Shown: positions 1 through 56,088 of the stretch, one piece after another | Layout of the letters: every line of letters begins with the position of its first letter | How positions within the stretch are numbered: position 1 is the stretch's first letter | Source: an uncultured Candidatus Poseidoniales archaeon | GTDB taxonomy: Archaea > Thermoplasmatota > Poseidoniia > Poseidoniales > Poseidoniaceae | DNA: 56,088 nucleotides | Assembly (NCBI GenBank): GCA_905182715.1 | Contig: CAJJCP010000010.1 | Span: 1 to 56,088, forward strand | Direction of reading: 5' to 3' | The notes under the pieces: model-generated | The model's database searches: none | The model's input: only the letters and a program-made list of their open reading frames with translations | Told to the model about the DNA's origin: nothing | Program-made: the position numbers and the translations under genes

Positions 1-2
1 AT

Positions 3-1038
<1,036 letters not shown>

Positions 1039-1082
1039 TTTTCTACCCATGAGAAACGATGTGGAGTATGGAGGAATAAAAT

Positions 1083-1382
1083 ATGGATCTAAACCGACAA
1101 TTAAAGAATGCAATATCAACTGGGAATCTACGATTTGGACAACGCCAAGCACTCGATGCGTGTGCTCGTGGTGAAGCAAAATTGATTATTTTCGCTGCGA
1201 ACTGCCCAACTGAATTTATTGATGAACTACACGCAAGTCACCCAGAAGTGACCAAGTTCCGTACCACACTCGTCAACCGTGAACTCGGAATCGCATGTGG
1301 TAAGCCATTTTCAGTTTCTACTGTCAGCATCATTGATGCAGGCGACAGCGATTTGCTTCAACTCGAAACCAATATCGAGTGA
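1083..1382 (+). CDS. rpl30e: Large ribosomal subunit protein L30e
   Basis: The 99-residue product matches the L7Ae/L30e RNA-binding fold: an N-terminal helix (MDLNRQLKNAI), then the LIIFAANCP strand-turn and a C-terminal IACGKPFSVSTVSIIDAGDSD segment typical of archaeal L30e. It binds 23S rRNA in the 50S subunit. The ATG at 1083 gives the usual family length. It follows rpoA2 directly, as in many archaea. What is unusual is what comes next: instead of nusA and the S12/S7 genes, a large surface-protein gene begins a few bases after the stop codon. Confidence 0.93.
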   Translation: MDLNRQLKNAISTGNLRFGQRQALDACARGEAKLIIFAANCPTEFIDELHASHPEVTKFRTTLVNRELGIACGKPFSVSTVSIIDAGDSDLLQLETNIE

Positions 1383-1460
1383 GTACTGGTGTTCACTCTG
1401 CCAAGTTTTCTTGGCACTGTGAGTCAAAGGTTTGATGTCTGTAGGCGGATTGGTTCTGCT

Positions 1461-4400
1461 ATGCGCCCTTCATTTGCATCCGTATCGGCAATCCTGATTT
1501 CATTCTTGATGCTCTCATCCGTCTTTGTGTTGGAACACTCGAGTGAAGCTTTTGAGGAACTAGACGACGTCAGTTCTGACCTCATCGAGTTTACATCCGC
1601 ACGTGGTTCTTCGAAATCCTTCATTGCTTCAGGTGGCTCCTCTACCCAGAGTATCGATCCATCTCAAATTATTGCGGACCCAAATGGTGGATGGATTATT
1701 GGCTCTGAATACAATACAACCTTGACTTTTGGTACACAAACTCTCCAACGAACTTCCCCGTATAACGCTGGAGAATTCTTTTTAGCGACCATTGATGATA
1801 CAGGTACTTGGCAATCACTGTTCGGTGCCGACCATAGTTTTGGTGCAGGTGGCCTTTCTTACCTTACGGATATCAACGTCGATATCGGTGGGGAAATCTT
1901 GGTAACTGGATATTTTTATGGTGAGATTTCCTTTTCCGGAGGTCCAGGTAACCCTACATCAATCATCTCGAATACCAACTCTGGTTTCCATTATGAAGGG
2001 TTCTTGGCGAAAGCAGACCGAATGGGTAATTGGCTATGGGCCAATGGGTTTAGCACATTAGTGAACGGTTCAGGTGAATACAGTGTGACCAGCACTCTTG
2101 AACTCGACAATGTGGGTGATATTTATGTCACCGGTGAATTTCAAGGCGAAACTGACTTTGGCGGTTTTACATTGAATGTCTCGAATACTCAGGTCTTTGT
2201 AGCAAAATTTTCGGGAAGGACAGGCTCTCTTGATTGGGTTGTCAATGGTGGTGGAATTGGTACGAACCGTATTATTGATTCCGCAGTGACTCCATCCGGG
2301 GGTCTCAAATTAGCAACAATTTCTGATGGCTTTGCTCAATGGTCGAGCTCAAGTTATGTGGCAGTGGGTACACTTGACGCTGTGATTGTTGAATTAGATG
2401 CTACCGGTGGTGTACTTAATCTGAAAGGAATTGGTGCCAGTGGTCAACAAACAGTTGTCACCAGTATTACCGTTGATTCCGCAGGAGATACCTATCTTGC
2501 AGGAACCTTTGGTGGAACGATCTCAAGTGGAGGTTGGACTGCCACTGCAATGTATGGTGGAAATGATATCTTTGTAGCACGAAGCGCAGTTACCACTTCC
2601 AACAGTTGGGCATTTGTATCAGGTTCAAGTGCAGCTGACGAAGCCCAAGCCCTCGCAGTCACCTCATCTGGGGCAGTCGCGTACAGTGGCTATCTTACTG
2701 CATCGCATACCGCAGGCGCCACAACATTGGTTCCTTCAAACCATGATGGTTTTGTCATTGGTCTCTCATCGACAGGTACACTTGATTGGACTGAACTGAT
2801 TGGTGGTTCACAGTATGACTATGCTTGGGCCATGAACGTCAACATCAGTGACTACATTGGTATCGCAGGTTCGTATTCAGGTTCAATGACGCACGACGGC
2901 TCTACTTTGACTTCATCTGGCGGTAGAGATGCCTATGTGTGGGTTTTTGACCCCGCATCACTGAAAGATTCAGACAGCGACAGTATTGTCGATGTCGATG
3001 ATAACTGTCCAAACGTTTCGAATCCGAGTCAAGCCGATACCGACAGCGACGGCCTCGGTGACGCATGTGATTCAGACGATGACAACGATGGACTCACAGA
3101 TAATTATCCGGATTATTGTCCTCGGAACAGTGAATTCAATTGGACCAGTATGCAAGATTTGGACAATCCTTCCGCTTCAACTGATTGGGATAATGACGGT
3201 TGTAAAGACGATTCCGAAGATTCCGATGACGATAACGACCAAGTCCTCGATGTTGACGACCTTTGTCCTTACACTTCCTATGATCCACCTCGACCAACCT
3301 GGATTTCAGATACAGCCACCAACGACATCGACGGCGATGGATGCCGAGACAGTGATGAAGACCTCAATGATGATGCAGATGGATTTGATGATGCCAATGA
3401 TGATTGTCCAACTCTTGCAGGAACTTCCACAAATGGTACCATTGGTTGTCTTGATACTGATGGCGATGGTTGGTCAGACTCGACCGATGATTGTCCAAGT
3501 GAGGCTGGTAATTCTACTCGAAACGGCAAAAATGCATGTCCTGACAACGATGGAGACGGTTGGTCGAATGCTGATGACGCATTCCCCGACGAGGTCACTC
3601 AGTGGGCAGATGCCGACTCGGATGGATTTGGAGATAATACCCAAGGTGTCACTCCTGATGCTTGTCCTACCGTTCCGGGAACGTCCACGATTGACCGTTT
3701 AGGATGCTTTGATGCTGATGAAGATGGTTATTCAAATTCAGATACGACTTGGAATGTTGGAAACGGGGCTGATTACTTCCCGAACGATCCGACTCAATGG
3801 TCTGACTTTGATGAAGATGGTTTTGGCGATAATCTGGGGCAACTTCTCATGGACTGACCGGTAAATCTTCTTGGCCAGGTGAAATGGTAATGGATGCAAC
3901 TACGCAAGATGCATGCCCTACCCGTTCAGGGAACTCTTGGCAAGATGACACACTTGGCTGCCCAGATGCTGATGGCGATGGCTGGTACGACTTGATGGAT
4001 GCGTTCTCAAGCGATGCTACGCAATGGGAAGATGCAGATATGGATGGCTACGGTGACAATGCCTCTGGTAACCAGCCCGATGCATGCCCTTCTGTTGCAG
4101 GTAACTCAACCATCGATCGTTTCGGTTGTATGGATTCAGACGGTGATGGCTACTCAAACGCCGATTTCTCTTGGGGATACGACATGGGTGGCGATGCTTT
4201 CCCTGACGAACCGACGCAATGGGCAGACGGAGACGGTGATGGCTTTGGAGAGAATCCAAATGGTGTCACTCCTGATGATTGTCCTACCGTTCGTGATACT
4301 TCCAGCATCGACCGATATGGTTGTGCAGATACAGATGGAGACGGTATTTCCGACCCCGATGATACCTGGACCCTTGCTGATGGTGCAGATGCATGTATTT

Positions 4401-4997
4401 CGGGTGCTGGAAACTCAACACTCGACCGCATTGGTTGCTTTGATGGCGATGGTGATGGCTACTCAAACCCAGCAGGCGATTGGTCTGTGAGTGATGGAGC
4501 AGATGCGTATCCTGATGACCCTCTACGTTGGCTCAAAGACAAGTCTGCAAGCGATGGGGCCTCCTCTTCAACTGTGGTGATCTTTGGAATCGTGGGTTCT
4601 TGTATTGGCAGTTATTGCCGCACTTGCCCTTTTGTTCCTCAAAAAGCCTGAAGAAGAAGGTGTTCAAAAGACATGGACTGACGGTACGTTCGCTCCAATG
4701 GGTGGTGCAATGCCTGCCATGCCGAACATGGGTGCTCAACCAGCAGTCATGATGCCAAGCTACGCTGCAATACCTGCAGCGACTCCAGCAGTGGCTATGC
4801 CTGACTTTGCAGCTCAACCTGCAGCACAACCCGTTGCAGTTGCAGTAGCGCCTGCGGTTGTTGCACCCGTTGCTCAACCTGCACCAGTACAGCCAGACCC
4901 TGCTCGAGAATACTACAATGGATTGATCGCACAAGGCTATCCACAAGCTAATGCAATTCAATACACGCAACAGTATTATCCAACATTCCAAGGTTGA
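1461..4997 (+). CDS. Large secreted protein with SBBP-type beta-propeller repeats, thrombospondin type 3 repeats and a C-terminal membrane anchor (two frameshifts)
   Basis: The protein of roughly 1,180 residues begins with a signal-type hydrophobic segment after MRPSFASVS; a GTG at 1389 is an alternative start. The first ~500 residues contain repeated motifs such as VGDIYVTGEFQGETDFGG and AGDTYLAGTFGGT, resembling SBBP beta-propeller repeats. From about 2960 to 4530 there are many Asp-rich repeats (DTDSDGLGDACDSDDDNDG, DGDGWSDSTDDCPSEAG) of the thrombospondin type 3 class, which bind calcium, each with paired cysteines. A membrane segment follows (about 4580-4650), then a Pro/Ala/Met-rich tail ending in QYTQQYYPTFQG. 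The frame is lost near 3830 (one base missing) and near 4590 (one base extra); both sides read perfectly in the repeat pattern. It is likely a cell-surface adhesin or degradative scaffold. The substrate is unknown. Confidence 0.8.
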
Positions 4998-5107
4998 ACC
5001 GTTTCATTTGAAACGAATTGCTTCGGTAAGGACACACCGTGCAGAGTATCCATCATATCTCAGAGTGGTGCATTGAGTCTTGTAAGAATTGGACAAGGAA
5101 GCCTCTA

Positions 5108-7810
5108 TCACTTCGATCGTATTTGCAGTCCACGTTGAAGTAACCCACCTTTTTGCTCAGGTTCAATTTCATGCATCACTACCACTTCCTCTTCTTCGTC
5201 TTCAGATGACCGAAAAGTCATCATTAAGGAGGCAAAAAGAGCGCCAAATACTCCAAGCCAAAGGAAGAATGGAAGAACATCAAGCGGTGTGTCAAAATTC
5301 ATCCAGTACGTAAAGTGATTCTGATTTTGAACGATGGAACTCTCCATGGTTTCTGCGTCGGAATCTCCGATCATTGAAGAGGATTGAATCTCAAAGACTG
5401 GGGCAAGGTCACCGAGTGATGGTTTCGTATGCATTGCATGAGCATCTCTGGTATCGAGGTAAAACCGAGTTGTTGAATCACCAGCAATGATGAGTCCGGA
5501 AAGTTGTTCAGATTTGACTTCGATTTCACTGCCTAAATAGATGGGTAAGGCACTTGGCATCGCATCGAGTAGTGAGAATGTCTTCAGTAAGTTCGCCTGA
5601 ATAGAACGTTCCGTAGGGTCGACTGAAGCCTCACATGTGTTGACTGGGATTCCCTTTACGACATCGGTACCAGAACAAACGATATCTGTGACTTCATAGC
5701 CGGAAACATCGACTTTGTCACGAACTCCAGTAAGAAAACCACCGGTCGCACCTGAGAGGTCTTCCGGAGTGATAAGCCCGAATGTTGCATCATACATTGC
5801 ATCGTTTCTCCATGACAATTGACTTGAGCCGTCTTGTTGTAGCAACTCACCTTTTTCGCAAACAGGCCTCTCACCTGTACAAATTGTGTAATTCGTGCCA
5901 TCACCGTTAACCACTTCATCAGAGCCATAGTAGGTTTTGTTCGATTCTAAAGAAGCCCAACCCACACTCATGTCGCTTGCATCCCCTGATGCCAGGACGG
6001 CACTGACTGGGTCATGCCATCCGAGAAGCCAGCTGTTGACTGATTGAGTAAGATAGGGCTGCGCTCCAAAACTCGTTATCAATAAATCTTCCACGAACTC
6101 ACCAAAGATGTCATCAACGACTAATTCTTGAAGGGCTCTTGCTTCATTGGTTTGAATCTTGTAGGCTGCGGCAATCACCTCAAGGTCCCAACTCTTTGTT
6201 TCCGAGATTGGTGTTCCAAGGTATCCCGGTGGAGCCTTGCCTGACAGTTCACCGTAGAGGAAGAGCAGTGCTCCATCCGTTGTGGTCAGACCCAACGGTC
6301 CATACAATATTTCAGCCGACTGTTCAGGTGTGAGTTCGATGTCTGGAAGTAAATTCATTGTTCCCCAATCACCACCCTGATTCAAACTGTATTGCAGAAA
6401 ACCACCACTAATTGGATCTTGAGCGCCAAAACTTGTGTTGACAAATTGCTTGGCATTGAGTGTACCATTCCCCCCAAGTAAAGCCATTTGGAGTGAAGAG
6501 GTGGAGTTTGACCACCCATTTGCCCAAGGAGTGATTACATCGTATTGGCCTTGACTTAAATCAAAAGTCGACATTGCTTCTGATGGCGATAATCCTAAGA
6601 ATTTACTTAATCCAAATCCCGTACCTCCTGAATTTGTAGCTAACAAACCAAGTGGGCTATCGGTCCCATCACCGTTCAGCATCAAATTCAGACAGTCAAC
6701 ATCGGAAAAATCGATCCCAAGTAAATTGTTCAAACGGTCAGCAATATCGTCACTGTCGGTGTATGGCGAGCCTCCACCATTCGATTGAAATTCAAAACCT
6801 ATTCCAACATATAAAGCCCAATCCCGAATCAGCGTTTGAGCGTAATCGATGTTTTCAGAGTCGTCCAAACCGTCACCATCCGTATCCACCATTTCGGCGG
6901 CCAAGTAGCCGTAAGCTCTCGCTCGTTTGACCGAGATGGAATCGGTTGGGTTTGCTTCAAGTTCGGATAATAAGGCATCTGGTTCTCCCATAGAAACAAA
7001 GGCTACTGGACCCAAATCATTGAGTAATGAAATATCAAACAAAGAATCTGATGGATGAAATGAAGAATTCAGTGCTGTATCGAGACCTTCAAGGAAGTTC
7101 GCTATTGGTAAGATGTTTCCATCAAGAGTATTTGGTAACAGTACGCTCACTTGCCCAGCCGCTTCGGCTGCAGTGAGTGCTGCGTATGAATACGAGCCAA
7201 AACCAGCCCCTCCAATCGTTTGGGTCATCGAGTCAATGAAATCTGCAGTAGCAATTCCGGCTTGGGTTGTATTCAAATCTTGATTCATCATTCCACTTGA
7301 AAAACCAACTTTCGTCAAATCCATGATGCCTTTGAATGCCGTTCCAGTCGCCCCAATTAATTGTGGTCGAAACTGAATATTCAGTTGAGTCAAATCCTCA
7401 TCACAAGAATTCGTACTTTCTGTAGAGCAGTGATAACTTTTAACAACATTATAGGTGAGTTCACCGTTCTGCTCATCATGGTTTATGAGTGTTTTCTCCG
7501 AAGTTATTTCGTAGGTATAAGGACCCTTCTTCTCATACCTTGGCTGAACACTCTCTGCCAACACATCTTCTAAATTCGCTAAATTCCATGCATAATAATC
7601 ACGTGTTACAGTCGTGGTGGCCCAAGAATCTTCGACGCTCTCGCAGTTTCCGTCGTTACCACAGGCAGAATCAAGGGGAAAGGTAGCAAATTTTTCTTCT
7701 ACCGCACCAGGTACTGCACCGGTAAACACGATAGGCAGGAGTGTCACATTGATCAGTAAAAAAAATGTTGCAGCACCGAGTAGAATCTTGTTCAAGAGTG
7801 AGACCTGCAT
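5108..7810 (-). CDS. CD36/LIMP-2 (scavenger receptor class B)-like membrane protein
   Basis: The 900-residue product has an uncleaved-looking N-terminal membrane helix (residues ~8-30), a large ectodomain and a second helix (~848-866) followed by a short acidic cytoplasmic tail. This is the CD36-family topology. Similarities recalled from human CD36: an N-terminal DYYAWNLANLEDVL region like the family's FWIFDVQNPQEVM; KKGPYTYEI at ~95-102 matching RGPYTYRV; NSWLLGWHDPVSAVLA near residue 590 matching ELLWGYRDPFLSLV; and a following block with NYTICTG, then LSWRNDAM, where CD36 has its Cys-rich lipid-pocket region. Compared with ~470-residue CD36, about 400 residues are inserted after residue ~150, including a D-T-D-G-D-G-L-D-D motif at ~308-318 that looks like a calcium loop. 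Eukaryotic relatives transport lipids or bind ligands. Function here is unknown. It is convergent with the TSP3-repeat gene and divergent from an RND exporter. Confidence 0.75.
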   Translation of the reverse strand: MQVSLLNKILLGAATFFLLINVTLLPIVFTGAVPGAVEEKFATFPLDSACGNDGNCESVEDSWATTTVTRDYYAWNLANLEDVLAESVQPRYEKKGPYTYEITSEKTLINHDEQNGELTYNVVKSYHCSTESTNSCDEDLTQLNIQFRPQLIGATGTAFKGIMDLTKVGFSSGMMNQDLNTTQAGIATADFIDSMTQTIGGAGFGSYSYAALTAAEAAGQVSVLLPNTLDGNILPIANFLEGLDTALNSSFHPSDSLFDISLLNDLGPVAFVSMGEPDALLSELEANPTDSISVKRARAYGYLAAEMVDTDGDGLDDSENIDYAQTLIRDWALYVGIGFEFQSNGGGSPYTDSDDIADRLNNLLGIDFSDVDCLNLMLNGDGTDSPLGLLATNSGGTGFGLSKFLGLSPSEAMSTFDLSQGQYDVITPWANGWSNSTSSLQMALLGGNGTLNAKQFVNTSFGAQDPISGGFLQYSLNQGGDWGTMNLLPDIELTPEQSAEILYGPLGLTTTDGALLFLYGELSGKAPPGYLGTPISETKSWDLEVIAAAYKIQTNEARALQELVVDDIFGEFVEDLLITSFGAQPYLTQSVNSWLLGWHDPVSAVLASGDASDMSVGWASLESNKTYYGSDEVVNGDGTNYTICTGERPVCEKGELLQQDGSSQLSWRNDAMYDATFGLITPEDLSGATGGFLTGVRDKVDVSGYEVTDIVCSGTDVVKGIPVNTCEASVDPTERSIQANLLKTFSLLDAMPSALPIYLGSEIEVKSEQLSGLIIAGDSTTRFYLDTRDAHAMHTKPSLGDLAPVFEIQSSSMIGDSDAETMESSIVQNQNHFTYWMNFDTPLDVLPFFLWLGVFGALFASLMMTFRSSEDEEEEVVVMHEIEPEQKGGLLQRGLQIRSK

Positions 7811-8056
7811 ATGGAGTGATACACAATTTTGGTTGTTAAAGATTGAGCCGACAAAAAATCAAATGGAGTGTACCTCCTGACGTTCTTGAGTAAGTTCAGC
7901 ATCTGATATACAATTGATGTATTAACCCTCAACATCATTTTGATACTGGATTACGCAAGCGTTGGTCGCAGAGTGTGCCCATGTAATGTGAAGTAGAAAC
8001 ATTTCGCTGTATGTTGGAAACATTCATTGATAAATGGGCCATGTCCGGCAAGGGAT

Positions 8057-10415
8057 ATGGAATCCTCGACTGACGCTCGGATGTTCGAAGGCCGCGCCTT
8101 TTACAAACTTGGAGAATTCACGCATGATTACCGAAAACAAGTCCTTGCGTTTGGTATTCTTGCCTGTTTAGGGATGGCTTCATTGATGGCTATGGGACCT
8201 GACTGGTCCGAGGCTTGGGGCGAAGGAGATCTTGAATCAGTTGAAGCGATTTCGACCATGAACGATGCCTTTAGCGAAGATGGAAGCGACTCTGAAAGTG
8301 CTCAAGGTTTTGTTTATCTTGTTCGTCATTCGACGCTCAATGACACTTCCGAGCTCTGGCAACAAGAAGTACAAGATGCCCTTGCTGGTTTTGCTAAATT
8401 AGCAGATGTTTCTATAGAGTACTCTTGGGAGACTTCAGGTGATGAGCGTAATGAATTCACTTTAGAGCGTGATGATGGATTTTGGGCACAGAACAAGGTC
8501 GTGTTCAACATGTCACGTAAAGATGCCAAAATCCTTTATTCAGAGCATTGGGAATCGGTAGAAATTGATAGCCAGTTTGATGCATGGAGGACTGATAAAA
8601 CCGCTATTGAATTCACTTTTGATAATCGAATTCAAGAAGACCTTGTCAAGGCAGAACTTGTATCAGGTCCACTTTCACTCATCATTCTCGCCATCGTTTT
8701 CGGTACACTCATTGCGGCTCTCTTACCTGTAGGAGTTGGTATTCTCACCGTAGTCTCTGCCATGGGCGTTACGATTTGGTTGTCAAATGTCACGGATGTC
8801 ACTCAATATGCTGTCAATATCATTTCACTCATTGGAATTGGTGTCTCGATTGATTATTCTCTCTTCCTTGTAAATCGATTCAGGGAAGAGATGGGGCGTA
8901 ATCCGGATGATATCCGCACTGCTACTGCAATGACGGTTGCTACTGCAGGTAAAGCGGTGTTTTTCAGCGGTGTAACCGTTGCCATTGGGTTGATGGGGAT
9001 GTTATTCTTCACCAATACCAGTTTGCCAAGCCTGGGTATCGGCGGGACTTTAGCCGTCACTATTGCAATGATCTATTCTCTCCTTGGTTTTACCTGCAGT
9101 TCTCGCACTTCTTGGTCCTCGAATCAATACAGGTCGTAAACTCCCTTTCTCGTTCAAGATTGAAGAAAACGGTGAGGATGGCATTTGGTCTCGTATTGCA
9201 AACACAGTGATGGACAGGCCATGGGCGGTTTTGATTCCAACGCTCATCATCCTGCTCGGTGCTGGGTTGCCCTTCTTCCAAGCTGAGTTCTCTCTTGCGA
9301 ACCGTGATGCTCTTCCACCGGATGATGAATCACGACTTGGACTCGACCATATCGACTCTCTCTGGCCACAAAGCACCTCAAATGCTGCTATTGTCGTGAT
9401 TGATTTTGATGGGACTGACCCGCTGAATGAATCGAACCTACGTCAAATGCACCGTTGGATGGTCTCGCAAGTGGAAGATGAACGGATTGTCGAAGCCTTT
9501 GGCTATGCATTGCCACAGATTGGTATGAACGAATCAAGCGTGGTTCAGTTCTGGACAACACCTGCCGAATACCTCACACCAGAGCAAAACGCCACACGTG
9601 AATATCTTCGACAACAATTCATCTCTGGTGATGTCACCTATGTCGTGTACGCTATTGACGGGCCAAGTACCAGTAGGGAAAGCCATGAGTTCGTAGAAGA
9701 TATGCGTGAAGACCGAGATGATTTCACCGACCTGTTGATTGTCGGCGAGGATTCCTCGCTCAAGGTAGCAGGGTTTGCTGCCTACAGCCTCGATACGCTT
9801 TGGGCCATTCAAGACAGTCTCCCAATAGCATTGGCCTTCATTCTCATCTCAACCATTGTCTTGATTTTCATTCAAGTTCGCAGTGTCATTATTCCAATCA
9901 AGGCAATTGTGATGAATATTCTCTCGATTTCCGCATCGTTCGGAATGTTGGTCTTTGTCTTCCAATGGGGTTATGGAGCAGATCTGCTCAACTTTACACC
10001 TCAACCAATTGAGGCTACAAATCCAGTTATCATGTTCTGTATTGTCTTTGGATTATCGATGGATTATGAAGTCTTGATGCTTTCACGTATCCATGAAGAA
10101 TGGGAACGTACGGGCGACAATACCCTTGCTGTCGCCAATGGATTGCAAAAGACAGGGCGCCTAATTACTGGAGCAGCAGCAATCATGGTTGTCGTGTTCA
10201 GTGCCTTTGGTTTGTCTTCAATCATTATCCTCAAGCAAATCGGTTTCGGTCTGGCTCTTGCAATTCTGCTCGATGCAACGATTGTCCGTGCTCTGGTTGT
10301 TCCTGCGACAATGCGCCTCATGGGCAAGTGGAACTGGTGGTCACCAAAATGGCTTGACCGCATGCTCCCTGCCAAAGCAGAACCTGGTCATCCAAAACAA
10401 GAAGAATCCGAATGA
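8057..10415 (+). CDS. RND superfamily (MMPL-type) exporter, one frameshift
   Basis: The protein of about 785 residues has two repeats, each a membrane helix, an extracellular domain and a bundle of five helices. The conserved intramembrane motifs are IGIGVSIDYSLF in the first half and VFGLSMDYEVLMLSR in the second, including the Asp used for proton coupling in RND/MMPL proteins. The second soluble domain begins after FFQAEFSLANRDALPPDDES. The frame breaks at about 9090; dropping one T from a four-T run gives GLPAVLALLGPRIN, the expected end of the first helical bundle. ATG at 8057 was chosen because the hydrophobic helix follows at a normal distance; 8081 is also possible. Substrate cannot be predicted; MMPL relatives export lipids or lipid-like compounds. 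The Old Yellow Enzyme gene starts 4 bases after its stop. Confidence 0.88.
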
Positions 10416-10419
10416 CCTG

Positions 10420-11569
10420 ATGTTCAGTTTGAATCATGCGAAGCATCAAGAAGGGGCAGTTCTTGCTTTCAGCATGGACCCATCGAGTCAATTCACACTT
10501 CCTCGAACGGGACATGTCTTAGCGAACCGGAGCGTACTTGCTGCGATGACCAACAAACAAAGCCATGAAGACGGCACGCTTTCAGATGAAGAAATAAGGT
10601 GGTTGGTTCGACGAGCCAAAGATGGATTCGCCATCACCACAACTGCAGCAGCCAACGTTACCGAACACGGGCGTGGCTGGGAAGGTGAAATGGGCGTATG
10701 GGGCGACCATCAACTCCCAGGTCTTACCAAGATGGCTACGCAATTGAAAGCGGCAGGAACCCTGAGTCTCGCTCAAATTTTTCACGGTGGAATGCGTGCC
10801 CCACAATCTCTCAATCAGGTTCAGCCTGTCTCTGCCAGCGAAAACACCGAGGCGGGAATGGATGGATTGTATACTCGGGCATTAACTCACGATGAAGTTG
10901 TAGAGATGATTCAATCCTTTACAGATGCAGCAGTGCGTTGCCAAAAAGGCTGGCTTTGATGGTGTTGAATTACACGGTGCTCATTCGTATTTGATTTGTC
11001 AATTCCTCGGAAGCATCACCAATCGACGTGAAGATGTCTGGGGTGGCGATTTGGCGGGGAGAAGCAAGTTCTTGCGTGACATGATCACTTCGGTTCGTCA
11101 AGCAACAGGCCCGGACTTTATTCTTGCAGTTCGTATCTCACCCATTATCGAAAAGGCAGGTATCTTCTTACATGAAAGTCTCGAACTTGCCGAGATATTA
11201 TGCGCAATGGACATCGATATGCTTCACATCTCTTGCTGGGATGTGTTCCAAGGCGTTGAGAATGATGAAGACGGCCCGAGTCTCACTCAACGATTCCGTG
11301 ATGTAATTCCTGCACATATGCCACTCGTATCCACAGGCGCAATCTGGTCTTCTATAGACGCAGAATGGCTTATGGATGAAGGTGCAGATTTGATTGGTGT
11401 TGCTCGAGTAGCGATTGCACACCCCGATTGGCCAATGCACCTTGGTGACCCCGATTATTCCCCTGAACGTCCACCGTTTAGCGAGCAGCATTTGCTGGAT
11501 GCAGACTTAAGCCCAGTTTTTGTTGAATACATGAAGCGATGGAAAGACTTCGTTGTCGGTGGCAATTGA
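10420..11569 (+). CDS. Old Yellow Enzyme family NADH:flavin oxidoreductase, one frameshift
   Basis: This is an FMN-dependent TIM-barrel oxidoreductase of the OYE/enoate-reductase class, about 380 residues. Family marks are the N-terminal LANRSVLAAMTN segment, LAQIFHGG, the AGFDGVELHGAHSYL strand with the flavin-site histidines region, and a C-terminal GADLIGVARVAIAHPDWP segment. The frame is broken at about 10938; removing one T from CGTTGCC gives AVRAKKAGFDGVELHGAH, exactly the family pattern, so the break is probably an error. ATG at 10420 follows the RND stop by four bases; ATG at 10474 is an alternative. It is probably cotranscribed with the exporter. The electron acceptor substrate is unknown. 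Confidence 0.87.
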
Positions 11570-11647
11570 AGGAAGGAACTCATCAGACAATCGGACTTCT
11601 CCCGAGTCTACGGAAGGTCTAATGTCCGGTCTCCTTAATCTCAGTGC

Positions 11648-12019
11648 ATGGAAGGAATGTCAGTTGACCAGTGGATGGCCCATGAAGCACAGAATGAATG
11701 GGAAAACATGATGAAGAAAATTGCAGTGTTTCATGATAAACATAAGTTCGAAGAAAACAACGGACATGATATGGGCTATCGCATTGCCCTTACCGTAGAA
11801 GAATTAGGTGAATTTGCAGCTGCGGTGACTAAAGGTAAGCCTCTTGCTGATTGTGCTGAAGAAATGGCCGATATTCTTCTGTTGCTGATGGGGCACTCCT
11901 TAGCAATGGAAATTGATTTGAAAGCTGCCTTTGAAGCAAAGTATGCGACAATCATGCAACGACCATCACGGCAAGGGCGTTTGGGATTACGGGTGACTGA
12001 ATACAATCCAGATGAATGA
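11648..12019 (+). CDS. MazG-like nucleotide pyrophosphohydrolase
   Basis: The 123-residue all-alpha protein has the MazG/dUTPase-2 metal-binding pattern: VEELGEFAAAVTKG (E-E-L-x-E) followed by CAEEMADILLLLMG (E-x-x-D). This family hydrolyses nucleoside triphosphates to monophosphates and pyrophosphate, often as nucleotide-pool housekeeping. It ends exactly where the convergent dihydrofolate reductase gene ends, with no gap. The position beside thyA-folA fits a nucleotide-pool role, but substrate preference cannot be read from sequence. Confidence 0.8.
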   Translation: MEGMSVDQWMAHEAQNEWENMMKKIAVFHDKHKFEENNGHDMGYRIALTVEELGEFAAAVTKGKPLADCAEEMADILLLLMGHSLAMEIDLKAAFEAKYATIMQRPSRQGRLGLRVTEYNPDE

Positions 12020-12487
12020 TCATCGAATCCAGTGTTGGAAAATCATCGAATGCTCATCTCGTGGTCCAGCATCAACAAACCGTTCACCAATCATGTGGAA
12101 TCCTTCTCCTTCCATTGATGGAGCGAAAGCATCAGCACCTTCGACTTCTGTTGCGATAATGGTTTTGTGAATCTCTTTTGCATGTTCGAAAAATAATTGA
12201 TAAATCTCTCCACCTCCAATGATGAGGACTTCTTCTGAATCTCCGAGTTCGAGAACTTCTTCAAAGGAAAGCACTTCAACATCCTCTCGAGGTGTTCTTG
12301 AGAGGACGATGTTCCTTCGTCCAGGTAATTTCCCAGGTAGACTGTCCCAAGTTTTTCTTCCCATGACAATGGTTTTCGACATGGTGATGCGCTTGAAATG
12401 TTGCAGGTCGGAGGATTGACGCCACGGTAAATCGCCATCTTTACCGATGGCTCCGTTCAAATCGCATGCAAAGATCATGGTGAACAT
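12020..12487 (-). CDS. folA: Dihydrofolate reductase
   Basis: The enzyme reduces dihydrofolate to tetrahydrofolate with NADPH, regenerating the cofactor consumed by thymidylate synthase. The 155-residue product has the bacterial-type signature ACDLNGAIGKDGDLPW with the active-site Asp region, the NADPH-binding GRKTWDSLPGKLPGRRNIVLS loop and IIGGGEIYQLF. ATG at 12487 (or 12478) lies just downstream of the thyA stop, so thyA and folA form one transcription unit. A canonical DHFR is not universal in archaea; the pair may have been acquired from bacteria. Confidence 0.93.
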   Translation of the reverse strand: MFTMIFACDLNGAIGKDGDLPWRQSSDLQHFKRITMSKTIVMGRKTWDSLPGKLPGRRNIVLSRTPREDVEVLSFEEVLELGDSEEVLIIGGGEIYQLFFEHAKEIHKTIIATEVEGADAFAPSMEGEGFHMIGERFVDAGPRDEHSMIFQHWIR

Positions 12488-12497
12488 CGTATCAACC

Positions 12498-13292
12498 TCA
12501 CACGGCAATTGGTGCAGAAATATGCGGATGGTGTTCGTATCCGACCACTTCGATGTCCTCAAATGTAAACGAGTCAATGGTTGTACATTCAGGATTGAGT
12601 TTGAGTTGCGGTAGAGGCATTGGTTCACGTGAAATTTGTAATTGAGATTGGTCAAGGTGGTTGGTATACAGATGCGCATCGCCAAGCGTGTGTACAAATG
12701 TTCCCGCTTTGAGGCCACATATTTGTGCCATCATGTGGGTCAGAAGAGCATATGATGCGATGTTAAATGGAACGCCGAGGAAGACATCTGCACTTCGTTG
12801 GTACAATTGACAATTGAGTTTTCCATTGGCTACATGGAACTGGAAGAAAGCGTGGCAAGGCATCAAAGCCATCTCATCAAGTTCACCAACGTTCCAAGCT
12901 GAGACGATGATGCGTCGGCTGTTTGGATTGGTTCGAATCATTTCAATGGCCTGTTCGACTTGGTCGATGATTCGGCCATCTTTTGCTTCCCATCTGCGCC
13001 ATTGCTTCCCATATACGGGTCCTAAGTCGCCGTTTTCGTCAGCCCATTCATTCCAGATGCGAACACCGTTTTCTTGCAGATACTGAATGTTCGTATCGCC
13101 TTTGAGGAACCAAAGAAGTTCGTGGACAATTGAGCGCAAATGCAATTTTTTGGTGGTCACCATTGGAAAGCCTTCTGAGAGGTCAAATCGCATTTGATGG
13201 CCGAAGACGGAGAGTGTTCCAGTGCCGGTCCGGTCACCTTTCTCTTCCCCTTCATCGAGAATACGTTGAATGAGTTCGTGATAGACCTTCAT
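12498..13292 (-). CDS. thyA: Thymidylate synthase (ThyA type)
   Basis: The enzyme methylates dUMP to dTMP using methylenetetrahydrofolate. The ATG at 13292 yields 264 residues, the same length as the E. coli enzyme. The catalytic cysteine falls at residue 146 in [11 protein letters not shown], also the E. coli position. Other signatures are [40 protein letters not shown] and [20 protein letters not shown]. It is the first gene of a thyA-folA pair, and a hypothetical gene lies 59 bases upstream on the same strand. Many archaea use ThyX or a divergent ThyA, so this bacterial-like version suggests transfer. Confidence 0.96.
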
Positions 13293-13351
13293 TGACTCAC
13301 CATCTGCTTGTCGCAACCGACAGCACTTGAGCATTCTTGAGCGACTCCATC

Positions 13352-14025
13352 TCAAACCGAGAGGAAAAGTCTGTCACTTCTCTCATCCGGAGTTCGCAGA
13401 TAGGTTTCAATATCCTCGTGTGTGTATGGGGCGAGTAGAGGTTTCAGAGTTTCATGAATCTTTTCGATATCCCAACATCGACACACATACCATCGTCGTG
13501 CCATTTGAGCAAGGATCGAAATTGATTCAGAACTACACCCGATTCATACAAGCCCATTGCTCTTTGAAATTGTTCATAATCCATCGGCAGCATCTTTGTT
13601 ATATCTTCAAGTTCATATGAACCACTTTTATGTGCCTTTTCGCTGAGAGTTCCGGGTGTCGATTCAATTGGCCATCCTGCCATTCCAAGTAAGACAAGTG
13701 AGATTATAGAGTCTATCGAAGGCGTATCGATGCTTTCTTCATCTTTCAATACACAGACTGAACGTTGTGACATGAAGACGGAAATATGAGGGTCGAAATC
13801 TTCACAGTTCTTTCGAATACTGTCGAATATGTCGATCAAAATTGTTGGCCCATCATCATTTGAGCAAAGAAACGGTTTGTCTGAACTGAGATTAAAACTC
13901 CAAACCGGTGTTGAATTCACAATCGAACACAACAACTCCATGCCTCGAAGTTCCGCCTTTAACCTCGTCGGGCTATAGCCCTCTTCAAGCTGAAGTGTTC
14001 CGAGTTGTGTCTCTATACGCTCCAC
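13352..14025 (-). CDS. Hypothetical protein upstream of thyA, one frameshift
   Basis: I do not recognise this protein. It starts [19 protein letters not shown] and has a mixed alpha/beta soluble composition, without signal peptide or membrane helices. The frame as given would stop at 13444 after KRFMKL. Restoring one G to a three-G run near 13468 continues it as [20 protein letters not shown] and then [16 protein letters not shown], stopping at 13352. That continuation looks like genuine protein, so I extend the gene to there, giving about 224 residues. It lies between the acyltransferase gene and thyA on the same strand and may be part of the same operon. Confidence 0.6.
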
Positions 14026-14054
14026 GTAAGGTTGAGTGTTCGACTCTACTTGAA

Positions 14055-14810
14055 CTAAGGTGCTCCGAGGGCAGAAATACTCCCCATTATTTGGTCCGTA
14101 AACTTTCTATAGAGTAATGCGAGAGATGCTCGAATCTCATGTTCTTCCTTGGTTGAAAGTTGGAATAAATCTTGAGCATTGGTGTTGCCACCGTTTGGAT
14201 CTTTGAGCCATTCCATCCAAGTTACACCTTGGCCTGCAGAGAGTGCGATTGGTCGCCATAGACGAGGCGCTTTGTGATCTTGTGGTTTCATCATATCGCG
14301 AGTCCCCATGAGTGCCATAGGTACGACGACTGTATCTGGATATGAGGCAGCAAGGCGAGCGATTCCTGTTTTGCCAGGAAGCAAGTAGGGTTGTTCTGTG
14401 CGCTTTGAACGGGTGCCTTCGGGGAAAATCCCAAGCGCTTGACCAGAATCTAATACATCAGCTGCACTGGAAAGTGCTCCTTCACCACCTTCGTCTCTCT
14501 TTGTTTCAATTTGGCCTGTTGCGCGCATTGCAACACGCATGAATGCGTTCTTGAAATGTCCATCCTTTGCCAAATAATGGGTTGTGCGACGAGCTGAAGC
14601 AATCACGAATATAGGATCGACATGGGAGAGGTGGTTCGCTGCCAAAATGACTGGTCCTTTCCTTGGAATGTGGTGCAGTCCATTCATTTTCGCATTCAGA
14701 ATTGGTCTCAAAAACGGTGACAAAAACATTCGAAGGAATCCGTAACTCGGTGTACTTGGGAGTGGCTTACCGGTTGTTGGAATCAACCAATGTTTTCGAG
14801 GGATTGCCAT
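14055..14810 (-). CDS. 1-acyl-sn-glycerol-3-phosphate acyltransferase (PlsC family)
   Basis: The 251-residue product has the acyltransferase motifs in order: NHLSHVDPIFVI (N-H-x4-D, catalytic His and Asp), the IETKRDEGG region and IFPEGTRSKRTEQPYLLPGKTG (phosphate-binding E-G-T-R). In bacteria and eukaryotes such enzymes transfer a fatty acyl group to lysophosphatidate. Archaeal membrane lipids are usually ether-linked isoprenoids, so the presence of a PlsC homologue is noteworthy; similar genes are known in marine group II genomes. The real substrate is not determined by sequence. Confidence 0.88.
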   Translation of the reverse strand: MAIPRKHWLIPTTGKPLPSTPSYGFLRMFLSPFLRPILNAKMNGLHHIPRKGPVILAANHLSHVDPIFVIASARRTTHYLAKDGHFKNAFMRVAMRATGQIETKRDEGGEGALSSAADVLDSGQALGIFPEGTRSKRTEQPYLLPGKTGIARLAASYPDTVVVPMALMGTRDMMKPQDHKAPRLWRPIALSAGQGVTWMEWLKDPNGGNTNAQDLFQLSTKEEHEIRASLALLYRKFTDQIMGSISALGAP

Positions 14811-14973
14811 GCATCAACAAGTGACTCCGCCTCCGACATAGAAAAATGCAATTTCGACACTGTTTTGATTGTTGCCATCATTTTCCCCGTCAGACGGCGA
14901 ATTGCCGACTGCATTTAATCAGGCCATATGATTGAGTGCGAAGTATCAAAGCACTCCGAATATACCCCTCGCC

Positions 14974-16258
14974 ATGGCTCCACAACGGCATGTTCGTTTC
15001 GGTCGGGTCGTGACGTTGTCAATTCTTCTTTGCCTTCTGTCTTCCACCTTCAGTCCAGTTGCAGTTGCAGAGGTGGGTTGGAAGGAAGACGGATGGCTAC
15101 GTACTGCTTTAGCCCAAGAGCGTATTGACTCTGGGGATGAATTTGGATGCTACGGTATGCCGAACATCGAATGGGCTGCAGACCCGGGGGCGGTTGCTCT
15201 TGAGTGCCATCAATACATTTCTCAACGGGTTGTTGCGAACCAATGGGGCGATCACCCAATTTCGACTTTTACGCCACCTGGGCTCACGATGAATCAACAC
15301 AATGCGATCGCTTCCCAAGGATTTGCCGTTCATGGTGATGAGAATGAATTGTCTTACTCTGCATGGCATAATGCAACTGATGAGCCAAAAGATGACTGGG
15401 ATTGGTACAATCTTGGTCGCCGAGGTGGAAGTCTCGAACAATTGATTGGTTCTAAAGAACAAGTCCAAATGGCCGTTGAAGAAGGAGGTCTCGTCAACTT
15501 GTATTGGGTTGGAAGGGTGAATGATGCTACAATTCGCCATGATCGAGATATTACTGCCTACCTCAACGATGAAGCACAAGCTTGGATGACCACATGGGGT
15601 GAAGCATGGTCCTATTGGACGGTTCATGATTGCCATGAAACTTCACATTCGAGTCGCTTCGTGGAGAATCAAACCATCATTGAATTTGAATCACTTGTGA
15701 CCGAACAATGCACTGCGGTCTCGCCGCTTGCTTGGAATGTTCCAATGACATGGATCCTTGATGTCCAAGGAGCAGGAAGTCGTCGATGTACGAGATTCAA
15801 ATGCCTCACTCGCTCTTCTGGACGGTGTTCGGAAGACTGCAGAAGGCTATACGCACATTCTGAATGAATCTCTTCATCTCTCACTTACACGTGGCCACAA
15901 TGTCACCATCGTCGTCAATGGTACGGTAGACTATGACATCCTTGGCCGTTCACAATTTTGGAACAATTACTCAGCAGCAGTCACCATTGCTGCCCATGAC
16001 ACGACTGATTTGTTCAAGTGGTCGAAGCGATTTGCCGATGAGCCTCACCTTGTCTTCACTTGGTTAGTTCAGCCACGTGATGGACTGAGTGACTCGGGTT
16101 GGCTCCCATTTTTGGCACTCACCGTGGCAGTTTCAACCATTACTGGAATGATGTTTATTTTGAAGAAGGAAGGACTCGGTCCGTTTGCTGAAAAAAATCA
16201 GCGACCGACTTCCGGGCTTGAAGAAGGGTCATCGGAATCGAAGTCTGAAGCCGAATAA
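14974..16258 (+). CDS. Hypothetical secreted membrane-anchored protein, one frameshift
   Basis: I do not recognise the family. The start at 14974 gives an N-terminal signal peptide (positively charged APQRHVRFGR, then a hydrophobic stretch ending near SPVAVAEVG). A roughly 370-residue ectodomain rich in Trp, His and Asp follows, then a C-terminal membrane helix (LPFLALTVAVSTITGMMFIL) and a charged tail. Near 15773 the frame shifts; removing one G from CAAGGAGC joins MTWILDVQ to EQEVVDVRDSNASLALL. The topology is outside-facing and type I. It is followed by trpS on the same strand after about 50 bases. Confidence 0.65.
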
Positions 16259-16311
16259 GGGCGAAGACTTGATGCCATAAGGTTGTCACCGACCGATTGG
16301 TGGATACACAT

Positions 16312-17700
<1,389 letters not shown>

Positions 17701-18330
17701 TCACTGCGCATCATCGGGTGAAAACACAGCAGGGTCAGGTCCGATTGGAAGTTCTTCAAGTTCTTCGGCAGTCAATTCTCTTTCTGTGGCATCTGCATCG
17801 AGAATCATTGAATGGCCGTGTGGGTCTAAGAATTCTACAGTGAACGTACTTTCTTCACCTGCTCGTTCGATCGATTTGAGTAACGAGTCGAGAATTCCCA
17901 GCGATTTTTTACTCTCTTCATGATCATCATCAGAATCAAGTTGTAAATCCCTTTCAACGTCACGCCGAACCATGTTGATAATGTCGACAAATCTATTCAG
18001 TACTCCTTCGATGTTACTCACATAGCCAGTCGAATTGGTCCCCGGCATGACTTCAAGGTCTAACTCAGGAATTTTGACTGTGCACGACGATGAGCGAACA
18101 ACTCGAGACCTGAGTTTTGTGACATCATCCAAAATTAACGACCAGGCGCCAGCCTTTTTGCCTTCTGCGGGGATGAAATCGGTTTGTCGCCAGCCGCACG
18201 CGTGGCACAACACGGTCACTTGGGTATGTTCTCCGAAATAGGGGATCTCATCGACGTTCGCAACCATTCCGAGTTGTCCTTCGACAGCACAAATTGGGCA
18301 AGGGATGTCAATCGGCTGCTCATCCATCAT
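17701..18330 (-). CDS. ZPR1-type zinc-finger protein
   Basis: The product of about 210 residues opens with PCPICAVEGQLG and, after ~30 residues, VLCHACGWRQTDF, the CxxC...CxxC zinc finger of the ZPR1 family. The ZPR1 beta-sandwich region follows, including SCTVKIPELDLEVMPGTNSTG and the helical VSNIEGVLNRFVDIINMV. Eukaryotic ZPR1 binds EF-1A; archaea usually have one single-domain copy. The likely start ATGATG at 18330 overlaps the stop codon of the upstream gene (ATGATGGATGA), suggesting translational coupling. A highly acidic C-terminus closes the protein. Confidence 0.82.
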   Translation of the reverse strand: MMDEQPIDIPCPICAVEGQLGMVANVDEIPYFGEHTQVTVLCHACGWRQTDFIPAEGKKAGAWSLILDDVTKLRSRVVRSSSCTVKIPELDLEVMPGTNSTGYVSNIEGVLNRFVDIINMVRRDVERDLQLDSDDDHEESKKSLGILDSLLKSIERAGEESTFTVEFLDPHGHSMILDADATERELTAEELEELPIGPDPAVFSPDDAQ

Positions 18331-18965
18331 ATCTGCCTTGTCTCCCGAGTTCGTGAGCATCGACGGCAAAGGCTTCCATTTCTACGCCACGTACGCCACG
18401 GCAACCCGGTGGGAGGAGCATTAAGCGAGTTTCCGCCATCTGGATGATTTGTCCTCCAAGGTCTTTGTCAATGAACGTGTTAAGCTGCGCGACGGCAGCA
18501 TTGAATTCAACCGTCTTTTTCATCAAGCGGTTCATTTCAACAATAACTGCATGGTCATCAGCGACCCAATCCATCAATTGTCCACAGCCAGTGATGTCAT
18601 TCAGCACTGCTCGATGCAGTACCATTCCCATTTGAAGAATCAAGTATTGGAGGGTTTGGGTACAGCACTCCGAGGTCATGGTAGATGACTTCTGCCACAG
18701 GTGTTGATTGTGGTTGAGTCATTTCCATGCTGGGCATGTCAAAGGTTCGAAGAGGCTTTGTTTCTTCTTTGGCTTCTTGCGTGGCCACGAGTTTTTCTTC
18801 TTCCGCGCGTATTTTTTCATCAGCACGTGCTAATGCATCGAGGTCTGGCATGGACGGAACTATTGGTTCAGATGCAGGTGATTGCTCTGGTTCAGAGTGA
18901 ACCTTGGCAAAGGCATCGAGCGAAGACTGGGCTTCGTCTCTTTTTCCTTTTTTACCTCTGCGCAT
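18320..18965 (-). CDS. Hypothetical protein coupled to the ZPR1-like gene, one frameshift
   Basis: I do not recognise this protein. From ATG 18965 it starts MRRGKKGKRDEAQSSLDAF, passes through a charged, low-complexity Glu/Ala region and ends with a helical domain (GMVLHRAVLNDITGCGQLMD, then MNRLMKKTVEFNAAVAQLNT). ATG 19004 would add a short hydrophobic N-terminus. One extra A at about 18657 breaks the frame; its removal gives YPTLQYLILQMG. The stop lies within the start of the downstream ZPR1-like gene, so the two are probably made together. It is divergent from psmB. Confidence 0.55.
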
Positions 18966-19136
18966 AGCAGCGGCTGATGCCAGCCACCTCAAGAACGCTC
19001 GCATGAAAGTTGAGAAGATGACGACTTTTGTGGCCCAGTTTACTCTTGCCGTGACTTCGTCGGGTTGATAAGGGTCCGTTGTTACCGAGAATTTGCGCCT
19101 CAAGGTTCAAGAGGTGTCGACTGAAACAAGGGATTG

Positions 19137-19763
19137 ATGACAATGGATGCGCAGCAGAATGTATTGAAAACCGGAACAAGCACAATTGGAATCACCTTTG
19201 ATGGCGGAGTCGTCGTAGGTGCGGACCATCGTGCTACAATGGGCCACTTTATCGCAAACAAAAATGTCCAAAAACTCTTCAAAATTGGAGATAACCTTGC
19301 ACTTACTACCGCAGGTTTAGTTGGACACGCTCAATCTCTCTCTCGAACTCTTTCAGCTGAAGTTGCTTTGTTTCAACTTCGCCGACAACAACCAATGACC
19401 GTTCGTGGTGCAGCAACACTTACTGCAAATATCCTCTCTGGCCGACCTCACTGGGTTCAATTGCTCATTGTCGGTGTTGACGATGAAGGCGGACACGTGT
19501 ATTCCATTGACTCCGCAGGTGGCTCAATTCCAGACGTATACTGCGCCACAGGTTCAGGCTCTCCATACATGTACGGTGTGCTCGAAGATGGTTTCAGTGA
19601 AGGAATGACTCGGACCGATGCATTGAAACTCGCGGCCCGTGCCCTTTACGCATCGGGGCAGCGAGATGCAGCCTCCGGAAACGGCATGGATTTGTCAGTA
19701 ATCACTGCTAAAGACGGCTTTGTTTCCCTAACTCAAGCAGAAATTGCTAAACTTCTTTCTTGA
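19137..19763 (+). CDS. psmB: Proteasome beta subunit
   Basis: This is the proteolytic subunit of the archaeal 20S proteasome. A short propeptide (TMDAQQNVLKTG) precedes the catalytic threonine in TSTIGITFDGGVVVGADHRA; autocleavage at the Gly-Thr bond is expected. The Ntn-hydrolase pattern continues with the lysine region FIANKNVQKLF and the C-terminal ASGNGMDLSVITAKDG, where the S-G-N-G...D triad-supporting residues lie. ATG at 19137 was chosen; 19143 is also possible. The fttA gene follows 88 bases downstream; the psmB-fttA neighbourhood is common in archaea. Confidence 0.95.
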   Translation: MTMDAQQNVLKTGTSTIGITFDGGVVVGADHRATMGHFIANKNVQKLFKIGDNLALTTAGLVGHAQSLSRTLSAEVALFQLRRQQPMTVRGAATLTANILSGRPHWVQLLIVGVDDEGGHVYSIDSAGGSIPDVYCATGSGSPYMYGVLEDGFSEGMTRTDALKLAARALYASGQRDAASGNGMDLSVITAKDGFVSLTQAEIAKLLS

Positions 19764-19850
19764 GTCTTTTTTTCCCGCAGCTCAACACTGCACTCTCCCT
19801 AGGGTGAGTATGTGCACAACTTCTGTGCGAGCGCGGTATACGGTGAAATT

Positions 19851-21756
19851 ATGCGTCTAACGTTTAAAGAATTAAAAGATGAAGTGCAAAAGATAGTTCC
19901 TAAGGATATTCCTTACACTGTTGAATTGGAAGCAGGGAATATCGCTTTAGTAACTCCAGAGCCAAATAGAATTCTGGCTACCGATGGTTTACTTGCAAAG
20001 ATCTCTCATAAAGTAAAGCGAAAGATTGTTCTTCGTCCAGATACTTCCATTATGAAATCGGAAATCGATGCAACAAAGATTGTCAGAGAGATTATTCCCG
20101 AATCAGCAGCCATCAATCAGATTTATTTTGACTCGTGCTACAGAGAAATCACTGTGCAGTGTGAAAACCCTGGTGAAGCAGTTGGTCGGCGTGGTGTTAA
20201 TTTACAACAAATCCGAGACCAATCTGGCTGGCTTATTTCAGTTGAGCGAACTCCTCCTTTGGTTTCAAAAACCGTTCACGACATTCGGGGTTACCGACAT
20301 GCTCACGCTGAAGAGCGTAGAAAATTACTCAAGGATTTCGGACTTAACATGCATCGACCTGTACGCCCAGGTGCTTCATGGGCACGAGTGACTGCACTCG
20401 GTTCCTACCGTGAAGTTGGCCGTGCTTGCCACTTCGTAACAACCAATGAATCCAGAGTTATGATCGACGTTGGTGTGAACATCGCATCCGATACCGACCC
20501 CATGCCGTATTTCACCGCACCTGAGGCGCTTCCTATGGAAAAACTCGATGCTGTTGTCTTGACCCACGCACATTTAGACCACGCAGGAATGCTTCCAGTT
20601 TTGTTCAAGTATGGTTACCGTGGACCTGTTTATTGTACGCCTCCCACTCGTGATTTGATGCTGTTATTGCAAACTGATTACCTTAAAGTCGGTGGTTCTG
20701 AAGGAAAGCGAGCCCCTTACAGTATGGAAGATATCCGCACCTGTATGAAGCACGTCGTCGATGTCGATTGGGATGAAACAACAGATATCACGCCTGATAT
20801 TAAGCTCACATTTTCCAATGCAGGGCATATTCTCGGCTCTTCTGCCGTCCACCTTCACATCGGTGAAGGTAAGCACAACATTGTCTTTAGTGGAGACCAA
20901 AAGTACGAGAAGTCTTGGCTCTTTGATGCAGCAAACACTCGTTTCCCTCGTGTAGAAACCCTCGTTATTGAATCGACATACGGCGCTTCAGGCGACTACC
21001 AACCATCTCGTCAAGAAGCAACCCAAGAGTTGCACGACATTATCTCTCGAACCATGGCGCGTGGTGGTAAAGTCATCTGTCCAGTATTTGCTGTTGGTCG
21101 AAGCCAAGAAGTGATGATTGCAATTGATGAATTATTCCGTTCAGGGACTGTAAAACCCGTCCCTGTCTGGTTAGACGGCATGATTCAAGAAGCAACAGCC
21201 ATCCACGCATCTCACCCTGATTATTTGACCAGCAGTTTGCGAAAGTCTCTGCTCAAGGATGATGGAGAGAACCCATTCACCAGTGAAGTGGTTCCGACCT
21301 GTTAAGGGACGTGAACTTCGTGAAAGTATCATTATGGATAATTCTCCATGTATTGTTTTGGCTACCTCTGGAATGCTTAACGGTGGACCAGTTATGGAAT
21401 ATTTCAAGAACTGGGCGCATGAAGATCGCAACTCACTCTGTTTCGTAGGATACCAAGCAGAAGGTACACTTGGCCGTCGTCTACAGAAAGGATTTGGAGA
21501 AGTTCCAATGGTGATTAATGGAAAAACCGAGATTGTCAAGATTGGCTGTGAAATGGTCACTATCGATGGATTCTCCGGACACTCTGACCGTCGTCAACTC
21601 CTCGACTTTGTCGACCAGATTTCTCCTACACCTCGAAACATTATCTGCCATCACGGTGACTATCACAAGTGTAACGAACTCGGAAAGACCTTGCGTGAAC
21701 GCTACAAGTGTCGAACCTATGCTCCACAAAACCTTGAGACAATTCGTCTCATGTGA
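19851..21756 (+). CDS. fttA: Beta-CASP ribonuclease with KH domains, archaeal transcription termination factor FttA/aCPSF1, one frameshift
   Basis: The ~635-residue protein has N-terminal KH-type domains (the GxxG-like EAVGRRGVNLQQI around residue 110), then a metallo-beta-lactamase domain with the zinc motif LTHAHLDHAGMLP, and a beta-CASP domain ending with GFSGHSDRRQLLDF and ICHHGDYHKC. Archaeal homologues cleave nascent RNA and terminate transcription. ATG 19851 gives the usual N-terminus MRLTFKELKDEVQKIVP. The frame is lost near 21290 and resumes as WFRPVKGRELRESI after dropping one base; both halves are unmistakably one protein. Confidence 0.94.
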
Positions 21757-21772
21757 TTACATCAATGGAATC

Positions 21773-22063
21773 TCAAAACCAGATTCGAGAGGGTCGGGTA
21801 AGGTTTGTTCTTGAGTGTTCAGTTTGCGACTGTTGAAGGACCTTTCCGGATGAATAGTTTGCTTTGATCGGGGTTGAACCCTTGTTCATTGGTGATTCAG
21901 AGGAATCACCAAAAAGAGACCATGCAAGTATAACAAAAATGAATCCGAGTCCTGATGCAACAGCCAATAAGGTACTCCCTCCACTGGCAATTTTTAGACC
22001 AACGCCAGCGATAGGGAGGAATACGGCTGCTAGTATGAGTAGCCTCCGTGAAACTGTCGCCAT
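21773..22063 (-). CDS. Small hypothetical membrane protein
   Basis: From ATG 22063 the product has 96 residues, with two hydrophobic helices (LLILAAVFLPIAGVGLKIA and LLAVASGLGFIFVILAWSLF) and a polar C-terminal tail. An in-frame ATG at 22102 would extend it by 13 residues. No family is recognised. It is divergent from the decarboxylase-like gene and convergent with fttA, ending 16 bases from the fttA stop. Its compact layout supports a real gene, but there is no domain evidence. Confidence 0.5.
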   Translation of the reverse strand: MATVSRRLLILAAVFLPIAGVGLKIASGGSTLLAVASGLGFIFVILAWSLFGDSSESPMNKGSTPIKANYSSGKVLQQSQTEHSRTNLTRPSRIWF

Positions 22064-22115
22064 AGTGCTCACACGACCATGTTCTTCATGAACCCGTTGC
22101 ATCTGTACTCACACT

Positions 22116-22775
22116 ATGTACTCATCGAAAGGGGAGCATTCTGCATCTGTCGCATGTCCTGGCTGGCTCATGACTGCCGTAGCGCCATGGGGTGAGAATG
22201 CAGAGGATGCCTATGACCAAGGCTTGGTTGAACTGGGTCTTGGAGATTCGCGTTTGATTGAAATGAAGGGCGCCATGCTTCCTCTTGGTTTTGGCGCAAC
22301 TGCGCCTCAGCCACTTCCGATGGGTTCACTTGTTGAATGTCATATTGCGACCGCTTATTCCTGGAATGGGTCATCCGCTTGTGCGGGTGTCGCCTGGGCT
22401 GCATGCGTTACTCCTGAAGGGGATGAATGTGCTGTTGTCGCCACAGTGTCGACCGAATTAGATTATGAAGAAACAACTTTGATTCTTCGTCGTCATCTCC
22501 AACGCAAATTAGCAAGCCGGGACTTAGAAGTCATTTCATTTGATGTCGCCGTTGATGAAGTGACAGCTGCTGCAGACCATCATGGTGTGGCTATGGCCGC
22601 ATTGATCTTACCGAATTCTCTCTCACTTGGAGCACGAACTGGGACGGGACCTGTTCGGGGTGCATTGACACGAAAGGCCGTCGAAGAACCTCCAAAGCGA
22701 GTGGATGTGAAAGCACCTGCAGCACCAGCACTTCGCCCTGGTGGTCGCAAATCCAGCACAGATTTTTCGCTTTGA
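22116..22775 (+). CDS. Homologue of pyruvoyl-dependent arginine decarboxylase lacking the self-processing serines
   Basis: Residues ~27-170 follow the archaeal PvlArgDC fold: NAEDAYDQGLVELGLGDSRL (the Methanocaldococcus enzyme has LNAFDGALLNAGIGNVNL as recalled), then PLPMGSLVECHIA and, later, DEVTAAADHHGVAMAALIL. Active enzymes cleave themselves between two serines in the segment ISSIMPP to create the pyruvoyl group. Here the aligned segment is MKGAMLPLG, with Lys51-Gly52 in place of Ser-Ser. The catalytic Glu of the GLIMEYEG strand also appears replaced by Thr. So this is probably not an active decarboxylase. A ~50-residue basic, Pro/Ala-rich C-terminal extension is added. Confidence 0.7.
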   Translation: MYSSKGEHSASVACPGWLMTAVAPWGENAEDAYDQGLVELGLGDSRLIEMKGAMLPLGFGATAPQPLPMGSLVECHIATAYSWNGSSACAGVAWAACVTPEGDECAVVATVSTELDYEETTLILRRHLQRKLASRDLEVISFDVAVDEVTAAADHHGVAMAALILPNSLSLGARTGTGPVRGALTRKAVEEPPKRVDVKAPAAPALRPGGRKSSTDFSL

Positions 22776-22810
22776 GAAGTCTTGAAGTACCCTTGGCGTG
22801 AAGCCAAACT

Positions 22811-23251
22811 GTGTCTGGTGGTGGATGGAATGTCGTTCGTTGCGGCGCTTGTTTAACGTGCCATGGCCATCGAGGGATTGGTCGGATGTGTCCACATTGT
22901 GGCCAGAAGTTGCCATCAGATGCTGAAATCGTCATTTCAGTAGGGACAGCATCGGAATTACGTATTGAAGTCGCTCTTGCAAATACGCCTGAAGAACTTC
23001 GAGAAAATCTCCGTCAACGTCTTTACTCCAATTCGAAATTAATTCAACATGACGAGCCAATTTCTTTTCACGGTCTTGCTCAAGTTCTTCTCAAATCTAC
23101 TGATGAAAAGGGCATGCTAACCGTCCAAAGTCTCCAACCAGCCCTCGATCGGAATGGTGATTCACTCGATGCACACGACCTTATTGAGATGGCTGAATCA
23201 CAAGGTATGTTGGTTCGTCTCAGTGACGATTGCTGGCAACTCCTTGAGTGA
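22811..23251 (+). CDS. Zinc-ribbon protein with a C-terminal helical domain, function unknown
   Basis: The 146-residue product starts at GTG 22811. Its first 33 residues contain RCGACLTCHGHRGIGRMCPHCG, a run of Cys/His suited to one zinc ribbon. The remainder is helical (NTPEELRENLRQRLYSNSKL; later ALDRNGDSLDAHDLIEMAES) and ends in a short strand DDCWQLLE, suggesting a winged-helix-like domain. I do not know a named family. It follows the decarboxylase-like gene after 35 bases on the same strand and may be cotranscribed. A nucleic-acid role is a guess from the zinc ribbon. Confidence 0.6.
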   Translation: MSGGGWNVVRCGACLTCHGHRGIGRMCPHCGQKLPSDAEIVISVGTASELRIEVALANTPEELRENLRQRLYSNSKLIQHDEPISFHGLAQVLLKSTDEKGMLTVQSLQPALDRNGDSLDAHDLIEMAESQGMLVRLSDDCWQLLE

Positions 23252-23287
23252 ACTTCATAGGTAAGACGCCGTGGCGAGGACTGCAAG

Positions 23288-23365
23288 GGGCGATTGGGTT
23301 AGCTTGGCCTATACTCGGGCGTTTGGGACGCTTGGACCCAGGTTCAAATCCTGGATCGCCCACCA
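23288..23365 (+). tRNA. tRNA-Pro (anticodon UGG), with encoded CCA
   Basis: The acceptor stem GGGCGAT (23288-23294) pairs with ATCGCCC (23355-23361). The T-arm is CCAGG-TTCAAAT-CCTGG. The anticodon stem GGGCG/CGCTT encloses the loop TTTGGGA, giving UGG at positions 34-36 with G37, as in tRNA-Pro. The D-loop has the GG pair in AGCTTGGCC. The 3' end ACCA is encoded. No intron is seen. Confidence 0.92.
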
Positions 23366-23381
23366 ACTTCGTTAGAGGGGT

Positions 23382-23711
23382 TCACTCTGGCAGTATTATT
23401 TCATGAACCCAAAGTAAATGGTATCCAAATTGCGTCTTGATATACGATTCAGGTACGGTTTCAGGTTCCATTGCCCACACAGCCTCTTCAAATTTCTGAA
23501 CCATTTGTCCTTCGATAAATTCTCCAAGGTCACCTTTCTTTGAGGCACTGGAGCAGTTGGAATATTTCTTTGCTAATTTTTTGAATATCTTCAATGGATT
23601 GCGAGCCGCTTGAATTTGGTCAAGTATTTCACGTGCATCCGGTTTTGAAGCAACCAATATGTGCCGCACATGAGCTTTTCGGGGTTTACGTCTCTTGTCG
23701 AGCCTTCGCAT
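23382..23711 (-). CDS. Parvulin-type peptidyl-prolyl cis-trans isomerase
   Basis: The 109-residue cytosolic protein is a stand-alone parvulin domain: HVRHILVASKPDA (first strand with catalytic His region), SSASKKGDLGEF, MVQKFEEAVWAM and the C-terminal IKTQFGYHLLWVHE. It lacks a signal peptide and starts with a basic stretch (RRLDKRRKPRKA). Parvulins speed up cis/trans isomerisation of X-Pro bonds in folding proteins. Its ATG at 23711 lies inside the end of the upstream glycosyltransferase gene (26-base overlap), so the two are probably translated from the same message. Confidence 0.9.
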   Translation of the reverse strand: MRRLDKRRKPRKAHVRHILVASKPDAREILDQIQAARNPLKIFKKLAKKYSNCSSASKKGDLGEFIEGQMVQKFEEAVWAMEPETVPESYIKTQFGYHLLWVHEIILPE

Positions 23712-24642
23712 TCATTCTCAACTCCTGCACTGTACGAGTGGCTCCCTTATCAAAAACATGTGCTATCGACCAAGCAACGATGGTGATAAACAATGGCGCA
23801 ACACCTCGTCCCACCAATTCACGTTCAAGATCGGTACTGATTGATGGAAGAAGAGCAATCCAACCGATTAGATACGCTACGGCAGCGAAGATAGTATGCG
23901 GTGTGATTCGACTACTGAACAACCATGATATGTTTCGATGATGATGTCGATACGCCATCATGAAGCCGACTTTTGTAAAAAAAGACAGTTGACGAATTCC
24001 GGATTTTTCATTGCCATAGATAGATTCAACCGGAACATGAGCGATTCTGTAACCAAGTGTTGAAAGGCGGATGAGCCAAAAGTTTGGATATCCGTATCCT
24101 TTCCAAGAGTCCTTCCAATTCCATTCGCGTAAAATGTCACTGTGAGTTGCCGTATAGCCACATTGGGGGTCTGGTGTCGTTTGTCCCGAAGCAAGCCCAG
24201 TGAAGAAAGATAGAATCTGGCTTGCTCGTCGACGTATGTTCGGCATGGATTCAATTCCATTTGGATGAGCAAAGCGGTCCCCTTTGGCATGATCAGCTGC
24301 GTTTCCGATGACTGGGCGAAGAAGCGCCTCCATGTCATCGGGATTCATTTGACCGTCGCCTGCCATGACGACGCTGATGAACAATTGGTCCGGCCAATGC
24401 TGAAGCAGGTATTGGTGTCCAGCATCAATTGCTGCACCGACGCCCTCACCGTCCAATTTGATGATGTCAACCTTCTCGGAAGATTCCATTGCCTCAAGAA
24501 TAGATTGAGTTTCATCTGTTGACCCATCGTTAATCACAACAGCTAAGTCGACAAAAGTTGGAAGTGTCTCAACCACTTTTTGGATGAAGCGCTCCTCATT
24601 CCTTGCAGGGATGACAACTCCAATACGGTATTCACCCTTCAC
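23686..24642 (-). CDS. Family 2 glycosyltransferase with C-terminal membrane helices
   Basis: The 318-residue product has the GT-A fold of the DPM1/polyprenyl-phosphate glycosyltransferase group: IGVVIPARNEERFIQKVV, VVINDGSTDETQSIL (nucleotide-binding D-G-S) and VVMAGDGQMNPDDM (metal-binding region). The C-terminal half carries hydrophobic segments (TIFAAVAYLIGWIALL and APLFITIVAWSIA). It likely transfers a sugar to a lipid carrier or envelope component. A parvulin gene overlaps its 3' end. Sugar and acceptor are unknown. Confidence 0.85.
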   Translation of the reverse strand: MKGEYRIGVVIPARNEERFIQKVVETLPTFVDLAVVINDGSTDETQSILEAMESSEKVDIIKLDGEGVGAAIDAGHQYLLQHWPDQLFISVVMAGDGQMNPDDMEALLRPVIGNAADHAKGDRFAHPNGIESMPNIRRRASQILSFFTGLASGQTTPDPQCGYTATHSDILREWNWKDSWKGYGYPNFWLIRLSTLGYRIAHVPVESIYGNEKSGIRQLSFFTKVGFMMAYRHHHRNISWLFSSRITPHTIFAAVAYLIGWIALLPSISTDLERELVGRGVAPLFITIVAWSIAHVFDKGATRTVQELRMNAKARQET

Positions 24643-24736
24643 ATGTTTTCCATTTTGTCATAGGCCATGAACATGTGGCTTCATTCTATTGGATTCAAAA
24701 TTGAACCGTTCACGCTAGAATGGACGAGGGTTTGAT

Positions 24737-25600
24737 ATGAAGCCGACTACGGACAAGCATGTGGCTCGTCAATCGTTGCGCATTATTTTGATGGCTCGCG
24801 ACATTGAGTTAAGACTTGTATCTCTGGTCGTTCGAGCCCGAGAAGGTGCAGATGAAGTGGTATTTATGGACCTTGGTTCAAACGATTCAACGGTCGAATA
24901 TGCTCAGGAGATTGGTTGTGAAGTACTCCACTTCAATAACGAAGTGAATCTACAAAACATCGCCTCCTTCATTTTGGATTCGAATCTCGAGCCAATAGAC
25001 TCTACTTTAGTTCTTTCAATCACCGACCAATGGAAATTACGTGACTTGCCCCTTTCTATAAATCGGGCTCTTGAGGACTGGGATGTTCATTTTTCACATC
25101 GCGTTGAACAGGCTCAACCGGATTCTGTAGAAGACCTGATTCTCGGTTCAGCAACGCTCCAACACGTTGTACTTACCCATGAAGGAATGGAGGCACTTGC
25201 CTATTTAGGGCCCTTGGCACGAACGGCAGATTTGGATGAAACACTTCGCGTCCGTATTGTTGAAGCACGTATGGAGGTCGGTATGCCACAACGTGAATCA
25301 CTTGCTACAGCTTCGCGTTTTGCTCAACTTTTTTATTGGATGCTTGAAACAAAACATCCTCTCCTCCTGTTTGGTATCCCTGGAATTGTGTTGTTCATTC
25401 TCGGTTACAAATTATCGGGCAATGTGGTTGGGGCATTGGAAGAATTGAATTCGACATCAATTGGGGTAACTTTGGCGACTATTGCTATGACCCTCGTTGG
25501 ATTATTTGGAATTATGGTTGCTCTCATACTCTATATAATGGGTAAACAAGTAGAGCAGATACAATCGCAATATGATTGGCCGTCCCGTAAGTCACAGTGA
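24737..25600 (+). CDS. Glycosyltransferase-2-like membrane protein, possibly degenerate
   Basis: The 287-residue product resembles a GT2 enzyme reduced in its catalytic core. DEVVFMDLGSNDSTVEYAQE matches the usual D-D-G-S-x-D strand, with Leu-Gly-Ser replacing Asp-Gly-Ser, but I see no clear D-x-D metal motif. The C-terminal part is like that of polyprenyl-phosphate glycosyltransferases: KHPLLLFGIPGIVLFILGY, then a long helix (VTLATIAMTLVGLFGIMVAL) before a polar tail. It lies divergent from a typical GT2 gene and directly upstream of a HAD phosphatase. It may be a non-catalytic partner or a divergent transferase. Confidence 0.6.
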   Translation: MKPTTDKHVARQSLRIILMARDIELRLVSLVVRAREGADEVVFMDLGSNDSTVEYAQEIGCEVLHFNNEVNLQNIASFILDSNLEPIDSTLVLSITDQWKLRDLPLSINRALEDWDVHFSHRVEQAQPDSVEDLILGSATLQHVVLTHEGMEALAYLGPLARTADLDETLRVRIVEARMEVGMPQRESLATASRFAQLFYWMLETKHPLLLFGIPGIVLFILGYKLSGNVVGALEELNSTSIGVTLATIAMTLVGLFGIMVALILYIMGKQVEQIQSQYDWPSRKSQ

Positions 25601-25632
25601 GCGGATGAATTCTTGAATGGAGATTGAAAGAG

Positions 25633-26421
25633 ATGTTACAGAAAAATATTGAACGGCTCGTTTGCTTAGATATGGACCGAGTATTGGTTGACCACCTCTC
25701 GACATGGCAGTTTGTGTATGATAATTTAGGCATTTCAAATGATGAATCATTCGAATTGTACAACCAAGGTCTACTCGATGAGTGGGACTGGATAAAACTG
25801 GACATCGCGCTCATCAAAGAAAGCCGTTCTTCCGAACTTCCTCCCATCTCGGATTCTGATTTACGTGGCTGCATGGAAGGAATGCCGATGATGAAAAACT
25901 GGAAACCTTTTATTCAAGGTTTACTCGATAAAGGCTACCATGTTGCCATTGTAAGTGGTGGCTTACAACAAACAGCTCGTGATGTGGCAGCGCAATTTCC
26001 AAGTGACAAACCCTGGGTTCGGCGTTGGGGTGGAATTGACCGTTTTACAGCACAACGGTTTGCGGACGGGAACGATACTCGATTCCATGTATTCACGAAT
26101 GGTTGGCTCTTGGGTAAACAAATGCCAAATGGTGAATATGAGTTGGGTGATTTTGGCCGCTACCAGGTCCAAATGGATGGCAAAGGTTCGGTGGTTCAAA
26201 TGCTTCAACGTCGCTTAGGCGTTACAAAAGAAAATACAGCCTCCGTTGGAGATTCGGCAGGTGATATTGCGATGTTCAAAGAATCAGGTTACCCAATTTG
26301 TTTCAATCCGTGGGATGACCGTCCAAAAAAGCATGCTGCGATTGTAATCGAAGAAAAGGACCTGCTCCCAGTTGGCAAACTGATCGATGCGTATTTCTCA
26401 TCGGTATCATCGTCATCTTGA
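25633..26421 (+). CDS. HAD superfamily phosphatase, phosphoserine-phosphatase-like
   Basis: The 262-residue product carries the HAD motifs in order: CLDMDRVLVDH (nucleophile Asp and general acid Asp), VAIVSGGLQQTA (motif II Ser), the lysine of QMDGKGSVVQML (motif III) and VGDSAGDIAMFKESG (motif IV). The helical cap lies between motifs I and II, as in SerB-like enzymes. The Gly usually found after the second Asp of motif I is Arg here. The natural start is ATG 25633. It follows the GT2-like gene by 32 bases. Substrate is unknown. Confidence 0.82.
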   Translation: MLQKNIERLVCLDMDRVLVDHLSTWQFVYDNLGISNDESFELYNQGLLDEWDWIKLDIALIKESRSSELPPISDSDLRGCMEGMPMMKNWKPFIQGLLDKGYHVAIVSGGLQQTARDVAAQFPSDKPWVRRWGGIDRFTAQRFADGNDTRFHVFTNGWLLGKQMPNGEYELGDFGRYQVQMDGKGSVVQMLQRRLGVTKENTASVGDSAGDIAMFKESGYPICFNPWDDRPKKHAAIVIEEKDLLPVGKLIDAYFSSVSSSS

Positions 26422-26446
26422 TGAACAATCACCCGTATGGCACATC

Positions 26447-26554
26447 ATGTTCGGATACGATATGGTAAGTTCTCTTTGTCCTCACTGTGGTTTTTTACTC
26501 GGAGAATTTATTCCGGGTATTCCGTGCCCGAGTTGTGGCGAAACAATGCTTTAA
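26447..26554 (+). CDS. Miniature zinc-ribbon protein of 35 residues
   Basis: The open frame from ATG 26447 to TAA 26552-26554 encodes MFGYDMVSSL, then CPHCG, a nine-residue linker (FLLGEFIPG) with IP, and CPSCGETML. Two CPxCG knuckles 13 residues apart are exactly what a zinc ribbon needs, and a random 35-codon frame is unlikely to have them. ATG 26462 is a shorter alternative. Its last four bases overlap the stop of the convergent saccharopine-dehydrogenase-like gene. It follows the HAD gene by 25 bases. Function is unknown; such tiny archaeal zinc ribbons often bind RNA or proteins. Confidence 0.6.
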   Translation: MFGYDMVSSLCPHCGFLLGEFIPGIPCPSCGETML

Positions 26555-27594
26555 TCTTCGGTGAATGTGACACCGTGTTGCTTCATCAATTCGATGATGG
26601 CATCAATGGCTTGTCCGTTAAGTGCCTCAGGTGGGTGGATGCCTGGCGCTAATCCACAGCCCTTCTGTGGGCCATGTTCGAGGAATTGTAAAGCACATGC
26701 AACAGTGACTAATCCTGTAGTTCGTGCCATCGAGCCGTTGCCATTCATTCCTGAATCTTGAACAACCCATCGCTTTCGCTGGCTCTTTGATTCAGCGATT
26801 ACTTCGAGCCATGTGAATTCATCTCGTGTAGGGTCAAACTTCCAAGCGTCGAGAAGCGTCTGTTCATCCAAAGATTCAGATTCGTTGAGCCATTTATCGA
26901 TGTGCCCAGGCCACCGAACAGTAAATTCCTTCATATTTGTTGCTGGAATGGTTGTAAGAACACTACGCAGCCCATCGGTTAGGAACGCTTCCATTTGTCC
27001 ATAGCCTTCGACAGCAATCATGTGACGGTCGGTGATTGCTGGAACTTCATACATCTCACCATCCACCTTTATTCGAGCAGGACGCGTGTATTCTTCGATG
27101 ACGTCAGAAGGTGAAAAGGGCGCCATGTAGGACCATTCGGAATCGGGAAGAGTTGGGTTTCCTCCGACTTTGATGGTGAGATTTTCTAAATCGCCAAGAA
27201 TTTCATACCCCTTTTTGGCAAGCATGTTGGACATTCCTGGCGCAATACCGACGTCCCACAGCAACACTGCATTGTTCTGAACTGCTAACGCTTGATACTG
27301 GTGCGGGTCTTCTGCGGTAAAGGCAAGGTCGACCACTTGGTGCCCAGCCTCAAGCAGTAACGGTCGTACACCGTTGCCAATCCTTCCGGGGAGCATGTTG
27401 ATGACAACCGATTGAGGAGGCAAATTTGCTAGGTGTTGGAATACATCACCTTCGTGCGCATCGACGTTTGGATGTGAGGACAAATGCTCTGGTATGTTCA
27501 AATCAAGCACAGTGACTCGATGGCCATATTCAAGCAAACGCTCAACGACAAATTGACCGATCAGTCCACACCCGAGAGCGATTGCAACAGCCAT
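26551..27594 (-). CDS. Saccharopine dehydrogenase family oxidoreductase
   Basis: The 347-residue product begins with a Rossmann fold (IALGCGLIGQFVVERLLEYG, then VTVLDLNIPEHL) and continues with the family core: VINMLPGRIGNGVRPLLLEA, VVDLAFTAEDPH, LLWDVGIAPGMSNMLAKKGY and the catalytic-domain stretch FSPSDVIEEYTRPARIKVDG. Relatives include lysine 6-dehydrogenase and carboxynorspermidine synthase, so an amino-acid or polyamine substrate is likely but not decidable here. It begins 8 bases after the asnS stop and is probably cotranscribed with it. Confidence 0.82.
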   Translation of the reverse strand: MAVAIALGCGLIGQFVVERLLEYGHRVTVLDLNIPEHLSSHPNVDAHEGDVFQHLANLPPQSVVINMLPGRIGNGVRPLLLEAGHQVVDLAFTAEDPHQYQALAVQNNAVLLWDVGIAPGMSNMLAKKGYEILGDLENLTIKVGGNPTLPDSEWSYMAPFSPSDVIEEYTRPARIKVDGEMYEVPAITDRHMIAVEGYGQMEAFLTDGLRSVLTTIPATNMKEFTVRWPGHIDKWLNESESLDEQTLLDAWKFDPTRDEFTWLEVIAESKSQRKRWVVQDSGMNGNGSMARTTGLVTVACALQFLEHGPQKGCGLAPGIHPPEALNGQAIDAIIELMKQHGVTFTED

Positions 27595-27602
27595 GTAATC
27601 AC

Positions 27603-28955
27603 CTAAGGAGTCACGCGCCGAGATGTTCGTGGGAACGGAATAACTTCACGTATGTGAGTTGCTCCAGCCAACCAGCTCACAACTCGGTCTACACCGAGGC
27701 CAAAACCACCGTGGGGTACACCACCGTATGAACGGGTGTCAATGTAGAATTGGTAGGGTTCTTTGTCGGTTCCTTCTTCTTCGAGTCGTGCTAAGATTTC
27801 TGCTTCAGACCAGGTTCTCTCTCCTCCGCCGATAATTTCTCCATAGCCTTCAGGTGCCAACAAGTCATGGCATAGAACATAATTGTCATCATCAGGGTCA
27901 ACCCGATGATAGAACGGTTTTGCAATCTTAGGATAATGGGTGAGGAAGTGAGGGACATCAAAGTCTTGTGTGAGGATTTTTTCCTTTGAATAATCCAGGT
28001 CTTGACCCCATTCAACATCATCGCCCTTTGCCTGAAGAATTTCCACAGCCTCATCGTATCGCATGCGTGGATATGGATTGTCGGCATACCGAGCGATTAA
28101 GTCCAAGTCTCGGTCAAGTGAGGTGAGTTCCTTTTCTTGTTCTTCGAGTAATGTTCGAGCAACATGTCGGACAACGCCTTCACCGTGCGCCATGATCTCA
28201 TCATTGGTAGCCCAAGCCATTTCCATTTCAGCATGCCAGAATTCTGTAAGATGGCGGCGTGTACGTGATTTTTCGGCACGGAACGAAGGTGCGATGGTAT
28301 AGAGGCGCTCGAGTGCAGGCATGGCCGCTTCAGCGTACAATTGCCATGACTGAGTAAGGTAGGCTGTCCGGCCAAAGTAAGGCACTTCGAACAAGGTAGA
28401 ACCTCCTTCAACAGCACCGGTAACGAAGTTTGGCGCTTGGTATTCAATGAAATCTTTCTTTCTGAAATAATTATGAATGGCGCCAAAAGCAGAACTGCGA
28501 AGTTTGAGCATCGATGTCATTCGACTTGTTCGGAGATAGAGGTGTCGATTGTCAAGTAGGAATTCAGAACCACCTGGCATCAGTTCGCCGTCTTCATCCA
28601 TAGCGGATTCCAACGCTTCTTTGTTAATTGGAAACGGACGCTCAGCATTGACTGGTCCGATGATCTCAAAGGAAGTAGCAATCAGTTCATGGCCACCGTC
28701 TGCACGTTCATCAGCGTTGACAATTCCGTGAATGATGACGGAAGTTTCGATGAGTACATTCTTGACTTCGAGGAACAACTCTTCTCCAATGGCATCCTTT
28801 TTGACGACGCATTGAATCGTACCTGTTGAGTCACGAAGAACAATGAAACGCATCTTATTGCTTCCACGTTCGCGCTTTATCCATCCTTTCAGTTCGACCT
28901 CTTGGTCGTCGTACTTTCCTGACTGAACATCTCCAATCCAAATGGTCTTTACCAT
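27603..28955 (-). CDS. asnS: Asparaginyl-tRNA synthetase
   Basis: The 450-residue product has an N-terminal OB-fold anticodon-binding domain (VELKGWIKRERGSNKMRFIV; LRDSTGTIQCVV) and a class IIb catalytic core: APNFVTGAVEGGSTLFEVPY, YLTQSWQLYAEAAMPALERL (motif 2 start), FRAEKSRTRRHLTEFWHAEM (motif 2) and GGFGLGVDRVVSWLAG (motif 3). The GGSTLFEV stretch and the motif-3 context are those of AsnRS rather than AspRS. Start ATG 28955 gives the usual N-terminus. It provides direct charging of tRNA-Asn. Confidence 0.93.
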   Translation of the reverse strand: MVKTIWIGDVQSGKYDDQEVELKGWIKRERGSNKMRFIVLRDSTGTIQCVVKKDAIGEELFLEVKNVLIETSVIIHGIVNADERADGGHELIATSFEIIGPVNAERPFPINKEALESAMDEDGELMPGGSEFLLDNRHLYLRTSRMTSMLKLRSSAFGAIHNYFRKKDFIEYQAPNFVTGAVEGGSTLFEVPYFGRTAYLTQSWQLYAEAAMPALERLYTIAPSFRAEKSRTRRHLTEFWHAEMEMAWATNDEIMAHGEGVVRHVARTLLEEQEKELTSLDRDLDLIARYADNPYPRMRYDEAVEILQAKGDDVEWGQDLDYSKEKILTQDFDVPHFLTHYPKIAKPFYHRVDPDDDNYVLCHDLLAPEGYGEIIGGGERTWSEAEILARLEEEGTDKEPYQFYIDTRSYGGVPHGGFGLGVDRVVSWLAGATHIREVIPFPRTSRRVTP

Positions 28956-29092
28956 GCTCGCACCTGTCTGTGGCTGGCACCCTCTCTAATTCAATGTCAC
29001 CCCACTGGAGGTTTGATTTCGCTTGAGAAATCACCGTATGAATGACACTTAGTAGGCAAAGGGTCAAACCCTCTGGATAGCGGAATGATAGT

Positions 29093-30001
29093 GTGTCACG
29101 TATTGCAGTCTATGCCATTGGGGGTAATGCACTTTCATCACCGAACCCCGAAAAAGAGGACAAAAGCGCTGAAGTGCTTGCCCATGTGATGTCTGATGTC
29201 ATCGATTTGCTCGAAGCAGGCTGGGGTGTGGTATTGACGCACGGTAACGGTCCACAAGTCGGGCATTTGATGGAATTGGATTCGGGTAATACTCAATCAA
29301 TGGACAGTTGGGTAGCAGCAACTCAAGGGATGATTGGGCACGCACTGGCACTCAATCTGGATTCTATTCTTCATCGGCGAAAACGCCCTGAACGTACCGC
29401 ATGCGTGATTACGCGAGTCTTAGTGAACGGGGATGATGAAGGTTTCAAGCATCCGACCAAACCTGTCGGGCCTATCCTTTCTCCTGAAGTTGTGATGTCT
29501 GCTGATTGGGATATCGCAGAAACCATTCAAGGACCTCGAAGAGTGGTAGCCAGTCCTCTTCCGATGAAAGTTATTGATTTGCCCGTGATTCAAAAATTAG
29601 TCGAACTGCATGCTGTTGTTCTTTGCGGCGGTGGAGGAGGGATTCCTATCGTTGCGAAAGATGACCATTTTATCGGTGTTCCTGCAGTCATCGATAAAGA
29701 TCGATTGTCAGCATTGCTCGCTATACAACTGGAAGCTGATGCACTGATCATTTCTACCGCTATTGATGCGGTTCGAACAGATTTCGGTGGTGCGAATGAA
29801 AAAATCCATCACCGTTTGTCTTTGGATGAGTGTGAACGTTTTTTGCAACAAGGAGAATTCCCAGCCGGTTCAATGGCGCCCAAAATCGGGAGTCTGATGG
29901 AAGCCGCCTTACATCGTCCGGGTTTGAGCGCGATTCTCTGCCAACCTGGCGATGCACTTCTCGCTCTAAGAGGGGAAGCAGGCACTACAATCGTCGTATG
30001 A
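29093..30001 (+). CDS. arcC: Carbamate kinase
   Basis: The 302-residue amino-acid-kinase-fold protein has the carbamate kinase marks: AIGGNALSSP at the N-terminus, VVLTHGNGPQVGHLM (substrate loop), the glycine-rich VLCGGGGGIPIV strand, VIDKDRLSALLAIQLEADAL and GSMAPKIGSLMEAAL. It interconverts carbamoyl phosphate plus ADP with carbamate plus ATP. The start is GTG 29093. No arginine deiminase or ornithine carbamoyltransferase is nearby. sodN begins 22 bases after its stop. Confidence 0.9.
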   Translation: MSRIAVYAIGGNALSSPNPEKEDKSAEVLAHVMSDVIDLLEAGWGVVLTHGNGPQVGHLMELDSGNTQSMDSWVAATQGMIGHALALNLDSILHRRKRPERTACVITRVLVNGDDEGFKHPTKPVGPILSPEVVMSADWDIAETIQGPRRVVASPLPMKVIDLPVIQKLVELHAVVLCGGGGGIPIVAKDDHFIGVPAVIDKDRLSALLAIQLEADALIISTAIDAVRTDFGGANEKIHHRLSLDECERFLQQGEFPAGSMAPKIGSLMEAALHRPGLSAILCQPGDALLALRGEAGTTIVV

Positions 30002-30023
30002 TGTTTGGCAAGCACATGTTGAT

Positions 30024-30500
30024 ATGCCTGTTCTCAGTCCCGATGGTATGGAAGACACACCATATACACTGATTGAAGCCTCAGCCCACTGCGATGGACC
30101 TTGTGGAGTCTACGACCCAGCAAGCGCCCGTGTTGCAGGTGAAGCAGTTCAATCGATGACCAAGAAAATGCTCGCTCTCGAATACCCGCAAGTCTTCAGT
30201 TCACAATCGATGGCAACATACATGAATACCATGAGCCGTTATGCTGCAATCAAGGAAGAGGAAGCACAAAAGTGTAAGAAAGAATTATTGGTTCTTTGGA
30301 CTGATTTCTTCAAACCTATGCACCTTGATGCACACCCCGAACTTCATGATACTTTCTGGAATGCTGCTAAGTTGTGCAGTGCTTGTAAGGTCGAAGTCTC
30401 AGCTCAACACGCTCAAGAACTCATGGATGCTATCGAAGCAATTCACAACATGTTCTGGTCTATCAAGGGCCGTGAAGTTCCTTGGATCCGAGCCAGTTGA
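30024..30500 (+). CDS. sodN: Nickel superoxide dismutase
   Basis: The enzyme disproportionates superoxide with a nickel centre. The N-terminal nickel hook is HCDGPCGVYDP: His22, Cys23, Pro26, Cys27 and Tyr30 match mature positions 1, 2, 5, 6 and 9 of the known enzyme. The 21-residue leader MPVLSPDGMEDTPYTLIEAS-A must be removed to free His22, and a dedicated protease gene follows. The remaining ~137 residues are helical, as in the four-helix-bundle hexamer-forming family. sodX starts 9 bases downstream. Nickel SOD is best known from actinobacteria and cyanobacteria, so its occurrence here suggests transfer. Confidence 0.95.
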   Translation: MPVLSPDGMEDTPYTLIEASAHCDGPCGVYDPASARVAGEAVQSMTKKMLALEYPQVFSSQSMATYMNTMSRYAAIKEEEAQKCKKELLVLWTDFFKPMHLDAHPELHDTFWNAAKLCSACKVEVSAQHAQELMDAIEAIHNMFWSIKGREVPWIRAS

Positions 30501-30509
30501 GGTTCAAAC

Positions 30510-30815
30510 ATGACGTCAGTCCGAGTTCGAATTTCGGGCGATAGTATGTGGCCTACCTATCCTGACGGCACTGAATTTGATTTACTCTCTGCTCGTACGA
30601 ACCAACTAACTGTTGGTGATGTTGTTCTTGTGAACCATCCGTTTCATTCAAACCTACAGATTGTAAAGAGAATTCAATCGATTGATGACGGCCTGGTTTT
30701 CTTGGTCGGAGACAATCCTGACCCAACAGCCAGTGAAGATTCTCATAATTTTGGAAGCGTATCCCTCGATGCGATTCAAGGTGTATGTGTTCCAAGAGAA
30801 GAACACGATGATTGA
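30510..30815 (+). CDS. sodX: Nickel superoxide dismutase maturation protease (S26/S24-type signal-peptidase fold)
   Basis: The 101-residue protein has the signal-peptidase catalytic pattern: Ser12 in SGDSMWPTYPDG and Lys53 in NLQIVKRIQSI, then FLVGDNPDPTASEDSHNFG. It lacks the N-terminal membrane anchor of LepB, so it is cytoplasmic, and its position directly behind sodN fits the SodX/CbiX-like proteases that trim the nickel SOD leader. It ends four bases before a convergent tRNA-Lys gene. Confidence 0.9.
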   Translation: MTSVRVRISGDSMWPTYPDGTEFDLLSARTNQLTVGDVVLVNHPFHSNLQIVKRIQSIDDGLVFLVGDNPDPTASEDSHNFGSVSLDAIQGVCVPREEHDD

Positions 30816-30819
30816 GTAG

Positions 30820-30893
30820 CGGGCCTGACGGGGTTCGAACCCGCGACCGATGGATTAAGAGTCCATCGCTCTACCTGACTAAGCTACAGGCCC
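30820..30893 (-). tRNA. tRNA-Lys (anticodon CUU)
   Basis: Read on the minus strand, the acceptor stem GGGCCTG (30893-30887) pairs with CAGGCCC (30827-30821), with G as discriminator at 30820. The T-arm is CGGGG-side: CGGGG/CCCCG around TTCGAAC. The anticodon stem ATGGA/TCCAT encloses CTCTTAA, giving CUU, the Lys anticodon. The CCA end is not encoded, and no intron is seen. Confidence 0.94.
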
Positions 30894-30940
30894 ATCCAAC
30901 GGTCTTAACCACCCGTATTTAACAATTGAGAGATTGAACT

Positions 30941-31645
30941 TCACTTGAGACGCCCATTTGGGTTGACAAAAGTTTCAACACCGTTTGCTCCAGCGAGTAC
31001 GACGACATCACACATATTATTGAACAAACCAACTTGAACGACTCCAGCAATGTTGAGAATTTCTTTTTCCATTACCACAGGGTCTTGAATGGTAGGACCG
31101 CAGTGTGCATCAGCAATCATGTTGCCGTTATCAGTGATGACAGGGTGGTCGCCTGCCATTCTGCAATTTACTCGGCAATCGAGAACACGTCCAAGAGCCC
31201 GAATCGTTGCTTGATGAGCAAAGGGTGTGACTTCGATTGGTAGGGGAAATGCACCGAGTGTTTCGACACGCTTTCTATCATCAGCCACTACGACCATGCC
31301 ACTGGATTCTTGCGCTACAATTTTTTCTCGTAACAGGGCAGCACCGCCACCTTTGATCAATTGAAAATCCGGGTCATATTCATCCGCTCCATCGATGACG
31401 ACGTCCAGTCCATCGATTTCAGAGAGTTTAACCAGGGGTATGCCAACTTCAAGAGCGAGTTTCTCAGTTGCCAATGAGGTTGGAACTCCAACAATCTCCA
31501 ATCCTTCTTCGGCGATCATACGACCTAATTCTACAACCGTATGTTTGACTGTTGAACCGGTCCCCAATCCAACCTTCATGCCACTCTTGACATAAGCACA
31601 CGCAGCAATTCCAGCATCTCTTTTCAGTGTTTCGACATCGGTCAT
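30941..31645 (-). CDS. rpiA: Ribose-5-phosphate isomerase A
   Basis: The enzyme converts ribose 5-phosphate and ribulose 5-phosphate. The 234-residue product has VGLGTGSTVKHTVVELG (phosphate loop), VVIDGADEYDPDFQLIKGGG (catalytic Asp region), LLREKIVAQES and VADDRKRVETLG. ATG 31645 gives the typical N-terminus MTDVETLKRDAGIAA; a longer ATG-less extension exists but is less likely. It is divergent from the giant surface-protein gene and convergent-free toward tRNA-Lys, which is on the same strand downstream. Confidence 0.93.
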   Translation of the reverse strand: MTDVETLKRDAGIAACAYVKSGMKVGLGTGSTVKHTVVELGRMIAEEGLEIVGVPTSLATEKLALEVGIPLVKLSEIDGLDVVIDGADEYDPDFQLIKGGGAALLREKIVAQESSGMVVVADDRKRVETLGAFPLPIEVTPFAHQATIRALGRVLDCRVNCRMAGDHPVITDNGNMIADAHCGPTIQDPVVMEKEILNIAGVVQVGLFNNMCDVVVLAGANGVETFVNPNGRLK

Positions 31646-31772
31646 GTTCAATGTTCGGTGGCCAAAGCCCTTGAGCCTTGCCCCAAGAGTCACATCTCTT
31701 TTTCTCCATCCCTACGGGATGAGGATTTGTTGGCCGAAGTCTTTTGACCTACGAGGGGCCGTAGTGTATACT

Positions 31773-34700
31773 ATGGGGTCAGTGCGAGCCATGCCACTTC
31801 GTTGCTTTGCTGTAGTGACTTTGTTCCTCTTATCCACCCTTTTGCAGGGCTATACCTTACTTCCCGAAGAACCAGCCCTCGATTCGGATGCCTCAATGGA
31901 AGCATCAACGCCAATGGGCCAATCACATTTACTTTCGATTGGTTCATTCCCGGATGGAGCAAATACAAACACCCGTCTCGGTGTCCTTGACGGTGCAGGC
32001 AATTCAATCCCTTGACCTGAATATCGAATCTGCTCGTCTCCCGTCCTCAACCGGATACTCACTCACCGAGGCACTTGATTTTTCGAGAAATACAGTGTAT
32101 GATGGCGTAGATGTCAACGGTTCATCACTTACCATTTTACCACAAGGTTGGGATTGGGATTTTGAAAGCAGTACGCACGGCTGGACACTCGGTTCTCCTT
32201 CTTGGCTCTGGGGCTTTGACACTGGTCTTGGTCAAACTGGTGGAGTGAGCAGTGGCGTCAAAGCCCTCTACACCTACAACGGGAACTATCCAAATTCGAT
32301 GAGTTCCACCATTTGGGCCACGTCCCCCGTGATGGACTGCTCCTCATGCTCCGGTGATTGGGAACTTGAGTTTCATGAAGCGACTTCGGTGTTGAAAGCT
32401 CAACGTCTACGACCATGCCTATGTGGCTGTCAAGGGCACCAATGGACAATTGGGCGACCGTCTATTCCATTCCAGGCTATCGGTCAATGACGGTTCGAGT
32501 GTTTCTCAACAAACCATATCGCATCTACGAACTATGTCAGCCAAGAACCCGTCGTTCCAGGTTCGCTTCGGAATTGGAACGACCGATGGTTCAGTTACAT
32601 ATACGGGTTGGAACGTTGATGACGTTTCTGTTATGCCAAGTGGCTCCGGTGTCTCTTCTGGTGAAGGGAATTGGACATCAGCACCTTTCAGTCCTGCTAC
32701 ACTTGGCCAAGGTGAAATGAGAACGTTTGGTTATCTTCATCTCGATGCAGAAGTCCCATCCGGTGAGGTTCTTGAATGGCGGCTACTCGATGCTTCGACG
32801 AGTCAACCAGTTCCTGGTTTCGAACACTCAATCTCCAAATCAGTCGACTTAGGACTGATTGATTGGGAGTCCTATCCGAGTGTTCGTCTCAGTATTCACA
32901 TGAAGAGCCAGTCCGGAGGAGTTCCTGTCGTTCATGGTATGCACTTCGAAGGCAAAGTCATCGAAGAATTTGGAGAAGACCCAACAGGAATGGGTTGGCA
33001 ATTACAAAATGTTGGATGGTCAAATGGGCAAGTTTCCGGTTCCGGAACATTGCTAACCACCCCCTTTAATCTGCGTTCAGGATTTGCCGGTTTCAACTCG
33101 AATTGTTCACTCACTGGGAATGGTGTGATGGAATATTCGCTCGATCAAGGAACGACATGGATGACTCTCAATGATGGGACTCAATGGCTTAATTCTCCCC
33201 ACTTTACTGTTCAATTCCGAGCCAAATCAACTGGCGGAAGTTGGACACTCGATACATTCGAAGTGGAAATGATTCGAACCAGTGTGGCAGATGGACTCCG
33301 TATCGATGTTGGCATGGACGGTGTCAGTGATTGGTCACTCGAAGGAGATGGCATTGGACGGCTGGGGATTCAAGACCAATTGAAAGACGGTTCAATGTGG
33401 CAATCACGCGCTTCGACACCTTCGAGTGCTGCAGTGTTTTCTCTTCTTCTTCCAGCAGCGGGGGTGGATGCGTTTGAATTCGGAGTTGCTTCACCTCTTC
33501 AACAAATGATCTCACCTTTTGTTACCATGTCAATTAATGGTCAAGATTTCATGTCGTCTTCACTGTCAAATCTTCAAGACCTCCAGGTGATTCCGCTTTC
33601 TTCAAGCGAACTTTTATCGATGAACAATGCCTCTCTCAAGCATCTGCTTCAGAGGGTGTTGAAGGTCTTCCCATGGTTGAAGTGACGCTTCAAATTGGTT
33701 CATCTTCCACTTCGGCAGAAGTATTACTTGGTGGAATCTTTGCACCTTATGATGCTTCGTTTGGCTTGCAATTCACTTCAACTGATGCAGTGGTTATTGC
33801 TCTCAATGCAGCTTTGCAATCCGTAACACCGGTGGGTGGGACAAAGGAAGTTACTCTTCCAATCCGTATGACTTCCTCTGGTGCGGTTCGAATGACCGTT
33901 GTTCAGCAAACAACACAAAGTTCGATTGAACCCGTTTCAATCGTGGTCTCCAATGTGACCGATACATTCACTCCTTCTACAGATTGGATTGAAGTCACCA
34001 GTACTTTTGATTTCTCAAATTTGGGCGTCACTGATGCCGAAGCATATGTCAAATCAAACAGTTGGTCTGTTGAACTCCACCTTCAAGGCCAAACTACTGA
34101 ATCTCATACTCGCTGCCAAATGCTTTCACTCCCTCTCTTTGGTTCCGCTGTCAACGGTTGTCTCAATCAAGCCACTCCAATGATTTGGATGAAGAGTGGA
34201 GCAAATGGTGAAATACGAATGCTTGGAAGTGGTCCTTTCTTACAAGTTGATCACCGATTCAAATTTACTGAACAATGGGATGATGAAGAATCTCTTTCTG
34301 TTTCTGTCAATCTCATCGCTCCATCAGGTCCAATGCTTCCGATAAGTATGAACTTCGGGCTCGGAACCTCCCATGGCGTTGAAAATGATGTGGCGGTTAA
34401 GAATTGGGGCATCGTCAATCAAAACCTCGTTCAGTCAATGCTTTCAGCCCCTTATCTTCAACCCGGAGATGCGGTCCAAGTCGAAGTTGAACTTGGATTT
34501 GAAAATGTACCTTTCAGTTCATCACCTCGTTCGGGTTCAACTTTAGTTCGATTCTTGGTTGATGGAACTGAAGTACAGTCTTCTTCGATCATTACCAATG
34601 GCATCGTATCCTTCCCTTGGACCGTTCCAGTCAATAAAGAGAGTATCACATTGAGTCTCGATGTTTCGCCGTTAAACGGTCAAAGTATCGTCTATGATGT

Positions 34701-36852
34701 TCCGAGCAGTGTGGTCTTTGGATTTGATACAGTATCTCCAGAATTACTCGAGACAAGTGTTTCTGAATTCGACCATGTTGATGCCAAGCCAATGACGAGC
34801 ATCGACTTCATTGTCGCCGACAGACCAGTCTTGCCTTCACATGCTAAAGTACATCTCTGGCGTTCCTGGATGGATGATAGTAATCTCGATGGAACCATGC
34901 AATCGACCGAAGTTCAGGTCCACGAGTTACAACTTCCGGATGATTTGAGTTCAATCCAAGGTACATATTCCTTGGAATTGGACACTTCAAGTGCTTACAG
35001 TGATTCCTTTTTCAGTGGTTGGTTGGAAATTGCTGACCCCGCTGGGAATCTGATGGGATCTGCAGGTACCTTTGAGGAACCATTGTTTAACGTTCAAATC
35101 AATAACGACGGCTCACCTCAACTTGGCTCGGCACCTGCAAGTTGGAACATTGGAGACTCAATATGGATTCATCCAGGAGAATCAAATCTGTTGCATCTTC
35201 CACTGTGGGACTTGAATGGTATCTCGGACATCTCTTCGATTCAATTGAACTTAGCTGGCAATCAAAATGAACCTGTTCTCATTGAATGGGATGCTGCAAC
35301 TGAACAGTGTACGAGCTCCAACATATACATCGATATTGAATCGTGTATGTTCATTCCATCTCAGAGTAATCAGTTATTCCCTTCCGAAGGTACACTCGAA
35401 GTGAACTTTTCTATAGAATGGGGCTTTGACCCAGATATTAGCCTCACTCGAATTCCAACAGTCTTCGTGCAAGATTTCCTCGGCCAATCAAATACACTTG
35501 CAGTCCCTGAACTCGGTTGGAAGTTTTCAGGCGAATTGATGGTCGACCCGCAAACTCTTTCTTATTCCATTCAAGGAAATGTTGTCGATACTCTCGGAAC
35601 CTGGGTTCAGCCACGTGAAGAGATTGAGGTGGCAGGTGAACTCATCTGGTACCGTTCCTCACGTTCTGTCATTCAACCTCTTGACTTAGAAATCTCACTT
35701 GGTAATAATGAAGCACAAGCCGAATCACTGAATGGTACTTTCTTTGGGACAGTAACTGCACCCTTAGCATCGGGTTCCTATGGAATCTACAGTTCGTTAG
35801 GTAACCCTCCAAACGGAGCGATTGACCGCACACCGACTGCACCTGCTGCCTGGTTCATTGTAGATGACCAAGTACCCGGAATTGTAGGTGTGGCTTCCCC
35901 TCTTGATTCGATTGTCCTTGCTGAATCAACCTGGTCTACGCTTCACCTTGAAGTACTCATTCTTGAAGATGATCGATTGAATGAGGAGACATTACTTCTC
36001 CATTGGGCAGTCCACCCCGAGGGTGTTGGCCTTTCAAGTCAATACGTAATCAATGGCAGTCAACCTCTCTCCGTGATTGGAGGTCGTGCCTTTGGTGATG
36101 ACATTCCATGTGCAGCGGTTTTAGATTTAGATGAGTTGTTGACCCCTTCCATGCGTAATGACGCCCTTGAACTGCGAATTTGGGTTACCGGACAGGACAT
36201 GGCAGGGCATGAAATAAATCCAGTGTTCAACGATATTGATGCCCCACTCTCCGTTTGGGTTCTGGAACAACGTATTGCGGAATATTCCTTCAGTACACCT
36301 GAAATGAAGCCAAGTGACAATATTGCAGCCGGTGACATCATTGCTCTTGGCGTTTCAATTACGAACTCTGGTCTCGCAGATGGCGATGCGCAAATCTTTG
36401 TCGAATTAGTGGAAAGTAACGGAGCACGTACTCGAATTGATGCACGAGGCATCCAAATTGAAGCCGGTGGCACCTACATCTATTCGAAAGATTGGATTCC
36501 TGATAGAGCAGGAACCATGTGGATTGAGTATCAAATCATTAACGGGCCTCTTGCCCAATCTGAAACTGTTTATGTCGATGAACAACGTTCTGAAGGTCTC
36601 TTTTCCGGAATTACCTCAGTCAATCCCGTACTTTTGGTTGTTATCTTCTTGTTGACGGTTTCTTTAGTCGGTTTACTCATCTTTGGATTGCAATCACCAC
36701 AAGCCAATCAACGGGGTTCAAATCCAGCGTATTCGTCAAAGGCATTGCCATCGATTCCAGCAACACCCGCAAAGCAATCTCCTCAACCGGTAACGGGGCC
36801 TTATGGTGCGCCAGAGCAAGTCGCTTCACCAGGTGAAAACCCCTACAAGTGA
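31773..36852 (+). CDS. Giant surface protein with C-terminal membrane anchor and Pro-rich cytoplasmic tail (several frameshifts)
   Basis: The protein is about 1,690 residues. A signal peptide (PLRCFAVVTLFLLSTLLQGY) begins at ATG 31773 or 31791. The ectodomain is beta-rich, with a MAM/jelly-roll-like stretch near 32140-32650 (FESSTHGWTLGSPSWLWGF, later GWNVDDVSVMPSGSG) and repeated Ig-like segments. A CARDB-like domain (DIIALGVSITNSGLADGDAQ) precedes one membrane helix (NPVLLVVIFLLTVSLVGLLI) and a Pro/Gly-rich cytoplasmic tail ending GENPYK. Frame changes occur around 31890, 31955, 32395 and 33630; each side continues in a clearly coding frame. The long intact part is 33673-36852. The type resembles the other surface protein at 52816-56088. 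Ligand unknown. Confidence 0.7.
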
Positions 36853-36900
36853 GTATTTCGTTATCCGAAGGCTTTGAAGCGGTGATGCTAACCGCAGCAT

Positions 36901-37204
36901 GGAGGGAGTAGGAGGGCCGCTGACAGAGTTCGACTCTGAGGAAAGTCCCCTCTCCATAGTGCATACGGCTTACACAAGTAAGAGAACAGAAATGGTCAGG
37001 TCAATGCTGCAGAAACGAACGATACAAGGTGTGTACAATGACGTTGAAAAACAGAGATTGCCTTGTGGTCGATGAGACGAGCAACCCCGTAGGAGCAAGT
37101 CCAAACAGCCCTGTTGACGCGGCACGTCGAGGGGCAGGTAGGATGCTAAGTTGAATGCGGTCACCGAAAGGTAACAGAAAGGGGCTTACTCCCTACTCCC
37201 TCCA
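36901..37204 (+). ncRNA. rnpB: RNase P RNA
   Basis: The catalytic RNA of RNase P matures the 5' ends of tRNAs. The 12-base P1 helix GGAGGGAGTAGG (36901-36912) pairs with CCTACTCCCTCC (37192-37203). The universal CR-I core GAGGAAAGTCC lies at about 36939-36949, and the 3' core ACAGAAAGGGGCTTA lies at about 37174-37188. An internal ACAGAA (36986 area) and GAGACGAGCAA (CR-II/III region) also fit. The size of ~304 bases is normal for archaeal type A RNase P RNA. Confidence 0.93.
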
Positions 37205-37246
37205 CTTTTCGAATCTAATCATCAAGGAGTACCGCTTCGAGTGGCT

Positions 37247-40081
37247 TCATCGAGAGGGTGACGCTAGCGCAATTCCATCGCCATAATCCGCCCATGACTC
37301 ATCACCTCTGATCTTTGCACGTATGGTATGTTCTGCTGTAATAATCGCAGGAAGTAAGAATGCACTCGTGATGAAAGCACAGAAGATCAAGAGACACATA
37401 ATCATAAAGAAATTCTCCAGACCAGGGAAGGCAGCAATAAATCCTGCAGCAATGCCACAGACGGTGGTAGCCGTGGTTTCGAAAATAGTCTGACCTGTTT
37501 CTTCGATTGCATTTGCAATGCCGGTCGGCGTCTCACCTTCTTCCTGAATACGATGCATGACGTGGATCGAGTCATCCACACCAATTCCGAATACAATTGT
37601 TCCAATCATCGCAGTAAAGATGTTGACATTGACATCACCACTTTTCATCAACAATGGTTGCCATAAGATGACGACAGCTACAGGAATCATGGTATAGATT
37701 CCAAGCCGTGGCGAGCGGAATACAAAGGATAAGAGGACTGTTAAAACTAGTAAAGTGATGATGGTCGTCGAAGTTTGTGCATCGTGAATTCCGTCGTTAA
37801 TATCCAGCGATACTGGTAACCCTCCTGTCAATAAGGATGCACGAGTTTTATCGTCCACTGGAGGTTCGTTTTGTAACAGAAGATCAATTTCATCACGTAA
37901 TTCACCCGCTACATTGAGATTCATGTAAGGCTGAGTCACATAGACAATAGCTTTGGTTTGCTGCTCATTCAGTAACATCGAACGAACTTCATCAGAAAGC
38001 GTATCGAGCGCAGCATTGACCATATCCTTTCTCAAACCTTGACGCCCCTCTGGACCCGTCAATTCCAGACTGAGCCAGACATTACATTCGATGGGATCGT
38101 TACTCTCCCAGCATGGCTCATGGAGTAAATCCCAAAGACTTCCTTCATACAAATTCACGCCATCGGCAAGCGAAATTGATACGGGTATCGCTTTCAAAAA
38201 GGTGACTGATACTTGTCGTATTGGTTTCATCGACGTTATCGATTTTGTACTCTAAAGCATCGATTGCGTCCAACACAGGGAGGTCTCGAATGGGAAGAGT
38301 ATTATTCTGTTCAGCTTCGCTTGTGCGTTCTTCAGCATCAAAAATGAAGAGTGAGGTTTGTCCACCACTAAACTCTCTTGAATATTGGGCGAGCGTATTC
38401 AATGAAGCAATGCCATCGGGTGCTTCGGAAGAACCGGTAATCGGTTCATTCATTTCATCTAAATTGAGAACACCCCAACTGGTCACGACCATTGCACCGA
38501 CAAGTATGAACGCAAATCCTCGAACTGGCCAAGTGCCGATGTTCTTCCAAAGTCGAAGGGTTCGTACCGTTTGTTGAAACGGAGCATCCAAGCCAAGGTC
38601 GGCACCAGAATAATACTGAATACAAGTGTCGAGAGAATACCAATGCAAAGAGTTACTCCAACCGAACGTATTGGCGCTATCGTGACAATTTGAGGAGCAA
38701 TCAACACAGAAAATCCAACGATGGTTGTCAATGCTGAAAGGAATACAGCAACACCTGTCGAGCGTGTCATTTCAAGGACACATTCACGATAAAAATCTGG
38801 GTCCCACAACTCCGGTACTTCTTCAGGAGCCTTTCCTTGGCGTCGTCGACGTTCATTTTCATCGTGAGCCTTATCGAGTTCTTTTCGCCGAACTTCTTCA
38901 ATTCGGTTGACCATGTGTAAGGCATAGTCAACACCTAACCCTATGAGAATGGGGAACGTCGCTACAATCATCGGTGTCAAGGTAATGTCCATAAGAACCG
39001 ATGAACCAAACGTTACTGCAAGTGCCATCACAATCGGTGTGCCAGTAATCACTACAACCTTGAGTGAGCGATGGAGTAAGGTGATTATGAGGATTGTAAA
39101 GAGAACTGAGTAAGGAAGGATTTTGAGCAAATCCTCGTAGATCGCATCTGAGATGTCTTCAAGCACTTTCGTCAACCCTGTAACGGTCATTTCAGTATTT
39201 TGCAGGTCACTCGGACGGTCATCAATCACATCTTGAAAATGTTTGTGCAGATCGCTGAAATCTACGAAATCGGCTTCGGTTGGGTCATGATGCATCCCGA
39301 TTACAATAGCCGCAGTATCCCATATCCCGTCACCATCGATGTCATTGGTTTTGTTTCCATCACCATCGCTGTCGACATTGAGGTCCATATCATTGGTATC
39401 TTTGAACAGAGCATCGAATCCTCCTTCCGACTCCTCAATTATACGGTCAATTGTCTCCTGATTTGGAATCGCATATGCACCTCCACCTGGAATAAGTTCA
39501 CAATCAAAATCGAGAGGAATTCGCGTGTTGATACCATTTGCACACATGGAATTGTTAAATCGGCCGTCTGCAGAATTAATTTCCTTGATGACTTGGGCAG
39601 GTGATATAATCCAGAGAACTCCATCATCACGCCCTTGGTCATCTTTGCTGTAATCGATTCCTCGACCTGTATCGCCGGCTCCATTTATATTTTCATCATC
39701 ACCTTCGACCCAACTCATTTCGCGTAGATAAGCCTCATCGGTAATATTCACCGTACTCGTTGTATCGAAGGCATTGGGCGTTTGAACATAGATGATGGCA
39801 ATGTCCGTCGACCATTCCGTTCGGACTTCTTTCAATAATTCAGTTGAAGGGGCCCCGTCAGGAAGGAATATTTCGACATCGTCATCAATTTGTTCTTGAA
39901 ACGTAAGTCCCTGTTGCGCAAAAAAGGCTGCCACAATGACCAGTAGTATGACGACAGTAGCGGGAGAAGCAAGAATACTACTGTATGCACTGTCGACACG
40001 GCGCATGGTCGCCACACTCGCTTGATGGCGGTACAAGGAAAGTTTCTCGAGGAGATTATCGCCTCCACTTCCCTTCTCCAT
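37247..40081 (-). CDS. RND superfamily (MMPL-type) exporter with calcium-loop-like insert, two frameshifts
   Basis: The protein of about 945 residues has two halves with the coupling motifs PILIGLGVDYALHMVNR and FGIGVDDSIHVMHRI; the second has Asp where Tyr is usual. The first extracellular domain contains NVDSDGDGNKTNDIDGDGIW at about 39310-39385, which looks like a pair of calcium-binding D-x-D-x-D-G loops. The frame breaks around 38570 (one base missing) and 38205 (one base extra), restoring to DETNTTSISVTFLKAIPVSI. It is probably cotranscribed with the glycosyltransferase gene 72 bases upstream. Substrate unknown; a lipid or glycolipid would fit the neighbour. Confidence 0.85.
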
Positions 40082-40153
40082 GTTGATGCGATAGAGAGGC
40101 GGGTATTGAATGATACTCCATGAATCGGGAGTAGAGGTGCAAAAATAACTGTT

Positions 40154-41101
40154 TCAGTCAAGTCCGAATTCACGAACAAGTAAGTGGCGCAAAAAGCCAC
40201 GAGCACTTTGAAGAACCAAGCCAGTGGCCATAAGCGAGAGTCCTAACACACCAACCCAAATGGCAGAAAGTCCCGGGCCAACAAAACTGTCGATGTGACC
40301 GGTCACGCCTTGCGCAGTATTCATTCCCATTGCAGCACCTGTCGCTAAGAGTCCTGCCCCAGGGACGCCAAGCACAAGAAGGGGTTTCTTTTGTGAAAGA
40401 GAAAGCATGGCCCAAGTAAGTACGGTGAATCCATGAGATACTGCAGTGAAATTCGACCCTTTCGGAACATCATAGCGTATCATGGTCGGGACTTCAATAA
40501 TTTCGAGTTGTTTTTCACGTGCATCTTCGAGCATTTCCAAGGAAAGTTCCATTCCTTCAGAATCGAATCGGAGACGATCGAGGGCAGTACGGGAAAATGC
40601 TCTGAATCCTGATTGAGTATCTTTGATGCCAAGGTCGCTTGAAAGATTACTTGCAGCGGTGATCACCTTGATTCCGAGACGGCGGTATGCCGGCATATCG
40701 GTTCCGCCCCCTCCTTCAACAAATCGTGAACCAATGGCAAAGTCTGCTTTTCCAGAAAGAATAGGTTTCAAGAGTTTAGGGATGTCTTCTGAACGGTGCT
40801 GGCCATCACTGTCAAGGACAACCAGTGCATCGACATTGAGTTCCTTTGCCTTGATGAATAACGTCTTGAGCGCTCCACCATAGCCACGATTAACTCGGTG
40901 GCGAATGACGGTAGCTCCGCATGCTTCGGCGATACGAGCACTTGAATCTGAAGAACCATCATCGATGCAAATCACGGCATCAACGTGGCGTAAAGCCGTT
41001 GTAACAACGGTGCCAATGGTCTCTTCTTCATTGTACATAGGCATGCCAGCAACAATGAATTGTTTCACCGTATCGGCATGTTGTTCCATGATTCCACCCA
41101 T
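40154..41101 (-). CDS. Family 2 glycosyltransferase, dolichol-phosphate mannosyltransferase-like
   Basis: The ~315-residue product shows the DPM1-type GT-A domain: VAGMPMYNEEETIGTVV, VICIDDGSSDSSARIAEACG, VVLDSDGQHRSEDIPKLLKP (D-x-D metal site) and DTQSGFRAFSRTALDRL. Two C-terminal membrane segments follow (KKPLLVLGVPGAGLLATGAA and LSAIWVGVLGLSLMATGLVL). Such enzymes load a sugar onto polyprenyl phosphate for protein glycosylation or envelope glycans. The start used is ATG 41101; a GTG precedes it. An RND exporter lies immediately downstream. Confidence 0.9.
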   Translation of the reverse strand: MGGIMEQHADTVKQFIVAGMPMYNEEETIGTVVTTALRHVDAVICIDDGSSDSSARIAEACGATVIRHRVNRGYGGALKTLFIKAKELNVDALVVLDSDGQHRSEDIPKLLKPILSGKADFAIGSRFVEGGGGTDMPAYRRLGIKVITAASNLSSDLGIKDTQSGFRAFSRTALDRLRFDSEGMELSLEMLEDAREKQLEIIEVPTMIRYDVPKGSNFTAVSHGFTVLTWAMLSLSQKKPLLVLGVPGAGLLATGAAMGMNTAQGVTGHIDSFVGPGLSAIWVGVLGLSLMATGLVLQSARGFLRHLLVREFGLD

Positions 41102-41152
41102 CACTTCGCGGTTTCCGTTCTATTTAGTAATATAGTAAATCGAACATATTTT

Positions 41153-41200
41153 GTGGGCTTTGTAAGTTAAGGCCCACTCAAGGGTCGAAACCCAAGAGTG
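41153..41200. other. Two overlapping inverted repeats between a small gene and the glycosyltransferase
   Basis: GTGGGC at 41153-41158 pairs with GCCCAC at 41172-41177. A second, stronger hairpin uses CACTC (41175-41179)/GAGTG (41196-41200) and GGGT (41182-41185)/ACCC (41090 side: 41190-41193) around a CGAA tetraloop, with an AA/AA internal loop. The two share 41175-41177, so only one can form at a time. They lie downstream of the 84-residue gene's stop and upstream of the glycosyltransferase start on the minus strand. This could be a terminator or an attenuator. The arrangement is seen; the function is inferred. Confidence 0.4.
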
Positions 41201-41251
41201 AGCGGCATCGAATTCACATGGAATTCGTAGAAGCATCAAGAAAAGTAATCC

Positions 41252-41506
41252 TTAATCTTGAAGTTGTGAAACAGTTGTGACTGCACGTTCACCATTGAGT
41301 ACTTTCTCAAGGGCGTTTAGTGACATCACCAAGGGGACATAGGATTGTCCATCGCTTGTGACATAGGTCGAACAGTCAGAAAAGGCAGCAGTGTTGATCG
41401 AGATTTTTATTGCTCCACCAGCATTGCTTTTTCGGACATAACCAACCAGCAGGTTCGTTGTTTCATCTTGGGTTATAGGCATCGTATTTTCATTCTTTTT
41501 TGGCAT
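41252..41506 (-). CDS. Small hypothetical protein of 84 residues
   Basis: The product MPKKNENTMPITQDETTNLL... is short and soluble, with no membrane segment. Its core (VGYVRKSNAGGAIKISINTA and SDGQSYVPLVMSLNALEKVL) looks like a compact beta sheet with a closing helix. ATG 41521 would add five residues. No family is recognised. It stands alone between divergent SDR and same-strand glycosyltransferase genes, flanked by AT-rich DNA and the inverted repeats downstream, which suggests an independently expressed gene. Confidence 0.55.
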   Translation of the reverse strand: MPKKNENTMPITQDETTNLLVGYVRKSNAGGAIKISINTAAFSDCSTYVTSDGQSYVPLVMSLNALEKVLNGERAVTTVSQLQD

Positions 41507-41662
41507 GTTTTTCAACTCCATCGCTCGGATTGCTCCTTAGCGACAACCATTGAGTATTCCGTTAACGGTTATCAAAGGCATCATGACATTAACTCGACTT
41601 GTTGAGTCTTGTTATCATCAAGATTACCAAAGACTCATACATGGGTGTTTCTTGTTTCAACC

Positions 41663-42625
41663 ATGCGAGCATTGGTCACTGGTGGTGCTGGATTCATCGG
41701 GTCTCATTTGATTGACCGATTGGTTGCCCGTGGCGATACGGTCGTGGCATTGGATAATCTCTCCAGCGGTAAACTCGAATTTATTCAATCGCATCTCGAT
41801 GCTGGTACCGTCACACACGTCCAAGGAGATATCACGGATTTCGATGCAGTACTCGGGGCAATGAAGGACATCGATTGCGTCTTCCATCTTGCCGCAAACC
41901 CAGATATTCGCCTCGGCACCCGTATCACTGATACCGATTTGAAACAAGGTACTCTTGCGACCTACAACATTGTTGAAGCCATGCGTCGCTGCGAGGTAAA
42001 GAAAATTGCTTTTGCTTCATCATCTGTCGTATACGGGGAAGATGCTCCACTTCCAACACCTGAAAATCACGGACCGTGTATGCCCATCTCACTGTATGGT
42101 GCGAGTAAACAAGCTGGCGAGGGATTGATCAGTAGTTGGGTTGGGACCTTTGGATTGCAAGCATGGATTTTCAGGTTTGCAAATATCATCGGTACTCGAG
42201 GAACACATGGTGTCATTTTTGATTTCATTCACAAACTCAAGGCTGACCCTTCTCGTCTCGAAGTACTCGGGAATGGTTTGCAAGAAAAGTCATACATGGA
42301 AGTCGAAGATTGTGTCAATGGTATTCTGCATGTGATGCAACAGACAGACGAACCGCTTAATTTGTTCAACCTTGGTTCACATGACACTGCATCGGTACGT
42401 AGAATCGCTGAAATTGTCGTTGAAGAGACGGGATGCCATGATGCTGCAATCGAATATACTGGTGGAGACCGGGGTTGGGCAGGTGATATCCCAAGAGCAA
42501 TGCTGGGGATTGATAAGATGATGTCAACAGGCTATGATGTCCGGTTTAACAGCGAGGCTGCTATCCGTCACACGGCCAAAGCACTTATTCAAGAAATTGG
42601 AATCAATAAGGAGATGAACATATGA
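41663..42625 (+). CDS. NAD-dependent sugar epimerase/dehydratase (GalE-like extended SDR)
   Basis: The 320-residue product has the nucleotide-binding GGAGFIGSHLIDRLV at the start, DIDCVFHLAANPDIR, the SSSVVYG segment with catalytic Ser/Thr, and YGASKQAGEGLISS with the Y-x3-K pair. Typical reactions are C4 or C5 epimerisation of nucleotide sugars, feeding glycosylation. ATG 41663 begins directly at the Rossmann fold. Its stop overlaps the start of the thioredoxin-fold gene (ATGA), so the four genes up to 44505 are likely one operon. Confidence 0.9.
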   Translation: MRALVTGGAGFIGSHLIDRLVARGDTVVALDNLSSGKLEFIQSHLDAGTVTHVQGDITDFDAVLGAMKDIDCVFHLAANPDIRLGTRITDTDLKQGTLATYNIVEAMRRCEVKKIAFASSSVVYGEDAPLPTPENHGPCMPISLYGASKQAGEGLISSWVGTFGLQAWIFRFANIIGTRGTHGVIFDFIHKLKADPSRLEVLGNGLQEKSYMEVEDCVNGILHVMQQTDEPLNLFNLGSHDTASVRRIAEIVVEETGCHDAAIEYTGGDRGWAGDIPRAMLGIDKMMSTGYDVRFNSEAAIRHTAKALIQEIGINKEMNI

Positions 42626-43304
42626 AGTATACTTACGACGATGAAGCAGATGTACGGACAACCGCATTGATTCGAGTTATGGCGCTCTTTTTTGTTGGCA
42701 TCATGATTATTGCTGCTACAACCAGTCCGATTGCTACAGGTACCAAAGAAGGAGAGCGTGCCCCTGCGCTTGAAGGTAAATTTTACAACGGCAGTGGCTG
42801 GTCTGATTTCAATTTAGAATCCTATTGGGATGCTGGATGGCAAGAAGGTGACATCAGTGGTCAATGGGTCGTTATTGAATTCATGGATACCGACTGTCCT
42901 TACTGCGTACAATCTGCTGAAGACATGGGAATCAACGCTAACGACTTCAGTGGCAATAACCCTCAATGGGACGGAGCGATTGTCAACTTTATTGCCAGCG
43001 CGACTGAACTTGACATTGGTGGCCATGATTCGAGCCGAATGAAATAGTTGCCTTCCGTGACAAAATTGCAAACTCTGGTGAAGATTGTGCAAGTTCGGAT
43101 TGCGGTTCAAGACCTGGTGCTGCTCACACTTTCCCGTATGTCGATGACCTCGACCAAGATAACATGAAGAAATGGAAAGTCAGTGGAACTCCAAGCTATT
43201 ACCTTATCCAACCCGATGGTATCATCGCATGGAGTTCTGCAGCAAATCAAGGTGAAGAATTACGAGATGCCATCATCACACTCGTCCCACGGGAGAGTGC
43301 TTGA
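42622..43304 (+). CDS. Membrane-anchored thioredoxin-fold protein, one frameshift
   Basis: The ~227-residue product has an N-terminal membrane helix (IRVMALFFVGIMIIAATTSP), then an extracellular thioredoxin-like domain with the active-site motif CPYC in IEFMDTDCPYCVQSAEDM, and the cis-Pro strand VSGTPSYYLIQPDG. The frame breaks at about 43040 with one base missing; it continues as NEIVAFRDKIANSGEDCAS and runs to the stop at 43304, immediately before the VKOR ATG. It is the likely disulfide donor to secreted proteins, reoxidised by VKOR. Confidence 0.83.
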
Positions 43305-43895
43305 ATGGATGCGAATGTTCAATTGATGCTGTACGTGATTCCTGTACTTGTTGGGCTCTTCATGATCCTACCAGTCGGTCGAACTCTTTTTGCTTCACTC
43401 TCGGAGACTATGCCCTTTTTGGGAACTGAGCGTGGAAGAGTCTTCTCCGGGCTCATTCTTACCTGTCTTGCAGGTATGGCGGTCTCATTCCAAACTCTTT
43501 GGATTTCTTCGAAAATAAGTGAAGGTGGAAACTTTTGTGCTTCGAATTCAATACTTTCATGCGATGATGTCATCGGGAACGTTGAATACAATACTGACCC
43601 ATTCTTTGGAATCCCATGGGGTGGGATTGGTGCGGCGGTCTTCTGTATTCTCTTGTACCTGGTATATTCTACTTCAAAGGAACCAAATGCAGATTGGGCT
43701 TCTTCCTATCTTAAATTCGGAACCTACATCACTTTTGCAGGTTTCTTTGTTATCGCACTGTTGGTCTTTTACGAATTCCAAATGGAAAAAATATGCCAAT
43801 ATTGTACCACGGCACACGTTGCCAATATCGCAGCATTCATTGGTTTCTTCCGACTGATGCGGATGAACCAATCCAAAGATTGGAACACCGTCTAG
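43305..43895 (+). CDS. Vitamin K epoxide reductase (VKOR) family membrane protein
   Basis: The 196-residue polytopic protein has the four VKOR cysteines: Cys78 and Cys86 in the loop NFCASNSILSCDDV, and the redox pair Cys164/Cys167 in MEKICQYCTTAHVANI on the following helix. VKOR homologues take electrons from a thioredoxin-like partner and pass them to a quinone, driving disulfide formation outside the cell. The thioredoxin-fold gene just upstream is the natural partner. Start ATG directly follows the upstream stop. Confidence 0.92.
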   Translation: MDANVQLMLYVIPVLVGLFMILPVGRTLFASLSETMPFLGTERGRVFSGLILTCLAGMAVSFQTLWISSKISEGGNFCASNSILSCDDVIGNVEYNTDPFFGIPWGGIGAAVFCILLYLVYSTSKEPNADWASSYLKFGTYITFAGFFVIALLVFYEFQMEKICQYCTTAHVANIAAFIGFFRLMRMNQSKDWNTV

Positions 43896-43908
43896 GTGAG
43901 GTGAATTT

Positions 43909-44505
43909 ATGAATCGAGAGGCGACTTTTTGGAGCATAGTCATCGCATTAGCATTAGCAGCGATTGTTGTTCTTTACGCTCAACACGCTGGATTGTTTGA
44001 TCAAGATATGGCTTCAACCGTGTCAACTGATGAAGCAAAGGACACAAATGAAAATCTGGCATCAACAGCAGATTCGCCAGACCCTTTGTCGTTCGATTGT
44101 GTTGAACACAGTGGGTTAGCACGCCACGACCACATCACTCTCCAAGTTTTCATTGATGGAAGTCCGTATACCGTTGAATCTGCAATTGGAATTCAAACAG
44201 ATGCCTGCAATGGCAATGAGAATTACATGCACACGATACACACACACGATGATACAGGACGCCTTCATATTGAACTCAATGACCCAGGTAATATCTCATT
44301 AGGTGTCTTTTTCGACATTTGGGGCCATCATTTCAATGAAACAGGAATCTTTGATTATCGAGTCAATGCAACTCATGAAATGGTCATGCACGTCCATGCT
44401 TCCGGGGAAAGCGCAACTGCGGATAACCGTGTGACTTCTTTCGATGATTACCTTCTCCAGAACGGTGAAGTGATTGAAATCCACTACCGTACGAAATCCA
44501 ACTAA
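43909..44505 (+). CDS. Membrane-anchored HTHD-motif protein, function unknown
   Basis: The 198-residue product has an N-terminal membrane helix (FWSIVIALALAAIVVLYAQH), an acidic spacer and an extracellular domain with ARHDHITLQVFIDG, MHTIHTHDDTGRLHIE and LGVFFDIWGHHFNETG. This His-rich T-H-D-x-T-G-x-x-H-I-E pattern resembles a bacterial secreted domain I recall from proteins near redox and copper genes; a metal site is plausible but unproven. It starts 13 bases after VKOR and overlaps the convergent gene's stop by 4 bases. Confidence 0.7.
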   Translation: MNREATFWSIVIALALAAIVVLYAQHAGLFDQDMASTVSTDEAKDTNENLASTADSPDPLSFDCVEHSGLARHDHITLQVFIDGSPYTVESAIGIQTDACNGNENYMHTIHTHDDTGRLHIELNDPGNISLGVFFDIWGHHFNETGIFDYRVNATHEMVMHVHASGESATADNRVTSFDDYLLQNGEVIEIHYRTKSN

Positions 44506-44771
44506 GGTGTGAAGCATCCTTCAAAAGTCACTGCGTCTGAAGTGTCCTTGATTTCTTCCATTCGTTGGACAGTGACATCAATCCGTTCATTTTCAGCATA
44601 GTTTTTCCTGAGTTCAAGCAACAACCTTCTTTGAACATCTGCGAGATCTTCGCCATACATGATGTTCAGGTGCTGATTTGTTACTTCATTTACCACTACG
44701 GTATATTCGACAACCCACTCTTTGAGAGGTTGCGTGCCATCTTTGGTTACGTCTTCCCATGTTTCTGCCAT
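44502..44771 (-). CDS. Small hypothetical protein of 89 residues
   Basis: From ATG 44771 the product is MAETWEDVTKDGTQPLKEWV..., soluble, with an antiparallel-sheet-like middle (VVEYTVVVNEVTNQHLNIMY) and an amphipathic helix (DLADVQRRLLLELRKNY). I do not recognise it. An in-frame ATG at 44819 would extend it. The stop overlaps the end of the convergent gene. Its regular alpha/beta pattern and tight packing favour a real gene. Confidence 0.5.
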   Translation of the reverse strand: MAETWEDVTKDGTQPLKEWVVEYTVVVNEVTNQHLNIMYGEDLADVQRRLLLELRKNYAENERIDVTVQRMEEIKDTSDAVTFEGCFTP

Positions 44772-44887
44772 TATACTTACTTTGTCGGAGAAGGTTATTA
44801 AATCTGTGTAGTAATGCATCGAGCCCTTACCAGTTTACGGTACTCAAATACGTCAATCGGGCATATTCCGGTCGCATCGGCGCGTTT

Positions 44888-45871
44888 CTAGTTCTTACGC
44901 GGCCATATTGCAATGAGTCCTGCGCCAGCTGCGATGATCAGTATCATGCTGGCAAGTGACCACGATTCTGGAATGTCACGAGAACGGTATGCGAATTCAA
45001 CAGCACCATAGGTTCCAAGCGATGCCTCTGAATTTACAATTGCATCTTCAGTGTTTTCATGAATCAAAATGATACTGAATTCGTCCATGTCTTCAAACGT
45101 AATTTCAAAATCAATGTTGCATCCTTTATCGACACCCACGCCCAAGAGACCGATTTGAGTGGTAACAGTCGAGGTGTTGATGTCACATTCTGCCGTTGCC
45201 ACCACGACACGGTCACGGGTTGATTCACCCGCATTCACAACACCAGCCTGGACAATCTTCTCGTGTTCAAGAACAAGGAAAGTCAATTGCGTGTTCTCGA
45301 GTTCGGCACTCATGTTCGCAATAGAAAGTACGCGTGCCGTGATTCCTTCCGCAGTTCGTAGAACTTCAAACTGCAAAAGAGTCGAGTCTTGGCGGGTTAA
45401 TTCGAGGTCAAGTATGTCCCGTTGAACATCACTCCATGCCTCCGTGCCCGATCGTGGGTTCTTACCCTCGACAAAGAAGGTTGGCGAAGGAATTGCATTT
45501 CCATGATGAAGGCCAAGTCGATTGATACGATGTTGAGCTGCAGGTGGCTGAAAAGCATCTTCACCATCAGAGGGGTGATAGGCAACCATGGCAATACGTG
45601 ACCCGTGTGAATCGGCCACTCCCTTCAGGTACGGGTCTATTTGTGCACATGTTGGACACCATGTGGTTGTTACTTCTTCAACAAGAAGACTCCGTCCCAT
45701 TGACTCCGTTGCTATTGGGTTGACCAATGTATTTGACGGGTCGATAACTTGAGCTTGTACGAAAGCACTACAGGATACCATAAGCAGGAGAGAAAGCAGG
45801 CATGAAACAACAAAAAGCGGCGGTTTCAACTCAAATCGCCTCCCATCATGCTCCGCCGAGGATACCGACAC
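44888..45871 (-). CDS. Secreted thioredoxin-fold protein with C-terminal membrane helix
   Basis: The 327-residue product has a signal peptide (PPLFVVSCLLSLLLMVSCSA), an ectodomain with a thioredoxin active site VEEVTTTWCPTCAQIDPYLK (CPTC), the cis-Pro region AIPSPTFFVEG, and a second half of beta-rich sequence ending in a membrane helix (SWSLASMILIIAAGAGLIAI) and a basic tail WPRKN. The start is GTG 45871. It lies opposite the VKOR operon and may use the same disulfide pathway. Confidence 0.8.
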   Translation of the reverse strand: MSVSSAEHDGRRFELKPPLFVVSCLLSLLLMVSCSAFVQAQVIDPSNTLVNPIATESMGRSLLVEEVTTTWCPTCAQIDPYLKGVADSHGSRIAMVAYHPSDGEDAFQPPAAQHRINRLGLHHGNAIPSPTFFVEGKNPRSGTEAWSDVQRDILDLELTRQDSTLLQFEVLRTAEGITARVLSIANMSAELENTQLTFLVLEHEKIVQAGVVNAGESTRDRVVVATAECDINTSTVTTQIGLLGVGVDKGCNIDFEITFEDMDEFSIILIHENTEDAIVNSEASLGTYGAVEFAYRSRDIPESWSLASMILIIAAGAGLIAIWPRKN

Positions 45872-45948
45872 CCTTCATCCCTTTGATTCGGAGTTGAATT
45901 AAAGCGAGGTTTCATCAACAGGTGCGTGGCGAAGGGGAGTTAGGAGGA

Positions 45949-46692
45949 ATGAGTTTGGCTGATCACTGGATTGAAAATCACAAGCGTGATTCTTGGCGTA
46001 GGCAAGCCAAGGCCAGCGGCTACAGGTCCCGTTCCGCCTTCAAATTAAAGCAAATCCAAGAGCGCTTTAATTTGATTAGCAAAGGTGATGTCATTCTCGA
46101 TGTAGGCTGCCACCCAGGGGGTTGGGCTCAAGTTGCAACCGAATTGGTTGGTACAGATGGCTGGGTCATTGGAGTCGATTTAGAAGCCTGTCAACGCGTT
46201 GAGGGTGCAGTTCTTATGGTCGGAGATATCACTGAGCCCCACGTTCAACAGCGTGTTCTTCTAGAATTAAATGACCGTCCTTTGAATTCAATCATTTCGG
46301 ACATCTCTCCAAACATCACCGGCAAATGGGATATGGACCAAGCAATTGCCATGAACTTGGTTTCACTTGTCTTTGATTTCTCACTCCCGCTGTTAACCAA
46401 AGGTGGTTCTTTCGTTACCAAATTGTTTCAGGGTGTTGGTGTTGAGGAATTAATCGAAGTCATCAGACCGTTTTTTTACGACGTCCGTCGCTATTCACCT
46501 CACGCCTCTCGGAATTCATCATCTGAAGTCTACCTTATCTGCATAAACTTCATGCCTTGGAAATTCCGAAAAGTTTCTGTTCTGAAAAAGTATGAAGCAG
46601 CATTGAACCTCAAGCTCAGTGGAGATGACATTGCTGAAGCCCCAGACATCATCACATCTTCGTTCTCCATGCGGAAAAAGAAAGGCGAATAG
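45949..46692 (+). CDS. rlmE: 23S rRNA 2'-O-ribose methyltransferase RlmE/FtsJ family
   Basis: The 247-residue product has the SAM fold and the K-D-K-E catalytic tetrad of FtsJ: Lys32 in RSRSAFKLKQI, the SAM loop LDVGCHPGGWAQVA, Asp118 in SDISPNITG, Lys158 in VTKLFQG and Glu in SSSEVYLIC. It methylates a ribose in 23S rRNA (by family homology). ATG 45949 gives the family's usual N-terminus; a longer frame exists but has no homology. It is followed at 31 bases by an OB-fold gene. Confidence 0.92.
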   Translation: MSLADHWIENHKRDSWRRQAKASGYRSRSAFKLKQIQERFNLISKGDVILDVGCHPGGWAQVATELVGTDGWVIGVDLEACQRVEGAVLMVGDITEPHVQQRVLLELNDRPLNSIISDISPNITGKWDMDQAIAMNLVSLVFDFSLPLLTKGGSFVTKLFQGVGVEELIEVIRPFFYDVRRYSPHASRNSSSEVYLICINFMPWKFRKVSVLKKYEAALNLKLSGDDIAEAPDIITSSFSMRKKKGE

Positions 46693-46722
46693 ATTGATGA
46701 GCATTGAGGTGAATCTCACCTC

Positions 46723-47067
46723 ATGGTACAACACCGCACAACACTGAGCAAGAGTAAGAAAGCCACGAGCCGCCGTCAAAAAATCACTGACTTACAAGTG
46801 GACCAGCCGGTTCTCCGTCTTGAAGTCGTTTTACTCCGAATCTATCCACGACGTATGGTCTATTCAGAACATTATGTTGGCCCAGTCGCTGCGGCATGTG
46901 GTCGCGATGAAACTGGCATCGTTGGAATTGTTTTGTGGGGCGACCAGATTCAGCGCGTGCAAGTGGGCGATATTCTTGTCCTCGAATCCGGCTGGTGCAG
47001 GGAACGAAATGGGGAACTGGTCGTGAGTACTGGTCGTCATGGACGATTGAGTGTACTCGGCCGATAG
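46723..47067 (+). CDS. Single OB-fold nucleic-acid-binding protein (RPA/SSB-like)
   Basis: The 114-residue product starts with a basic tail (SKSKKATSRRQK) and then a single OB fold: LEVVLLRIYPRRMVYSEHYV, IVGIVLWGDQIQRVQVGDIL, VLESGWCRERNGELVVSTGR and HGRLSVL. The D-E-T-G...V-L-W-G-D pattern is that of RPA/SSB-type OB folds in archaea. A role in single-strand DNA or RNA binding is inferred. It lies between rlmE and the zinc-finger/EF-1 beta pair. Confidence 0.75.
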   Translation: MVQHRTTLSKSKKATSRRQKITDLQVDQPVLRLEVVLLRIYPRRMVYSEHYVGPVAAACGRDETGIVGIVLWGDQIQRVQVGDILVLESGWCRERNGELVVSTGRHGRLSVLGR

Positions 47068-47187
47068 AACTCATCGGACCGTCATTGGCCGAGACTTCAG
47101 ATTACATTTCATTGCCAAAGTGAGGTGGTTCAGCACGCAACCATAAAGAAGGGGAGGGTGTGGGGCATTTGTTACTGAGGACCTATT

Positions 47188-47355
47188 ATGACTGAAAGAG
47201 CAGCAAACTGCACCTCGTCCGGAGTTCCACTTGTGGAAACTGGATCAACTTCATTCCCATGCCCTGGATGCGATACACCGATTGGACGTAGTCCTCGTTG
47301 CCGCAATCAAGGTGTCCTTTACATCTGCCCGACCTGCCAGTACCAGGGGCCCTGA
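47188..47355 (+). CDS. Small zinc-finger protein of the archaeal HVO_2753 type
   Basis: The 55-residue product (ATG 47188, TGA 47353-47355) has four cysteine knuckles: an incomplete first one at NCTSSG, then CPGCDTPIG, RSPRCRNQGVLYICPTC and the end QYQGP. The -YxCPxCxxxGP ending and position directly upstream of EF-1 beta match the conserved archaeal zinc-finger family. The first CxxC is degenerate (Cys-Thr-Ser-Ser), so one zinc site may be lost. It is thought to bind RNA in relatives. Confidence 0.8.
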   Translation: MTERAANCTSSGVPLVETGSTSFPCPGCDTPIGRSPRCRNQGVLYICPTCQYQGP

Positions 47356-47364
47356 GGTGATTCT

Positions 47365-47637
47365 ATGGGTATGGTAGCAATGACATACAAACTCAATCCT
47401 GATTCGGATGCCGAGAACGTTGATGCTGATGCAATCGCAACTGCAGTTCAAGGTCTCAGTGACGATATTTACAACATTCAATCCGTGGAAGTCAAGCCTT
47501 TGGCTTTCGGACTCAAGTTTGTTCAGATTCACGTGGTCATGAATGATGGCGAAGGTCTTGCAGATGCTTTGGAAGGAAAAATTTCCGATATTCCAGGCGT
47601 CGGTGAAATCGAAGTTCTTTCAATGGGCCTTCTTTGA
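47365..47637 (+). CDS. ef1b: Translation elongation factor 1 beta (aEF-1B)
   Basis: The 90-residue product is the nucleotide exchange factor for EF-1A. It shows the ferredoxin-like fold of the family: VAMTYKLNPDSDAENVDADA, the EVKPLAFGLKFVQIHVVMND strand and a C-terminal GVGEIEVLSMGLL. The start ATG 47365 is nine bases after the upstream zinc-finger gene, a conserved archaeal pair. A non-coding stretch of about 120 bases with T-rich runs follows, likely containing the terminator. Confidence 0.93.
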   Translation: MGMVAMTYKLNPDSDAENVDADAIATAVQGLSDDIYNIQSVEVKPLAFGLKFVQIHVVMNDGEGLADALEGKISDIPGVGEIEVLSMGLL

Positions 47638-47760
47638 GTTTCACTCAAATCAATTCCAGTGAGTTTTGTCTCACATTGTTGAAGTGATTGTTTTTCTTCA
47701 CATCACAGAATGAATTTCTTGATACAATGCGTACCATCTCCAACTGATGCACTGGAGTGT

Positions 47761-49164
47761 TCACAATTGATGCAAAGGGCATCGCATGAATTCTCTCAAC
47801 AGTGTTGTGGCGTAACTTCCTGAGGAAAGGGTGAATCTGAATCGAATGCAGGCCCCATCCGGATGCCAGCGGCTGTTGTTAACAGGTCCTGCCTTCCATC
47901 GCTCTCCCATAGAGTCATCATTGGCAATTGGAACACTGTCAACACTCATTTCCTTGAAGCTCGTTACGAGTGATCGTCGAGTGCCTCGTGTCGAGAGCCG
48001 AGGGATTGCCTCCACTTCCCAGGTTACATCTGTTAAGCCCATTTGTTCAATGATTTCTTTTTCGATGTCGCCGGTTAAACCATCACAGGTTTGGATTTCA
48101 CTTCCCGGCAGTGGCCCTGTTGGAGCAAGACGGCCAAGTTGACAGTTTCGAATGATACGTGGTAGTGTTCGTTCTTCGACCAAAACACAACTTGGAGCGT
48201 CCAATTGACCTTTTTCATCAATGCGTCCGACAAAATCGCCCGCTGCTGGAGAACTGATTGGGTGATTGGCTGCGAGCCGTGCATGGAGTGATTTGTTGAA
48301 CACGACCGACTGTAATGCATGGACGGTCATCAACTGTAAATTGCCAGGTAGTTTGCGAAACGCTCCGATGTAATCCTCGGGCCGGTGAAGTAGATGCTCA
48401 ACCATTTTCCGTTCAAACCCGAGCCACTTCGGTGCCAATTCAAGCCCTTCTTCGGAGGGTCCATTGTCGCGAACATGCTTTCGGAAGGCGGCTACATCAG
48501 CATTCTCTGACTCGCCAGCCATGGAAATGTAGGTGAGTGCTGCTTGTTTCCAGTCTCCTGCTATCACATGCTTTCCAACTTCAGCAGTGACTGGACGTCC
48601 CGCTCCAAACCGTTGCGGTCCGATCCAATTTGGAAACGTATCTTCGCCTAATTTTGACGCCATTTCCTTTTGAATCGTTTCGACTTCTTTCAGTGCATCT
48701 TCGACAGCCATTGGGGTGCCGTCTTCATTGGCACAGCCTCGAATGACAATGGTAAACCGATTGCCACGGTGGTTGCCGAATCCTATCTTTTGATGTGTCC
48801 TGCCAAGAACTTCGATGTTGACATCTGGAATTTCAACTTCCGCTACCTTGGCCTGCGGAGCATCAATGACAAACAGTTGTTGTGTCACCGCTCGCTTGTC
48901 CTTCGTTCCAGCAAAAAAGATACGATTGCGAGGGATGGACAGTGCTTTGGCCAATGTGTTACAGAATCTGTTGGTTTCCCAGTTCGTGAGCATGATGCGA
49001 GCAACGGTAAAGCGACCACGGTTTTCAAGATGAACAGGAGTCGAAATCTCTTCAACCCGAAAATCGGCAACTCGTGCTTTCAAAACTCCGCCAATACCGA
49101 GGGTGTCTGTAGCATAGCCGTCAAGTCCAATGGATTCTGCGAGAGAATCCGTCCATGTGGTCAT
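47761..49164 (-). CDS. truD: tRNA pseudouridine synthase TruD
   Basis: The enzyme makes pseudouridine 13 in tRNA. The 467-residue product has the family's N-terminal FRVEEIST strand, the catalytic FFAGTKDKRAVTQQ with Asp89, then GNHRGNRFTIVIRG and NWIGPQRFGAGRPVTAEVGK, and a C-terminal GSYATTLLREFM. ATG 49164 begins just downstream of the rpoL stop (13 bases), so the two are probably cotranscribed. Length is normal for archaeal TruD. Confidence 0.93.
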   Translation of the reverse strand: MTTWTDSLAESIGLDGYATDTLGIGGVLKARVADFRVEEISTPVHLENRGRFTVARIMLTNWETNRFCNTLAKALSIPRNRIFFAGTKDKRAVTQQLFVIDAPQAKVAEVEIPDVNIEVLGRTHQKIGFGNHRGNRFTIVIRGCANEDGTPMAVEDALKEVETIQKEMASKLGEDTFPNWIGPQRFGAGRPVTAEVGKHVIAGDWKQAALTYISMAGESENADVAAFRKHVRDNGPSEEGLELAPKWLGFERKMVEHLLHRPEDYIGAFRKLPGNLQLMTVHALQSVVFNKSLHARLAANHPISSPAAGDFVGRIDEKGQLDAPSCVLVEERTLPRIIRNCQLGRLAPTGPLPGSEIQTCDGLTGDIEKEIIEQMGLTDVTWEVEAIPRLSTRGTRRSLVTSFKEMSVDSVPIANDDSMGERWKAGPVNNSRWHPDGACIRFRFTLSSGSYATTLLREFMRCPLHQL

Positions 49165-49177
49165 CGGAACACCCCAT

Positions 49178-49435
49178 TCAGAGGCTGATGCTAGCGAATT
49201 CACTTGCGAGTCCAGAAACAATTTCTTTCAAGACCTTGTCGGAAGTGTTTTTTCCAGCGATACGGATATAGAATTCAGGGTCGTCGAGTTCAGGATGACC
49301 TGGGAAATAGTTTGCATATTCGACCTTGCTGCTCACGTTAAGACGTTCTCGGAGCATCTGCAAAGCTGTATGGCTTTCACCAATGACACGCAGGCGAAGT
49401 TCTTTCTTTTCATTCAGGAGGACTTTAACTGGCAT
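49178..49435 (-). CDS. rpoL: DNA-directed RNA polymerase subunit L
   Basis: The 85-residue product shows the L/Rpb11 pattern: ELRLRVIGESHTALQMLRE, KVEYANYFPGHPELDDPEFY and a long C-terminal helix (DKVLKEIVSGLASEF). L pairs with subunit D in the polymerase assembly platform. It heads a rpoL-truD unit and is divergent from the third RND exporter gene. Confidence 0.86.
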   Translation of the reverse strand: MPVKVLLNEKKELRLRVIGESHTALQMLRERLNVSSKVEYANYFPGHPELDDPEFYIRIAGKNTSDKVLKEIVSGLASEFASISL

Positions 49436-49601
49436 TGCAATCGTTCTTGCGAACTACCACTTTGGTTTGAACCTTCTCCCTGCATTCTCCCTGAAAAGTG
49501 ATTGAATCTCACGATGAACAAATCTCAAATTTCTCAGAAAGGCACATCTTCGAGAGATTCGACCCCCCTCTCTTTTTTAGTGCCATTACTTCGCAAGAGC
49601 A

Positions 49602-52193
49602 ATGGATACTGAGTCGTTGGAAGAACGAATGGCCGGTTGGGCTCCATCGTTCAAACGTATGGCACCTGTTCTTCTCGTCGTTGTCTTTCTGTTTACTGTG
49701 GCACTGAGCGTGCATCTGGTCATCTCTCCTCCAACTTTCAATACCGACCTCGCCGATTTTGCACCCGACTCTGAATCGAGTGATGCTCACGATCGTATTC
49801 ATGAATACTTTCCAAATGAAGCAAGGCCACTCTTTGTCCATGTTTCTGCGAAAGACGGTTCAAACATACTTTCTATAGAAAATCTCCAAACGATGAACGA
49901 CCATCTTTCACACATGGAGAATGAATCATCTAAGCGCCAAGATGCTGTTGCTGTTTGGACCACGACACCTGGAATCGTTCAATTAGCTCTCGATGAAGAA
50001 GCAAATGGTACTTCGTTGCATTCGATACAATCATGGGGCGAAATTCTCGACCTCCTTTTTGAGGAGGATACTGTTTGTTCACTCACAGCCGACGACCAAC
50101 TTCTTTCGGCAGCCCGTTATGCTTCATCTGCCCTACTCCATAGCGATTTGAATGTTGATTCAAGTTGTGAATATCTCAAGAATGGAACCGGTGCTGCTGC
50201 CCCTACTGCATCTTCGACCCTCTGGGTGCTTGAAATCGATCCTGACCTCGATGTCGAAAAGAGAAAAGTGATTCAAGACCAATTCCGAATGGAATTCGCC
50301 CAACTTTCAGAATCTTCAGATTTGAATTACGGTGTGGCATCTCTTGACCTTATTTCTTATGACATCGACCAAGGTACTTTTGATAATCTCGCCTTGTTAG
50401 TTGTCCTCGCTTTATTGGTTGTCATTATACTTCTGTCCATTGCCTTCAGATCGATGAACGATGTCGCTTTCCCGTTGATTGGACTCTCTGTTGCTTTGAT
50501 TTGGACGTACGGGGTTTTGAATCTCCTCGATATCCGGTTTACTGCTCTTGAAGTGGCAGTTGCGCCATTGGTACTCGGGCTTGGTATTGATTATGCAATT
50601 CATTTACAACGAGCATTCTCTGCTATTCGTAAAGAACAAGAGGACTCTTCAGAAGCTTGGCTACGGGCTTGCGCTCGACTTTCAATACCACTCTCTTTGG
50701 CAGTTGTAACAACGGTGGCAGCATTTTTGGCGAATGTGATCTCACCTTTGCCACCATTGGCAACATTTGGTTACGCTCTTGCATTTGGTGTTCTATGCGC
50801 TTTTGTTTCATCGACTGCTGTGGTCGGCGCACTCCATGTTGTCCGCAACAAGGCTGTGAATGTTCAACAGAGCCAAGCCATCACCATGCCACGTCTTGTT
50901 GGAGGTATCGTAGCGGTTCAACAAAAGCAGCAAGTCATGGTCATACTGGTGACCATTCTGATTTCTGGAATCTCTATTTTCGGAGCAGCATCGCTTGAAA
51001 CTGATTTTGACCTCGCAGACTTTGTCGACCCGGATATGGAAATTATGCAAGTCCGAGAAGATATGGAAACAAGTTACGACAGTGCAGGTTGGAAATTAAT
51101 TTACATTCTGTTTGAACCCCTTGATGGTTCATCAAGTATTCCAGGGGACGGGCTGATGCTCGATGAACTGAGGGGGCTACACAAAGACTTCGAAGCGAAC
51201 CATGACGTTGTCGGGACTGACAATTCACCACCTTCTCCTTCCTATGAAGGCCCCTATGTCGTTTTACGAGATGCCATCTTACGGGACACTTCTTTTGGTG
51301 AAACGAATAATCTCGAAGTCTATGCAGGTGATGTCTATGTCATCAACACTTCAATTGAACTCAATTTGGCCTCAGCCTTTTCGCAACTTGCAACGAACCA
51401 AACTGTTGCTGATGCATTGACGGGTGAGACTTGGGCGCAACGTATTGAACATACGGTTCACTTAACCGATGATGAAATCACGTATTTCAGAACCGAAGTT
51501 CGTGTTGAGGCATCGACCTCTGCAGAGTCTCAACTTGTCATTAGCAAAATCGAAGAACAACTCGGTAGCACTTCGGAACAAGGTACGCTTCGGTACAACC
51601 TTGACGGTCATGCAAACTTGTATGTGACAGGAGACCTTGTCATTTTGCAAACTGTACTCGACGGTTTGAATACCTCTCAAATCAAATCCACCGTCATTTC
51701 ACTCTTCGTGTCCATGGTCGTCCTGTTGGTCTTGACACGGCGTATGGTTCCAGCGTTAGCAGTACTCCTACCGGTCGCATTGGCGTCACTTTGGGTCGCA
51801 GGTTCAATGTTTATACTCGGTTTGAAATGGAATGTTTTGACCGTGATGGTAACTGCGTTAACCATCGGTATAGGCATCGATTATTCGATTCATATGTGGC
51901 GGCGGATTGAAGTTGAACTGGCTCGAAGAGATTCCCATTGGGAGGCTTTGCGTGCTGCCCTGTCAACCACTGGTGTCGCCTTGATTATGAGTGCACTTAC
52001 CACTGCTTTCGGTTTCCTAGTACTGATGTTTTCACCTATGCCAGTCATCCAAGATTTCGGATTAATTACTGCCGTGACCGTCTTCTTCTCGCTCTTGCTC
52101 GCCTTACTTCTTTTGCCGGTATTGATCGAACTTTCTGCACGTAACAGTGAAGAAGTTCTCGAGAAAGACGATGGCACTGTTATCGAGGGATAA
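49602..52193 (+). CDS. RND superfamily (MMPL-type) exporter
   Basis: This intact 863-residue gene gives the full architecture: first membrane helix (APVLLVVVFLFTVALSVHLV), extracellular domain, a helix bundle with VLGLGIDYAIHLQRAF, a linker, and a second set with IGIGIDYSIHMWRRIE. The Asp in the G-I-D-Y motif is the expected proton-relay residue. ATG 49602 directly precedes a charged stretch and the first helix. It abuts the stop of the convergent DUF2240 gene. Substrate unknown; three such exporters occur within the window, each beside surface or lipid-modifying genes. Confidence 0.9.
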   Translation: MDTESLEERMAGWAPSFKRMAPVLLVVVFLFTVALSVHLVISPPTFNTDLADFAPDSESSDAHDRIHEYFPNEARPLFVHVSAKDGSNILSIENLQTMNDHLSHMENESSKRQDAVAVWTTTPGIVQLALDEEANGTSLHSIQSWGEILDLLFEEDTVCSLTADDQLLSAARYASSALLHSDLNVDSSCEYLKNGTGAAAPTASSTLWVLEIDPDLDVEKRKVIQDQFRMEFAQLSESSDLNYGVASLDLISYDIDQGTFDNLALLVVLALLVVIILLSIAFRSMNDVAFPLIGLSVALIWTYGVLNLLDIRFTALEVAVAPLVLGLGIDYAIHLQRAFSAIRKEQEDSSEAWLRACARLSIPLSLAVVTTVAAFLANVISPLPPLATFGYALAFGVLCAFVSSTAVVGALHVVRNKAVNVQQSQAITMPRLVGGIVAVQQKQQVMVILVTILISGISIFGAASLETDFDLADFVDPDMEIMQVREDMETSYDSAGWKLIYILFEPLDGSSSIPGDGLMLDELRGLHKDFEANHDVVGTDNSPPSPSYEGPYVVLRDAILRDTSFGETNNLEVYAGDVYVINTSIELNLASAFSQLATNQTVADALTGETWAQRIEHTVHLTDDEITYFRTEVRVEASTSAESQLVISKIEEQLGSTSEQGTLRYNLDGHANLYVTGDLVILQTVLDGLNTSQIKSTVISLFVSMVVLLVLTRRMVPALAVLLPVALASLWVAGSMFILGLKWNVLTVMVTALTIGIGIDYSIHMWRRIEVELARRDSHWEALRAALSTTGVALIMSALTTAFGFLVLMFSPMPVIQDFGLITAVTVFFSLLLALLLLPVLIELSARNSEEVLEKDDGTVIEG

Positions 52194-52772
52194 TCACCGA
52201 GTCGCTAATGCGTCAGTGATTTCCTTCATTGAAAGGTTCTGTTCTCTGGCAACTAATGCAAGGCACATCCACGTACTGACATATCCCAATGCTTGTTGTT
52301 TGCGCTTTGCTCTGCGTTCGACTTCATCAAGCGAGATTTCAGACGACTTCGAGATGAATTTGGCCAATCTCTGAGTGAGTTTTGCTCGAGGGTCGAGGGA
52401 ATCTGAAACGTGAAGTGAGGCATTACTCGTGATGGGTGTTGTTGCTTTAGGAGCGGGTTGAGATTCCTTTGTGTTCGAATGAGGTTGTTGTTGTTCGGGA
52501 TGAACGGGGTGAAGCAATCGAGATGGCCGGGGAAACCAACCGAGGGGTGATTGAACACCGGAGAGTGAAACGGTTGGAGTAAGCGAACCTTCCTCGCCAG
52601 TAAGCCAACCTTTGCCAATTAAGGCTTGAACCACTTTCTCTGCTTCACCTGGAGAAACCCATTCCATGTCAAACGAAATTATTCGTTCAATATCTAATGC
52701 TCCAAGTGTTTCTCCGTCTCGAAAGCAGATGGCAAGAACGCGCCGAATATCTTCGATATCCTCACTCGCCAT
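52194..52772 (-). CDS. DUF2240 family archaeal protein
   Basis: The 192-residue product follows the archaeal DUF2240 pattern: an N-terminal winged-helix-like segment (IISFDMEWVSPGEAEKVVQA, then LIGKGWLTGEEGSLTPTVSL), a variable Pro/Ser-rich linker and a helical C-terminal domain (SLDEVERRAKRKQQALGYVS, then MCLALVAREQNLSMKEI). No catalytic motif is visible. It is convergent with the RND gene and upstream of the large surface-protein gene on the same strand. Function is unknown. Confidence 0.75.
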   Translation of the reverse strand: MASEDIEDIRRVLAICFRDGETLGALDIERIISFDMEWVSPGEAEKVVQALIGKGWLTGEEGSLTPTVSLSGVQSPLGWFPRPSRLLHPVHPEQQQPHSNTKESQPAPKATTPITSNASLHVSDSLDPRAKLTQRLAKFISKSSEISLDEVERRAKRKQQALGYVSTWMCLALVAREQNLSMKEITDALATR

Positions 52773-52815
52773 AGAGTAAACAATCAGTCCTTCTTGAAGA
52801 AGTTAGGCATTGACC

Positions 52816-55800
52816 CTATTCCATCCGAGTGAAGGATTGGTCGGAGTTTTGTTTCCATGAACCGCAGTGAGTTCCAGAGTAGAAAGTTTGACTTCCCTCA
52901 TATCGATACTCTCCGCCTCCTGGGAGTTGGGAGTAGTCGGATACCGAACTCCCTACTTCAGGCATCGATGCAGTCACTTTGACTTCAGGTGCAGGTGCAT
53001 CCACTTGTGCCTTCGGAGGTGGGCCTTTGAGGTTCGAAGGAGCCTTCTTGGTTCCGTCCGCTCGTGAAGGTGGACCAGTAATCGGAGTTACAGGGTGTGA
53101 ATCAGCAGAGAGGCCTTCCTGTTCGCCCCTTTTGCGCAGTAAGATGAAAACGATTCCTATCAATACCAATACTCCTCCGCCTGCAGAAATCACAACGAGG
53201 GAGCTTGACATGGCATCACTTTGTTGGGAATAGTTTTGTAACCATTTATTGTTCATTTCATCCAGTTCCCAAATGCTTTGTTCAGCATCGACTTCAATGA
53301 GAAGTGTCCAGTCGCCATCAGGAACGGTGATCGCTGCACGTATATTGACTGCAGCATTTCCTGCAATTGATGATATCAATTCTCGTCCCACTACAGAGGT
53401 GATTTCATTTTGAACAATACTGATTGTAACATTGAACGGTACATCAATTTGTTCTCCAGCACTGAAGATCTGCATTTCCATGCGTAATGTTGAACCTTGA
53501 CTCGTGTCTCCTTCAAAATCTACGGAACGGATTTCTAAGTCTGGACCAATGTCACTCAGAGATGAAATCAACCAAGGATTGTTAGCAGAATTACCACTCG
53601 ATGAAGTAAGTTCCCAGCCAGCATCATCACTGCCACTTGCCCAGCAGGCGATGTTTGATTGAGTCGAGAGTGTCGAAGGGTTTCCTTGTTCTGCGAAATT
53701 ATAGATGAAACTGAACATTGTTTTCCCATCAAAAACGGTCGAAGATTCGCGACTAAGCGTGAGAACTGGCCACTCGAAGTTCAGTGATTGAATTTGACAA
53801 TTTAGGGTGAGGTTCTCTGTCCAAGAATTTGCCTCAGCAATATTTACACCGATTTCGACGTTATCTAAATGGTATCTCGATATCCCACTTGTTAAAGTTG
53901 AAGGTAACAGAACTGGAGCATTCCCGTCTAATCTCATATTCGGTAATTCAGTCGAATACAGATTTTCAGAATCATAAGGGTCCCAGATCTCCAATACGGT
54001 TTGATGCCAAAGCCCAGAACCCATTGGGGTTTGAATTTGGGCAGAGAGTTGACCATCAATCACTTCGGCAGAAAAACTATTGGAAAAGAAATCATTCTGA
54101 ATCTTTCCTCTCCAAAATACGGATACATATCCGTTGTAGGGTGTGTTGCTGATCAAATGATGAATCGTGGCATTCAATTGCACATATTCTCCTGAAATTA
54201 TGCTCCAACCGGTTGTAAGTTCGCCTTTGACTGGCCCATCAATGTCTTGAAGGGGTTCGACGAGTATGGACATCTGTCGTTCTAAGACCCATTGCCCTTC
54301 TAAAACATGTACACTTGTCCCATCATAATCATCAATTTGAACTTCAAGATGGCCGATATCAATGTTCGAGTTGACAAAAGTCCAATCGACCTTACCAATG
54401 AAATGAATCACTAAACTCTCATTCTCAGTGGTTGCAAAGCATGAATTCTCAACTTGAATACGAGCATCCATCTCTTCACATGTATCCAAGTTGGTATTGT
54501 ATCGCATCCCAAGTGTTTCATCGTTGCCAAGTTCAATTCGAACTTGGGCGATGTCAGAGAGGGAATTGCTGTCACTTACGATGACCTTCCATCCGACTTG
54601 ACCGGTTGGTTCGAGCCGCTGAGCCCCACTTTCAGATGTTTCAAACAAAGGCTCAATCAAAGAAATATTTGCCTTCACGGGAGTTCGGCTCATCCAAGAG
54701 AGTAAACCATTGGTGGGGTAGATTTCTGCATTTCGAATGTTTTTACCGGCTAAGTTGGCCCCTTCGAGTGTGACGTGGACCATTTGGTGGTCCGCGTTCG
54801 CTGTGTCGTTCACCGTCAAATTTAGCAGCCAAGAATCACCTGCTTGGGTAAATGTCAGAGGTGCTTGAACCGATTCATCGACTGAATATTGCCCATCGGC
54901 ATCACTGTCATGAAGCGCTTCAATCCAAACAAAAGCTTGTACAGTAGCATCGTTAAATCCGCCAACATCATAGAATTCAAATTCAACATTCCGTGCAGCC
55001 ATTTCATTGAGATAAGCCCCAGTGCTTGGCGATGTTGAAGTTTGAAGTGGAGCGTCCACATTCAGTATGAATTCCTTCGATGAAGGATTCACATTGAGGG
55101 TGAAGTCGTCCTGCGTGCGTGCTTCAAGCCATATTCGAGCATCACCTGAACTGGAGTTTGGAAGGGTGTATGACATGACCGTTTCTTGCCCGGTTTGTAG
55201 CGTAAACCATTCACCCGTAGAATTGAACCATCCAAAGTTTGAGTGTTCTACATCGACATGTAACCTTCCTTCGATTACGCCATAAAGCAGTCGAGTCGCT
55301 GTGGAATTGAAACTATGATCGATGGTCACCTCGAATTGGACTCCATCGGGAAAACTTCTCCTGTCGAAACATCTGGCTCCCCTTGACTCGAAAAAGAAGA
55401 TGAATACTCGATGACATGCACATCAAGAATATTTTCATGTTGATGGTATCTGGACTTCTATATTTGGTTTCATGAAGGCCATGGTTTGAATTTCAAGTGC
55501 AAGGTAATCACTTGGTAGTCCTTCTGCAATGGCAATACTCCATTTCATTTCATCCCCGTCTGGTGTTGTTGAAACTGTGCGACGACCGTCAACCTCGCTC
55601 TGTTTCAATATCCCATCGGAATCGTCGATGACTAAATGCTTCGGTTCCAGCATCCCATGTAATGCGTGCGGCATTGCTGTTCGCTTAGGTTGAGTCCGTC
55701 ACTGTTCGTTGAATGCAACAGCAGGGAATAACGTTGAGTTCGCTCCGTAGGAGGAATGGAAACGTCGTCAGTTCGATCGGCGCTGCATTCGGATGGAGCG

Positions 55801-56088
55801 AAGACTGGGATGCTGTCCAAGAAGCGTTGATTCTTCGGAGTATATTTTGACATCGTCCAGGTTTGGTATCTTCCAATTATTGAGTTCATCGGTACTGAGC
55901 TTGACTCGGTATTGGAAGAAGGAGTTGTTCTTGCCCGACGAGCATCAATGAATGGTTTCCCACTTGGAAGTATTCTGAATTGTTTTCCGGGCCCCATGGG
56001 GAGCCAGTCGGAAGTACTCCAGTAAACTCGAATCATCGCCATATCTTGTATTGCAATTCCAGCGATGTATCGGCAGCAGCAGTTCCAG
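52816..56088 (-). CDS. Large membrane-anchored surface protein, N-terminus outside the window, many frameshifts in the first 750 bases
   Basis: The intact part (55329-52816, 837 residues) is a beta-rich ectodomain with repeated Ig-like segments, a CARDB-like domain (DLEIRSVDFEGDTSQGSTLR) and one membrane helix (LVVISAGGGVLVLIGIVFIL). A Pro/Lys-rich cytoplasmic tail follows, with the aromatic ending GEYRYEGSQTFYSG. Upstream the protein continues in shifting frames: VHVIEYSSSFSSQGEPDVST joins GEVFPDGVQFEVTIDHS near 55345, MKWSIAIAEGLPSDYLALEI lies around 55500, and FFQYRVKLSTDELNNWKIPN around 55900. At least five shifts lie within 55345-56040. Layout matches the giant surface protein at 31773-36852. 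Ligand unknown. Confidence 0.7.

Follow-up and report, generated by a model that had tools for sequence, protein, structure and literature searches.

A CD36/Class B Scavenger Receptor Homolog with an Enlarged Helical Apex in the Archaeal Order Ca. Poseidoniales

Introduction

The CD36 family of lipid-handling surface receptors is known mainly from eukaryotes. An open reading frame (ORF) of an uncultured Candidatus Poseidoniales archaeon, described in the initial annotation as an archaeal CD36/LIMP-2-like membrane protein, raises the question of whether these archaea encode a genuine member of this family and what role such a protein may play in them. The ORF is part of a stretch of 56,088 nucleotides (contig CAJJCP010000010.1), referred to below as the window. 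A search of the open-access literature (titles and abstract openings) retrieved no report of an archaeal CD36 protein, and the main text of the MGII phylogenomics paper contains neither “CD36” nor “scavenger” (PMC6461757). Automatic Pfam annotation probably labels these archaeal proteins already, since the Pfam model recognizes them.

Results

Sequence Similarity to CD36 and LIMP-2

The minus-strand ORF (Table 1) begins with an ATG start codon. A single Pfam family, CD36 (PF01130), was found in the 900-residue product (E=1.4e-17, 63.8 bits; curated cut-off, 26.5 bits), and an NCBIfam search of the same ORF returned no family. All 38 homologs of the first homolog set (A1) also matched CD36 at E<=0.001, and no PF01130 match was present in any of 14 control genomes. 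When the single window sequence was used to search the PDB, LIMP-2 was the first match, with E=0.14. The profile built from the 38 archaeal homologs retrieved LIMP-2 with E=6.3e-7 and CD36 (5lgd) with E=4.6e-4, and each of the eight PDB sequences found at E<=10 was either LIMP-2 or CD36.

Table 1. Features of the CD36-family gene in the window (minus strand throughout).
Feature	Position	Strand	Basis
CD36/class B scavenger receptor homolog, 900 aa	5108..7810	-	ORF; PF01130 E=1.4e-17; Foldseek matches to LIMP-2/CD36
N-terminal membrane anchor, residues 5-31	7718..7798	-	Model helix; hydrophobicity peak from residue 9
N-terminal barrel core, residues 61-145, with NLANLEDV and GPYTYE	7376..7630	-	PF01130 profile 41-130, E=1e-13; colinear with LIMP-2
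Largely helical insert at the apex (“head”), residues 146-553, long helix 147-217 first	6152..7375	-	No Pfam match; model secondary structure; head common to homologs
DTDGDG loop, residues 309-314, clade-specific	6869..6886	-	DxDxDG count in homologs
Apex helix 554-581, then C-terminal barrel core up to residue 840; contains LLGWHDP (595-601)	5291..6151	-	PF01130 profile 143-259, E=0.004; LIMP-2 chain 146-235; model strands
C-terminal membrane anchor, residues 842-871, then short tail	5198..5287	-	Model helix; hydrophobicity

The alignment with LIMP-2 consists of two colinear stretches, in which profile positions 68-144 correspond to chain residues 54-131 and positions 550-650 to residues 146-235. 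The second stretch has an independent E of about 16 and is non-significant when taken alone. Both the PDB profile search and Pfam thus recover the core segments flanking the apex in the order retained by the CD36 family. Three segments had originally been singled out as typical of CD36-family ectodomains, and all three are present: one resembling N-V-x-N-x-x-E-V (NLANLEDV, residues 76-83), GPYTYE (96-101) and LLGWHDP (595-601). The profile pairs them with NVTNPEEIL, GPYTY and LLWGYKDE of LIMP-2, respectively, the LLWGYKDE stretch being weak alone. Cysteines of the window protein are located at positions 50, 56, 128, 136, 373, 644, 651, 712 and 726. In a survey of class B scavenger receptors, ectodomain disulfides 1 and 2 are described as a metazoan feature, with no such pairs in the non-metazoan members that it reports (PMC10715195). 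Judged by its sequence, the window gene is a bona fide relative of class B scavenger receptors, as the initial annotation had proposed.

Predicted Structure and Membrane Topology

An AlphaFold2 model of the window protein, built with 46 homologs, had a mean pLDDT of 83.4 and a pTM of 0.73. In this model, strands at residues 65-143 are followed by helix 147-217, a helix-rich head and helix 554-581, after which further strands extend to residue 813 and lead to the second anchor. A Foldseek search of the PDB with the model returned 12 chains at E<=0.001, every one of them LIMP-2 or CD36 (best E=2.3e-7; CD36 5lgd, E=4.6e-7). The TM-score normalized by target length was 0.39-0.44 in 11 of the 12 chains, with rmsd of 5.4-11.1 A; the exception was 4f7b_B (0.61), which aligned across the insert over 829 columns with an rmsd of 10.4 A.

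A paralog with 30% identity was modeled from its own alignment (pLDDT 78.2, pTM 0.68), the rows of which are all contained in the window alignment, so that the two predictions are non-independent. Again, all 13 chains found at E<=0.001 were LIMP-2 or CD36 (best E=1.2e-7). Seven insert-spanning alignments of the paralog gave TM-scores by target length of 0.53-0.60 with rmsd of 10-18 A, and the others gave 0.33-0.41. The structural matches are thus distant, rmsd being 10-18 A in the insert-spanning alignments of both models. The next Foldseek match of either model was mycobacterial LmcA (E about 0.01, probability 0.99-1.00). According to the models, the ectodomain fold is a CD36-type asymmetric beta-barrel. 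Two outcomes had been named initially as refuting the assignment, one from profile searches and one from the predicted structure, and neither came about.

Hydrophobicity of the window protein peaks at residues 9-27 and 845-863, and the model places membrane helices at both sites (Table 1), so that the tails beyond the anchors are short, at about 8 and 30 residues. The two-anchor topology with short tails, which had been suggested from the letters of the sequence, is therefore seen in both hydrophobicity and model. By hydrophobicity, both anchors are present in 35 of the 38 homologs of set A1 and in 46 of the 47 of set A2, which overlaps with A1. The protein end (residues 841-900) is poorly conserved, with a mean identity of homologs to the window protein of 0.22. 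Two transmembrane helices flanking an ectodomain serve as the operational definition of class B scavenger receptors in the above survey (PMC10715195).

A Helical Head at the Apex

When the protein was divided into three parts and each was compared with Pfam separately, residues 1-145 matched positions 41-130 of the CD36 profile (E=1e-13), residues 554-840 matched positions 143-259 (E=0.004, with 16.1 bits falling short of the cut-off), and residues 146-553 matched nothing up to E=10. It follows that about 410 residues are inserted at a single site, between positions ~130-134 and ~143 of the CD36 profile. An insert of roughly 400 residues had been noted initially, and the search localizes it to a position that agrees with the CD36 apex. 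It is at the apex that lineage-specific expansions are placed in the survey of eukaryotic members, which accepts protist proteins with an expanded apex as belonging to the family (PMC10715195).

The insert had no significant match among PDB sequences (residues 146-590, best E=0.44), and Foldseek searches with the whole models of the window protein and the paralog retrieved only CD36-family structures at E<=0.001. In the 38 homologs, the region equivalent to window residues 146-581 has a median length of 435 residues (range 271-495, the shortest being that of L082). The mean frequency of the commonest residue, with gaps counted against it, is 0.54-0.58 for core columns as against 0.44-0.45 for those of the insert, so the head is conserved among homologs, if less than the barrel. 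As can be seen from the model and the homologs, the apex bears an enlarged helical head where animal members have a small bundle of helices. The DTDGDG loop, initially pointed out as part of the insert, is indeed there. It does not define the family, a DxDxDG motif being found in only 4 of 38 (A1) and 6 of 47 (A2) homologs of the overlapping sets, and the loop was therefore rejected as a defining calcium site.

Distribution in Archaea

PF01130 matches were found in 82 of 99 genomes in the search for relatives, in 213 of 339 genomes of the class and in 102 of 389 genomes of a phylum sample. With the more sensitive archaeal profile, the gene was detected in 147 of 175 class genomes (19 of 24 genera), this set being limited to genomes of at least 80% completeness plus the window's own genome (73%), and in 73 of 292 genomes (16 of 137 genera) of a phylum sample. 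In the class and phylum searches, with PF01130 as well as with the archaeal profile, all matching genomes belong to the order of the window, Ca. Poseidoniales. Even the archaeal profile found no match in 28 of the 175 class genomes; of these, 20 are listed, two of them from the class's other family (f3) and 18 from within the order, among them all five of genus g17 on the list. In the 292-genome phylum sample, 219 genomes had no match to the archaeal profile; the 20 listed comprise eight from the order, six from f3 and six from other classes. PF01130 was without a match in at least 130 genera beyond the class, a figure that follows arithmetically from the 155 genera of the 389-genome phylum sample and the 25 of the 339-genome class set.

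A scan of species genomes with one family-specific pattern retrieved 223 stretches, of which 211 encode relatives. Among the 80 relatives listed, 79 carry Poseidoniales, Poseidoniaceae, Poseidonia, Thalassarchaeaceae or euryarchaeote names, and one of these is the MG-II single-contig chromosome CM001443.1. The pattern is archaeal-specific and says nothing on other prokaryotes; for the relatives it retrieves, the names support the suggestion of an archaeal branch. One locus labeled as a Rhodobiaceae bacterium (L127) has the CD36 gene together with neighbor clusters of other Poseidoniales loci and is probably a misbinned contig.

Viral or plasmid carriage was considered and rejected: viral contigs gave 23 pattern matches, none of which was a relative, plasmids and phages yielded nothing at E<=10, and viral folds yielded no match at E<=0.001.

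The window genome has two CD36-family copies, the second of which, on contig C2 (L050), is split between two reading frames. One CD36-family copy at L109/L051 is likewise split between two frames.

Phylogeny

Across 38 proteins (20 of family f1, 18 of family f2), a quick tree keeps the two families largely apart, with 3 label changes (mean after shuffling, 13.1 for f1 and 12.9 for f2). The branches of L082 and L089 are long. One f2 protein (L053:5419-8028) groups with the window clade (6 rows, SH-aLRT 100), which is nested within an otherwise f1 group of 18 rows (SH-aLRT 100). Within the genus of this L053 protein, a genus of the sister family, four contigs carry the gene head-to-head with that of a distant paralog: L053 (which is also the contig of L102), L103, L104 and L123 (cut off). 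The simplest reading is a long presence of the CD36 gene in the order together with transfer between its families; an old duplication followed by losses may account for the pattern instead.

Gene Neighborhood

ORFs around homologs were clustered, and no gene partner was found to recur across clades among 121 loci with the CD36 gene. The 20 cluster representatives that were annotated form a mixed, clade-dependent collection of pyruvate kinase, tRNA and purine enzymes, regulators, transport proteins, a glycosyl transferase and some proteins with no match. Lipid-linked neighbors occur within some clades: cluster 62 (5 members) is a PlsC-type acyltransferase and cluster 48 (6 members) a protein with a phospholipase D domain, and neither crosses clades. 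With neighbors so mixed and changing between clades, gene neighborhood was rejected as a clue to function. In 9 loci (L073, L080, L088, L134, L138, L139, L163, L166 and L169), the CD36 gene is immediately followed by a same-strand Band_7/SPFH (flotillin-like) gene; the three loci from coded genomes represent one genus (g14), so these occurrences may not be independent.

Both LIMP-2 and the transporter NPC1 handle cholesterol in animals, which makes an MMPL/RND transporter encoded upstream of the window gene, in divergent orientation, of interest. It occupies two overlapping frames, 8027-9139 and 9084-10415 (+), with an MMPL domain in both, and is possibly split by an assembly indel or decayed. 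These ORFs clustered with no other ORF in the loci. A second MMPL-type gene of the window, 49602-52193 (+), encodes 863 aa matching the Patched (E 1.2e-15) and sterol-sensing-domain (2.3e-13) Pfam families, and members of its cluster lie within three ORFs of a CD36 gene on the contig shared by L075 and L090 and in L166. The link between MMPL and CD36 genes is weak.

On the other side of the CD36 gene, the ORF at 1389-3857 (+) encodes an 822-aa protein with TSP_3 repeats and is followed by ORFs 3884-4651 and 4584-4997 in other frames, a pattern that looks like frame breaks. A thrombospondin-CD36 pair was considered for this neighbor and given up: TSP_3 repeats abound in the window genome (25 matches), and in animals the thrombospondin-CD36 interaction uses another repeat type. 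A further ORF, 10189-10959 (+), matches NADH:flavin oxidoreductase (PF00724, profile 13-162 of 342) and is overlapped in another frame by ORF 10925-11569 (+), a third apparent frame break nearby. Three such breaks close together suggest indel errors in the assembly.

Discussion

Comparison with Known Proteins

The archaeal protein shares with LIMP-2/SCARB2 (4f7b, 4q4b) the order of signatures, the predicted barrel fold and two anchors. It differs in inserting about 410 residues where LIMP-2 has about 14 (chain 131-146), and identity in structural alignments is 8-15%. CD36/SCARB3 (5lgd), matched by both Foldseek and profile, shows the same differences. Protist class B scavenger receptors have a CD36 domain, two flanking helices and a helical apex expansion without known relatives, and the archaeal ectodomain of about 810 residues falls within the range of 413-2,294 residues given for non-metazoan members (PMC10715195). 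The likeness to protist apices is drawn from that published description, and the archaeal head differs from them in being common to a whole order. The survey covered eukaryotic proteomes only (PMC10715195).

Possible Function

LIMP-2 moves cholesterol, and mutants with a blocked tunnel are impaired in its delivery (PMC6684646). Fatty acid degradation is reported to be encoded in all MGII genera, and mixed membranes based on G3P have been proposed for these archaea (PMC6461757). We propose a lipid-collecting receptor because it fits both lines of background, and consider it probable that the window gene encodes a CD36-family receptor in which the head captures lipid at the surface and the barrel passes it down to the membrane. 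Two membrane helices would hold the ~810-residue ectodomain outside the cell, the side being assumed from the family, with a predicted CD36 beta-barrel as its core and the enlarged helical head at its apex. The head would probably capture a lipid-bearing ligand, such as free fatty acids, vesicles or lipid-rich particles. By analogy with animal members, the barrel would contain a lipid tunnel and hand lipid through it to the outer membrane face, and the delivered lipid would enter fatty-acid degradation or the supply of membrane lipid.

The main rival to lipid capture is an adhesin, in which the head would bind particles, algal surfaces or cells and the barrel would be a mere stalk with no lipid transfer. 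We regard this as possible, if doubtful. A large head common to all 38 homologs would suit such a role, and MGII archaea have been linked to particle attachment, thrombospondin and flotillin being named as adhesion genes (PMC6461757). The nearby TSP_3-repeat gene could be seen in the same light, but its adjacency is perhaps due to chance, given how common these repeats are in the genome, and the cluster of the TSP_3 protein has members in 16 loci as against 121 with the CD36 gene. Moreover, conservation of barrel columns above the level of the head suggests a working barrel. The protein might also be a sensor that, upon binding lipid or another ligand at the head, signals via a partner or via its short tails in the cytoplasm. 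In eukaryotic members, ligand sensing has been tied to the apex (PMC10715195), but the poor conservation of the protein end and the lack of a signaling partner recurring across clades make this unlikely for the archaeal protein.

Two further explanations question the assignment itself. A convergent lipid-binding barrel of the LmcA type would agree with LmcA (Mycobacterium smegmatis; 7n3v, 7shw) being next in the Foldseek search. The likeness is at the level of the barrel and weak, with E more than four orders of magnitude worse than that of CD36/LIMP-2, and LmcA is a smaller, bacterial protein (254-266 residues) that is absent from the PDB sequence-search matches. Since CD36/LIMP-2 sequence signatures and their order are also statistically significant, convergence is highly improbable. 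Even less credit can be given to contamination of the assembly with eukaryotic DNA, which would explain why a family known mainly from eukaryotes is seen here: the ORF is intron-free, the window contig also carries a gene matching the KH domain of transcription terminator FttA, which we take to be archaeal, and the CD36 gene is present in most genomes of the class set and in a single-contig genome (G055).

Origin and Implications

The restriction to one archaeal order within the searched phylum, set against the broad presence of the family in eukaryotes, leads us to favor an old transfer into the ancestor of Poseidoniales, though the origin of the family may be archaeal or older. It seems unlikely to us, if somewhat less so than the sensor, that the Poseidoniales proteins are a native archaeal branch whose large head is ancestral, that this branch or its close kin gave rise to eukaryotic CD36/LIMP-2, and that the proteins form a surface system pulling lipid out of seawater particles and into the membrane. 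To our knowledge, lipid uptake of this kind is undescribed for archaea.

A CD36 relative in abundant ocean archaea raises the questions of where the family came from and of what use it is to archaea. The protein would be a candidate lipid-capture receptor for uncultured heterotrophs that encode fatty-acid degradation, and the archaeal proteins provide a second, prokaryotic set in which expansion of the CD36 apex may be studied.
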